This document shows, piece after piece, positions 1 to 64,000 of a stretch of 64,000 nucleotides of DNA; the first letter of the stretch is position 1, and each line of letters opens with the position of its first letter. The translations under genes were made by a program, and so were the position numbers. Source of the stretch: Zingiber officinale. Its lineage: Eukaryota > Streptophyta > Magnoliopsida > Zingiberales > Zingiberaceae. Location: positions 31,688,202 to 31,752,201 of the forward strand of contig NC_055987.1 of the NCBI RefSeq assembly GCF_018446385.1. Direction: 5' to 3'. The notes below the pieces were generated by a model. That model was not told where the DNA came from, ran no database searches, and saw only the letters and a program-made list of their open reading frames with translations.

Positions 1-845
1 GATAATAGAAATAAGAAGAGTACGAGACAAATAAATTTATTTAGTTTGTAATCAGAAGATTGTCACTCAAAGGAAAGTATACTCATTATGAAGATCTCAT
101 TCTCGAACAAAACGTCGGAGGTGGAAAAGCCTCGTGTACAAAAATAAAGCTCGGAAATAAAAAAACAGAATGAAATTTGAAGTACAGAAGTGTGTTTTTT
201 CAAATGAGGAGCACCAGGGTTCTTTTTATAGGTTCACTGCTCAAAGTGACTGTTTGCTGATGTGGCACGGTCCTGGTGTTCAAACCCTCTCCTAGAGCCC
301 CCAGCATGGTAAAACTATATTTCCACGCAATAGCTACGTAATGACAAAGTAATAAAGTTTTATCCACTTTCGGGCGCTCAGACCCTCTCTGAGCACCCGG
401 ACCATTGCTGATGTGGACCCAAAAGTTGATTAGCAGCGATGATGCGCCTTTCGGGTACCCTGGTTGATCAACAGCTAGTCCGGACGCATGGATCAGTCAG
501 CCTTGTACTGACTGTCCGACGCCTTCTATGGCCACTTGGGTGTCTAGAATCTGACTCACTAGAACCCATCTTCCAGCCTTCTTCTCAAGCAATCTTTTGC
601 TCAGGCTTCTCGTCCCTCAGAAATGTTACACGTTTCCTTCTCGTCCACCAGCATACTCTTCGGCAACAACTTGTCCTTCAAACGCACCGAGCCCGTCGAC
701 TCTTTCCCGTGCCATCCTTCTCACTAGTCGCGTCTTTCGCTCAACTTCTTGTGCTCCTAAATTCCTACACACTTAGACACAAGGATCAAATACAATATGG
801 CATAACTTGACTTGGTTGATCACGTCAAAATCAACACAAGGTACT
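1..845 (-). mobile_element. Decayed LTR fragment, Copia-like, minus orientation
   Basis: The stretch near 680-835 is the reverse complement of a block that recurs at about 34375-34530 and 37505-37640 (plus strand) and about 39640-39810 (minus strand). Shared words include the 'GATGTGATCAACCAA' type head and the 'GTCTAAGTGTGCAGGA' type block. The region at 360-420 has GC-rich words with 'GCGCTCAGACCC' and 'GAGCACCCGGACC', like the dyad-rich part of the 38940-39817 LTR. The other LTR end lies outside the window or is lost. Open frames here are antisense shadows. Confidence 0.6.
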
Positions 846-1700
846 TACAAATATATGGCATCAAACAATCATTTACCATATCATCTCCCAACCGATTACC
901 TGATTACGTAGTGAGATTTTGATTATATTTATTGTTGAAAACACTCTCTTTACAGCTACAGTTGCAACAAGTAATATCAATGCTAACTTTAAAAGAATAT
1001 ATACCAAAGAATACAAACAATATTTCTTTAATTAAACCATTCTTTTAGCAAGCTAGCTAATCCCTATAATCTCCAAAAATTGAATGTTACTTCGTATATC
1101 AAAAATAAAATTATTAAGTTGGTGCTTGAAATACATTAACTCCATCAAGGAAAAATTAGATGGATAAAACTAACCAAATTGAAGTAATTTTATTGTATCA
1201 TAAGCAAAGAATGAATTTGATGGATCAAGATAAGTCATACATAGCAACAACTTCGTGTTTGAAGTATGTTCGTCTTGTATTTTCTTAAAATACCTCAACA
1301 TTGTTATTTCACCTAATTTATCATCAACATAATATTTTGAAAACATAATCACCTAATTTAATAACTATTTTTTCCAACAATTCAAAAATAAATAACAAAT
1401 GAAATTAATAGAACTTACTTGAGAATTAATGATCCTTTTTTTCACACATATTGGTAGGGGTACTAAATCAAATGTTTACATTATAAAAATATGCTTTTCT
1501 TGTTATATAACTATCCAATTTTAATTCTTATCCTAATACATGTGGTTATTATAAGATGTCCGTGTGAATTATACGATGAGTCTATCCATGCAATAAATGA
1601 TGTGATTCAATTGATTAAATTTTTGAATGATCATCAATGAAATTGATCACCTTCATATAACAAATCAAACATTAAATGCATGGAGCTAGTACCTCAATAT
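846..1700. other. AT-rich spacer, no gene seen
   Basis: Very AT-rich sequence with only short frames lacking any recognisable protein motif. No repeat boundary, RNA gene or coding exon could be supported here. Confidence 0.6.
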
Positions 1701-1868
1701 CTATAAATACTTTATTAGCAAACAAAAATACATAAATATATAAAAATTGTTTTTTCAACACTTAAATCTGTAATCGAAAGAGATCAAGCAAGAAAATTTC
1801 ATCTCAATAAAAAGGTGTTTACTATGGAGCGTCAGCGAAGTGATGACGACGGCGTTATTAGCAAATGA
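1701..1868 (+). other. Possible gene start (TATA box, leader, short frame) cut by an LTR
   Basis: A TATA-like 'CTATAAATAC' at about 1701-1710 is followed by an AT-rich leader and an ATG at 1824. That ATG opens a charged 14-codon frame (MERQRSDDDGVISK) ending at the TGA at 1866-1868, just before a solo LTR begins at 1891. The spacing resembles a plant core promoter and first exon. No continuation was found on the far side of the LTR, so this is either a truncated gene remnant or chance. Confidence 0.2.
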
Positions 1869-1890
1869 CAGCAGTGCTAACAGAAATAGT

Positions 1891-3121
1891 TGTTGGTGCA
1901 ATTTGCACTAAATGCACTAACGGTCTAACTCAAGTTTTGATAAATGATAAGTGAGGTAAGTTAGGTATTATCGTGATCTAATGTACTTACTGAGTGTGCA
2001 GGATTGACTAACCTGACGAGTCAAGAGAACCTGACATTAGGTAGAAAGTCCAATCGAGATGTACGAATTGGCGAAGTCTAGATGTGGGATTTTGGCAGGA
2101 GATTAGAATGTTAGATTCCTGATGGGAGGAAGTCCAAATGTCAATTATAGCAGGAAGACTTGGTGGGTTCGATTGGACACCGAGAGGACAACTTGACACT
2201 TGATAAGTGAAGGTAAGTCATTGGAGGAGAGTAACTAAGTGAGGGTGCGTCCTGGTTGAGGGGACAGTAGACGTTGGTCCAATTTAGGTCCATTTTGAAA
2301 ACCTAAATTGAGACCCTGACTAGATCATGTTCTGGAGGACATGGTCTAAGTCATAAATTAATCATATTATTATTGTGTTAACTTTGTCTTGTAGGTTATT
2401 ATCGGTTGTGTTGGACTAACACGTTTTGCAGGATAAAAGGATTAAAAATTATCTTGGGTGAATAGTACTCGAGGAGCCTTCCATGTGATGGAAGGCGCTT
2501 TCAGTACTGTTCATAAAAGACGTCTTCCATCGGATAAAATCTGACTTTGTTGGCAATAAGAATCAACACTTTTGGGATAAACTTTTATCTATGGAAGGCG
2601 CCTTCAACCACACTCTATAAACATGCTACTTGACCAAGCCTTCTTCACCAACTCTTCTACGAGTTTCTGGGCATCCGTTTGAAGTTTCGACCACTCTGAT
2701 TTCCTGTTGTTGCTCTGCTACGATGTTGTTGCGTCCGACTACTTCTGAGGAGCTGTCCGACACCAAGCCTATGCCGATTATCATTGGTAGTGTTGGGTAA
2801 CTAAATTCAGTTTTGTATTTAATTATAGTAAAAGGAAAAGTGTAGCATGTTACATTTATTCCTACTCTTTTTGTAATTGATCCCCTCTTCTAGCGGTTTC
2901 GGAAGAGGTTATTAATGGATTACCCATCGATAGGTCAGCGGGACTTAGATCTTAGAGTAAGAGTCGCCGAAAGCTCCAAAAATAAAACCGTTTGTGTTCT
3001 TGTACTTTTCTATTTCTATTTTTATTTCCGTTGCACTCATTTACTTACTTTGATTTTAAAAGAAAAGAAAAGTTTTTCAAAATCATGTGATCACCCTCCC
3101 CATGTGTGTCTCTATCCAACA
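1891..3121 (+). mobile_element. Solo LTR, same family as the LTR at 31350-38694
   Basis: It starts TGTTGGTGCA and ends CTATCCAACA. It aligns along its length with the interrupted LTR at 31350-38694. Shared landmarks are the 'TGTTGGACTAACAC' block (about 2410 here, 33680 there), the 'GGAAGGCGC' dyad words (about 2480-2600 here, 33760-33920 there), the 'AAGTGTAGCATGTTACA' block (about 2838 here, 34150 there) and the 'AGAGTCGCC' block near the 3' end. No internal retrotransposon sequence and no clear target-site duplication were found, so it is an old solo LTR. Confidence 0.75.
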
Positions 3122-3793
3122 ACAACATTCGGCGACAATGACGTGTGTAGATAGTGACATGGGTAATAATGGCAGAAAGTATGATGAAGAATTTTGAGGG
3201 CAAAATAAAGGTTAGGAAAAGAATAACAAGGGGATTAGGGAAGGATGGAGTATATGAGATAGAGGAAAAAAGGAAAGGAGATTAAGATTAAGGGAGGATG
3301 AAGCATATGAGGTAGATAAAAAAGGAAAGGAGATTAGGAGAGAAAGAAAAAAAAAGGGAAGAGGAAAAAAACAAGTTAGGCCGGAAAAAAAACATTCAAT
3401 GGGGGAGATGAAGGGGAAAAAAATCGGAAATATGGGAGAGACAAAAAATGGTTTGGCTGATTTTAATTCACTGTTTTGTAAAAAAAAGTCCAAAATTTTT
3501 TAGAATTTATTATTAAGTCCTTTTTATTTTTTTTTCAATGTAGGACTCGAAAACTTTTGTTATCTATAGGTTGATAATGATAGAAAGAGAAAAAATTTAT
3601 GATATACACGGAGAAGAGTCTTCTTCGTGGAGAGAAAGAAATGAGATATAATAGTCGAATACGTATGTATTTTCAAGATAAAAGCAAGTATGGGGAAGGA
3701 GATCGCTTTAGGCAAAAATGAGCATGGCTGATTTTTAGGGGCAATGATGTTCAACTTAATTGATCTAGTTGATGTTAATATTGTAATGGAGAT
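3122..3793. other. Spacer with purine-rich tract
   Basis: About 3190-3440 is strongly purine-rich on the plus strand, with a repeated word 'AAAAAAGGAAAGGAGATTA' near 3265 and 3320. No coding feature is supported; the pyrimidine-rich minus-strand frame here is a low-complexity artefact. The last 13 bases are the left copy of the target-site duplication of the adjacent SINE. Confidence 0.5.
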
Positions 3794-3976
3794 TATAAAA
3801 AAATGATTAATTAGGTTGGGTAACGTCGCTCACGGACAACATAGGAGTCCAACATTTTTTAGTTGCGTGCTTCATTTGAAAGAAAAATTCCTATAAATTT
3901 GTCATACCTGGGACTCGAACCACGGATAACTGAGTGACAATTTGGATTACCCTGCCGCTGTACCATAATCCCGGGG
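3794..3976 (-). mobile_element. tRNA-derived SINE with 13-bp target-site duplication
   Basis: On the minus strand, RNA polymerase III promoter boxes are visible: an A-box-like TGGTACAGCGG (3965-3955) and a B-box GGTTCGAGTCC (3921-3911). The body runs to a T-rich tail at the low-coordinate end. It is flanked by a perfect direct repeat TTGTAATGGAGAT at 3781-3793 and 3977-3989, as expected for LINE-assisted insertion. A diverged relative lies at about 4944-5100 in the other orientation. The length of about 183 bp and the short T tail are consistent with Au-type plant SINEs, but the family name is unverified. Confidence 0.75.
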
Positions 3977-3989
3977 TTGTAATGGAGAT

Positions 3990-4943
3990 AAAAAAGAAGA
4001 AAGGGTTAATAGTTAAATTGACAATTCATTTTACCCCGCATAGACTGAAGAATAGTTTTTAAGTGCGTTAATATTCTAAACATTGTCTTAAGAAAAATAA
4101 TGGAATATTGACATACGTTAAATTTTAATATGAAACCTAAATGTGATGTTAGATTTGATAAAAATAAAAGGTTATGATATTTATGATAAATTTATGTATT
4201 AATTAATCCTCCTAGATTTACACTACTACATTAGCATATATAAACTACTTAAAGCTTTCTAAAACATCATAGTGCATAAATAAACACACAAATTGATTTC
4301 AAAATTAACTTTTACGTAAAGGCGTCCGGAGGTTTTTAAAGAGATTTATAAAACAAAAAAATTGAAGAAAAAACTCTTTATTCTTAAACTATTTTTAGGA
4401 GGTGGTGAGGGAAGGGAAAGAAAATGCAACAAGGAAAGGGAAACTTTAAATATTATTTGGTGAGAGAATACAGGAAAGGTATTAGGTAAGGAAGGGAAAG
4501 TGAAGGAAAAGTAAAAGATTTTTTTTTAATTTTATCTTAATTTGTAAATAGTTTCATTTTTCCAATTTTCAATTGTGCCAATCCTAACTATTGGAATTCT
4601 CATTATCAACGTTCTCTTTTAGTTTTTTTTATTTGTGGTTTCCAAAATTTTTTTTTTTCATTATTTCTCATTTAATTATTTTGTTATTGATGAAGAAGTC
4701 ATTATTTTCATAATTCTCTTATGGGTAGTATAAAAGAATTATCATTATTTTTATTTAAAAAATAATTAATTTAAATGATAATATAAATATTAATATTATA
4801 AAAAATGCCTAATTTATATATTTAATTTTTATTTTCCTCCCATTTCTTCCAAATAATATAACATATGCTATATTAATGAACTAATTTGTATAATTATATC
4901 TACTTCCCCTTCCTCCTTTCTTTTCCATTAATGAGTCCTTGGA
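3990..4943. other. AT-rich spacer with GGGAAGGG-type words
   Basis: This stretch is AT-rich, with purine-rich words near 4395-4510 and pyrimidine-rich words near 4840-4920. An inverted 'GGTGGTG..GAGGGAA' word at about 4399 and 5215 hints at a decayed terminal-inverted-repeat element of about 0.85 kb, but no convincing duplication flanks it. No gene is seen. Confidence 0.4.
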
Positions 4944-5100
4944 CTATGATACTATGGTAAGATATTTAAGTTCTCACTCAGGTATCCACGATTCGATCTC
5001 CAATTATGATATATTTGTAGAAATTTTTTCTCTAAATGAAGTGCAACCAACGGATGTTGAGCTTTTGATTACCCGCCACGCGCACATGTTTTCTGATTTA
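4944..5100 (+). mobile_element. Diverged SINE copy related to 3794-3976
   Basis: It reads in the same order as the minus-strand SINE upstream. An A-box-like TATGGTAAGAT (about 4954) is followed by 'CTCACTCAGGTATCC', a B-box-like GATTCGATCTC (about 4990), then 'GAAATTTTTTCTCTAAATGAAG', which aligns with 'GGAATTTTTCTTTCAAATGAAG' of the other copy. The boxes are more degenerate and no target-site duplication was identified, so it is an older copy. Confidence 0.55.
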
Positions 5101-6593
5101 CTCCGATAGTCGGTGGAAAAATTTCATATGACCTAGTCGATTGCCTCCAGGACTAGTCAATAAGACTAACTGGAGTTTATTATTTTTTTTCTTTTTTTAT
5201 TAATAAACTTTCCCTCACACCACCCAAACAAAAGCTAAGATTTAGGGAGAATTTCAAGTATATAAAATTTGAGGATTATAGTTTACGAACAAAATTAAAA
5301 TTTCAAATATTCTTTTCGATCGCAAAAGAATAATATGAATGAGCAATAATTAATGATGGAAAAAAATTAATAATACAGGGTCACAAAAAATATACAGAGA
5401 TTTTTTTTTATATAGGGGAGAGAAGAGTAGATTTTATATTTTTAAGGTGACATTGCGATGATAACTGTAACATGTTTGATGTTTCAAAAAGTTCACATTC
5501 TAAACGTGTGGGCTAGAATTTGTTGATTCTCTTAATACATTAGATGGGATACATGTCCAACGACTCATTTGTGATATTTAAAACATCTTCGTTATATTGT
5601 GAATCTTTTGGTTAAACCCCTGAAGAATTAGAAGACTTGGTATACTATAATGTGTGATTTGATCAAAATCTACGTTTTCCCAGTCGGATTCAGACTGAAG
5701 TTTTACAATCGGATTGAGCTGCCCTCAGCTCTGACATGCATTTTTCAAGTAGAAGTAACCTGCAACTCAAAATTATAGAGGTAAACAATACTTCCAAATA
5801 AAAGGTGAATTAATTCATGGGCGATATTTTTTCTAACAAACGGGGTGTCTCGTCTTCAGGTCTGAGAAATAATAATACCTCGTCCAGCACACAGCACAGC
5901 CAGCAACAAAAGGCCAAGAAACTGCGACCCAACACAAAAAAAAAAAAGTAGTAATAGCAGGAATGATGGGCTTCGACCATACCGCAGAAAAGAAAAGACA
6001 CTCCACGTGACAAGCTTATCCTGGAGAGATCCACCTTCCTACAATGCTGAATGCTTCTGCATGCCAAAGTAAAGTGAGCCCCAGACGACCACATAACAGG
6101 AGCTCATTGATGTAGTAAGAAGGCTGGCTACACATGTTCAATCACACAGTGAAGGCCTCCAACATCATTTTCAGTTTTTACCATGCCACGACAGCTTCAT
6201 GATCTACCAACTGGAAGATTATCAGTAGAGAAAAGTAAAAAACATCGACCAATAGGTGGGAAGAAATAGGATAAATACCTGATAATACTTGGTGTTTGCA
6301 CAATCTTATTCTGAATAGGCAAAGCCTCTAACAAAGGATGCATTTTTGTGAATTGCTAAGCGATTTAGATTTAACTGATACTGACAAATAGAGTTCTAAA
6401 CATAAACAGTACAAACAACAAGTCACTTATGGAGAAAGCAAAATCTACAAGTGTTCGTCCTGCCTAACTTCAATCTACAAACACGATTAAGGTAGTGATG
6501 ACGCTAGAGGCAATAGGAAAAGAAAAATATTACAATCATAACTAGATTACCTTATGGGCTACTACTAATACTCATGCTGAGAGTTGGAGAAAT
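5101..6593. other. AT-rich spacer, then 3' flank of the TIR1-like gene
   Basis: About 5101-5760 is AT-rich with no gene. From about 5760 to 6593 the sequence is more complex and probably holds the 3' untranslated region of the minus-strand gene at 6594-8869. On the minus strand, shortly after the stop codon, a donor-like CATAAG/GTAATC occurs (about 6553) and an acceptor-like CTTCCAG near 6213, so the untranslated region may contain an intron. This is inference from splice-like words only. Confidence 0.35.
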
Positions 6594-8869
6594 CTAAAAT
6601 GTCCAGACAAAATCTGGTGCATCGTCCCTTGGCCCTGTCAGAGTTCGATACACATACATCTTTTCCACTCTGTGCATGTCACTAGGATTTTCCACCATCT
6701 CATCACTTTCTTCCCTCTCGTTTATGACTTCAACGTTTAATCTTGGCATCTTTGCAGCGAGTGCCTTGCAACCCCCTTGGGTAACATCACAAGATGACAT
6801 CCAAAGGGATCGCATTGTTTCATACTTCCCTACATTCTCCAAAAGTGCAGCATCACCAAATGGACTGTCTCTGATTTCAAGCTTTTTAAGGTTCTTGCAT
6901 CCATTGAGCACATAAACCATTCCTTTGTCACTTTCACCAGCAAATGCAATTGAAAGCATCTCAAGACGCGAAGCATACATGCCTATATACAAGAAAACCT
7001 TGTCAGTTAGAAGGCCTGATAATGATAGTCTCTTCAGATCTTTGCATGACTTCACAATTGCCCCAAAACCTTCATCCAATGGTTCGTTACTGATGGGATC
7101 TGGCTTTACAGGATCAAGAATACACAATCTGAACCGTGTGAAATGCGGGCAGTTCTTGGCAACTGTGATAAGTGCAGCATTTGTCATCTGGTGGCAGAAA
7201 TACAGTAAAGAGTTCAACTTAGGGCAGCCTGAAGATATAGCAACAAGCCCTTCTTCAGTTACAGCAGCAATGCCAGTACCATATACGTCCGATGGAAATA
7301 CCCTCAACTCCTGTAACTCTTTACAAGCACAGGCAACGGCTGCTAAGCCTTTGTCTCCAATTGAATCTAAAACCTGAGGATCAATCCAGCCAAATTAGAT
7401 AAAACAACAAGGAAAACACAGAAACAACTAAAGAAGCAACATCAACTCACCCAGAGTTTTTGAAGTTTGAAACAGTGACGAATCATCTTTATTAGATCAT
7501 TAACCTGGATTGCAGGGGCATAGCTTAAGTTAAGGACAGTAAGGCTTGAACAGATGGAATATATGGCCTGCAGGTAGCGAGGAGCAGCATCCCAGAAACC
7601 TGACAAATTCCTTATAGAATTGCATTTGTAGAAGGCATTTAATAGATTCTGATAAGCTTCGGTGCGGTGGTCAGCTGTGAAAGAACCAGTTCCAAGTTCC
7701 ACCAAATTGGGGGCTCGGGCAAGTATCTTGATAAGTGACTCAATAGATATTGCTCGATTAAGCTTCAAGCACCTGAGGTTCTGGCACCTAGCAACAAGTC
7801 GCTCAAGGGCACTTGTATTCACCTCTCCTTTTAGACATGCGAAGTTTAGAGATACCAAGGAAGTACAGGAATCAGGGAAACAACTTAGCCACTGCCGGCC
7901 ATGATCTTCCACTTCATTTTCCTGTAAATCTAACTCCCTAAGACCCCTAGTAACAGAAAGCAATATAACATGAGAAATATGGTAATAGTTTGAGAATCAA
8001 ATATAAAGCTAATACACCCAGGTAATCCATCACTTTCACTGATGGATCAATATAGCTAGCATAACCATCATAAGAGGAATTCAAAATAATACTGATCTTT
8101 CCTATATCGAATATAATACAATTGGTTCACAAAGACTAATCTATTAAGCGATACCATCGCTTGTCTCCCTCAACAGATTAGTAAACATGACACAAAAGGT
8201 ATGCCAGTGCTTCTGGATTCCATGGTTTTAATTTGACTTCAGATAGGTGAAAATGCATACAGTTCAAAAGTACAGTATAAAATCATTAGTGGCGCTCACC
8301 AAGCAGAAGCTAGGTATGAAGGTATCGAAGAACCAAAAAAAAAAAAAGCATAAGCGAAGAGCATTATAAAAGGAGTTGTTAAGCAAATTAATTTAGCGGA
8401 AACCAGCAACTTCTCACCTGCAGTGAGTAGCGATCTCAGCAAGCCCATCAGTGCTGAACCCCTCGCAGCTAATTAGAACAAGAGACTTAAAGTTGGGGAA
8501 AGCGCGGGCTAGAAGCTCCAGGCTTTCATCCGAGACCACCATCCTCTTCAGTCGGAGCTCCTCCAAACCAGGGCAACAACGTGCAGCCGTCTCAATCCAC
8601 GGTAGCGCATCGCCGCCCCAATCGTGGGGAACCAGGTTGAAATCAGCAAAATGGGGCTTCCCCTTGACGGTGAGGCACTTCATTCCAGGGAATCTAGCCA
8701 TTACTCGTTCAGGCCGGACGGCATAACAGTTGCCGACGAATACACGCAAGCGGCTAAGCTGCTCCACAAGATACCACGCCTTGCACACTGTGGATACATT
8801 ATTACGGTCTCGATGCGAGCTGAGGAAGTCAAAGATGTGCTCCACCACCTCATCCGGGAAGTAAGTCAT
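6594..8869 (-). CDS. TIR1: TIR1/AFB-type F-box auxin receptor, three exons, 575 aa
   Basis: This encodes the F-box/LRR subunit of an SCF ubiquitin ligase that binds auxin and Aux/IAA proteins in the nucleus and triggers their degradation. The exons, with GT-AG introns, are 8869-8418, 7946-7451 and 7373-6594; together they give 1728 nt including the stop. The protein opens [13 protein letters not shown] (F-box, residues about 3-45) and is followed by about 18 leucine-rich repeats. The segment [14 protein letters not shown] carries the lysine, histidine and phenylalanines that in Arabidopsis TIR1 contact inositol hexakisphosphate and auxin. Other landmarks are [48 protein letters not shown] and MRSLWMSSC. 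The end is [10 protein letters not shown]. Length and exon pattern fit TIR1/AFB genes. I chose the start at 8869 because rice TIR1 starts MTYFP; an in-frame ATG lies upstream at 8959. It looks intact. It could be labelled TIR1 or AFB1-like. Confidence 0.95.
6800..6820 (-). promoter_or_regulatory. miR393 target site in the auxin-receptor exon 3
   Basis: The plus strand reads TCCAAAGGGATCGCATTG from 6800 to 6817, identical to the first 18 nt of plant miR393, with mismatches at positions 19 and 21. The mRNA therefore carries a near-perfect complement in the codons for ETMRSLWM. miR393 cleavage of TIR1/AFB transcripts at this place is established in plants. The site supports both the gene identity and its likely post-transcriptional control. 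Confidence 0.92.
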
Positions 8870-9760
8870 AGCTCCACAGCAACGAAAGTTTTTCTCTCGC
8901 ACCTTGCTCTCCACCTCAAGCTTAGTAAGAACAGGAACAACAAAAAGCACACAACCCAAACTCAGATCTGCAGCGGAGTTCCATAGAACACCACGAAAAA
9001 TGCGACAGGAACAGTGCTAAAGATCCAACCTTTGATGCAGCTGTTTCCAGCAGCTCCAGCTTCACATGCAAAGGAACGTAGATCTGCTCCAGAAATAGTA
9101 AAACTAATCCCTCGTTTACGAATAAAACCACAGAAGATCGTTCGGAGATGGTAAATCAAACAAAAGACCATCTTTTTTCATCCAGATCACATCGGGAACT
9201 CACCAACAGCAGATTGGGGGCAAAACAGAACCAAAACACGCGAAAAAAAAAAAGCAAAATCCTAAAAAAAAACGCAAGAACAAAAGCCCTAAAACCGGCA
9301 AGACAAATGCATCAAGAAAAAAACGCAGCGCGTCGAAGGAAATAACTAGATAAAAAAGAAGGGAAATGGAGGCGTGATCTACAGAAACACGGAGAAGAGA
9401 GAGAGGAGGGCCGACCTCAGCTTCCCATTCCCTACACACTCCCTCTCTCTCTCCTCGCTCGGCTGCTTTTTGCTCGCACTTCGACGCTTCTCTACTCCTC
9501 TAACAAACCATGGTTGAGAGGTCAGGTCACGTTTGGCTGAAGGCCAGTTAGAATATCGGAGGGTGGATTTCCGTTTGTCGGATAGTATGGATCGATCCGG
9601 ACCGTTGAGAGGCGATGGGAGATCCTCGTCCACCGGTTGCGGATATGCGATGAAGGGAAGGGTAGGGAGGAGGAAGGTTGCGTGGTTGGTATTAAGTCGC
9701 GATCGACGCTACCGTTTCGTTACCATTATTATTACTATAATTATTATTTTTGAGTAACGG
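8870..9760 (-). promoter_or_regulatory. Leader and promoter region of the TIR1-like gene
   Basis: Upstream of the start codon is a leader of unknown exact extent. At about 9427-9470 the minus strand has a GA-rich run (GAGAGAGAGAGGGAG), common in plant 5' untranslated regions and GAGA-type promoters. The sequence turns AT-rich near 9760. No clear TATA box was found. Several open frames of 60-85 codons on both strands have no recognisable domain and are treated as non-coding. Confidence 0.4.
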
Positions 9761-12195
9761 AGTATTCAATTTGTAATGATTAGGTGTGACAATGTTGATG
9801 ACCCAAAAATTTAATTTGTCTCAATTTCTATATTTTTATTTTATTTTTTTTTAAAAACAAATTTTTATTTTCAAAATTTTTAAATAGTTTAAAAATAATA
9901 ACCGATGAAAATTTCAAATTTCCAGGAACGACATGGACCGAGAGCGGAGAGCCTATGAAAATCTGAGAGTTTTTTTTTTTTTTTTATATGTACACACTGT
10001 TGTAAAAAAAATGGATCCTGACAACTAGAGCAGTTGAATTGAGCTTAGATCAGTCGAACTAGTCTGTCTTATTAAATAATTTAAATTGAGTGAATTAAAA
10101 TTTTATTAATCTAAACTCGTGATTTGCATGAGTCAATTTATTATAGACTTGATCCATCGATTAAGAAACACATATAAATTAAATTTTATATTAATTTATT
10201 ATTATTTTTTATTATAATTTTAAAATAAAAATAATTTTTTTTATCAAATAAGAATACTCATTTATATTTATTTATATTTAAAATATTTATCTCGTTTATA
10301 TTTGTTTATGTTTAAAATATTTATTTTTGGATACATATGATTAATAAAATATTTTCGAAGTGAAATATTGAAGGTATAATTTTTTTATATAAATTTTTGA
10401 TAGGCTCATGGGTTGACTCGCTTAACCTACCATAGTCCGTCTTGGATTGAGTTCGGTTGTGGATTTCTCAATCTACCAAGATAACGGATTGACCCACCCC
10501 CGTCCTACCTCATCAAATTGATGGTCCACCATAAATCAATCTATCCCATCACGGGTTAACATATCTAATAACTCTACTAACAACCTTCCTTGTAAAAAAT
10601 TTACATAAGTACCTTCGAATGTCCCATTTTTCATTTTTTTTTTTAATTTTCATATCTCCTACAAAGTGAATGTTGTGGGACAGACTAAATTTATGTTATA
10701 ATAGTTATGATTTTATACTTATGTTGATGAATATTAAATGAACAAGTAAATTTAAATTATAATAATTATGATTTCATAATTTCTATCATAATAATAGTAG
10801 CAAATACCAAATCATAACTGGAATATTCTTAAACGGGTGAAGTTCAACTCAATTGATTCGTTATTTAAACTTGAAATCGATCAATCAAAAAATTAAAATC
10901 GATCCAACATGGTATTGAGGGCAACATTTCTTTTATTTTTGTTGAATTTATTTACCTTTATATAAGAAATTATTGGTGAACGAAGGATTTGTAATAACAA
11001 TAATAAATAAGTTCCACTTAGATCGATTTTTAACGGGTATAGAATTTCATCGGTTGTCTCACCCCCTTGAATATCTTATTGGTCATGGCTCTTTATATTG
11101 AATAAATATTTTTTTTCTTTTTTCAAGGAGCATCACTTTATTTTATTTATATATATATATAATAAATAGTGGTCAATGATTCTCTATATATGTGATGTAC
11201 ATTAGTTACACTACTTTCGACCAAAAACTGACAAAGAGGATATTAAAACTCAGTTATGTATATTTAATTATTATATTCTGCGTCATAAATTAACATGAAA
11301 TAAATGCACATGAAATAAAAGCTGTTTTTTTACTCTATTTTCAGAAAGAAAAAAATAATTGTTTCTAGAATATAATGAAAATACTTTTTCTTCTTGTGAA
11401 AATCTCATGAACTTTTGTGAGGTTAATTATTTTTTGTCCTCAATCCTCATGAAGTCTATAAAAATTAGAGATCGGAAGACAAATTAAGGAAGTATTATTA
11501 ACACGTAGATGAACACAATTAACAGTAATCCGACTACACGAATTAGATACCTTAATTGGCTTGCTTAAGCAACTAATTAACCCTTTCAACACAAGTGCTC
11601 CATTAATTATTTAAAGCGGTGGCCGCCACTAAATCCATGATTAATTAGTTTAATTAGAACATGCAAATTAATATTTTGCCCACGTAATATGATACGAATG
11701 CATGCATGTTCCTGCAAATTGGGCCGTATTTAAATAAATTAGTTGCATGATTGGGAATAATTAATGTGTGTTGTGGATATGCTTTGGTAAAATGGAATCA
11801 TGTTGGAAACAAGTGGAAGACCACTCAAGGGATTAATTAGAAAATTACTTAGTAGGTGGATTAGAGATGTAACTAACCTATGAGATCCTACACTAGCAAA
11901 TATTAACCGCCACAACCACTTCCTAATCACACGGTGTGCGTCCATTTAGTTTAAATTAAATTATAAAAGGATGCATAAAACTCCTCTTAATTAATATGGA
12001 AATATCGTTACTAGCCTGCAAAGTTTTTTTTTTTTCAGTCCAAGTACTCAATGATCTGCACATCACAAAATAACAATTTTGCTACTGTGTCAAGCTCCCT
12101 TTCTTCAAATTGGATTAAAAAAATAAATTAAGATTAACTATTTTTTTCTTTATTTTAAGTTTGGAATCAAAATAATTGGATTTTATTCAAAATAA
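9761..12195. other. AT-rich spacer, no gene seen
   Basis: Long AT-rich non-coding stretch with homopolymer runs (poly-T near 9971-9985) and a short (TA)n run near 11148-11162. A moderately complex block at 10400-10560 resembles non-coding transposon sequence, but no boundary can be set. No coding exon or RNA gene is supported. Confidence 0.5.
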
Positions 12196-12594
12196 GAGCA
12201 TCTCCAATGCAAGCTTTATTAGAGGTTTGTAAAATTGAAAAACCTCATCAAAAAGAGTTTTTATGGTTGTGTATATAAGGTTTGGGGTTTTTAATTTAAG
12301 AGCCGGTTTGAGTTTTCAAACCTGCTTTTTTCTCTTAAACATAGAGCTAATAATTAATGTCAATGATTATCATAATGTTTTATAATGTTTCATTTTATAA
12401 ATAATTAATAATAAGTCCACTTATGGAGAGAATTAATATGCATTAGCCATGCAATTACATGTGGAGAGAATTACAAAAAAGCTCACTTAGAGCTTTAACC
12501 ATTAGGAATATTTCAATGAGTTTTTATAATGTTGATGTGGCATATTGAAATCTTCAAAAAAGCTCATTCAAAACTTTAACTATTGGAGATGCCC
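12196..12594. mobile_element. MITE, PIF/Harbinger-like, TSD TAA
   Basis: The left end reads GAGCATCTCCAATG and the right end TATTGGAGATGCCC, so the terminal inverted repeats match over about 13 bases with one mismatch (GAGCATCTCCAAT against GGGCATCTCCAAT). The element is about 399 bp with no coding frame and is flanked by TAA (12193-12195 and 12595-12597). A 3-bp TAA duplication with GGGCATCTCCAA-type ends is typical of Tourist/PIF-Harbinger MITEs. Inside are a 'GGTTTGGGGTTTTTAA' word and a repeated 'AAAAAAGCTCA' motif. Confidence 0.8.
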
Positions 12595-12597
12595 TAA

Positions 12598-13392
12598 GTA
12601 TAGTTGCTATTATCATTGAAAATAAATAGGAAGAATATCTTACTATTTTATTAAAAATCTGCCCCCCCCCCCCTTAATTAACTAACTTTGGTGAAACCTA
12701 AAATGAATTTACGTTAATATCCTTTTTCCTATTCACACTAAAAATAATTCCAAGATTTATTAGTAATTCCACAAGTGAAACAATCAGTGATCTAAAATTC
12801 GAGGCTCAGCTGCGGCGTATTATTATGAATTTTTTTCATCATTAATTTTCTCTGGTTGTTTTATATAAAAAAAATATAGTTATCTTTAGTCCAACATCTT
12901 AGAATTAACAACACTATGATCAAAGAAGTTTCTATAAATATTTTAGGCTGACAATATTAAAAAATATATTTTTCTTAGTTTTTTTTACTAAGATAAGTAT
13001 AATATTAAATTAAATTATTTTTTTTTCATAGGGAAGCCTGTTACAGTTACCCTTGCATTATTGCACTAATATTCATTATTGCACTAATATTACATGGATC
13101 TGACGAATCTTATCCAAATAATTAATTCTTGATTCTGAACATAAGACAATTCAGATTTGACCCAAATAATTCAGAGTTTCAAAAGTCATAGTATTTTAAT
13201 GCTAAAATACTTTAATTAATATAATTTTATTATAAAGGGTCAATGTGATTTTAATATATTATATCACACACGCAACGCGTGTGCATGATCACTAGTAACA
13301 AATGATATTTGTTTAACAATTACTAAAATTTTGGTAAAGATATATCATGCCATTTTTGGCAAAAATAATATGGGTCAATTTTCATGTTAACA
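12598..13392. other. AT-rich spacer with a C12 run
   Basis: Non-coding stretch with a run of twelve C at 12662-12673 and a short direct repeat 'TTGCACTAATATT' near 13053-13092. No gene or element boundary is supported. Confidence 0.4.
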
Positions 13393-14225
13393 AATAGAGC
13401 TGTAAATGAATCAAGCGTTTGTAAACAAGTTTAGTGTTTGGCTTGGTAAGAGCTTATTTATGTTCGTTCAATATATATAAGATTAATTAAACAAACAAGT
13501 TTGAATAACTTGTTAAACTAAATAAACAAGCTTGAAGCCTTGAACACATATGTGTTCAGCTCGTTAACGTTCATGAACAAAGTTCGTAAACAACATTCAT
13601 GAACACGACCCATATTTATTAATAAAACTCTTTTCTATATGCTAAATAAACAATAAAATAAAATAAATTTAAATTATCAAACTTAATAATCAATCAAACA
13701 ACTAAAAGTTTCAAACAATCAAACAAATCTGAATTGAGAGCTTGATAACATCTAAACGAATCAAACTCGAACCAAGTTCAAGCTAAACTTGAATTGAGAG
13801 TTTGATGTCCCCAGGGCGTAGCACAGATGGGGAGTGCATGGTTCTGTGGCTGAAAGGTCCAGGGGTCGATCCCCGGGGTGTCACTGCCTGGGGTTAACGT
13901 CTCCGCAATGCACTTTCCACCTGTGTACCTGCATTTACCTCCCTCCATATCCGTGGGACCGGCTCTAGGGGGACCGCTGATGTAGCGGTTCCACATTTTT
14001 TTTGAATTGAGAGTTTGATAATATCTAAACGAATCAAGCTTAAGTCAAGCTTCAAACAAGCTCAAACTCATAAAAAATAAACCAAGTCAAGCTTGAATAC
14101 TCATTTTAAAAGCTTGGTTCATTTTAAATTCAACTCGACTCGACTCGACTCGACTCGATTACCTTATCAAATAAATTTAAATATCCCAACTCAATTCAAT
14201 TCGACTCGACTCGCTTACTGTGTTC
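13393..14225. repeat. Low-GC repeat element with AAC/CTCGA words, interrupted by a SINE
   Basis: The region from about 'AGAGCTGTAAATGAATCAAG' is built from repeated words such as 'AAACAAGCTTGAA', 'GAATTGAGAGTTTGATAA' and 'ATCTAAACGAATCAA'. The last two recur in tandem about 60 bp apart around 13733 and 14004. It ends with a (CGACT)n microsatellite at about 14131-14158. This composition is familiar from non-autonomous DNA transposons of plants, but the ends are not defined. The SINE at 13807-14003 is inserted in it. Confidence 0.4.
13807..14003 (+). mobile_element. tRNA-derived SINE with 16-18 bp target-site duplication
   Basis: The body begins GTCCCCAGGGCGTAGCACAG. It has an A-box-like TAGCACAGATGGGGAG (about 13819-13834) and a B-box-like GGGGTCGATCCCCGG (about 13862-13876), and ends in a run of eight T. 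It is flanked by a perfect direct repeat GAATTGAGAGTTTGAT (13791-13806 and 14004-14019, extendable by two T). The surrounding tandem repeat resumes exactly after the second copy, which confirms the insertion. It is much more GC-rich than its surroundings and belongs to a different family from the SINEs at 3794 and 4944. The pol III boxes show tRNA ancestry, but it cannot fold as a functional tRNA. Confidence 0.85.
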
Positions 14226-14230
14226 CCGCA

Positions 14231-15060
14231 TTCTCCTGTACTTAGCGGTGAATTATAAGTTAATATTATGATAACATGCATGACGTGCCTCATCCTGCCG
14301 CGTCAGCTCAGGGTTTATATTTTTACCTCAAATATTGGTCCCAATCGACCTTCATGGACCTCAGGGTCACTCCATTCTCTCGAATTCTCTGGCTCCGCCG
14401 CTTCAATCATTTTTGTCTGTTTCGTGTGGGTTAGGGTTCTGAGAATGATTTCTTGTTGATCGTGTGGAAGAGAAACGCACCGATCTTCTTGGGGCTTGAA
14501 GATTTCTACACCGGCCGTCTTTGTCTGCGTATTCAGTCTGTCCTTTTACTCTCTTACTTTTTGGTTTTTAGATTAATGCCCTTGTTTTACTGAAAGATCA
14601 AGTGTTTCATTATATTCATTTTTGGTATAATTACTTGACTCTGGCTATAGGATGATTTTTTGCAATTCTGTTAATTCTTTATCTTTTGACTGACAAACAT
14701 ATCCATACGGTTAACAGATCGTTTATTAATATCTTCATTGATTAACGGGAAGAGTGACGGTTGTTGTCCCATTCTTCTCTTGAGGTGTTTGGTAATTAAT
14801 ATCTTTATCTTTGGTTGTTGTCCCATTCTTCTCTCCTGGCTTTATTAGTTGGTCACTTTTCTCTTAAAAACACTTGCACTATTACAATCTCTTTTGACTT
14901 TATTGTCTTAGTAGTAATGCTAAACTTTAGAGTCACAATTAATACCAAACACATCAAAGTTGCTGATAGATACTTGACTGTAACAACTGTGGATAGCTAC
15001 TTTGTGAAACAACAATACGTTAAGCTTGGGTCTTCGATATGTGGATCCATATAGTACATT
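14231..15060 (+). other. Possible 5' end of a plant gene (leader and first intron), no body found
   Basis: From about 14290 to 14560 the sequence is balanced in composition and pyrimidine-rich ('GGTCACTCCATTCTCTCGAA', 'GGGTTAGGGTTCTGAG', 'CCGCCGCTTC'), as in plant leaders. It then becomes T-rich and intron-like. A repeated 'GTTGTCCCATTCTTCTCT' occurs at about 14763 and 14817. No coding exon with a recognisable domain follows before the hAT element at 16015, nor after it at 26114. It may be a truncated gene 5' end or a captured promoter. Confidence 0.25.
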
Positions 15061-16006
15061 TCGTATTTCTTCTCTAGCTGATCAAAGTTGTGTGTTTTTG
15101 AAAGACAATGCTAGAAATCTAGTTTGGCATTGTAGGATAAACCGCGACTGAAACTTCTATGAGTTCCATGTCAATAGTGGCATAGGCGCATAGCCACGTG
15201 GGGATGGGGGTGGGACAGCCCTGAGATTGAAAAAATAAATCAGTATCAAACCACCACCATCTCATTGTTCGGAAATTGAAATTGACAAAATAATTGGAAA
15301 GCTCTAAACCTAAGTTATCTATTGGTATCATTTTTATAAGAAAATGCCGTAACTTGAAATGTTAAGTGTTGAATTTTAAAATTAAAATATATAATAATAA
15401 ATGGATGAATTAAATCGTAAGTGAGAGTGCTAAATTAAAATCGGATTGGGTTTGAACTAAATCTAACGGTTAACGCAAAAATAAGGATTATATTGGTTTA
15501 AATCGGGATTGATTTGGAGTTAATTGGGTTTAATTATGGCTGAATCAAGTTTAAGGTTTAAAATGGATTAAGGTATTTTTGTTAAAACCTTTTCTTTCTT
15601 TCTTTCTTTTTTCTCCCTACGCACATAGTAGCCCTCATCATACCGTATGCCATTGTCATGCCTTAGCCCATCCATCTCTTTTATTTTTTTTCCTTCCTCT
15701 TTTTCCTGTTTCATTCTTCTCCTTCTTTTCTCTAACTGCAGTAAACTTGTAGGTTTTTCGTCTCTTCTTCTCAAGCGCAGGAGCTCTCTTTTCTTTTCCT
15801 TTCTCTTTGCCAACAAGCAAGAAACACAACATTTGCTACCATCTTCCAACAACAAAAGTAGCCCTCCAAGCTTCTTCCTCTTCTTGTGTTTTCTAGAATT
15901 TTATTGGCACCGCAAGAATAACCTTGTATTATCTTGCCTTCTTTCTTTATGTCGTTGCCGACCTCACCGAAACTAGTCAAGAGTTGCTTACAAAAAAAAA
16001 GGCAAA
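15061..16006. other. Non-coding stretch flanking the hAT element, pyrimidine-rich at 15590-15910
   Basis: A pyrimidine-rich part with (CTTT)n at about 15594-15612 follows an AT-rich block with words such as 'GGAGTTAATTGGGTTTAATT'. That arrangement is seen in Gypsy LTRs around the start of transcription, but no LTR ends were found. Open frames on both strands of 15568-15980 are low-complexity. The hAT target duplication follows at 16007-16014. Confidence 0.35.
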
Positions 16007-16180
16007 GTTCTTCTCAGAGCCGTACCTATATTTGACGGGGCTCGAAGCGAAAATAAAAAGTGGCCTTTTATCGATAAATAATTGTAATGTTCAATTTGCA
16101 AATAATAAAGACATAAAATACACAAATAAACCAAAAATAATATATTACATCAATAAAAAGTTAACAAATATTTGAAATAA

Positions 16181-18592
16181 TTACATAAACACTACTCGTC
16201 TAGCTGTTTTAGAGGTGAAAATATTTATCAAATCTGCATAATCTAATTGTCGGACTATTTCTTTCTCAATCGATAACATTGCTAGCTCATTTAGTCTATC
16301 CTGTGACATTGTTGATCGAAGATAATTCTTGATTAACTTCAACTTTGAGAAACTTCTTTTATTTGGGAATAAACCATTTAGTTTTGCCAGACATTGTAGC
16401 ATATCAATTGCTCTTTTTTCATTTTTTAAATAGCACCTCAGGACCATCAACTCTGAATACAACTTATCACCATTAATGTCTGAACGTCCATCGTGACTCA
16501 AAAATTGTTGAAGCTCCATACAAGACTTCATCAAGCTAGTTAAAGGCTCACTCTTTAACTTCTCCAAATTCAATAAAAATCCAAAAATCTCTTGATATTG
16601 TTTAAATTGTTCAAATCGAATTTGAAGAGAAGATCGAGCTTGATCAATTATAAATAGAAAATATTCAACTCTAAAAGACTCTTCACTTGATCGTGTTACA
16701 TTATCATTGTCACTTTCATCAAATTGTTTTTTTCTTCGAATGATGCATTTTTCTCGAAATGTAGGTTCAATCCTCATTTCACTTGCCATTTGTTTAGCTT
16801 CATTCATGGAACTAGCAAACCCTTCATCTCTAAACTCATCAAGAAATTGATCAAGTCCTTGTAACAGATTGATTGCAATATCAATATCCATATCTTCAGA
16901 TTGAATAAACTTACTCACGGTATTTATTGCTCGTAACAAGTTATACCAGATTACTATTCCAAGCAAGAACTCAAAACTCTCAAGATGGCTAAGGTCTCAG
17001 CATCACTCTTTGTTTTAGAATCTTCAGCAACTTCTGCCAAGTCAAGTAAAGCATCTCTTATATGTACAATTTGCTCTTTTATGGCTTTCACACTTTCGAC
17101 ATGACTTTCTCAATGGGTATGTGACAATGGCTTAACAGTCAAACCAGACACCTTATCTTTAAAAATTTTCCATCTCTTTGTAGAGGAAGAAAATAATGTG
17201 TAGATGCGTTGCACCACTCCAAAGAAAGACTTGGCTTTAGGACAACATTACACCATATCAACTAAGGCCAAATTAAGACTATGACAACCACACGGTGTAT
17301 AAAAAGCTCTAGGATTTATTTCAAGCAATCTTTTTTGTACACCTTTGTGTCTTCCACTCATGTTAGATTCGTTGTCATACCCCTGTCTCTTATGTCATCA
17401 ATGTCAAGCTCAACTCTTGTTAACGCATTCATAAGTTCACTTAATAACCCAAGACCTGATGTGTCATCCACCTTCAAAAACTCAACCCAATATTCTTCTA
17501 CTTTTGGCGTGTCTGTTGAATCATCCAAGCATCGTAGCACTAGAGACATTTGTTCTTGATGACTCGCATCTGGAGTACAATCAAGTATTACTGAAAAATA
17601 TTTTGCATGTTTAACTTTTGCAATGATTGACATTTTCACTTCATTTGCCAAAGTTTCTATCAATTCATTCTGAATTTTAGGACTAAAATATGTATATTGA
17701 GATTCCCTTGCTTCACAACGCCGAACATGCTCTTCCATCACTGGATCAAACTCAGCAACCATTTCTATCATTTGCAAAAATAGCCCATTATTCTCGACAT
17801 AAAGTTTCTCATCATCCCCTCGAAAGGCCAAAGTATTTTTAGCAAGTGTTTTCACAATAGAGATTATTCTTGTTAACACTTGCCTCCAATGTTGTCTTTC
17901 TTTATTGATTTGAAGTTGCATACTGTAATCAGTTGTTTGATTTTTTTCAGCCTCTTTTCTGATTCAACCCAAGCAATCATGCAATTCATATGATCTCTAC
18001 TAGTTTCATATTGTTTAAGACTTCTATGCATATTACGCCAGTCTTTGTATCCATCATTACCCAGATTCCCCATTCTACTCATCATTTGTTCAGTCTTGAA
18101 CAACTTGCAATAGAAGCAAAATATTTTATCCAATGAAATAGAATATACAAGCCATCTTCTATCTATTGTTTGTCCATTTGTCATTACCCGTGTATAATGC
18201 GATGAATCAAAATGTCTATTGTTACTATCCTTAGGAAACAAAAAATCATTCACTCTTTTTGGACCCATTTCAATTAAGTAGTCTCTCAATTTTTTACTGA
18301 TGTTATTCCAATTTTTAGGATCCTGCAAATTCAGAGTTGAATCTAATTTTTCATGTTGAGAGTCTTCTTCTAAGTTTTCATTCAACTCCATCAAATTGGC
18401 AGCCTCAACCAATTCCTCATTTTTATTGTGACTTTGTTCTTCAATCACCAAATTATCTGCTAATTTCTCTCTTTCTATTCTGCTACTTCTTATAAAATAT
18501 TTGTTAATATCACCGGCTTGACTTTGAATTAATGCCTCCTCTCTTTGTTTCATTTTTCTCTTTTGAGCTCCAGACATATATTTAGGAGGCAT
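16181..18592 (-). pseudogene. hAT transposase (TTF zinc finger, DUF4371, hAT C-terminal), broken
   Basis: The reading starts at 18592 (MPPKYMSGAQKRKMKQRE). It contains the TTF-type zinc-finger region with 'DKIFCFYCKLFKTEQ' and the preceding 'NFLFPKDSNNRHF'-like block (DFLFPKDSNNRHFD here), then breaks by a frameshift near 17930-17945, next to a T homopolymer. A second frame (17921-17358) covers DUF4371, with 'YFSVILDCTPDASHQEQ', which includes a catalytic-type Asp. A stop-ridden stretch (about 17357-16967) still shows 'CGCHSLNLAL' and 'FFGVVQRIYTLFSSSTKRW'. A third frame (16966-16181) holds the helical C-terminal part with 'RSFSKLKLIKNYLRSTMSQ', the hAT dimerisation region. The full family length is about 750-800 aa. 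At least one frameshift and several stops separate the pieces, so no functional transposase is expected. Confidence 0.9.
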
Positions 18593-19974
18593 TTTTAATA
18601 TTCTTTTATTATACCTGCAATGTATTAAAATTAAATATTAACTCAATAATTCATGTCTACATTCAAGAGTAACAATATATTATGTTAGATTGTTTTGGAT
18701 AGTTTTCTGATAAAAAATTGATTAAACCAAACGACATTTAATAAGAAGAGGCAGCTACAATTAACTGACAATGTATATAAGAATACTATTGGACTAATTT
18801 CAAATTTTCAATGAATAAGAAAATACATTATCTTACAATTTACATAATATATTTATATAAGCTAACTGCAGATTTAAAAGATTCGATCACCTAACTAATT
18901 TTCTAATAGGTGATTTATACAAACAACAAAGTAAAAGACGTAGCATGGAAAATCATCAAAAATGAAAAGTAGTTTAACCTTTTCTAGAAAATCATCAAAG
19001 TAAACTAATTGCTGGTTCAATTATGAATTAACAAGACTGAAACTAGAACTGATAAAAGAAAAAAAAAATATGTGAAAATGATAGCACAAAAAGACTGAAA
19101 CTAGAACTGATAAAAGAAAAAAAAATATGTGAAAATGATAGCACAAAAAGTAAAGCAGAGATAAAAAACTGATAAAAGAACACTGAAGAAAAGAAATACC
19201 ATCCATTGACCTAACTAACCTTTGTCTGTGAACTAATAAAAGAAATATCATCCAATTATCCAATACAAAAGTAAAGAAGAGAAAGTCTAAAGAATGATTA
19301 AAATTAAACATTTAAACTTGATATTAGACAATGATGCACAAAAATAAAATTTAACCAAATTGTCCAATGTCTAAATCCTACTGCTGAGTGTTGACGGATC
19401 AAGATTCAAGAATGTCGGAGAATTGGAGAAGAACTTGGAAAGAACACTGAACACTGGAGAAAAATCATGTAATGTTAGCAGTGTTGGTGCGATGCAACGC
19501 TATGCCTATGTGCATAGACTTAAAATGCCTTCTCGCTTCTCTAGAGTCTAGGGATGCCCTGCAGAAGGGATTAGCAAACGTTAGAGATATAAAAACCAAG
19601 TCTTTACCTTAAGTTTTTAGATTATTAGAAGATCATTAGAAAAGTAAGAAAGGGAAGAGGGAAATTACAGGGGTTTTTTCTCTAAAAAAAAACTTGGTGA
19701 AAAGAATCTTTATTAGACAAGATGTCAGGATTGTATTTGAGAAATTGGGGAAAAACACTGGTTTTCTTGATAAAATTTAGTCAGCTACAGCTAGGTTAAA
19801 AGAATCAAAAGCTCGAGAAATCTTGAGTTCTTGACCAAAAAATTTGTGAAAAGTCGATCTCGACAGTCGGCAAAATACCGATCTCAAAAAAAGACAAAGA
19901 AGCGAGAGGAAGAGAGCAAGAGGAAGAGGGATCAGTGATGGAAGTTTGGATGATACTAACTTAGGACTTGCTCG
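18593..19974. other. hAT internal non-coding region with a 57-bp tandem duplication
   Basis: This lies upstream (minus strand) of the hAT transposase start and probably held its 5' untranslated exons; an acceptor-like word lies just before the start codon region near 18615. It includes a 57-bp block present twice in tandem ('AAGACTGAAACTAGAACTGA...') at about 19032-19148. The remaining sequence has no recognised coding content. Confidence 0.5.
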
Positions 19975-20189
19975 CACTACAACAAAAACCCTCATAGACA
20001 TCAGTGGAACAACAACGGTTTTAAGCAAAAACCGATGTCTTTGAGTATTTTACACCGGTTTTTTCAAAAACCGGTGTCTATGAGCGCAGATTTTAGCTCA
20101 TAGACATCGGTTTTTTAGGCGATGTCTATGAGCGCCTTTTTTTCGTTAATAGACACCGATTTTAACTGCGGTTTTTAAAATCCGGTGTT

Positions 20190-20760
20190 AATGAACCAAA
20201 ATAAAATATTTTAATATTCCCACAGCCAAAATTTGCTCCCTCCAAACCTAAATCTATATCGCGCCCCTTCCTCACGCGACCATCTCTCTCGTCTAAACCT
20301 AAACCTAAACCTCCGACCATCTCTCTCAACCTCATCTGCCTCTTCTCCTTCCTAGATCGACGCCCTTGCTTCTCCGTCCGCGTTGTGAAACCTCGGCCAC
20401 GTTGCTCGCAGTCTCGCTTGTTTTTTTTGTTGGTCCAGTCCGCGGAAGAAGAAAAAAAAAAGCCGCGTCGCATCAAAAAAAGCACCGCCCGCGAGCGAGC
20501 TCCTCTCCGCGAGCCCTAGCCACCTTCCTCTCCGCGAGCCACCGCCCTCTCCACGAGCGAGCTCCTCTTCACGACCAGCCACCTTCCTCGCCGCGAGCCA
20601 CCGCACCTTCCTCGCCGCGAAACCTCCTCCAACGCTGGACTTCACGCCGGAGAACCACGATCGCTGTTTATCTCTTAGAGGTCGACTGCTCCTCTCTCTT
20701 TTCTATGTTCTCCATTTCGTCTCTCGGTTTTTGTTATATTAGCTCCGGATCAATTTGGTA
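20190..20760 (+). other. GC-rich 5' segment of CACTA element 1, partly shared with element 2
   Basis: About 20240-20360 aligns with about 28200-28312 of CACTA element 2: 'CCAAACCTAAATCTATATCGC' against 'CCAAACCTAAACCTATATCGC', and 'CTTCTCCTTCCTAGATC' against 'CTTCCCCTTCCTAGATC'. It contains short telomere-like CCTAAA iterations and a pyrimidine-rich leader look. It could be the element's own promoter or leader, or the leader of a gene captured before the two copies diverged. The following stretch (20380-20640) has repeats of 'CGCGAGCCACCG' and 'CGAGCGAGCTCCTC' and no recognised product. Confidence 0.5.
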
Positions 20761-20983
20761 GGCAGGTTACTTGTGGAAATGCCTGAATGAGATTTTTTTT
20801 TTGGTTACATGCTTTTCTACGGTAGATTTCTGTCATCGTTGACTAGTTTTTTTGTGTGTGGATTAGGATTTCTCACCACTTGTTTAAATTCATCGGTATA
20901 GTTGGAAAAAGTGTAATTTTTACCATTAACTATATAGATACGTGCAAAACATACTGAAGCATTTGTTGCTGTGGATAGGTCTA

Positions 20984-21678
20984 ATGGACAATGGGAAACA
21001 AGTGAAAAACGATAACTATGCTGCTGATATTGCTTCCATAAGGGAGGCGAGAGTCCGTATTGCTCCATATATTCATGAAACTCCAGTGCTTACCTCGAAG
21101 TCTTTAGATTCTATAGCTTCCAAATGGTTGTATTTCAAGTGTGAATGCTTTCAAAAAGGGTAGAGATCCTATCTTGAATAAGGCAATTATCTCGAACAAT
21201 TTATGAAGAATCAGAATATTTAGTAGTTAGCAACTTTATCAATTTTATTTCAGAGGAGCCTTTAAGATTAGGGGAGCTTCAAATGCTATATTCTCCCTTT
21301 CTGATGATCAAGCTGCCAAAGGCGTTTTGACACACAGCAGGTTATCTCCATATAATTTCAAACAATAATGTGATTTATTTTTAGTATGCCTTTGTTTTTT
21401 GTTATTCTTGTTTTTTCTTAGGTCGGTAATATAGTTTTTTATTGCAGTGGTAACCATGCTGCAGCAGTGGCTTTGGCTGCAAAGCTCCGTGGAATCCCAG
21501 CATATGTTGTCATACCGAAAAATGCTCCAAAATGCAAGGTTGAGAATGTCAGGCGGTATGGTGGTCAAATCTTCTGGAGTGAATCAACGATCCAATCAAG
21601 AGAGAGTATTACTGAGAAAGTTCAGCAAGATACTGGTGCAATTTTGGTTCATCCTTTCAACAATAGATTCACCATCAG
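20984..21678 (+). pseudogene. Captured 5' half of a serine racemase gene (three in-frame exons)
   Basis: The exons are 20984-21159, 21254-21340 and 21448-21678, with GT-AG introns in correct phase; together they encode about 164 residues in one frame. The ATG at 20984 follows an acceptor AG. Recognisable pieces are APYIHETPVLTS, FKCECFQKG/GAFKIRGASNA (the Lys of GAFK is the PLP-binding lysine of fold-type II enzymes), SGNHAAAVALAAKLRGIPAY and VIPKNAPKCKVENV, ending at HPFNN. The family enzyme interconverts L- and D-serine or dehydrates serine and is about 330-340 aa. The glycine-rich phosphate loop and the metal site of the second half are missing, so the captured part cannot be a full enzyme. 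It lies inside CACTA element 1. Confidence 0.88.
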
Positions 21679-23107
21679 GTTTTGTATTTGTCATTGACCA
21701 CTTGATCTAATCTCCATTGTAACTTTGGTGTCACATTTTGTACATTGTATTTTGTACTTTGTACATGGTAAAAAGTCAAACTCTTTGACTACCTCCTTAA
21801 TGTCTCCTATTACTGATATTTCAAGTCCCGTTGTGTCCATTACTATTACTATGAAGAAATTGAAAGGAAAGAACTACGCTTTGCGTGCTGCAATAGTTTG
21901 AGTTTGGTTTGTGGTTCATGATGTAATCGGCGATCTCTTCCAATTAAGATAAGACATTGGGATAGTTACTCACATTGGTTGACTTTAGATTTTTGAGTTG
22001 ACTGTAGTATTTTATAAATCACTTCAATTGTCAAGGTCATTTAGAATAGTTCTGACAAGGTCTTCACTATTATGTGCCTTCATATTGTTTGCTCTGAGTT
22101 AAAGCTAGTGAATGCTCAGATTTTGGGAGCCCCTTCCATTCTACTCCCGTCAGATGTGTAGATGCGGAGGATGTTGGCATTTACCATAGTGGCACAAGTT
22201 GGTGTTGTCCTAGATCAAATAATTCGGGGGAACTATTGACTAACACCATCAAACATATTTAAATTGATTATAATTGAATTATAATATGCTTCATTTCTGT
22301 GTTACTAGTATGTTCCAATTTACCTCTAGAAGTTTGTGAACTTTGTTTGATTATTTATTGTCTGCTATCTATATATTGTATTGCCATTTCTTTTTGGAGA
22401 AGTGTGCTTCAATTTTTTTCCCCCTGATGAAATCATCATTGTATTTGTACCTCCCTATATGCATTCCTGAACAAATGGTTTAGAATTTAAGCTTGTGCTA
22501 TCTGTAAATATTCAGTTTTTTGCTGCTAAATTGTGTTCGAAGTTAACACTTTTATCATGTGTATTTCTATACACAGGAAAAACATAATCAGGAATTTCAC
22601 TGGTAGCTAAGATCTGTTATTTTGACAATGAGGTTAGTACTAGTAATGCGTGATATTTACCTTTTCTTTTGTCTTGGCCTTGCTAGATGTTGTCTGTTTA
22701 AACAAAATTTCAAAAAATTGTTTTCGTAAATTAGTTGACGCTATTGCAACTGGCCTGAAAATTCACAAATTCCATAGTTCAGGACCTTTTAGCTTTTCTT
22801 TGGGAGTTATCAGTAACATCAAGAAATTAAATGAAGCGAAAGCGGTTTCTTTACGAGTTATCAGTCATGTTTCACGAGGAAGCATGGTTTTATAAATTCT
22901 CAGTTTATATCTTAAAGATTAATCATTTTTCAGTTTCTGGAATGTCTGGGGCTGCAAGTGAGAAATTGTCCTGATAATTTCATACTTCAGATCCTTGAAT
23001 GACTTATCTTTTTCATTTCAAAGGAATTATGCTACTCCATCTTGTCCTGCATTAGCATCATTTTCTCATATGACTGACAGTTACATCTACTTTGACTTCG
23101 TTGTCAG
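21679..23107. other. CACTA element 1 interior, unassigned
   Basis: Intron-like, T-rich sequence. A stretch at 22700-22895 keeps an open frame with 'LVDAIATGLKIHKFHSSG', not recognised; it may be a captured exon. No family can be assigned. Confidence 0.35.
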
Positions 23108-23216
23108 TGGTTTATCAAGAGGCAAAAGAGAACTCTTTTTGAAGTTCTTGAGAAGGTGAAAGCCGGTAAAACCAGAAAGTTCATACCTAAATTGGAGCAC
23201 TCTTTCGACGTGCATG
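23108..23216 (+). pseudogene. Probable captured exon of an unidentified gene
   Basis: An acceptor-like TTGTCAG precedes 23108, and a donor-like CATG/GTATCC follows 23216. The open frame between reads a lysine/arginine-rich segment including RTLFEVLEKVKAGKTRKFIP and HSFDVHG. The exon-like boundaries and balanced composition, against intron-like flanks, suggest a captured exon. I do not recognise the source gene. A further complex stretch at 23275-23500 may be another captured exon. Confidence 0.4.
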
Positions 23217-23951
23217 GTATCCGGAATAGATGAATTACTGTAACTCTGTGATCCATTGTGGTTTTCGCAGAGTTGATGATTCTCGACTTCATCTCCTTGC
23301 TGTTGACATTTAGTCAGGACCAGATCGTGAAAATCTGCGTGCCAAAGGCAGTTGCAGATTCTATGCTGCCATGTCGCCCTGATGCAGAGTCAACTGGCAG
23401 AAATAAAAGGCGGTTGCTCGCGCTGGTGCTGACGGAGTCACACCTGAAGCGCAGGATTTTAGCTGTTGGTGATTCAGTGGTTGAATGCCCCCAGTGAGTA
23501 GTGCACAGCAACTTCCAATTCTCTGATTGTTTGGTTGAAAATAATCTATTGTAAACAAAATCTAAGAAGATTTCACTAAAATGTTCAGTTGCGATCACTT
23601 GTAGGAAAAGGAGCAACTGATTACTGCCACAGGCTTGCACCAGTTGCACATTCTGATCTTCTTTTTGGCTGAGTTTCATGTGGTAAATAGTGCTCTTAAA
23701 ATGGTCCTTGGAAGAGCAAAGGTGAATCTGTAGTGACAGAGTAGTGGATTACATTATGTATCATTCTGAATAATTCCATAGCATTGCCTGAGGATGATTT
23801 AGTTTAGCTGTTGCAGTATCCACTTTGCATTGATAATCTTCTCTTGGGCAGATACACAGATGGAAGGACTGGGAAACGGATACGACATCGGCTGAGTATG
23901 CCTTCACGACTGGTATATATATGTTCACTATTCTTTGTTTTTTTGTCCCAG

Positions 23952-24201
23952 ATTTGCATCCTTGGATCCTAGTTTGAGTGGTAAAAGTGCAGAACCAGTA
24001 TATCGTGATGCAAAAGGTTTGAGTTCTCTGACACAACATTGAATTTGAAATTTTTTCATGTACATTTGGAAGCCCAGATTCGACCGGTTTTGTAGTTTTA
24101 TATTTGCATGTTTCTGACTGCTGAGTGACTGAATTATTTTCTGCAGGGAAAGCTATTTCAAAGGAAGAGCTACTGAAACCAAAGGAGGAAGAGAAACCAA
24201 A
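23952..24201 (+). pseudogene. Captured exons resembling the splicing factor BUD13
   Basis: Two exon-like blocks, 23952-24016 and 24147-24201, have GT-AG flanks. The first encodes FASLDPSLSGKSAEPVYRDA and the second KAISKEELLKPKEEEKPK. These match the order and wording of the conserved part of BUD13 (a RES-complex subunit of the spliceosome), where an 'MDP.ISG.GAE.V.RD..GKRISKEE' motif is followed by a lysine/glutamate-rich stretch. The identification is from memory of the family. Only about 40 residues are present, so the piece is not functional alone. It lies inside CACTA element 1. Confidence 0.55.
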
Positions 24202-25379
24202 GGTATTTTTCACACACTTCATCTTTGATTTGGTGGTCATGTTTACCATACGTGTCAGTTAATTCCCAAGAGCTATATTTTTTTGTTTCACTTTTATTGT
24301 TAGCTATATGAGCACAACATGCTATGCTTTTGATTTATTATTACAGCTATTTATCAGAAAGGAGAATTATTGGTACACTTTTGATTGTTTAATTATAGGC
24401 TCTCTTAGTTGGAAGCAAGTGTAGTGCTGATTGTGTAGGAGTGATTTGTAACCCTTATTATTATTTATTAGTTTTTGCACAATTTTTTATGTTGGATCCA
24501 TTGCTGTCTAGTTGATTTTTATTTGCTCTTTTTGTTTCTTTAAGTTCACTTCCATTTGCAATCTCTTCATATATTAGTGACTAATGGTTGGTTGCTGTTC
24601 CTGGATTTGTTATAGCGCTATTGGTTGTTTCTACTAAAGAAAGTTAACTTTTATCAGGAATATTCTTCTGTGATCTTCCTACACAATTGAGAGACTTTGT
24701 AAAACCAAAGTAACTAATTTATTAGGTTGAAATGATAGATAGATGAGTGATCTCAGTCTTGGCATGACTAACATTTTTTTTTTATGTTCAAAACCTTTCA
24801 TTTTGTTTTGTATGGTTCTCTCTAAGAGCATGGACCTAGTTATCTTTTGACAACTGAATATGATTCTTTCTTCACATTATCGCAAATAACTTTCTTACCT
24901 TGTGAATCACTGAAGATCCTTATTGCAAGCATTGAAGTAAGCATTGATGTGGTTGAGATAAATGATGAATAGGTCTTTTTAAGCATTCAAATTAGTCATC
25001 TTGTTACCCGGTGCTCTTACTACTTTTTCAACTATGATTTTGGTCTTGATTTACTAATATATTATTTATGTGTTTTTACAGTTTACAAATCTCAAGTACT
25101 CCAGAGTTGAAATTGATGAAGTGCGGTTCGAGTGGGTTGAATGCATGCTAGATTACATTTGAGATAGTTGTACCTTAATGTGTTAACAGAATGTTATACT
25201 TTGATTTTGATATCTATTAGTTAGCTTTTGATGTAAAAAGAATGTTTGGGTATTTTATGGATATTGTTGTAAGAAGATTATTTATATAATTTGTGAATAT
25301 TTGTGTATTTTATGGATATTATTGAATGAAGAATATTTGTACAATTTGTGAATATTTGTGTATTTTTTTTTGTTATTGT
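24202..25379. other. CACTA element 1 interior, T-rich, last exon-like piece at 25081-25162
   Basis: Mostly intron-like sequence. After an acceptor-like TTTTTACAG at 25080, a short frame at 25081-25162 encodes 'FTNLKYSRVEIDEVRFEWVE' and ends in TGA; it may be a last exon of a captured gene or of the element. The tail repeats 'TTTGTGAATATTTGTGTATTTTATGGATATT' type words (25240-25370), which also occur in element 2 near 30480-30620. Confidence 0.4.
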
Positions 25380-26113
25380 CGGTTTTAAAATCAAATCTGT
25401 GCTGTTAGAAAAAATACATATTACATCGGTTTTCCACCGATGTAAAACCGGTGTTATAAAGTAATATTACATCGGTCATTTACCGCTGCCAAAACTGGTG
25501 TTATTAACATACTATATTACATCGGTTTTACACCGTGTATGAAACGGTATCGTTAAGTGATACTACACCGGTTAATAACCGATTCGAAAACCGGTGTCGT
25601 TAAGTGATACTACACCGGTTTTAACCCGATGTCTAAAATGTCAGACTTTTAACATCGGCTTCATAGACATCGGTCGAAAATCAAATAGACACCGGTGGAA
25701 AACCGATGTCTATGAGCGATTTTGTTGTAGTGTCGGCGCCGACGGAGAACCTTCTGGAGATGCCCTATTGCCCTTGTAAAGCATCAGACGGTCCGACGGA
25801 TAAGATCTTTGGCTGCCCGCCGCCGGAGACACCGAGCGGAATATCCTCGATGGGAAGTGAACCTCATATTGCCCCACGCAGACGCCTCGAAGAGTCGAAG
25901 GGCTCTGCCTCTCTGGCTCTCTGCAGCGGGTGCGTGCGGCGTGCCTCAGAGGAGTCGGAGCCGAGAGAAAGCAAAAAAGGGTTTAGACTTTAGCGTAGCC
26001 TTTTACCATTGTGTTTTTATATAATAATAAAAAAAAATTTTGGGCCCCTTCCTGGGTCGGGCCTGAGGCGGTCGCCTCTCTCGCCTCGTGAAAGGTCCGG
26101 CCCTGGTTCTTCT

Positions 26114-27479
26114 CTTTTGCTTCTTCTTTCATATCTTCTCTTCTATGTTTTCCTCAAAAGCAACCGTCTTCCTTTTATTTTTTCCAGCAAACAGTATTTT
26201 ACAAGTAGCTCTTTTTCCCCTTTGTCCAACCATTGTTTCTTTGTCCAACCATAGCAGAAACAAGAGTAAATTGTTCCTTTATTCTTTCATGTTTCATTAA
26301 TTGAAGGAGAGTTGTAAAGTATAAATTTTATGTTATTAGGTTGCTAATTAGGATGTTAGATCGGAATGACGGTCTCATATGTAGAAATGATAAATATTAT
26401 GAGGAAGCGAGATCACAAATAATTTTTTAATTTTGAGTCATAGATAAGTTCTGGGGATCGACGAATTGCTAATTCAACTAGAACCAAGGGCTAAGATTAA
26501 AATTTTTAAATTTAAGTTTATTTTCAGCTCCTTAAATTTGAAATTTAGGTTTATGAATTTTTAAAATTGACCTATACTAATGTTTGGAATTTTAAAAAAT
26601 TTCAATTTATATATCTATTTTTAAGTATCTTCTAATTTTTAGAGTTAAATAATTTGATTTTGTATTGTATTAATTTTTTAAATTTATTGAATTCACTTCA
26701 TTAGTTGAAAATCATGACTATACCACTGTATGTCACAGAGTAATTTTTTTTTGAAGCTTCAAATTAGGGTTAGTAATTTGGTGAAAAGATGTCTTATTAT
26801 TTTCTCCACCACTTCATCAATGTGAAAAGTCATTTGCTTCCATTTACAATTAGATATTGATATAATCACCTGATGATGTGCTTAAACTCTAATATATATA
26901 TAACCAACTAGATATGGCTGAGCTTGCATTCCTTAACATCTCTTAAATTCGCTATCGGAGTGAAAAATGTGAAGCGCTTTGAGGGTTACTATTTCTTTTC
27001 ATTGTTATTGTCAACAGCAATCTTTGCGCATCGAATTACTCTTCTTTTTTTTTTTTTCCTGATGAGTTACATGATAAAACTTGATGTTCTCCTTGTGATT
27101 AGGCCTTTCATATTTCCCAATTCATTTTCAGTGATAAAAAAAAGGGGATTTTAGTACTAGCACTATTTCAATCTCAATAAGATTCCCAGCCAATTGGCTG
27201 AGCAAGAGCATCATATTCTGTCCATGACATGACTAGTTCCTTTTGATACTACCATCATTTTTCATCATCATGTGGCAACAAAAAAAATGATTCGCTCATT
27301 CCAATATCCTCACCAATCCGTCCCTAGACTAACACGAAAGACCTAAATCACAGTGGCTACTAGCCGCTAGTACAGGTGGCCAAGATATGAGAATCGGTTG
27401 CACATCTCTTATTTTGTCTATTAATCTTTATGCAAGGCTAATCGCTAGTAATATTTGAATCAATTAAATCATTTGATAT
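26114..27479. other. AT-rich spacer, no gene seen
   Basis: This is the flank of the hAT element, with homopolymer and AT-rich words and no domain-bearing frame. It ends where a Copia LTR begins at 27480. Confidence 0.5.
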
Positions 27480-27681
27480 TGTTAGTATATGATAAATTAT
27501 TATTATATAAATGTAGATTAGTCTTTTATTATTACTTTAGTGTCTATTTATATTTCCTTTTCATCTGTAAATATAAATTTTTTGTAATATAATTTGTTAG
27601 TTTCTTTTTATGACTACCTCTTTCTCTCTTTTTCTTTGTGTGGTTTCTTGCATTCTATTTGCATTATTTGCTTTGTTTACA
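27480..27681 (+). repeat. Short Copia LTR followed by a primer-binding-site-like word
   Basis: It starts TGTTAGTATATGATAAATTA and ends TTTGTTTACA; about 202 bp. It is followed at once by TAGTATCAAAGTC, a degenerate form of the initiator-methionine tRNA primer-binding site TGGTATCAGAGC. A related LTR lies at 44159-44302. It is therefore the 5' LTR of a decayed plus-strand Copia element whose protease (about 31003), integrase and later pol pieces lie to the right. Confidence 0.7.
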
Positions 27682-28314
27682 TAGTATCAAAGTCAATAAA
27701 TCTCCTCATCTTCTCTCTTGATGAACTGTGGAATAATTTTATTTTCAGAATTCTTTGTCGCGGATGTATAAGAATTATATTTTCTCGAGTTTCAACTATT
27801 AGATCACCTTGAAACTTTGAGAGGTTCCTCACACCCAGGCTGCATTTTGAACGGTGAAAATCGGATTTTGAGATAGTTAAGTTCACTTGACGATCGAAAA
27901 ACATGAATATTAATTATGCCATCACTACAAGAAAAACTCTCATAGACATCGGTGGAACAACAACGGTTTTAAGTAAAAACCGATGTCTTTGAGTATTTTA
28001 TACCGGTTTTTCTAAAAATCGGTGTCTATAAGCGTTGATTTTCGCTCATAGACATCGGTTTTTTAAGCCGATGTCTATGAGCGTCTTTTTTTTGTTAATA
28101 GACACCGATTTTAACAACGATTTTTAAAACCCGGTGTCTATGATAAAATAAAATAATCTAATTTTTCCACCAATACTTAGCCGAAATTTACAACACTTCA
28201 CTCTTCCCCCCAAACCTAAACCTATATCGCGCCGTCCACCGTATATCGTCGCGACGCCGCCACCACTTTCCTCCTCGCCTCATCTCCCTCTTCCCCTTCC
28301 TAGATCTACGAAAG

Positions 28315-28455
28315 ATGGCATCTTTTTCGTGGACGGAGGAGGATGTGCTACGGTGCTGCGGTAGCAAGCGTTTCGCCAAGGAGCTCGCCTCCGCCTGGCC
28401 GTTTTCCGACCTCCACCACGTAATCCAATCCGCCCATGGGATCTGGTTCAATAAG
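28315..28455 (+). pseudogene. Captured exon 1 of a TTL (OHCU decarboxylase/HIU hydrolase) gene
   Basis: The ATG at 28315 opens MASFSWTEEDVLRCCGSKRF, followed by a segment ending HGIWFNK before a donor GT at 28456. It resembles the N-terminus of plant TTL, the bifunctional allantoin synthase of uric acid breakdown, where a '..CCGS..FA...' motif and '..A..IWFN' occur in the same spacing at the start of the OHCU decarboxylase domain. Only 47 codons are present; the catalytic histidine and the whole transthyretin-like domain are absent. If spliced to the next acceptor (29037), the frame meets a TAA at 29043-29045 after two codons. It lies in CACTA element 2. Confidence 0.7.
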
Positions 28456-29049
28456 GTCGCACCTTTGACCTCTTCTTCTACCTCTTTCTCTTTTTCAGTG
28501 TTTCTTTTTTATTCTTCCTTCCAACCTCACCACCTTTCTTCTTCCATAATTCTATCTTTATATTTGCTTTTGTTTTCTTTAATATGAATCTCTTATTTCT
28601 GCCCCGTTGTTGTTTTGGTGCTCGATCATCTGGTAAATCTCATTTCTTTTTCCCCTATAATTTAATCCATTTATCAAAGGTATACTTTCCGATCTGAAAT
28701 TTGTCTTCCATCGTATTGTTGTTTTGTTTTCGATCCTTAGGTTCTATCGCTTTTTTTTCTCAATTTTAACTTATGCGGCTACTTTGATTTGATTTGGTGA
28801 AGAAAAAGTGGAGTTTTCTACTGAGATTTGATGGGTTCTCTGTCTATGATGGAGCGAGAGCTGAATTCGTCTCGAGTTTGATGGTATTTGTTTAGCGTTT
28901 AGTTTGGCGATTGTTGAGTTGCTTTTCTTTTTGTATCTGGAAGACGAGATCGATTATTTCTCATCTAGTGGCGATGCTACTTATTTTGAGACATTTAATG
29001 ATGTCTTTAACCGTGTGTTTGATGTCTGTTGTGTAGAATACCTAAGGAA

Positions 29050-29560
29050 ATGGTGAAGGCTGTTGCTGTCTTGGGTAACAGTGAGGGTGTTAAGGGCACA
29101 ATTTACTTCGTCCAGGAAGGAGATGGTGAGAAATCTCTTGAAATACTACTTGTGGAATGCTAAATTCCTTTCAGATCTAGGGTTTCAACTTCAACCATTT
29201 TGATTTTTTTGTGAATTTGTGATCCGATCTGATTTTGGGATGTAAATCTCTGTGATAGTTCCAACCACCGTCACCGGATCCATCACTGGCCTCAAGCTTG
29301 GGCTTCATGGCTTCCATGTGCATGCTCTTGGAGACACCACCAATGGATGCATGTCAACTGGTAAAATTATTTACCTTTTCCTTCATGGCGATCTACTGAG
29401 TTGCAAGTTTCTGATTGAAAGGATTAAATTACTGATTATGTACTCATGCTCTTGTATATTGTAGGGCCTCATTTTAATCCTGTTGGAAAGGAACATGGTG
29501 CTCCTGAAGATGAAAACCGACATGCTGGTGATCTAGGCAATGCCATTGCTAGCGAGGATG
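29050..29560 (+). pseudogene. Captured first exons of a cytosolic Cu/Zn superoxide dismutase gene
   Basis: The exons are 29050-29125 ([20 protein letters not shown]...), 29259-29360 ([27 protein letters not shown]) and 29465-29560 ([20 protein letters not shown]...), in one frame across GT-AG introns. A 13-nt leader piece (29037-29049) follows an acceptor. The first copper histidines (GFHVH), the bridging histidine (HFN), the zinc ligands (EHG.., RHAGD) and one disulphide cysteine (NGC) are kept. The C-terminal third, with the last copper histidine, the active-site arginine and the second cysteine, is missing. The family enzyme is about 152 aa; about 91 codons are here. Splicing on to the next captured exon (29688) would give a stop after two codons, so only a truncated product could be made. 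It lies in CACTA element 2. Confidence 0.93.
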
Positions 29561-29687
29561 GTAAGTTGCTTTATCATCAGCTCATGATGTTACTTTTGTT
29601 ATCTATTTTTACCCATATTTACTATAACTCTCGTAACAGAAAAAAAATCAAACTATGGCTTGATCAACATTTTTTACTGCTTCTCAG

Positions 29688-30370
29688 GATACTGATTGGT
29701 TGCAAGTTCAATGGTACTATTCCTGTTGAACTAGGCAATCTATCCCAGCTCCAGACCTTGTTAGGATGTAATTTCCACTGTCTTACTATTTTTTTGCTAG
29801 CTGAGGAACAAGAGTCTAATGATTCAAACCTGTGTCACAGATCATTAAATGCAAACCATTTTACTGGTAGAATACCTGCATCCCTGGGTAGGCTCGCCGA
29901 CCTCATATGGCTAGACCTGGCAAACAATCACCTCAGTTTTCCATGCATGATCAAATACAAAACTTACACGGTGAAGAATTAACGATGATGAAATATGTTC
30001 TTATCAGACACTTGAACAAGAATCATCTCTCAGGTCCAATTCCACTGAGCCTTTTCAGCTCTAGCATGAATGCTAAACATATGTAAGATATATCAGCTCT
30101 ATTGCCACCTGAAGCTTCCTTGTAATAGGCTCTCTGCATACTAACTACTTGTTTGCATTCAGACTGCTTGACAGCAATAACCTTTCTGGGGTTATTCCAG
30201 AATCAATTGGACTTCTTCAGAAACTCAAAGTTTTGTGAGTGCTTGCTATTAATTTCCTTTTCATCAAACTGTTTGTTTATATCTTTCTTGTGCTTTTCTT
30301 AGACGGCTAGACCGCAATAATTTGATTGGACTAGTTCCTCAAAGTATCAGCAATCTTACAAGACTCAAAA
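29688..30370 (+). pseudogene. Captured ectodomain exons of an LRR-VIII-1 type receptor kinase
   Basis: Exon-like blocks at about 29688-29769, 29841-29936, 30008-30082, 30163-30234 and from 30303 encode consecutive leucine-rich repeats: [75 protein letters not shown] and LDRNNLIGLVPQSISNLT. The order and exon breaks fit the LRR-VIII-1 group (relatives of HPCA1 and neighbouring receptor kinases), where each repeat sits on a short exon. No transmembrane or kinase part is present. It lies downstream of the SOD exons in CACTA element 2, in the same orientation but out of frame with them. Confidence 0.8.
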
Positions 30371-31002
30371 GTGCTATAAGTGATTTCTGGAATCAATGAG
30401 ATCAAAAAACTGCACAGAGGAAGAAGGATAACGTTGGCATCAGTAAGAAGAATATTTGTGCACTATCTATTACCTTTTGATGTTGTAAGAAGAATAGTTA
30501 TGTGTAATTTGTGGATACTGACTTGATGTGCACAATATCTATTATCTTTTTATGTTGTAAGAAGAATATTTATGTGTTGGTTATATGGATATTGACTTGG
30601 TGTGTTTAGATACATTGATGCATTTTTATTTGTGATTTTCTTAGTGAATTAATAATATTAACTTAATTTTATGATTTTCTTGGTGATAATATTGGGTTTT
30701 CACTATTTCGGAAATTGAATTTGTGTCGTTAAACAATACTGATATTATATCGATTTTCCACCGCTGCAAAACCGGTGTCATTAACTAATATTACATCGGT
30801 CGTATACCGCTGCCAAAACTGGTGTTATTAACATATAATATTACATCGGTTTTACACCCGATGTCGTTAAGTGATACTACACAGGTTTTAACCCGATGTC
30901 TAAAATGACAAACCTTTTACATCGCCTTCATAGACATCGGTCGAAAATGTAATAGACATTGGTGGAAAACCGATGTCTCTGAGGGTTTTTGTTGTAGTGC
31001 AT

Positions 31003-31349
31003 CTCTATGGAAATCCGGTAGTCAATCACAACAATGATTCCTTAAACTTGGAGCACCTAACATGGCTGCAGCAGTTCCACTTATAGACTCTAGAGTGACT
31101 CAATCATCCAATGCCATAATCGATGCTCTTACATTCAGTTTCAAAAGTTCCTTGCATCTTAGGCACATACTATGTATGCCTCTTCTCACATAGGTTTGCC
31201 TTCTAGTGGTACCTTAGGTATACATTTCCCTATCTGAATCCTTGAATCTAGAGCTTCGCATCATATGTCACCTAATGTCAATTCTTTTATATCTATAAAT
31301 TCATCTCCTTCAGTGTCGGTCATGACCATTGATGATTCTCCCATGTCAT
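31003..31349 (+). pseudogene. Copia gag/protease remnant
   Basis: A plus-strand reading at about 31240-31280 gives ILESRASHHMSPNVNSF, a degraded copy of the Copia protease signature (D-S-G-A-S-H-H-M). The catalytic Asp is replaced by Glu and the Gly by Arg. The frame is broken upstream and is cut at 31345-31349 by insertion of a solo LTR (duplication GTCAT). It continues at 38700 with '..SICISNLSLSNVYYMPNL', typical of the region between protease and integrase. Confidence 0.75.
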
Positions 31350-31674
31350 TGTTAGTGCAGTTGATATTAATGATTGAACCTGAGTTTTGATGAATGACAA
31401 GTGGATTAAAGTTAGATGTATTATTATCTAACATTTCTACCAAGTGTGCAGGACTTGATTGGTCTAAAACCAGGCTAAAATCTAGTTAGGTCTGGAGGAC
31501 CTGATAGCTAGTGTAGAAGTACAGATAGGTTAAGGAGTGACCCGATATTTGGTGAAAGTCCGGTTAAGTCCACGGGACCTGATAGCTGGCCGAAGTCCAG
31601 TTGGATTTGCGGACCTGACAACTAGCGAGAAGACCTGATGGACTGAGATAAAGTCAACCGATTTTGCAAGGTAA

Positions 31675-33507
31675 TGTTGGGAATTTCGGGCCGTAAAAAT
31701 CACTTTTTCGCGTTGCGGAAACCCCGATTCTCATGCCACCGGATCCGTGCGAAGTAAAATAAAAAAAATATTACGTGTACGAGTTTCTAATTTAGATTTA
31801 CACTAAATCTACAAAGGAAAAAAGGATTTACCCTCGATGCGATGCCCTTCGCAATCCCGCTCGTCCAACGGTTCGCCGGATCTTGAGATCGTCAAGTGTA
31901 CGATCCTCTGGAAGTATCCACACGAACAAACTAGGTGGAGAAGACCAAACAAAGGTGTGCTAGCACCTTAGATGGTTCGGCCAAGGAGGAGGACAGGGAG
32001 AGCAAGAAGAGAGGAAGAAGGAGGAATGAATGCCTTGAATGAAAATCAAATTTTCATCCACACCATAAGTGGTCGACCACTTAATGGAGCTGTAACCTCC
32101 ATTCTCATTTAATGTGGCCATTAAAGAGGAGATTTGTAACCTCCATGAGGTGGTACATACATGTGCTAAACATGATGATGTGGCATATCATCATTAGGTC
32201 ACTTAATGTCAACTCACAAATGAGGTGGCAAATAGTCAAGTCAAACTTGACTCTTCCTCTTCCTCTCAAGTCAAGTCAAACTTGACATTATAACTCTCAT
32301 GGTTGATCAAATCCAACCATTTGATTCAAGACAATTTAATATAATGGATCTAATTCATTTAATTAAATTGATTCAATGAGTCATAATCTAAATTAGACTC
32401 ATTGAACACATGAATCAAATTGAGTCCAACTCAATTAGTTCAATTAGGATTACTCTTAATCCAATTTGATTCATCACATGAATCTAATCCTCTTGGTTCA
32501 TCATATGAATCTAATCTCCATCTAATTATTTTTTGTGTGTGACCCTATAGGTTCTTATAATGTTGACAATGCTCCTAAACCAATTTAGAAGCACAAGTAA
32601 TGAGCGGTATCTAGCAACACATCATTACTACCTAAGTTATAAGAATGTTGAGATCCAACATCACCTTGTGACTACTAATTGTGACTCCTCACAATATATG
32701 ACGTTGTCCTTCTATCCTAGACATCTAGATTGATCAATGTGAGATATAGACCGTGTCATCCTCTGACCAATCTAAATCTTGAACTCCAAGTAGACTCAGT
32801 CAATCAAATGAGCTCAATATCTCATATTGACTCATTTGGGCATGGCCATGCACTTCGTGGTCTCACTCTATCAAGAATATCGATGTCTCTCCCGTCATAT
32901 AGGAGGGATAGATCTCATCTACATCACTCACATCCCTCCGCATAATTCGTTACATACCCAGTAATCGCCTTTATAGTCCACCCAGTTACGAGTGACGTTT
33001 GACGAAGCCAAAGTACGTAACTCCTTATGTAGGGATCCATGGTGACTTCAGGTCCAAGAACTAGTAGTCATACTAATAGCCACATGAGAAAGTATATGAC
33101 ACTCATATAACGATCCATGATACTTTCTCATGGCGGGTCATTCAGTATACATTCTCCAATGCATACCCATGTGTCAACTTGATATCTCCATATCCATGAC
33201 TTGTGAGATCAAGTCATCGAGTTGACCTACATGCTAGTCTCGACGCATTAACATTGTCCCTGAATGTTAATACTCGACTAGGAATGATTAAGAGTAGTGT
33301 TCCCTATATCATCTTACTATCGATTCAACCAATCGATTGATATAGGTAAGAACCTTCTACTCAAGGACGCTATTATACTTAGTTATTTGGCACTAATACA
33401 AATAAGTATAATAACCAAAACAAATGCCTTTATTTATATACAAGAATATGATACAACGAGTCCATACAACAATCATCAAATGATTGACTCTAGGGCTCTA
33501 ACTAACA
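31675..33507. mobile_element. Solo LTR, 1.8 kb, TSD GGTAA
   Basis: It starts TGTTGGGAATTTCGGG and ends CTCTAACTAACA, with the direct repeat GGTAA at 31670-31674 and 33508-33512. No primer-binding site or coding sequence lies inside. The length and the TGTTGGG... head are reminiscent of long Copia LTRs of the Angela type, but this is inference. Short frames inside have no domain. It is nested in the solo LTR 31350-38694. Confidence 0.88.
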
Positions 33508-34363
33508 GGTAAGTTACTGGAGGAGAGTGTTCCAGTGAGGATGAGTCCCAATTTGGGATTTTAGGCTTAGGTTCAATTTAGGTCTATTTTGAAAATCTAA
33601 ATTGAGGCTTTGAGATAGGATTTAATTACTAAACTGTTTATTTTTATTGTGCTAATTTCGTCTTGCGGGATATACTTTGTTTTGTTGGACTAACACATTT
33701 TGCAGGATGAAAAGAGCATAAAATGCCTCGGGTAAACAATACCTAAGGCGCATTCCATGCAAAGGAAGGCACCTTGAGCTAGGCGATGGAAGGTGCTTTT
33801 GAGAGCCTGGAAGGCGCCTTCGGTCGGATAATGCATAAGACCTCGACGATGATAAAGCACTATTTTCTCGGGATAAAACTTTGCCTATGGAAGGCGCCTC
33901 TAGTGCTATGGAAGGCGCCTTCAACACTTTATAAAAGAAAGCTTCGAACAATGCAATGTACACAACTCTTCTATAAACTTTTGCATATCCATTCGAGCTT
34001 CGATCACTCCAACTTAGTGCTGCTGCTCTGCTACGACACTGCTGCATCCAACTACTACTGAGGAGTCATCCAACACTGAGTTTGATCCGATTATCTACAA
34101 GTGTTGGGTAATGGAGTTTTTTTTGTGTACTTAATTATTACTTAAAAGGAAAGTGTAGCATGTTACACTTATCCTATCTTTTCTATTGTATTCGTTCCCT
34201 CTTCCGGCGGTTCCGGTTGAGGATTAATATAGTGAATTGCCCATCAATATAGTCCATGGGATTTTCGATTTTGGAGTAAGAGTCGCCAAAGGCTCCGAAC
34301 CAAGTAACCGATCGAGTTCTTGCTTGTTTTGTTTTTGTATTTAGTTTTTCACTGCGTACTTAT

Positions 34364-35467
34364 TGTTGGACCCCGTGGTAGTTTTGATGTGATCAACCAA
34401 ATTTAGGTTAGGTCTTGTTTAGCTGATCCCTGTGTCTAAGTGTGCAGGAGCTTAGGAGCGCAGGAAATCAAGCGGAAGACGCAGCTAGCAAGAAGGACGA
34501 CACGGGAAGGGAGCCGACGGGCTCGGTGCGTCCAAAGGACGAGAGAGCTGCGGAAGAGTACTCCGGTGGGCGAGAAGAACGTGCGCGGCGTTCGAGGGAC
34601 GTAAAGCCGGGACGGAAGACTGCTCGAGGAGAAGGCCGGGAACTGGGTTCGGGTGAGCCCTATTCCGGATGGCCGAAATCATCCAAGGAAGCCGAACCAG
34701 AACAAGTCAACTGGAAGTTGACTTGTCAATGGTCCGGTCGACCGAACACCCTGATCGGTCGACCGAACCCCTTTGTATCAAAACACGGCCATTGGTGACA
34801 CGTCAGCATCACATCAGCCAGCGGTGAAGTGATCGGTCGACCGAACCTCCTGATCAGTCGACCGAACCGAAGTTTATCCAGAGACTCAGTCGAGTAATTT
34901 GATCGGGCCAAGCCAACTCAGCTAGAGATCGTTGGCCGATCGGTCGACCGAACATAAGGATCGGTCGACCGAATCCAAGCTCGATTCACAGAGACTGCAC
35001 CTGGACGGAAGACTGGGCAGGTACAACAGGTTCGGTCGACCGAACCTAGGGATCGGTCAACCGATCCCTCTCGAGTCAAAACCTGATCCCGAAGATCAGG
35101 TCATCCGATAAGCTCTAGAACCCTATATAAAGGAGGGTCTCGGGCAGCTTTAGAACACAACGAGAACAACGTAAACGAACGAAAAAACAACTCTTGTACT
35201 CTCATTCTCTTAGCAACTACTATGCTGTCAAAGTATAAAAGGCTTCTCCGCCTTCATAGAAGGAGACTCTTTTAGTGCGCCTTTCCATCGCTTTGGATTA
35301 ACAACCGTCTCGGTTGTAACCAAGTCACATAGCTGAGTTTTATTTCTTTTCTGTTATTTTGTTTTGTTATTAAGTGTTGCTTTATTTTAGAGTTGAAAAG
35401 CTTTGAGGAGGGTAACTTTCAGTTTCAGGCAATTCACCCCCTCTTGCCGGTCCCCGCTGCACCAACA
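34364..35467 (+). repeat. 5' LTR of Copia family B with paired GGTCGACC dyads
   Basis: Pairs of a GATCGGTCGACCGAAC-type dyad, separated by about 7 nt, occur near 34734-34768, 34832-34867, 34940-34974 and 35030-35065. The 3' LTR repeats this pattern but has one additional unit in its last cluster (about 38158-38215). These dyads lie upstream of the TATA box. Confidence 0.85.
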
Positions 35468-35532
35468 AGTGGTATCAAAGCCCAAAAGCCTCAGAAGGAC
35501 TAACCGCCGTCTAAAGCACAAAGATCAGAATA

Positions 35533-36675
35533 ATGGCCGGCGCGAACATTTATCCCCCGAAGTTCGACGGAGATTTCGCTACATGGAAGAGAAAAATGGA
35601 GGTATTCTTTAAAACAGATTTTGACATTCTTATTACAATGAAATATGGTTTTGCAGCTCCAAAAGACAAAGAAGAAAACCAATGGACGAAGAAGGAGCAG
35701 GCTAATTTCGTCGCCAATGAAAAGGCTGAGTTCCACTTGCTCAGCGTTCTTCCGCCCCATGAGGTAAATCGGATCGGAAGCTACGACTCCGCGAAAGACC
35801 TCTGGGAAAAATTCCTGGAGCTTCACGAAGGTACCTTGGAAGCTAAGCCAGCGAGGCGCGACATCCTCCGGACTCAACTTACAAACCTTCGGATGAACCA
35901 AGGCAAGAAGGTAGCGTAACTCCAAGCAAGGATCAAAGAGCTGTGAATGTAACTAACCAATCTTGGAGAAGAAGTAACGAACCGGGACTCGATCCGGTAC
36001 GCGCTAAACGCCTTCCCGAGAACTCCCGAGTGGGCCTCCTTACTAGATGCATACTACATCTCTAAGGACTTCGAGGTAAGTACTCTAGAGCATTTGTTTT
36101 CTACTTTTGAACTTCACAAATCTCGAGTTGCAGAGCCCAATGGAGTAGAGAAGACTAGTCAGAACATTGCCTTAAAGGCAAGAATAAACGATTCTGACTC
36201 CGAAGCCTCGGTCGACGAATCCGAAGCGGCACTACTGGTAAGACGCTTTAATAATTTTTTTAAATCTAATAAATTTAGATCGCAGTCGAAAAAGCTCCAG
36301 CAAAAGAAAAGGGTGGTTCGTTGCTACAATTGCAACAAAGAAGGACATATCAAAGATGACTGCCCAAAACTGAAGAGCAAAAGTAAAGAAAAGAGTAAGA
36401 AGCTAGCTCGACCCAAACACAACCTTAAGGCCACGTGGGATGATTCATCATCCTTCGAATCCGAAGTCGAAGAATTCTCGGGACTAGCACTGATGGCCAA
36501 CCATCAGCTAGAAGAAACGTCTAGCTCAGAAATGAGCATAGATGAAGGGAGAGGAATAACAGAAGAAGAAGAAAGCTATGATGAAGGGGGAGCATCACAA
36601 GACAAGGTAAGTAAGGTACGTGCCCTAAACCCTAAACAATCCTTTCGTTTCATTAAAGCTCTTTTAAAGAATTAG
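35533..36675 (+). pseudogene. Copia gag with zinc knuckle, interrupted by stops
   Basis: The frame opens at 35533 (MAGANIYPPKFDGDFATWKR), 51 nt after the primer-binding site. It shows the Copia gag pattern with KDLWEKFLELHEG. It stops at 35917-35919, and a second stop follows near 35943. The reading resumes to 36675 and includes the zinc knuckle CYNCNKEGHIKDDC (36322-36363; C-x2-C-x4-H-x4-C all kept), followed by an acidic serine-rich tail. Gag packages element RNA into particles. With two stops near the middle it is unlikely to yield full-length protein. Confidence 0.85.
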
Positions 36676-37495
36676 ATAAAGTAGAAAAGGAAAATGAATA
36701 TTTGAAATTAGAAAATGAAATTTTAAAATTATAAATTGAAAAATTGAAAACTGATTCATGTTTTAAAAATATTTTTCCACATTCAAAAATAAAGTTATAT
36801 GAAAAATTAAATTGGTACATAAGGAAGCATCAGAGTCAACTTAGAAAAATATCAAGAAACTATGTACCCCCTAAGTTTTTAATTAATCCTATAGGAAGGA
36901 ATCTTTATTGGATTCTAAAATCCATGCTAGATTAAAATTAAAAAGGTTAAAGGCTTTCAGAGAGAAAATTAAACAAGGAATTTTCTTATGCGGCTTTGAT
37001 TAGAAAGTGGTTGTTGCTCCAATAACCAAGAAGGCCTAGTGCCTTGCCACTGCCTGGAAGCTAAATATAATGTTTAATTAATTTTTTGATAAAAGCAAAA
37101 AATTGAATAATGCTTCGAAAAGGTTTTTTTTGGAACTTTAAAAATTTTTAAAACTTAGAAAGTTTTTTTCTTTCGAAAATGCTTGCATTTTGAAAAATGT
37201 TTTCTATACTCAGTAAAATTTTTTTTCCTTAAGTTAAATTCCTTTTAACTTAGAAAGGGAGAGAATATTTGTGTCCCCGTTTTTGCTGTGATCAAAGGGG
37301 GAGAATAAAGATAAGTTCAGTTAAGGGGTAGTTTATCTTAGTATAAATTTTTTTTATCTTGCTTTTCATCTTGCAATTTATTTTAATATTGCAAATTTAT
37401 GCCTGCATTGTTAGTTTAGTAATTTCTTTAAATTACTATCTCCTTGTTTTACCCTAACCTGAACTTGGGTTGATGCACATCAAAAAGGGGGAGAT
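36676..37495. other. Internal non-coding tail of Copia family B, ends in the polypurine tract
   Basis: AT-rich sequence after gag with no pol motifs. The tract AAAAAGGGGGAGATTG just before the 3' LTR primes plus-strand DNA synthesis in LTR elements. Confidence 0.7.
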
Positions 37496-38615
37496 TGTTG
37501 GACCCCATAGTAGTTTTGATGTGATCAACCAAATTTAGGTTAGGTCCTGTTTAGATGATCCCTATGTCTAAGTGTGCAGGAACTTAGGAGCGCAGGAAGT
37601 CGAGCGGAAGACGCAGCTAGCGAGAAGGACGACACGGGAAGGGAGCCGACGGGCTCGGTGCGTCCGAAGGACGAGAGTGCTGCGGAAGAGTACTCCGGTG
37701 GGCGAGAAGAACGTGCGTGGCGTTCGAGGTACGTAACGCCGGGACGGAAGACTGCTCGAGGAGAAGGCCGGGAACTGGGTTCGGGTGAGCCCTATTCCGG
37801 ATGGCTGAAATCACCTAAGGAAGCCGAACCAGAACAAGTCAATTGGAAGTTGACTTTTCAATGGTTCGGTCGACCGAACACCCTGATCGGTCGACCGAAC
37901 CCCTTTGCATCAGAACACAGCCGTTGGTGACACGTCAGCATCACATCAGCCAGCGTTGAAGTGATCGGTCGACCGAACCTCCTGATCGGTCGACCAAACT
38001 GAAGTTTATCCAGAGACTCAGTCGAGCAATTTGATCGGGCTAACTCAGCTGGAGACCGTTGGCCGATCGGTCGACCGAACATAAGGATCGGTCGACTGAA
38101 TCCAAGCTCGATCCACAGAGACTGCACCTGGACGGAAGACTGGGCAGGTACAACAGGTTCGGTCGACCGAACCTGGGGATCGGTCGACAGAACCTGGGGA
38201 TCGGTCGACCGATCCCTTTCGAGTCAAAACCTGATCCCGAAGATCAAGTCATCCGATAAGCTCTAGAACCCCTATATAAAGGATGGTCTCGGGCAGCTTT
38301 AGAACACAACGAGAACAACGCAAACGAACGAAAAAGCAACTCTTGTACTCTCATTCTCTTAGCAACTACCGTGCTGTCAAAGTGTAAAAGGCTTCTTCGC
38401 CTTCAGAGAAGGAGACTCTTTTAGTGCGCCTTTCCACCGCCTTGGATTAACAACCGTCTCGGTTGTAACCAAGTCAAATAGTTGAGTTTCATTTCTTTTC
38501 TGTTATTTTGTTTTGTTATTAAGTGTTACTTTATTTTAGAGTTGAAAAGCTTTGAGGAGGGTAACTTTCAGTTTCAGGCAATTCACCCCTCTTGCCAGTC
38601 CCCGCTGCACCAACA
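37496..38615 (+). repeat. 3' LTR of Copia family B
   Basis: Co-linear with the 5' LTR (34364-35467) with scattered substitutions. One extra 23-bp dyad unit near 38175-38200 largely accounts for the length difference (1120 against 1104 bp). Confidence 0.9.
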
Positions 38616-38939
38616 CTTATTTTATAAAACAAAAAAGATAAGTTTTTTAAAACCACGTGATTCACCCCCCTCTCACGTGCGTAATGATCCAACAGTCATT
38701 AGTTAGTGTTGACTCTATTTGTATATCTAATTTATCTCTATCTAATGTATATTATATGCCTAATCTTACTTTAAATCATGTCTCAGTCATTCAATTATGT
38801 GATTCTAGTTCTCAGTTTTTTTTACTTCATATTCTTGTTATGTGCAGGATCCGCGATCCTAGAACTTGATTGGGATATGTCATAAGCAAGGGGACTATAT
38901 ATATGTATTAGAAGAGCTGAAAGTTCTAGATGTAGCAGC

Positions 38940-39817
38940 TGTTGGACCTTTGACCGGCTAGAAGGGGGGGTTGAATAACACTGCACAAAATCAAAACAAA
39001 TGAACCCTTCTCGGACTTAAAAGAACACTTGCATAAAATAACAAAGAAATCAAACAGATAGAGGCTTGGAGAGTTTTTACTTGGTTACAACCGGGCAGGT
39101 TGTTAATCCAAGGAAATGAACCGCACTACTTTCTCCTTCAGGCGGAGAAGCCTCTTTACAGCAAGTAACGCACAAAAAGATGAAGCTAAACTAACAAAGA
39201 GAAGCACACAAGTGTTGTTTATAAAAATGCTTATTTTTTTTCTAACTTTTGAACCAAGACTGTATTTATAGCATTGGTCGGGGCGCCTGGAAGAGTTTCA
39301 GGCGCTTAGAGTGGGATAGAATTCTATCCCCAACGGGTCGGTCAAAGTCCACGTCGATCATGATAAATTTTAGGTTCCGGGTGCTTGGAAGGGTTCCGGG
39401 CGCCCGGACTCACAAAGTCAACATGGTTGACTTTTTCGGTCTAGGCCCTCTGTTTCGGTTCTGCTCGCCTCGGTTAGGGACTTCCGCTCCGGTTTTGCTC
39501 GCTTGGGTGATTTCGGCCATTCGGAATAGGGCTCACCCAAACCCAACTTCCGGCTTTCTCGAACAACCTTCCGCTCCGACTTCTCGTCCCTCGGAAACGT
39601 CGCACCTCCTTCGCGTCCGCTCGCGTACTCTTCCACAGCACCTCGTCCCTCAGACGCACTGAGCCCGTCGGCTCTCTCCTGTGCCGTTCTTCTCGCTAGC
39701 TGTGTCTTTTGCTCGACTTCTTCTCCTAAGCTCCTGCACACTTAAACACAAGGTTAAACATAACAGGACCTAACTTAACTTGTTTGATCACATCAAAACA
39801 ACCTTGGGGTACCAACA
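38940..39817 (-). mobile_element. Copia LTR, minus orientation
   Basis: On the minus strand it starts TGTTGGTACCCCAAGG (39817) and ends AGGTCCAACA (38940). The block at 39650-39790 matches the 'GTCTAAGTGTGCAGGA' block of family B and the fragment at 1-845. A polypurine-like AAAAAGAGAAAAAT precedes it on the minus strand (39818 onward). It has GGCGCC-rich words at 39280-39420. Only one LTR of this element is seen. Confidence 0.65.
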
Positions 39818-39929
39818 ATTTTTCTCTTTTTGATATGAGTAACCCAGGTTAAGTTAGGATAAACAATATAAAATAAAAAGTATATGTAAACGATATAATT
39901 TTTTGTTCAACCAACTCAGAATTTTTATG

Positions 39930-40830
39930 AGAATTTATAACTTTGATGGAACAAGAATTTGAAACGAGCTTAGTGGGAAAACTAACTTATTTCTTAGGTT
40001 TACAAATTAGACAAAAATGAAGAAAATTATGTTTATCAATAAAAATACACCAAAGAATTACTTAAAAAATTTGGAATAGAGAATACTAAATAAAATAAAA
40101 ACACCAATGACAACTAACACAACTTTAGATATTGATCTAAATAGAAAACTAGTAGATCTAAAATATTATAGGAGTGCTATAGGCAACCTTTTATACCTAA
40201 CTACGAGTCGACTTGATATTTTATTTGCAGTTAGTATGTATGCCAGATGTCAAACTTGTGCTAAGGAATCCCACTTAACTAATGTAAAAAGAATTTTTTA
40301 GATATTTGAAAGGCACACCAAATGTAAGAATTTGGTACCCTAGAACACCTAATTTTGAACTTATAGATTACTCTAACTCAGACTATGCTGACTATAAACT
40401 AGATTGAAAAAATACAAGTGGTGGATGTCAACTACTTACACTATCACTTGTCAGCTAGTTTAGTAGAAAATAACACTGTGTTGCTTCATTTACTACTGAA
40501 GCAGAGTACATAGCAACAGGCGAGTGCATGATACAATTGTTATGGATGATGCACACATTAAATTAAAAGACTTTAACTTATAGCAAAAAAATGTAAAATT
40601 TTTTATTGATAATGTAAGTTCAATTAACTTAACTAAGAATCTAGTACATCATTCAAGAACCTAACATATTGAAATCAAATACCATTTCATTAGAGATCAC
40701 ATCGTCAAAGAAAATATTAAACTCAATCATGTTGAGTCCAAATTAAATCTGCCTGACATCTTCACTAAACCACTACTAGAATATGAATTTACTAACTTAA
40801 GAAGAAAATTGGAAATGTGCATGATAGACT
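39930..40830 (+). pseudogene. Copia reverse transcriptase/RNase H remnant
   Basis: The plus-strand reading in several frames contains 'YYRSAIGNLLYLTTSRLDIL', the typical Copia stretch after the reverse transcriptase. It then has 'EAEYIA'-like RNase H wording near 40495 and ends with 'SKLNLPDIFTKPLLEYEF' near 40745, the usual C-terminus of Copia pol. Many stops and frameshifts are present. It is more AT-rich than, and of a different subfamily from, the pol remnant at 41400-44100. Confidence 0.75.
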
Positions 40831-41257
40831 AAAACTCTTATTATCAAATAACTTGCAAATTCTAGGCTACTCTTATTTATATTTCTTTAAAAAAAATTTC
40901 ATTTCTCTAGTGTTTCAAAATTTATTTTGGCCTTAGTTTAGGACGAATCCCTAGAAAGCATGATCCTATAGATCTAGACAATGAGCATCTCACAAGCACA
41001 CTAGGTCTACCTTTATTGTGTATTCAAAAACTTAGAATAATGTGAGATGCATAGGCCTTTTACCTAGACTTTAGATGCTTATATCAGTACATCAATATAA
41101 GTCTAGGCGAAAAATACAACAGTACATTGATCAAGTTAAGTGCTCTTTTTTTTTTGAGTAAAAATCTAATTGGACAACAATATTTAACTTGACTAACTAA
41201 GTGAACGCTACTATTTTCTGGTAGTTAGTTAGTAACTAAAGGTTAGACATTACTGAT
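40831..41257. other. Non-coding tail after the Copia remnant
   Basis: AT-rich sequence without domains. It has two near copies of 'AGTACATCAATATAAGTCTAGG/AGTACATTGATCAAG' words near 41087 and 41132. It leads into a second copy of the 'TTCTAGTTTCTCAGTTTTTTT' stretch, which also occurs at 38803. Confidence 0.4.
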
Positions 41258-44158
41258 TCTAGTTTCTCAGTTTTTTTTACTTCATCTTTTTGTTATGTGT
41301 AGGATCCATGATCCCATAAGTTGATTTGGATAGGTAGTAGGCAGGGGGGACTATATGTATTAGAAGAACTGAAAGTTCTAGATAGTGTTGATCTGTTAGC
41401 CTTTCGATTAAGCTCTATTTCTTCTGATTTTTATTTGTGACATTCTCGTCTTGGACATGTTTCTTCTTCTCAATTAAAACACTTAACTTCTAAAGGAAAT
41501 TTAGGAAATTACAAATTCATGATATTTCAGATTGTTGTGGTTGCAAATTAGCAAAATTCTCTGCTTTACCTTTCTATAGAAGTATCTATGTTTCTCTTAC
41601 ACCATTTGAGTTAGTTTATTCTGATGTGGGGTTCATCTCATATTCGTACACCTGGTGGATCACATTACTACGTTTCCTTTATTGATGATTACACTCATTA
41701 CATTTGAGTTTATTTTATGAAACATCATTATGATTTTCTTGATATCTATCACATGTTTTGTGCCATGGTAAAAACTCAACATAATACTATTATTAAATAC
41801 TTCTTATGTGATTTGGGTGGTGAATATACATCCAATCTTATTTTTGAACTACTTGTTTCAGATGATATACTTCATCAAAGTTCTTGTACCAATACTCTTG
41901 AATAAAACGGTGTTGTTGAAAGAAAATATAGGTATATTGTTGAAACTACACACTTACTCCTGTTATCTACATATGTTCCTAGCGAGTTCTAGGATGAAGC
42001 TATTCTTATTGCAGTATTCTATCAATAGAATTCCATCTTCTAGTACATCCGGGTTGTCTCCTTTTGAAAAACTATATGGTTTTGTTCCTGATTATTCCTT
42101 CTTAAGAGTTTTTGGATTTACATGTTTTGTCCTCCGTCCTCATGTTGAACGTAGTAAGCTTAGTTCTCGACCCGCTCTTTGTGTTTTTCTTGTTTGTAGC
42201 GAGGGTCAAAAGGGATATATAGATATTATGATCCAGTTAGTTAAAAACTCTATGTCTCTATGTCTCACATCATATTATTTTTCTTGAACATATCCCATTC
42301 TATTCCATTCCTTCTGACACTCCTAATCTTCGAAATCTGATCTCACTCGTATTGATCCCTTTTGCATTGACTCTGATGATATGTCATCTCATGTTTCCCT
42401 ACAATTGGACCACCCTAGCACCTCTTTTTCTAATGATGCTACTTGCAGGATTGACACATACAGATTCTGGTCATCAGCTTCCAGATGATCTCTCTGCTCC
42501 TACTGCTTCCCATGATGCTCTTGTGATAGTGGGTCCTCCTTCTTGTTACCTTTAACGATCTCGTAAGTCTACTCAATTACCTGATTTTGTATATTTTACT
42601 TATTTTGGTTACTTTTTTAGCTTCTATTCACCAATTGTATAAGCCCTCCTCTTATACAGAGGTTGCTCTTGATCCTCTTTAGCAACAAGCTATGGCGGAA
42701 GAACTTTATGCTTTGTATCAAACATGTACTTGATATCTTGTTCCTCTTTCTTTGGAGAAGCGTGCAATGGGTTCTTGATGGATGTATAAGATCAAAACTA
42801 AATTTGATGAGTTAGTTTAGCGATATAAAACTCGTTTGGTTGCTAAAGGATTTTTCCAACAATATGGTATGGATTATAAGGAAACCTTTGCTGATCCATT
42901 TTCCAAGCTTGTTACTATACGTACTCTCATTGCAGTTATATCAGTTCGTCAGTGGTCTATTTTCCAGATGGATGTTGAAAATATTTTTTTAAATGAAAAT
43001 CTTCAAGAAGAAATCTACATGGTGTCTCCACCAGGTGTCACTGACAACCCTGGTGAAGTTTGCAGATTAAAGGTCTTTATGACCTTAAACAAGCTCCTTA
43101 AGCTTGGTTTGACAAGTTCTCCATTGTAATTGGATCCTTGGTTTTCTTCCTAGCCAGCATGACTCTGCTCTTTTTGTTCGTTGTACTTCGTCAGGTTGCA
43201 TATTATTCTCTCTTTATGTTGAGCACATGATTATTACAGGGGATGATTTAAGTGAAATAAAAGAGTTGAAATTGTATTTGGTTCGTGAGTTTGATATAAA
43301 ATATTTAGTCCTCTGTGTTATTTTTTAGGACTTGAAGTAGCTTATTCTTCTCGTGATTATCTTCTCTCACAGTCCAAATATATTGGTGGCATTCTAGAGC
43401 AAGCTCATCTATCTGACACTCGCACTGTTGATATTCCACTTGAGGTTAATGCTCTGTACTCGTCTACTGATGGTGTTCCCTTGCCAAATCCATCTTTATA
43501 TCTCACTCTAGTTGACAATCTAGTATATCTCACCATCACTAGACTTAATGTTGCTTATGTTGTACATATTGTTAGTTAGTTTGTTACTTCTCCCACTTCA
43601 GTACATTGGGGAGTTGTGCTTCGCATTCTTCAATATCTTCGAAGTACTAGTTTCATAGTCTTCTCTATCCTTCCACTTCTACCTTTGAATTGTGCGCCTA
43701 TTCAAATGCATGATTCTACAAATCGTAAGTCTACCATAGGATTTTGTGTTTTCTAATTGGGAGATTTCCTTATCTCTTGGAAGAGTAAAAAAATAAGATG
43801 TTTTTTTTGTTCTTCTACTTAAGTAGAATATCGTGCTATGAGCTCTACTACTACTGAAATTGTTTAGTTACGTTGGCTATTTACTAATATGAGTGTTTTT
43901 CTCTCGAACCCTACCCCTATATATTGTGATAACTCCAGTGCTATTCAAATTACTCACAAGTTTATCTTTCATGAGCACACCAATCATATCAAGATCTTGA
44001 TTATCATTTCACTTGTCATCTCTATCAGAATGACATCATCACTATGTCATTTATCTCATCTTCCATGCAAATTACAGACTTACTCATCAAGGAGCATTTC
44101 ATTCTAGTTAACAAACTCTCAATGCTTTCCCTTAGCGCATTATAAGTTTGAAGGGAGA
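41258..44158 (+). pseudogene. Copia pol remnant: integrase, reverse transcriptase, RNase H
   Basis: Integrase pieces: 'CCGCKLAKFSALPF' (about 41535), 'HYDFLDIYHMF' (41723) and 'SGLSPFEKLYGFVPDYSFLR' (about 42045). Reverse transcriptase: 'LVAKGFFQQYGMDYKETFAD' (42836) and 'QMDVENIFLNENLQEEIYM' (42960-43020). RNase H: 'EYRAMSSTTTE' near 43830 and 'YCDNSSAIQI' near 43925. The frame is broken many times by stops and indels. It belongs to the same family as the protease piece at 31003-31349 and shares about 130 bp with 38803-38934. Confidence 0.88.
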
Positions 44159-44302
44159 TATTAGTATATGATAAACTATTATTATATAAGGGTAGATCTA
44201 TTTATATTTCTTTTTCTTTTATAAACTTAAGTTTTTTTAATACAATTTGCTACGACTACCTCTTTCTTTTGTACACTATTTGCATTATTTAATTTGTTTA
44301 CA
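44159..44302 (+). repeat. Copia LTR related to 27480-27681, shortened
   Basis: The TTAGTATATGATAAACTATT head and TTTGTTTACA tail match the LTR at 27480-27681, with a deletion of about 58 bp in the middle and loss of the first bases. A purine-rich GAAGGGAGAT precedes it as the polypurine tract. The flanking five bases do not match those left of 27480. Confidence 0.7.
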
Positions 44303-44344
44303 GAACTACTTAGACAGTTCACACTTTGCAATAGCAATAAATCT

Positions 44345-45007
<663 letters not shown>

Positions 45008-46449
45008 ATGATTTTTATTTTACTCTTGCAGTTATTGCTTTTCCAAGTTTAAAAATTGATATTTTTAACTTTTATAGTTTGGATCAGTGGCACAAAAAAT
45101 GACTTCAAGCTAAATTCTAATTTAACTGACAATATATATATATATTTTTGTTGTTGTAGTGGAGGTGCGTTTTTGAAAAGGCAACAAATTAAACTAAGAG
45201 GGATCAATAAATAAATAATAATTCCAAAACTTACGGTGAGTCGCCCTAGTCCGACAGCATTCGAACGCGACGGCGACAAATCTACGAATGTGTGCGCGCG
45301 TTCTGCGCAGTTGCAGGAAGGCCATTAATGGCGATCAGACTTGTCCTCTCACTCATTGCAATTAATGCTATCATTCGACGTAGCGGTTGGGAAGACAATT
45401 GCTTCAATCGCATCCCGCGCCGCCGCTTCGTTTTAAGCTCGAAGGAGGTCGTAGGATTCGAATCTCGTGGGAAAAATCTAATACGGGGTAGATTTGGAGA
45501 GTTTTTTTTTATTCATATTCTAAGATTTTTTTAAATCTCCACATTTGAACGGGATGGCTGTATACGAAAGGAGGAATTTTTTGGTCCATTTTTTTTTACC
45601 ATGATTCCGCAGCAATTGATTATGAGTATGCTTTATCCCGGTTATAGTTTAATTAATATTTATATGTCTTATATTATTGTATTAATATTATTATCAAAGA
45701 GATTAAAAATTAAACTTTTGTTTTGCCAAATCAATGGATATTTAAATTCCCATGTGATCTGAAATTTCCAGATTAGACAGAATTAAGGATGAGGACAAGA
45801 ATAGAGATGATAAATCTGTCCCTATCATATCCTGTCGCATTGTCATCTCTACTCCTGTTGCACTTTATTTTAGACCTATCCATTGATTGAGTTCATATCA
45901 GATCTAATCAGAAATTGAATTAACGAGTCGATTATGTATTGATCAGGTTCAACAAATCCCATTCATAGCCGGTCCATCTTAATTAATGACTGATTTATTC
46001 ATGTTTATTTTTAAAATATTTTAATTTTATTTTAGATTTTTTATTTAATAATATTTATAATATTCTAATGATATTAACCGTATGGTTCAATATAAATTGA
46101 TTCATTTATTTTAAAATTTTAAATGTGGAGCTGTCTATCTTTCTATTAAAATTAATTATTTTTATTAGTTAGAAGAGTGAATATCTTAATTTAAAAAAAA
46201 ATATTTTTTTTTAAATTTATGTATTTTGAAATTTTGTATGCGGATTATTTTACTTTTCTATTAATATAATTTTTTAATTTGAATTCTATGAAGTGAGATT
46301 ATTTTAGTTTTAACTTATAAATTTATTAATCTAATTTAACACTCTTAATTATTCATTGATTTTATTTTATCTTTTTTATTCCTTCAATATATTGAGTTTA
46401 TAAAAATTATCAAGGGATATAATTTTTTTAATAATATATATATATACTA
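45008..46449. other. AT-rich spacer, no gene seen
   Basis: Non-coding, with a (TA)n run near 45134-45145 and another near 46432-46446. A more GC-balanced block at 45235-45480 has no recognisable product. Confidence 0.45.
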
Positions 46450-46848
46450 GGGAGCCTCACCTGTTCAGGATCTCGTCCTTTAACCATTGCCCCGGCTTAT
46501 GCATAAGATTTGGATTAAAGATACTCTTCTTACTTAGTCAGTACAGATCTTATATAATTTTATTTTTGGTTATTTCTGATACAATTACTGTTCACCTGTT
46601 GATTACTAAGAGAAGGATTGAGGAAAAGAACCAAGAATAGATAGGTAGAAGTTTATCATAAAACAATTTTAGCATTCCATAAAAACAAGCAGGGATCTTA
46701 TTTAACGGGGAATTTTTACAGGAAAAATACAACTAGAAAACTTAGAAGCTTACATATCAAAAAACTTAATTTACAAACACTTATATTACATGATGACAAG
46801 ACAGGAAAACATAATTTACAGAATACTTATCTTACATACTGAAGTACA
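46450..46848 (-). other. Left flank of the Gypsy solo LTR, possibly caulimovirid leader
   Basis: If the solo LTR 46849-56220 is removed, this stretch joins 56221-56800, the presumed promoter region of the endogenous caulimovirid, so it would be the viral leader read on the minus strand. A degenerate initiator-tRNA primer site (TTGTATCAGAAA, 9 of 12 positions) lies on the minus strand at 46584-46573. No coding sequence is present. Confidence 0.3.
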
Positions 46849-48731
46849 TATAAAATACTGTAACAAAATAATAATAAAATAATAGGGTTTAATGGGCGAA
46901 TAATCTTAATGAAATTTTTAGAATTTTTTTGAAAATTTTTCGCAGTTCGTATGACGAGTTTAAGGGGATCAATTTATAGGCTTAGGAAAAAACCTGTTTA
47001 GAATATCCAAAAATAGGAGTTGATTGAGAAATAAACTTAGGTTTTGATTTGTCTAAACCTAAGTTCATATTATAAAAACCTAATCTCCTCTTCTCCTACC
47101 TGATTCCCTTCTCACGCTGACACCTCCTCATCTCCTTCTTCTCCACCACAACCTCTTCCCCTCCTCTTCGTCACCGATGTAGATCCAGCCACTGTCCCCC
47201 TCCCTCTCCCTCTCGTGACGCTAACCCCTTTCTCTTCTCCGATCTCCGCTGACTCTCCTCTTCGACTCCACTACCTGACACCACGCCACCCGACGGACGT
47301 CGCGCCACCACCGGTGACCTTGCCATCCTAGAAGAGGCTACGTTGGGTTGCTGTTGTCGATCTTCTCCCTTCGAGCCATGTATTGAAGCCGAGCATCCGA
47401 GTCTTGCTGTTGGTTGTGCCCTAATTTTGACATCGTCGCCGACTACTCTCTTCTCCAGCCGATTGTTGGGGCTATGTCCACAGAGTGCTCAGCCATTGCT
47501 CCTGCTCGATCGCGGCGAGAGTTGCTCTATTGTCGGGTGTTGCCGTCGCCGGAAGGGTGGAGATAGCGAAAGGAATTAGGGTATACTCTCCCCTCTCGCT
47601 TGCAGATCCGAGCAGAGCAGGGGTGGTTACCATTGGGGAGGTACATCACATTCTTCTCTTCATCGAATTTCGGTACATCCCCCCCAGTAGAGATCGGCCG
47701 GCGATCCTTAGAGTAGGACGGACTGTCGACACAGAATTGGAGTAAGGTATGGTTCGTATCAGATTTGTAGCGATCCAATTTCCATTTTTTGATTGAGACG
47801 TAGAGATTTGAAGCTTACCTAGTCATTATAGCTTCAATTGGTACTGATTATTGGCGATTCACAGTTTCGGCGATCCAACTTCGACGGTGAACCCCTTCGG
47901 CCGTATTCCACCAGTGGCCACTTGGATTTGGGTGAGTTTTTGGGGTAAACCATGGTTGTAAACCCTAATTTAATTAGGTCATGTTATGATCAAGGTTAAT
48001 TGTCTCGATTAGGGTTTTCCCCAATTAGGTTGGGTTGGGATTTAGCTAGTTGCTACATATGTAATTAACTAAATTGTAATCATGTGACATAGGATTTTGA
48101 TTCGAGACGAACGTCTCAACGTGGGATTTGTTCCGATATAATCGAGATAAGGTGGGTACCTTTGACTTATCTCTTTGATATTGTCATTCTAATATGTGTA
48201 CTAGGTTATAGCTAGTAGTAATGGTTATGTTTATATTTGCTTGGTATGTCACTACCCGTAGTATGCCCATATTGTTATTTATTATGCATTTATGTTTATG
48301 CCTCTTGATTCTTGCCATGTGTATTTATGTTCATAGTAGTAGTGGCATACAATGCATTACCGGGTATAGGCCTAGCTACTAGATTTACTTGGCATGTATA
48401 CTTAGATTTATTATCTGACATGAGTACCTAGTTTTATTACCTGGCATGTATACCTGGATCCTCGTTATGGACTCGATTTTTTCTTTTGGTACATATTATA
48501 TGGAGGTTGATATTTTCAGGAGTTTCATGCTTTAGTGTCATGCACCATTTTCAATGATTGCATGCTGAGCGATTGTCAGCTCCTTTTATAGTTGAGCACA
48601 TCGCTAGTTATATAATCTGCACACACAACCACTCATGGGTTAGTGGTACATTAGGTAGGGTGTGTGCATCTTGTTCTGTTAGGGCTCTGCTGGTCTGCTC
48701 ATGGGTAGTGTGACTGCAGCGTGGTAGCAGG

Positions 48732-50213
48732 TGTTGGTGCAACCTTAGGTCAAGGTTGACCTGGTTGACCCGACTCGAGGTGACTTGACTCGAGTTGTAT
48801 TTTGATGTTTGACTTGGGAAGATTGTCGGTGCAACCTTAGGTCAAGGTTGACCTAGTTGAGTTGCATGTTGATGTTTGACACTCGTGAGAGAGTTCTATT
48901 CTTGATATGGAACAAGAATAGATGTTTGGGAGATTATTGGTGCAACCGTAAGTCAAGGTTGACTTGGTTGACCTGATTCTGGAAAAGTCCAAGTATGGAG
49001 ACTTGGCACGGAAAAGTCCAAGCAGGGAGCTTGGCAAGTGGGAAGTCCTAACTGGGATGTTAGGCAGTGTAGAAGTCCTGGTGAGTGAAGCCAGGCAGTG
49101 GTGGAAATCCTGGTGAGTGAAGCCAGGTGAAAACCCTAGTGAGTGAAGCTAGGTGAAAATCCTGATGAGTGAAGCCGGGCAAGGGAAAATCCAGATGGAT
49201 CAAGGGTGATCGGACATCTGGTGTTGAGAAGGTCAAGTAGGTCAAGGGAGTGACCGGATACTTGACACGAAGAGAAAAGACCAAGTGGGTCAAAGGGATT
49301 GACCGGACACTTGGTGGGAAGTCTTAGCAGGTCAATGGAGTGACCGGATGCTAAGTATGATGTACCAACAGGTCAAGGTTGACCGGATATTGGTTTGGAA
49401 GGCTTGGGACTTGGTTTGGGCAAAAATCAAGCTCTGGATCGATCAGTGGATCGATCCAGTGATACACTTGGTTATCTGATCGGTCTGGTGACCGATCAAG
49501 AATAAACAAGATGCTACAGAACCGTAGGGGGATCGGTCTGACCAGACACAAGGCAAAGAAGCAAAGTGGCTGGATCGGTCGGGAGAATCTACTCCATGGA
49601 GAAGGGAAACACACCCAAGAGACAAAGAAATAACGATCTACAACTCATTCATGAAATAAAGAGAAGAGATATGTTTATCCATAGATTTCAGTGTCATTAG
49701 AGGTGTTACCTTACTCCAGAGGTGGACAGGTCATTGATGATGGCTTCTTGGATGAGGTTCTAGGGAAACCCTAAAGAGGAGAACTCTTTCTCAAGGAAAG
49801 GTGATGAGTCCCAAGCCTAACCCCCCAATATAGCGAGTGAAGTTCTGCTTCGTCAACGGAAACCAGTCGAAGGCAAGCAAGGTGTTTTACATTCATATTG
49901 TTTGTATTTCTTGCTGTATTTCTATCTTGTTGTTGCAAGTTATTGTGGCGAGGTTTCTCCACCCAGAAGGAGTTGTTATTATCCGGTTTTCCGGGGTCTC
50001 ATCCACCGACGGATTGATAAGGCTTCGTCCACCTTACGGACACGCCGAGGAGTAGGAGTTCATCTCCGAACCTCGTTATATGGTTTGTCTTTCTTCTCCT
50101 GTTTTCTTTCTACGTTGTATTTCCGCTGCACTAACCTAATCGTAGGAAGAAACGCGAAAGATTGGGGTCGGCTATTCACACCCCCCTCTCTAGCCGTACA
50201 AAGGATCCTAACA
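48732..50213 (+). repeat. 5' LTR of Copia family C with aberrant central block
   Basis: Identical or nearly so to the 3' LTR from the start to about 49497 and again from about 49831 to the end. The block 49498-49830 (333 bp) has no counterpart in the 3' LTR, which has a dyad-rich 473-bp block with a TATA-like GTATAAGACC instead. The LTR head motif 'GGTGCAACC.TA.GTCAAGGTT' is repeated three times, at 48736, about 48832 and about 48939. Confidence 0.88.
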
Positions 50214-50274
50214 AGTGGTATCAGAGCGAGGTCGCTCTTCGCCGGATTAACACCCGAGGGAGCACAAGCTAGAG

Positions 50275-51750
50275 ATGGATCAACTCGGAGAAGACATCAC
50301 CATTCCACCCTTCTACGATCGCGACGACTTCGCGTATTGGAAGGTAAGGATGAAGTATTTCCTTATGACTAACATTGAAAATTGGAGTTGTGTACAATTA
50401 GGTTTCACTCCTCCGATGGATAAAGAAGGAAAACCTCTTGAGAAGAAGAAGTGGACGAAGGAGCAAATCCACCAATCCACAATCAACGACGAGGTAATGA
50501 AAATATTTGAATTCTCATTACCTAACGATATATTGTGTAGGATAGGTGGATACAACAATGCCAAGGAGTTGTGGAACAACTTGGCTAAGTTCCATGAGGG
50601 GAACTCCACTTCAAGCCATGAAGAGGAGCTAAGTGAGCCAAGTAGCTCACATCATAGAGGAGAAGATTTAGAAGTTGAGGGTTACTCAACATCTAAGGAC
50701 GAAGAGGAGGAGAGTTCTTCTTCAAGTTCGGAGCAAGAAGAAGAAGCTTCTACCTCCGAAAGGGATGAAGAAGAGAGCTCGCATCCACCTTCAACCCTAG
50801 GTAACTCAAGCAATTTAAGTTCAATTAAATTACACATTATGTGCTTTGAGTGTAGGGAACATGGACATTACAAGAGTAAGTGTCCAAAGAGGGTAAGAAA
50901 GACTCCACCGGCGCCAAAGGTCAAGGAAGCCAGAGTCCCGAAACGCAAGGGCAAGGAGCACATCGTGTGCTTCCAATGCAAGCAAAGGGGACACTATAGG
51001 AGCCATTGTCCGAGGGGGAGGCAACCTCACAAGGGCAAGAGACCGGGCACATCGATAGGGGGAGCTAGGGCAAACCCTAAGGTAATCTCTAAGGCACATT
51101 CTTGCAATTCTAGTAGGATGCATGCTAGTAGCCTCATTGCTATTGTCAAGAATGATAAGCATGTTAATTATAGAAATCGATACACATGCTTAGGAGCCAA
51201 ACATGTTAACCTAGATAAGGATAACACTAGAAATACCAACCCTAGGATTAGTTCATCTAAGGTTAGGGAGAACCTAGGTAGAAACCCTAAATCAACTAGA
51301 CATATGCCTAGGAATACCTCAAGGAAGAGTGATAAATCAAAAATTGAGGTATTAGAGAAGGAGAATCAAGTCTTGAGGTCAAGACTTGATACTTTGAAAA
51401 AGGCTCTTAAGAACTTGGAGAAGTCATCTCTAGGGTGTAAAGGTCAAATCTCAAAGCCCAAGGACAAGAAAGGTTTGGGTCACAAACCTAAGTCCCAAAT
51501 GGTCAAGCCCACCTATCATAATGTTCCATTCGATTATGGAACAAAAACTAGGGCTAGGAAGACCACCACCAAGGTCACAAGGGGAGTCACCCCTAGAGTT
51601 GATCTTGATGAGTCCCAAATGACCAAGGCTTTAAAGCCTAAGAGGGTCATTAGGAGGGTTGCTAGGGAAGTCATCCCTAGTGAATATTTAGTGAACCCAA
51701 TGAGCTCACATAGATATTGGGTTCCTAGGAGCATCTTCTCTATCCCATAG
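50275..51750 (+). CDS. Copia gag protein with two zinc knuckles, 491 aa
   Basis: An open frame starts MDQLGEDITIPPFYDRDDFA, 47 nt downstream of the primer-binding site. The N-terminal part matches Copia gag (DFAYWKVRMKYFL, NAKELWNNLAKFHEG). It then jumps to an acidic serine/glutamate-rich stretch, so the middle of the usual gag domain seems deleted. Two CCHC knuckles follow: CFECREHGHYKSKC (from residue 190) and CFQCKQRGHYRSHC (from residue 232), in a basic lysine/arginine-rich context. A possible coiled coil (VLEKENQVLRSRLDTLKKAL) lies near residues 360-385. Gag binds and packages element RNA. No protease or polymerase follows, so if expressed it would act only as a structural or RNA-binding protein. 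It is uninterrupted, unlike the gag of family B. Confidence 0.85.
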   Translation: MDQLGEDITIPPFYDRDDFAYWKVRMKYFLMTNIENWSCVQLGFTPPMDKEGKPLEKKKWTKEQIHQSTINDEVMKIFEFSLPNDILCRIGGYNNAKELWNNLAKFHEGNSTSSHEEELSEPSSSHHRGEDLEVEGYSTSKDEEEESSSSSSEQEEEASTSERDEEESSHPPSTLGNSSNLSSIKLHIMCFECREHGHYKSKCPKRVRKTPPAPKVKEARVPKRKGKEHIVCFQCKQRGHYRSHCPRGRQPHKGKRPGTSIGGARANPKVISKAHSCNSSRMHASSLIAIVKNDKHVNYRNRYTCLGAKHVNLDKDNTRNTNPRISSSKVRENLGRNPKSTRHMPRNTSRKSDKSKIEVLEKENQVLRSRLDTLKKALKNLEKSSLGCKGQISKPKDKKGLGHKPKSQMVKPTYHNVPFDYGTKTRARKTTTKVTRGVTPRVDLDESQMTKALKPKRVIRRVAREVIPSEYLVNPMSSHRYWVPRSIFSIP

Positions 51751-53665
51751 ATGGGTTAGAGAGTGTCAACTCCAATAAAAAGGGTAGTTAACCCAACTTT
51801 GAGGAAATTGACACTCAAGGAGCATTTTCAAGGTTTTGTGAACCTTTGAAAATGAAAAAGAATTATTATTTACTCCTTGAAGAGTAAATTGTGCCATATT
51901 TGAAAAATATCGATTTTAATCTTATTTGGCACAGTTTAAGAAAACCTAGAGAAATACCATAATTGGGATTTTGGTTTTCTCTTAGGGATATATGGGCAAT
52001 CTAGGGTTAGATTTTAAGTTAGCTAAGGCTAAGGATACTTAGATAGGGAATTTAGGTATTTTATTTGTGCTAACTTGCCATGATTGGTTGCCATATGCCA
52101 TGCCATGACATCATATTTATTTTATTATCATTTGAAATGTCATGATAATGCTTAGGCTAGTTTATATGTCATGCTTTATTTAAGTTTTCAAACTTTATGC
52201 CATGACGTCATGACATTGGCACATGTTTTTACTCATGATATCATTATATGCCATGTCATCATCTCTTGCATTATAATCAATGAAATTGATTTAAGGACAA
52301 ACATATAATTTGATATTGAGATCAAATTGGTGTTTAGAAAATGCATGAGAACTTAGCCTAAGTTGACCTTAATCCATATCTCACATCAAATTGACTTGAA
52401 TGTGGTTTGATACACCTTAGATGTGTGTGAGATATTAGGATCATGAGTTAGGATCAAGGTGCATAGTCCTTGTACCTAGATGACCCTAATTCAAGAAATT
52501 AAGGATCATAGGGAAAGCTTGTGTACAAGTCATGTACATCTAGCCCTAAGATTATGGTCCTAAATTCAAATGGTTTTAAAAGCATTTTAAAATTGATTTG
52601 AAAAACCTTGATGAAGCTTTCCTAGTGATAGCATTCATCATTGAACATTGTGATACAAAGTTGAGTTAAACTTGAACTATTTCAAAGTTTTTGAACTTTG
52701 TATCAAGATTTGAAAATGGAAGTTATTTTCATAGAAAACTATTTTTCCATGATAGTATATGTTATGAGGAATGTATCCTCAAAATTTCACAATTTTTGAA
52801 TTTTCTGGAATTTTCTAGGAGTTTCTGAATTTCGGGAAGGAAATTTCAGAAATATGCCTATCAGAGTCTGGATCGGTCTGGGGACCGATCCAGGTAAGTC
52901 CTGATCGGTCTGTGGACCGATCCAGTGAAGCATGGATCGGTCTGCAGACCGATCCAGTAAGAACCAGAGAGCGTGGTGCTATCTGGTGGGCCTGATCGGT
53001 CCAGGGACCGATCAGTGCGTGCCAATTTCTGATTTTTCAACTGTTGTCTGAAATTTCAGTTATGGAAGTGGTGTTTTTGGATTTCTAAAGGTTTGGAACT
53101 CTCAAAGACATTGTTGGTGCAATGGTCAAGGGGAAGTGGACCTTTAGGGGGAGTTTTACCTAATTGTCAAGAGGAGTTGACTTTTAGGGGGAGTTTTTAC
53201 TCCTTAAGACTTTTGAGAATTAGTGATATGAGATTATCACTAAGTTGATTGTTGAGTTTAGTATCAAGGGGAAATTAAGAGTTTCAATGAAAGGTATGAG
53301 ACTTTCATTAGGAAGAAACTCTTGACCTTGATTCTCTCTTTTTGATGTGTGTCAAAAAGGGGGAGAGTGTTCATTGGAGAATTATTGGAGAACCCAAGTT
53401 AGGTTATCGGGTTAACCTAAACTAGGGGAAGAATGTCAAGGAATGTTCGAGGAAGAACATTGGAATTCTTTTTGATGTGTGTCAAAAAGGGGAGAATTAT
53501 TGGAAAACCCAAGTTAGGTTATCGGGTTAACCTAAGGGGAGAATGTCCAGAGAATGTTCAAGGAAAGAACATTGGACATTGGAAGATGGTTGGAAAACCA
53601 AAGTTAGGTTATCGGGTTAACCTAACTTGATTATGGGTTTTGTCAAACATCAAAAAGGGGGAGAT
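51751..53665. other. Internal non-coding region of Copia family C with dyad array and three polypurine-like tracts
   Basis: About 52866-53012 holds four GATCGGTC...GACCGATC dyads like those of the 3' LTR. About 53340-53660 has three iterations of a unit containing 'CCCAAGTTAGGTTATCGGGT' (or near copies) and 'GAATGTC.A.GAATGTTC', with AAAAAGGGG-type purine tracts at about 53354, 53484 and 53652. Only the last adjoins the LTR. No pol motif was found in any frame. Confidence 0.75.
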
Positions 53666-55271
53666 TGTTGGTGCAACCTTAGGTCAAGGTTGACCTGGTT
53701 GACCCGACTCGAGGTGACTTGACTCGAGTTGTATTTTGATGTTTGACTTGGGAAGATTGTCGGTGCAACCTTAGGTCAAGGTTGACCTAGTTGAGTTGCA
53801 TGTTGATGTTTGACACTCGTGAGAGAGTTCTATTCTTGATATGGGACAAGAATAGATGTTTGGGAGATTATTGGTGCAACCGTAAGTCAAGGTTGACTTG
53901 GTTGACCTGATTCTGGAAAAGTCCAAGTATGGAGACTTGGCACGGAAAAGTCCAAGCAGGAAGCTTGGCAAGTGGGAAGTCCTAACTGGGATGTTAGGCA
54001 GTGTAGAAGTCCTGGTGAGTGAAGCCAGGCAGTGGTGGAAATCCTGGTGAGTGAAGCCAGGTGAAAACCCTAGTGAGTGAAGCTAGGTGAAAGTCCTGGT
54101 GAGTGAAGCCGGGCAAGGGAAAATCCAGATGGATCAAGGGTGATCGGACATCTGGTGTTGAGAAGGTCAAGTAGGTCAAGGGAGTGACCGGATACTTGAC
54201 ACGAAGAGAAAAGACCAAGTGGGTCAAAGGGATTGACCGGACACTTGGTGGGAAGTCTTAGCAGGTCAATGGAGTGACCGGATGCTAAGTATGATGTACC
54301 AACAGGTCAAGGTTGACCGGATGTTGGTTTGGAAGGCTTGGGACTTGGTTTGGGCAAAAACCAAGCTCTGGATCGATCAGTGATACACTTGGTTATCTGA
54401 TCGGTCTGGTGACCGATCAGTAACCAAACAGTATGCTACTGTATGTTATCTGATCGGTCTGCAGACCGATCAGAAAGCGAACAGAAGGCAAAGAGAAAAG
54501 GAGAGGATTGGTCTGTGGACCGATCCACATGCACCCTGATCGGTCCACAGACCGATCAGGAGACGAACAGAGAACTTGGGCGAGTTCTCTGTGAAGAGTG
54601 CTGATCGGTCTGGGGACCGATCAGCACAGGTCCTGATCGGTCTGCAGACCGATCAGATAGGATCTGGACCGATCAGGCTTTAGCCTGATCGGTCCACGCA
54701 CTAGCCGTTGCGACACAACGACTAGATTCTGTGTCTTCTTTGTCTTCTTCGCAGGTGCAGGTATAAGACCTCTACAGAAGACGAAGGAGGAGAACTCTCT
54801 TTCTCACGAGACTGTGATTTGAGCTTTGCTGAGCTCTCTGATTCGTGAAGCTTCGTGTGAGCTTCCCCGGCTGGTCAGCTGCTGCTATTCTTCCGTGAAG
54901 TTGCTGCTTCGTCAACGGAAACCAGTCGAAGGCAAGCAAGGTGTTTTACATTCATATTGTTTGTATTTCTTGCTGTATTTCTATCTTGTTGTTGCAAGTT
55001 ATTGTGGCGAGGTTTCTCCACCCAGAAGGAGTTGTTATTAGCCGGTTTTCCGGGGTCTCATCCACCGACGGATTGATAGGCTTCGTCCACCTTACGGACA
55101 CGCCGAGGAGTAGGAGTTCATCTCCGAACCTCGTTATATGGTTTGTCTTTCTTCTCCTGTTTTCTTTCTACGTTGTATTTCCGCTGCACTAACCTAATCG
55201 TAGGAAGAAACGCGAAAGATTGGGGTCGGCTATTCACACCCCCCTCTCTAGCCGTACAAAGGATCCTAACA
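53666..55271 (+). repeat. 3' LTR of Copia family C with dyad array
   Basis: Between about 54400 and 54700 at least six CTGATCGGTCTG..GACCGATCAG-type dyads of 22-24 bp occur, at about 54397, 54450, 54511, 54537, 54601 and 54633, plus a larger inverted pair around 54664-54695. A TATA-like GTATAAGACC follows at about 54771. The LTR carries a complete dyad cluster that the 5' LTR of the same element lacks. Confidence 0.88.
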
Positions 55272-56220
55272 GCAGGCAGGGATCCCTCCTCTTGATTATG
55301 ACATAGGGAGATGAGAGCTTAGACTCCCCTATGTTTGGGGTAGGAGGATAGGTGTACTCCAACAACATTCTATCCACTCGGTCACTTAAGAGTAGTGATG
55401 GCAGAGTGCACAGTTGTCATAGCCCTACCCACTCGACCACACCATCGCGTGTGAGGTGGCTGACTGGAGTCAGGGGTGACCATGTCATTTGCATCATATG
55501 CATGGATTACATTTATTACTTGTGATTGCTGCATTTTGGATGTTACATTTTAGTGGTTGCATATGATTGACATGTATATAGGAGACAGGTATTTGGTCTG
55601 ACGACCCTTGTATCCGGATAGGAGGTCCTGGTGAGTACTGTTGTTCAGTTTTGCACTTCTTGTTATTAGACAAAAGACTGTACTGCATGATTATTGCTGA
55701 TAGCTATATCTTACTATGCATGTCTGCTCGATACCCGCTGAGTTCTTGAACTCACTCCGTTGATTATTTCCTATTTCAGGTTGAAGTCGTTAGGAGGTTC
55801 CAGTCACTAGTCCCCACTCTATGTTGATATGGTTTTCTATTTTCTGGTCTTTTATTTCTTGTTATTTGATGTACATACTAGTGATGTTTGTTTCTGGCAC
55901 TCGTGGATCTTATATCGAGTTTTTGGTGTGCTGTCCATGTTTTCCGCTGCGATGGTTTTCCGTTATGTGTTGTGTTTTCCTCGTTGTAGTGGAGTAGGTT
56001 TTATATTAAACTACGTGGTTGAAATTTGTTGTATAGTCAGCCTGAGGTTGTACCATTATAATTGCATGGAATGTTTATTTAAATTATTTCTTATGTACCG
56101 ATTGTATTGGTCGAGGATTGAGAGGCCTTGAGGGCTATGTACTTAAGTTTCATATTGTCACCGATATAGGGGAGATACTACTAGATTTTCGTCTGGCAAG
56201 GACTCCTCTGAGGCGTGACA

Positions 56221-56809
56221 GTACAGGTGCTGAAATAAAACTTACAGAAACTAAGGCTAAGGAAAGTTGAGAAAGATTACGCATAAGAGGAAGGTGAAGC
56301 AGAAGAAGTGATTGCTCCATGCCCTTAGAAGCAGAAGAGTGAGGCTTCTTATAGGCAGGGGGATTTCTTTAGGGATAAGGAATGCTTACTTGTAAGAGAA
56401 GGGGTCTGATTGGAGATGGAAGACAAGTGGTAGAAAAGGAGGAGGCCCTGGTGGTGACTTTTAGGAGTGGAAGACAGATGGCTGAAAAGGAGGGCTAAAG
56501 AGAGGTAATGGACAGGTGGTTGCTAGTGGAGCTACTGTAGAGGTGTTTTGGTGGAGCTATTGCAGAGTAAAGTGAGTGGCGCTTTTGTAAAGTAAAATGA
56601 GTGGAGCTTCTGTAGAATAGATTGATTGATTAGGGGTCTTCCATGTTATCAAGATTCTGTTTTCCTATGGAGTCTAGAGATGGTGCTTGTGAGCTAGATA
56701 CTTGAGTTGGCGCTCTATGACGGGCAAGGGCAGGCCTATAAGCTCTAGCTGAAAGTGCTGAATTAGCAAGTCATTTACTACTCATTAGTTCTGTCTTCTT
56801 TTGATAATA
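56221..56809 (-). promoter_or_regulatory. Candidate caulimovirid promoter region
   Basis: Read on the minus strand, downstream of the viral frames, four imperfect copies of a 'CTACAGWAGCTCCAC'-type motif occur (about 56605-56515), followed about 160 nt later by a TATA box CCTATAAGAAG (about 56355-56345). Repeated upstream motifs with a single TATA box, placed after the last frame, fit the pregenomic RNA promoter of caulimovirids. Activity is not shown by the sequence. Confidence 0.45.
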
Positions 56810-57335
56810 TTAAAAGAGCATAGTATGTTGGATAGTGAAATTAAAAGGAAAGAACCTGGTGTTCATTTCCTTTGGCCAATAAATTTTCTCGGTGAAAGAT
56901 TTTCCGATAAGAAGGTAAGTATCAGTGTCTTCAATTTTGTCCCAACCCCAATGTGTCCCTTGAATAGAGGCACGCCAATGTTTAAGTTGATCAGGAAAAG
57001 AAGGAAAAGCTTCCCAATCAAAGTCTGGGTCAGAAGGATAATCTTTTAGTTCTGCTTGGTACCCACCAACCTCATTGATGTCAATTTTGACTAAATACCT
57101 AGCTAGTTCTATCTTGAGTTCTAGCCATTCTGGTGGAGTACTGCCAAAAGTGCAAACAACAAAGGTTTCCTCTTCTTCCAATGCTGTGGAAATGATAGTG
57201 CCCAATTTCTTGGGAAAATCTTTAACGGAATCGGGGTCATGGACCCATAATTTATGTAAGAGACCATAGTCCAGTAATGTAAAAGGAGTTATAAGTCATC
57301 CTTTGTAGGCAGTAGTAGTGTATGTTTCATAATCC
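56810..57335 (-). pseudogene. Endogenous caulimovirid 3' frame, C-terminal part
   Basis: An open frame of 131 codons (57205-56810; contains FVVCTFGSTPPEWLELKIEL and TEKIYWPKEMNTRFFPF) with related sequence upstream to 57335. It continues, beyond the solo LTR 57341-59755, a frame seen at 59957-59761. The product is not recognised by itself; its position after RNase H suggests the last viral frame. It has stops and is cut by the solo LTR. Confidence 0.5.
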
Positions 57336-57340
57336 GCATT

Positions 57341-59755
57341 TGTTGGTTGCTACTCGGAAAACCTAGAGGTTCCACTATACAAAAATTTTGTACAAAGGTC
57401 TGAACCTTTTCCTAGCTACCATGTGTTCTTTTAAATTAAATTTTGGATCGCCTGCAGAACTTAACACGTTTGATCCAAAACTTAATCTATTTGTTCTTTT
57501 AGGTTTTGACTTGGATCTCCTGCGGAACTTAACACGTTCGACCCAAGTCACCTTAAGTTATTAATTCCATTAAATATTAATTTCCATAATTGGTTCCCAG
57601 TACTGACGTGGCGAGGCACATGACCTTCTTGGATATGGGAGCAACCACCACCGACTAGACAAAACCTTTTATGGAAAGCTAATATTTAATTTCCTAAAAT
57701 AACTTTAGGTTAACCGAAAGGAACAATCAAATCACAAGGAAAAGAAAAAACAAAAGAACACAACATCGAAAAACATATTCGAAATTCTAGAATCGTAAGC
57801 CTCTTGTATTTGGTATTATTTCCAAAAATAACTAGTATGATGCGGAAAGAAAAATTACTAGTTATACCTTTTAGAAAAACCTCTTGATCTTCTACCGTAT
57901 TCCTCTTCTAACCTCGGACGTTGTGTGGGCAACGATCTTCCGAGATGAGAAACCACCAAACACCTTCTTCTCCTCCTAGCTAGGTTCGGCCAAAACAAGA
58001 AAGCTTCACCAAGGAAGAAGAAAACCACCAACCAAGCTCCAAGGGATGCAGGCTTTCTCTCCTTCTTCTTCTTCTTCTTCTCCAAGTAGTATCCGGCCAC
58101 CACAAGAGCTTCAAAGGAGATGAAGAATTCGGCCACCACAAAGAGGAAGAGAGAAAAGAGAGTATGGCCAGCCACAACACCAAGGAAAAGAGGAAGAGAA
58201 CAATAGAAGTTGTCACCCATGAAGGCACCCCTACCCCTTCTTTTATATTCCTTGGCTTTGGCAAATAAGGAAATTTATTTATAATAAAATTTCCTTAACT
58301 TTCCTTGACAACAATTAATTAAGAAAAATTAAATAAATTTTCCTAATTAATTGTATGTGGCCGGCCACCTCATGTAGAGCAAATAGGATAATTTTAATCA
58401 ACAATTAAAACTTCCTTATTTGTCTTTGGAAATTTTTAAAAAATAAAATTTCCTTTTAAAATCCCTTCATGGTTGATAAAAAGAAATTTCTATAATTTTA
58501 ATTTTCTACATGTGAATAATTTTTCAAAGAGAAAAATAAAATATCTTTCCAATCTACAAATAAGGAAAGAGATCTAATCTCTTTCTTTTAATCTTTTGTA
58601 GATCTTTTAAAGAGAGATATTTTAATTTTAATTCTCTGTAATAAATTATATCTTCCACATAATAAAAATTAAAATTAAAATTCTTTTTTAATTTAATGTG
58701 GCCGGCCCCCTCTAGCTTGGGTTCAAGCTAGGGCCGGCCACCCTAAACCATGCTTAGGCCGGCCCTAGCTTGGTTCCCAAGCTAGCTTGGTCGGCCCCCT
58801 TTAGGTGGGTATAGAAGGTGGGTATAGGTGAGTATAGTACTCTATAAATAAGAGGCTACAATAGGGACCGAAAGGAGGAATTGGTTTTGGTCTCCCGATA
58901 AAATTAAGCATCCCGTGTTCGCCCCGAACACACAACTTAATTTTATCAATAATAATTCATTCCATTAGAGAACTATTATTGAACTACCGCACCAATCCCA
59001 AATTACATTTTTGGGCTCCTTCTTATTATGAGTGTGTTAGTCTCCCTGTGTTTAAGATATCGAATGTCCACTAATTAAGTGAGTTACTGACAACTCATTT
59101 AATTAATATCTTAGTTCAAGAGTAGTATCACTCAACCTTATCGTCATGTTGGACTAAGTCCACCTGCAGGGTTTAACATGACAATCCTTATGAGCTCCTC
59201 TTGGGGACATTATCAACCTAGTATCTCTAGGACACAGTTTCCTTCTATAATCAACAACACACACTATAAGTGATATCATTTCCCAACTTATCGGGTTTAT
59301 TGATTCATCGAACTAAATCTCACCCATTGATAAATTAAAGAAATAAACATCAAATATATGTGCTTGTTATTATATTAGGATTAAGAGCACACACTTCCAT
59401 AATAACTGAGGTATTTGTTCCTTTATAAAGTCAGTATAAAAGAAACGACCTCAAATGGTCCTACTCAATACACTCTAAGTGTACTAGTGTAATTATATAG
59501 TCAAGATAAACTAATTTCTAATTACACTATGACCTTTCCAATGGTTTGTTCCTTTCCATTTTGGTTATGAGCTACTGTTTATAATTTATAAGGTATTGAT
59601 AACATCATCTTCTATATGTGTCACCACATATTATGTTATCTACAATATAAATTAATTGAACAACTACAAATAAATGTAGATAATTTGACCAAATGTGATT
59701 CTTTATTCAAAACAAATGTTTACAAAAGCTTAGGCTTTCAGTATACACTCCAACA
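57341..59755. mobile_element. Solo LTR, 2.4 kb, TSD GCATT, inserted in the caulimovirid
   Basis: It starts TGTTGGTTGCTACTCGG and ends ATACACTCCAACA, with the direct repeat GCATT at 57336-57340 and 59756-59760. The interior has no retroelement coding domain; frames at 57858-58264 are low-complexity. AT-rich and GGCCGGCC-rich patches alternate (for example 58360-58380 and 58700-58800). It splits the last viral frame. Confidence 0.92.
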
Positions 59756-60180
59756 GCATTGACCCTCTAAAAGGAGTAAATAAGTTGGCAAGGATGTTGT
59801 CAGAGTCAATACAAGGTGGACCTTTCTTTTGGCATTTGAATTTTGAACTGAATTCAACCTCATATACTATTGTCATGCCTTCAGGGGGAGTTTTGTGAAA
59901 AGCTTTAAGGGCTTCACATAAGTCCATAAAAGTTTGTAAAGTCAATTTTTCTGCCAAAATTCTTATGTATGTAGTAATGTCTTCTGGAATAGTGTTTAGA
60001 AAATCTGCTAAACGATTTTCAGAAGCCTGTTGTAAGGCAATAACCTTGTTTTGTTATTTGAGTTGGGCTAGAGTCAAGTAGTTGGGCCTGTGAATTGGCT
60101 TAGTACTGTTTGGAAGGTTATCAAAATTGGCTTCATTACTTCAAACTATTTGAGCATAAGTTGGTAGAGTGTGAGTGTCA
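59756..60180 (-). pseudogene. Endogenous caulimovirid 3' frame, middle part
   Basis: The minus-strand frame from 59957 reads AEKLTLQTFMDLCEALKAFH and then KFKCQKKGPPCIDSDNILA, and is cut at 59760 by the solo LTR. Sequence up to about 60180 appears to belong to the same reading, but with stops. The family is uncertain; I infer it belongs with the viroplasmin-like region just upstream. Confidence 0.5.
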
Positions 60181-60480
60181 GGGCCAGTAGCCTATAATGG
60201 GATTGTTTTAAGTATGGTACAAATGAAGAAATGTGGACCAAGGTGAGCTCTGGCAATTGTAAATGCTTCTTCCAAGCAGTAAAAACCCTTAAAGTAGGGA
60301 TGTTCCAAGTCTTGTATAACAAAATTGGTTTCTTCCCAGGTAGAGTAAACTCCTACCTAGGGGCCTGGGAAAATCACATAACAAGAGAACTTCTTTCCTA
60401 CTGGTTTTTATATAATAGTAAGGAAGTAGCTGGAAAGTGCATTAATGACTATAATTTTGTGTCCTGAGCTTCCAGGTAAA
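60181..60480 (-). pseudogene. Viroplasmin-like (RNase H1 N-terminal type) region of the caulimovirid
   Basis: The minus-strand reading shows 'CYVIFPGP', then 'VGVYSTWEETNFVIQ' and 'HPYFKGFYCLEEAF'. This is the word pattern of the caulimovirus viroplasmin domain (PF01693: a Y-V-V-..-G...GIY.TWEE core followed by a ..FKGF..LEEA motif). In caulimovirids this domain occurs in the inclusion-body/transactivator protein downstream of the polymerase frame, as here. Stops and a frameshift break it. Confidence 0.65.
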
Positions 60481-60719
60481 GTGGGGATATGTCAAATGTT
60501 ATCCAGGAGGTAGTTTTGAATGTGATCCAGTTTGTCTCTGGCAGAAAAGCGAAACTGATCCTCTGGTTGAGTAAATTGTTGTAAGTCTTGGTTACCAAAG
60601 CATATAATTTTTGTAGAGAAAGTATGAACCTTCTGTGGTCTGCCCATAATCCTATAAAGAGCCATAAGAGTGAGTAATTAATGCAATAGTCTAGATAAAG
60701 TATCTGTTAGGGAGTTATT

Positions 60720-61960
60720 AACTCCTTTTATATGTTCCCATTATATTCTTAGGCCTTTGTTAATTATAGTATCTGTCAATTTTAGCCATCTCTTAATACC
60801 AAGGCCTTTTCTGATGTTTTTGGTTTGCTCACTATATTTGACAATGACTTCACAATCTGTCCTGATAGTGATTTCTTGTTTGTTACAAATAAATAATCTG
60901 AAGGCTTCTAAGCAATATAGCAATATATAATCGCTAAGATTTTATAATCAAGTGAGGTTAGATGTCCTTTTCCTTGATATTTTCTAGAGGCATACCGACA
61001 TAAGCTTTTAGCGATCTTGGGTTCATATTTAGATGTTTTGCGGTAGAGAATGCCACCCCATCCGATTTTACATCCGTTTGTTTCAATAACTAAGTTAGTC
61101 CGTGTCAAGAGGTAAGGTTAATTTTAGAATAGTTTTGACCAAATATTTAATTTGTTGGACTAGGGCTATATCTTGTTGATTAAAATGCCTTTGTCCGGTC
61201 AAGGAGGTTTTATGATATAGGGGTCCACTAATTTTTCCTATGTCTTTCAGATAAGGTCTTGCATAGTTTAGAAGGCCTAAAAAGGAGTGTAAAGTCTTAA
61301 TATCTTCCATTTTATCGGGAAAAGCAAGAAGTTTTGTTGAGATATGAGATTGTAATGTAATTTGTCCTTGGCCTATTTCTACTCCTAGGAATTCTATATG
61401 TGTTTCTGCTAGTTTTATTTTTTTTACAGGAAATAATAAGGCCATGCTGTTCAAATAAATTAAAAATGATATGTAAATGAGAATTCTATATGTAATGTTC
61501 TGATTTAATTTTCTAGAATATTAGAATATCATCAATATATACACATATAAACATGGAAACAGGTTGAAAGATATCATCAATTTTTGGTTGGAAAACTTGG
61601 GGGGCTATTTTAAGGCCAAAGGGCATAACCAACTATTCAAAATGACCTTCTAGGTAGGAAAAGACTGTCCATTCAATAGGGTCAGGATGCATTTATACTT
61701 GCCAAAAACATGATTTCATGTCAAATTTTGAGTATCATTTAGAATGTTGTATCTTATTTAAAAGTTTGTCTTTATCTGGATTTTGTATCCATCTTCTTGA
61801 TAGTTATCATTTAACCTTTTGTAATTAAAAACCATTTTTAACTGTCCATATCTTTGTTCTGCCCCTTTGTTGACTATAAAAGATGAGTTTCTATGCCTAG
61901 AGGTAGATATTTGAATGACCCCTAGATGTAATAATTATTGGATATGCATTTTGTATTCTT
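60720..61960 (-). pseudogene. Endogenous caulimovirid reverse transcriptase-RNase H, broken
   Basis: The reverse transcriptase active-site motif YIDDIL is readable on the minus strand near 61545-61528, with 'MPFGLK' wording upstream near 61620. The frame 61454-61095 carries ETHIEFLGVEIGQGQI and FLGLLNYARPYLKDIG, the connection region. The RNase H part (61108-60741) has the opening 'VIETNGCKIGWGGIL' (the first catalytic Asp position reads Asn) and ITIRTDCEVIVKY, keeping a catalytic Asp. It then ends in wording like 'GVNNSLTDTLSR' near 60700. Several stops and frameshifts separate the parts, so it is a relic. The most similar known proteins are caulimovirid polymerases, not Gypsy ones, because a viroplasmin-like region follows and no integrase is found. 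Confidence 0.88.
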
Positions 61961-62036
61961 CAGTTTCCTAATTGGTATATTTTAAATCTTGGGTTTTAAT
62001 TGTTAGATCTGGGTTAATGATTTTCAGTTGTTGTTC

Positions 62037-62510
62037 CTAATTGATAGTTTTATGGTTTGACCCATAATTGGAGAGTGTGAGAGGAGAATTATAAGTACCA
62101 TAATTATTGTAAAATCTTAAGTTTATGTTTGTCACAAATTGTGTATACGCTAATTGTTGTCCGTCAAATTGGGTACTAATTAAGGGCTGAGAGGATTTTT
62201 TAATAAAAGCTTTTGGTAGTATTGAGACTAGGGTAGCCTCATCTATAGTGGAGTTAGTGCCCCCATTATCTAAAAAGGCATGTAGTGTAAACTCATGGCC
62301 ATGTATATTAACAAGACATTTAACTCTAATATCAAGGGTTTTCCCTGTGTTACAAATACTAGAAGCTTTAATAAAAATCATGTATGTTTCTGCCGAACTC
62401 ATGGAAACATGTAGGCCTTTACCTTTATCAAGTGATTGTGGTAATAATTTTTCTAGTTTGGCTATAATAACATCTAGATGGGCTTCCATTTGGTTTAATC
62501 GAGTTTCCAA
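62037..62510 (-). pseudogene. Caulimovirid protease region
   Basis: A frame of 157 codons on the minus strand begins with a heptad-like METRLNQMEAHLDVIIAKLE segment. It carries 'LHAFLDNGGTNSTI', the position of the retropepsin motif D-[ST]-G-A, here read as D-N-G-G and so altered at the second and fourth places. It lies between the capsid region and the reverse transcriptase, the normal order in these viruses. It ends at a stop before the polymerase frame, which is broken. Confidence 0.7.
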
Positions 62511-63700
62511 GGTAGATACTCTTGTTTCGAGGAGAATATTTTTAGTATTGCTCTTAGGGTGCTGAGTTGTAGGTATTGTAATGGTAAAATATTTTTGGAG
62601 GTAAAGATTACAAGCCTATTTTTTGCATAAAGTGCAGATGCCTCATTTTTCAATGGAGGGGTAATAACTACAAAGATAGTAAGGGATGTTATCACTTCCT
62701 ATTTTTAATAGCCAACCACGTGTACAATTAGATTCTTGGCTTCCTGTGTTAAGTTGGGTGAACGTTAGATTCATTTCTTCAGGAAAGTCTTCCCAAAATA
62801 CTAGATCAGAGTTTAATGGCATATAATCAGGGAAATCAATGTCAGGATAATAATGTGAAGGTTGTAGAAAAGAATTTACTAAGCTATAATCAGAGGAGGG
62901 AGGAACTTCTTCTACATCATCTACAAAGATAATGGAATAAATAGAAGAAGTATCAAAAATGCCTGACTAAATTTCTACTAAATCAAGATTAGTGCAGGTA
63001 ACTAGTTTGACCTCACGTGTGTATACATTTTTCTTGCTTGGGCAGGCAGAGGATAAATGACCTGGCTCATTACAAGAAAAATAAGTAATCGTATTGGCAT
63101 AAGTTTTCTTTGGTTTAAATTTTCTTACACGTCTTTCCTTATTTAGATAAGGTTTCTTTTCTCTACTTTTTCTAACATAATATGTTTTTCTTGGTTCGAC
63201 TATTTTAGGTTTAGTAACAGATTGTTTTGAAGTTCGAATGTTCTTATAAGACTGTGTTCTTGAGGGCTTTAAGCCATACTGCCGAGGCATGTAAATTTGA
63301 CTAAAAAAATCTATATTGTTGGGTTTTAAGTTATTTTTGTATGTATATGTAAGTATATTTCTCTTTTAAAATAGAAATGATGTGTTGTATTCTTACTCCA
63401 ATATTATTATATTGTAGTGTTACTTTCATATATGTCCAGGCCTTATGTATTTCTTTTCGTAAGTCTCTTGGGAGTTTATTAAATAATAGTTCTCCTAATT
63501 CAGGGCTACAGTAATTTCCTGAAACGACTATTAGGGCTACAAAATCATTACAAAAGGGTTTAATTCAATTCCAATTGAACAACTGTAATTGCTCTAAGTT
63601 TCTCATAGCTTCCTTTTGTCTAATATCTAAACTTGTGTTTGCATCTCAAGCTATAAAAAATCTATGAATAGTATAGCAGAAATTAAGTATATTATTTCCT
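62511..63700 (-). pseudogene. Caulimovirid capsid region with degraded zinc knuckle
   Basis: The minus-strand reading from about 63660 shows 'CNDFVALIVVSGNY', 'GELLFNKLPRDLRKEIHKAW' and 'GVRIQHIISILKEKY', wording typical of caulimovirid capsid proteins. The frame 63290-62967 is very basic (lysine-rich) and contains YFSCNEPGHLSSAC, a CCHC knuckle in which the first cysteine is replaced by tyrosine. An acidic tail follows (VDDVEEVPPSSDYS region, about 62920-62890). Stops split the frame. The 5' end of the viral sequence is not found before the CACTA element at 63709. Confidence 0.8.
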
Positions 63701-63708
63701 TGGAAAGT

Positions 63709-64000
63709 CACTACAAAAAGAATACCCGTATAGGAGCAGTTTATTAGGAGCGATTTTAACACCGCTCTTGAAAATCAAACAATAGAAACAGTTTGAACTA
63801 AATCATTTCTAATGTCTTACCTTTTTAGAACGGTTTTACAACCGCTCTTGTTGAATAGTTCTAACACCGATTTGAATAAACCGCTGCTGAAATTACTCTT
63901 AATGATTCAACTATTAAAAGCAATCTTGAAACTACTGATATTGGATACATTTAGCAGCGGTTCTATGTTAAACACTGCTACTAACTGTTTCTATTGCTCT
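63709..64000. mobile_element. Left end of a third CACTA element (different family), truncated by the window
   Basis: It begins CACTACAAAAAGAATACCC at 63709, preceded by AGT, the candidate 3-bp duplication. It is followed by subterminal repeats built on 'AGAGCGGTTT/AACCGCTCTTG' words in both orientations (63738-63990). The sub-terminal words differ from those of the elements at 19975 and 27923, so it is another family. The right end lies beyond the window. Confidence 0.75.

Follow-up and report, generated by a model that had tools for sequence, protein, structure and literature searches.

The 64,000-nucleotide stretch of ginger (Zingiber officinale) DNA analysed here, referred to below as the window, contains two neighbouring elements, A and B, that with high probability are non-autonomous transposons of the Pack-CACTA kind sharing one terminal family, and for which we infer a history of gene capture. 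Element A is a 3,077-bp CACTA element at positions 27923-30999, which starts with CACTACAAGAAAA at 27923 and closes with TTGTTGTAGTG at 30999. Its 31-nt terminal inverted repeats (27923-27953 on the plus strand and 30969-30999 on the minus strand) agree at 28/31 positions and are bordered by the target-site duplication CAT (27920-27922 and 31000-31002), so that the exact ends and the CAT duplication of the original prediction are borne out. The family-specific 5′ end (27923-28310, plus strand) holds subterminal repeats of the GACATCGGT type and a leader common to element B, and the family-specific 3′ end (30440-30999, plus strand, with an approximate start between 30440 and 30490) holds subterminal repeats as well. 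In this 3′ tail a 52-nt unit is present twice, at 30454-30505 and 30526-30577, the two copies agreeing at 87%. All 12 matches to GACATCGGT in element A (at most one mismatch, both strands) fall in its two ends, as do 13 of the 14 found in element B by the same measure, and the window outside A and B contains four.

The 55 CACTA and 65 TAGTG sites of the window were paired at distances of 0.2-20 kb, and three pairs reached at least 26/31, namely the ends of element A, the pair 19975-25732 that delimits element B, and the outer pair 19975/30999. A 3-bp duplication accompanies two of the three (CAT for A and TCG for B); the outer pair agrees at 29/31 and has no target duplication. None of 60 first-order Markov control windows held a pair at 26/31, and because the best control value was 23, compared with 28/31 in the elements, the ends and duplications of A and B are beyond chance. 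Six-frame analysis of the A interior (28311-30440) detected no transposase family at E up to 0.1, in agreement with the earlier reading of an element devoid of transposase, and no minus-strand match above the Pfam family cut-off. Element A combines the CACTA-starting terminal inverted repeats, 3-bp duplication and subterminal repeats that characterize CACTA elements with the host protein-gene pieces and missing transposase match that characterize Pack-CACTA elements.

The cargo of element A consists of exons from three unrelated genes, all on the plus strand, as had been proposed. Exon 1 (28315-28455) of a urate-pathway transthyretin-like/OHCU decarboxylase gene (TTL) comes first; its best support is a plant OHCU decarboxylase structure, PDB 2q37 (E 3e-4), and the Pfam OHCU match (E 0.09) is below the family cut-off. 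A non-coding interval on the same strand (28456-29049) follows, which we read as the start of the TTL intron, a leader intron of a Cu/Zn superoxide dismutase (SOD) gene, an acceptor at 29036 and the SOD leader, and parts of which are retained in the ginger proteins P0122, P0129 and P0131. SOD coding exons 1, 2 and 3 occupy 29050-29125, 29259-29360 and 29465-29560 (Pfam Sod_Cu, E 1e-26). Behind them lie five pieces of LRR-kinase exons, at 29688-29759, 29841-29936 (3′ end approximate), 30008-30082, 30163-30234 and 30303-30371, for which Pfam LRR_1 gives E 3e-13, pieces 1, 3 and 4 being assigned by LRR_1 and piece 1 also by PDB. Piece 5 is cut off on its 3′ side, and the ginger protein P0130 terminates at almost the same point. 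In PDB the LRR pieces hit a large number of receptor kinases; HPCA1 (21az, 9vbd) is one of them, and since many other LRR kinases score higher than HPCA1, the subfamily is left unnamed.

Most of these exons have kept their splice sites, as expected from the original prediction: AG and GT are intact at the three SOD exons and at LRR pieces 1, 3 and 4, and TTL exon 1 keeps its donor-side site. The expectation fails at LRR piece 2, which lacks a donor that fits the inherited phase (the GT at 29936, joined to piece 3, leads to a stop after two codons), and at piece 5, which is cut short and has no GT. The claim that the frames do not fuse is correct for joins at the inherited splice sites, TTL-SOD and SOD-LRR each running into a stop after two codons, but not for other join routes, which stay open. 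If the TTL donor is joined instead to an AG that lies ten bases downstream (exon start 29047), the TTL-SOD frame is open; an alternative TTL donor after 28499 yields another open frame, and a donor after 29588 lets SOD read on into the first two LRR pieces, a stop following shortly afterwards. Cryptic sites like those of ginger gene models even give an open TTL-SOD-LRR frame. In these models we found the join FNK|EMVK (P0121, P0123, P0126, P0128 and P0133), the longer TTL exon (P0122 and P0129) and the join LMM|ILIGCKF (P0009), all of which are to be taken as gene-finder choices rather than observed splicing. Because most splice sites of the cargo are intact and its exons face away from the shared leader, chimeric RNAs could be spliced from it.

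Element B (19975-25732, plus strand, 5,758 bp) has the same orientation as element A, from which it is separated by 2,190 bp. Its terminal inverted repeats agree at 28/31, and the duplicated target TCG stands at 19972-19974 and 25733-25735. The 5′ ends of A and B are 82.7% alike over 313 columns and 91% alike in a leader block of 33 nt that comes next; this likeness stops four bases ahead of the TTL ATG in element A; the 3′ ends are 72.9% alike over 347 columns, with an approximate boundary. That the ends are conserved in several copies is seen from A and B; sister copies beyond these two are known from predicted proteins alone, which give no view of CACTA ends. The only sister seen as DNA has cargo and the same 5′ boundary, and is not the cargo-free copy with a different boundary that had been named beforehand as the outcome speaking against the proposal.

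The cargo of element B is different, again on the plus strand. Exons 1, 2 and 3 of a serine racemase (SR) gene are located at 20984-21160, 21255-21338 and 21431-21694, the last with a read-through end; exon 1 is supported by PDB 5cvc, PALP and the ginger proteins P0178-P0181, exons 2 and 3 by 5cvc and by mapping to the ginger proteins, and the spliced racemase peptide matches 5cvc with E 3.5e-71. A stretch with MLO exons lies at 23108-23491 (Pfam Mlo E 2e-18 in the raw plus frame, and E 5e-31 for the sister protein P0178). Behind MLO, a further exon (23849-23911) is joined in the ginger proteins P0178 and P0179, and so are exons of no assigned source within 23986-25159 (about 23986-24226 and 25061-25159), for which no Pfam match was obtained. 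BUD13, considered as the source of the 23986-24226 exons on account of a resemblance, is not put forward, as PDB returned only designed repeat proteins and Pfam no match. The six frames of the B interior (20363-25260) contain no transposase family at E up to 0.1, and neither of the two interiors shows a minus-strand match above the cut-off in six frames, the only row being RICTOR_N at E 0.097, far below it. Element B therefore displays the ends, duplication, subterminal repeats and cargo of a Pack-CACTA element, without a transposase match. The five identified passengers of A and B (TTL, SOD, LRR, SR and MLO) share one orientation, for which random orientation would give a chance of 1 in 32, a statistically weak figure.

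Between B and A (25736-27919), no Pfam match was found in six frames at E up to 0.01. Elsewhere in the window, a further CACTACA start with a different following sequence stands near the window end (63709-64000). Judged by eye, open frames on the minus strand resemble a TIR1/AFB-type auxin receptor F-box gene (6594-9016) and a hAT/TTF-type transposase relic (16181-18637), and zinc-knuckle open frames on the plus strand (35953-36675 and 50251-51750) resemble retrotransposon Gag.

The cargo of both elements recurs among the predicted proteins of ginger. A TTL-SOD-LRR protein query, for which the best 120 of 1,602 matches were listed, returned 17 Zingiber predicted-protein clusters, every one of them (17/17) a collage protein. 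TTL stands ahead of SOD in 13 of the 17, and P0001, P0002, P0003 and P0009 carry SOD with intron sequence or the LRR join of element A. Three clusters run into LRR (P0009, P0129 and P0130), P0001 and P0003 end at its first five bases, and five run instead into a short-chain dehydrogenase/reductase (SDR), assigned by Pfam for P0128 and P0131 and by sequence likeness for P0123, P0126 and P0132. Seven end earlier (P0002, P0118, P0121, P0122, P0124, P0125 and P0133). Six of the 13 TTL-SOD models (P0118, P0121, P0122, P0124, P0125 and P0133) share the end ...GAPEDEN, which reads PKDEN in P0125; as element A has CGA at the next position, this shared ...PEDEN end would fit CGA-to-TGA decay of the CpG-to-TpG type. 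The longest contigs of the 17 clusters have 13 different lengths, and since the ginger assembly comprises 11 chromosome pairs (PMC8342452), some of the 13 contigs may be two haplotypes of one chromosome.

A racemase query, which also held residues of the 23986-24226 exons, gave a similar picture in the best 120 of 7,825 matches, obtained by scoring the 7,998 candidates that had most words in common with the query. Four ginger clusters, P0178-P0181, were the best among the matches listed, with 98-100% identity over 75-81% of the query, and the next species among them was Canna at 79%, which identifies ginger as the host. All four listed Zingiber matches are truncated racemases and three are joined to MLO; P0178, P0179 and P0181 are taken as sister copies because they differ from element B by few residues. 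Among the matches listed there was no full-length ginger donor; longer relatives were found in other monocots, at 82-88% for SOD (e.g. Musa and Ensete) and at 77-79% for racemase (Canna and Musa). No collage outside ginger was apparent among the matches listed for the TTL-SOD-LRR query, with Curcuma longa (P0152) present in the database, the inspected non-ginger sequences being P0127, P0134 and P0152 from this query and P0005, P0017 and P0046 from another search. The Vanilla planifolia protein P0127 is a SOD with a partly duplicated middle and without the ginger collage. Transposon cargo has been annotated as ginger genes in P0001-P0003, P0009, P0118, P0121-P0126, P0128-P0133 and P0178-P0181, some of which are named superoxide dismutase or serine racemase-like.

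These relatives also give some insight into the order of capture. P0131 retains the non-coding sequence 28800-28892, and P0122 and P0129 read into the TTL intron to 28500; such shared non-coding joins argue for common descent from one ancestral TTL-SOD join, and the presence of LRR in some copies and SDR in others points to one TTL-SOD module with alternative third passengers. TTL residue 11 is Val in all three LRR-type copies that have TTL (element A, P0129 and P0130) and Met in four of four of the SDR type (P0123, P0126, P0128 and P0131), P0132 starting at that Met; in copies of no set type it is Met in P0124 and Val in P0118, P0121, P0122, P0125 and P0133. We favour two later additions to one TTL-SOD module, as the sequences suggest, while deletions from a four-gene ancestor may instead have produced the LRR and SDR types. 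The 57 SOD residues put into a tree are too few to order the captures, and the tree groups neither the SDR nor the LRR copies. The serial capture originally put forward survives in a weaker form, in which TTL-SOD is common and the third passenger varies, with a step order that comes from protein models and not from DNA. The rarity then ascribed to a three-locus capture finds no support, in view of the neighbour with another collage, the 17 ginger clusters, and the several loci per Pack-CACTA element in maize and soybean.

Taken together, we propose that an autonomous CACTA element elsewhere would supply the transposase, that an ancestor probably first held the TTL-SOD module, that later copies would have added exons of an LRR kinase or an SDR downstream of SOD, and that serine racemase and MLO exons presumably entered a second lineage bearing these ends. 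Ordinary transposition may then have multiplied each completed collage, in which case element A would be one partly decayed copy rather than a site where three captures recently took place. By analogy with Tgm-Express1 of soybean, the cargo could be spliced into chimeric RNAs from transcripts that begin in the leader or in an adjacent gene.

It is improbable that the proteins are real ginger genes, that is, ordinary chimeric host genes that happen to stand between CACTA ends. The NCBI and ginger annotations do list them as genes, some under the names superoxide dismutase or serine racemase-like; however, SOD and racemase are each cut after exon 3, six of the 13 TTL-SOD models end alike (...GAPEDEN or variants) where element A has CGA next, the copies sit on contigs of 13 lengths, and A and B have target duplications. 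That unrelated insertions came to be nested by chance between two CACTA ends is barely credible, as it is contradicted by the recurrence of the same exon order and of some non-coding joins in ginger proteins from contigs of these 13 lengths.

If, as we prefer, A and B are Pack-CACTA elements, there is about an even chance that the repair of an excision gap, through template switching, introduced copies of the cargo, a route that would account for its clean joins. The motif scan finds no element ends in the A cargo, and the retention of introns and splice sites indicates that genomic DNA was the template. Gap repair is reportedly the capture mechanism of Rubin and Levy. These authors are named for the mechanism in an article on Chenopodium (PMC8978399). 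A more tentative candidate is the fusion of neighbours in the Catoni model, as described in PMC8903248 and PMC13317346, in which the transposase uses the outer ends of two close copies and the DNA between them becomes cargo. The close spacing and common orientation of A and B suit such a route, and the left end of B and the right end of A agree at 29/31, marginally more than the two ends within each element; moreover, local pairs from one cluster, most of them equally oriented, are in excess among maize hAT and PIF elements according to Gisby and Catoni, who describe internal acquisition as well (PMC8903248). On the other hand, no one-mismatch match to the subterminal motif, and hence no inner-end trace, is present in the A cargo (28311-30390), the lone match in the B cargo falls inside an exon (23884) and seems fortuitous, and without a common target duplication nothing shows that the B-A pair has moved as one unit.

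The Pack-CACTA reading makes this a multi-copy family in which the stepwise building of exon collages could be dated and ordered, with a shared module that has received two alternative additions and an adjacent pair arranged as neighbour fusion requires. It also means that gene-family counts are inflated, because transposon cargo is found among the ginger proteins that go by the names superoxide dismutase or serine racemase-like. We may further speculate, from the conserved leader, the same-strand exons and at least two third passengers, that the family is a gene-building chassis in ginger, the open frames that some copies retain or have regained (TTL-SOD-SDR and SR-MLO) being transcribed and kept by selection or as silencing camouflage, an idea that we consider unlikely.

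The main text of two ginger genome papers contains no occurrence of CACTA, gene capture or superoxide, and among the matches listed for ginger literature on CACTA or capture there is no report of this terminal family, which does not prove its absence. Elements of this kind are documented in other plants. Tgm-Express1, a 5.7-kb CACTA-superfamily element of soybean, contains intron and exon fragments from five genes that are unrelated to each other, and the splice sites of these fragments are used in chimeric RNAs (PMC1947982). It resembles the ginger elements as a CACTA element with exon and intron pieces of unrelated genes; it differs in residing within the soybean F3H gene and in having demonstrated transcripts, whereas the ginger elements, known from sequence alone, carry other genes and represent two collages in one terminal family. 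The Pack-TYPE elements of maize and rice have TIRs and carry coding pieces of the host that often derive from two or more loci; their ends are conserved, their interior is more variable, and the largest number of loci is found in maize Pack-CACTA elements (PMC8903248). The ginger elements agree with those Pack-CACTA elements as TIR elements with conserved ends and host coding pieces from several loci, and differ by their exon-intron runs and by one module with alternative third passengers. Helitrons differ from them in being rolling-circle transposons without CACTA ends or target duplication. Maize Helitrons are alike in the stepwise gathering of gene fragments that is described for them (PMC3288121). 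CACTA elements of Chenopodium have also captured host gene fragments, upstream of a CACTA coding domain that, in contrast to the ginger elements, is still present (PMC8978399). Thus, given multi-locus CACTA capture in soybean Tgm-Express1 and in maize Pack-CACTA elements, A and B belong to a documented kind, and what is less usual is the presence of two different collages in one window together with a shared module that has alternative third passengers.
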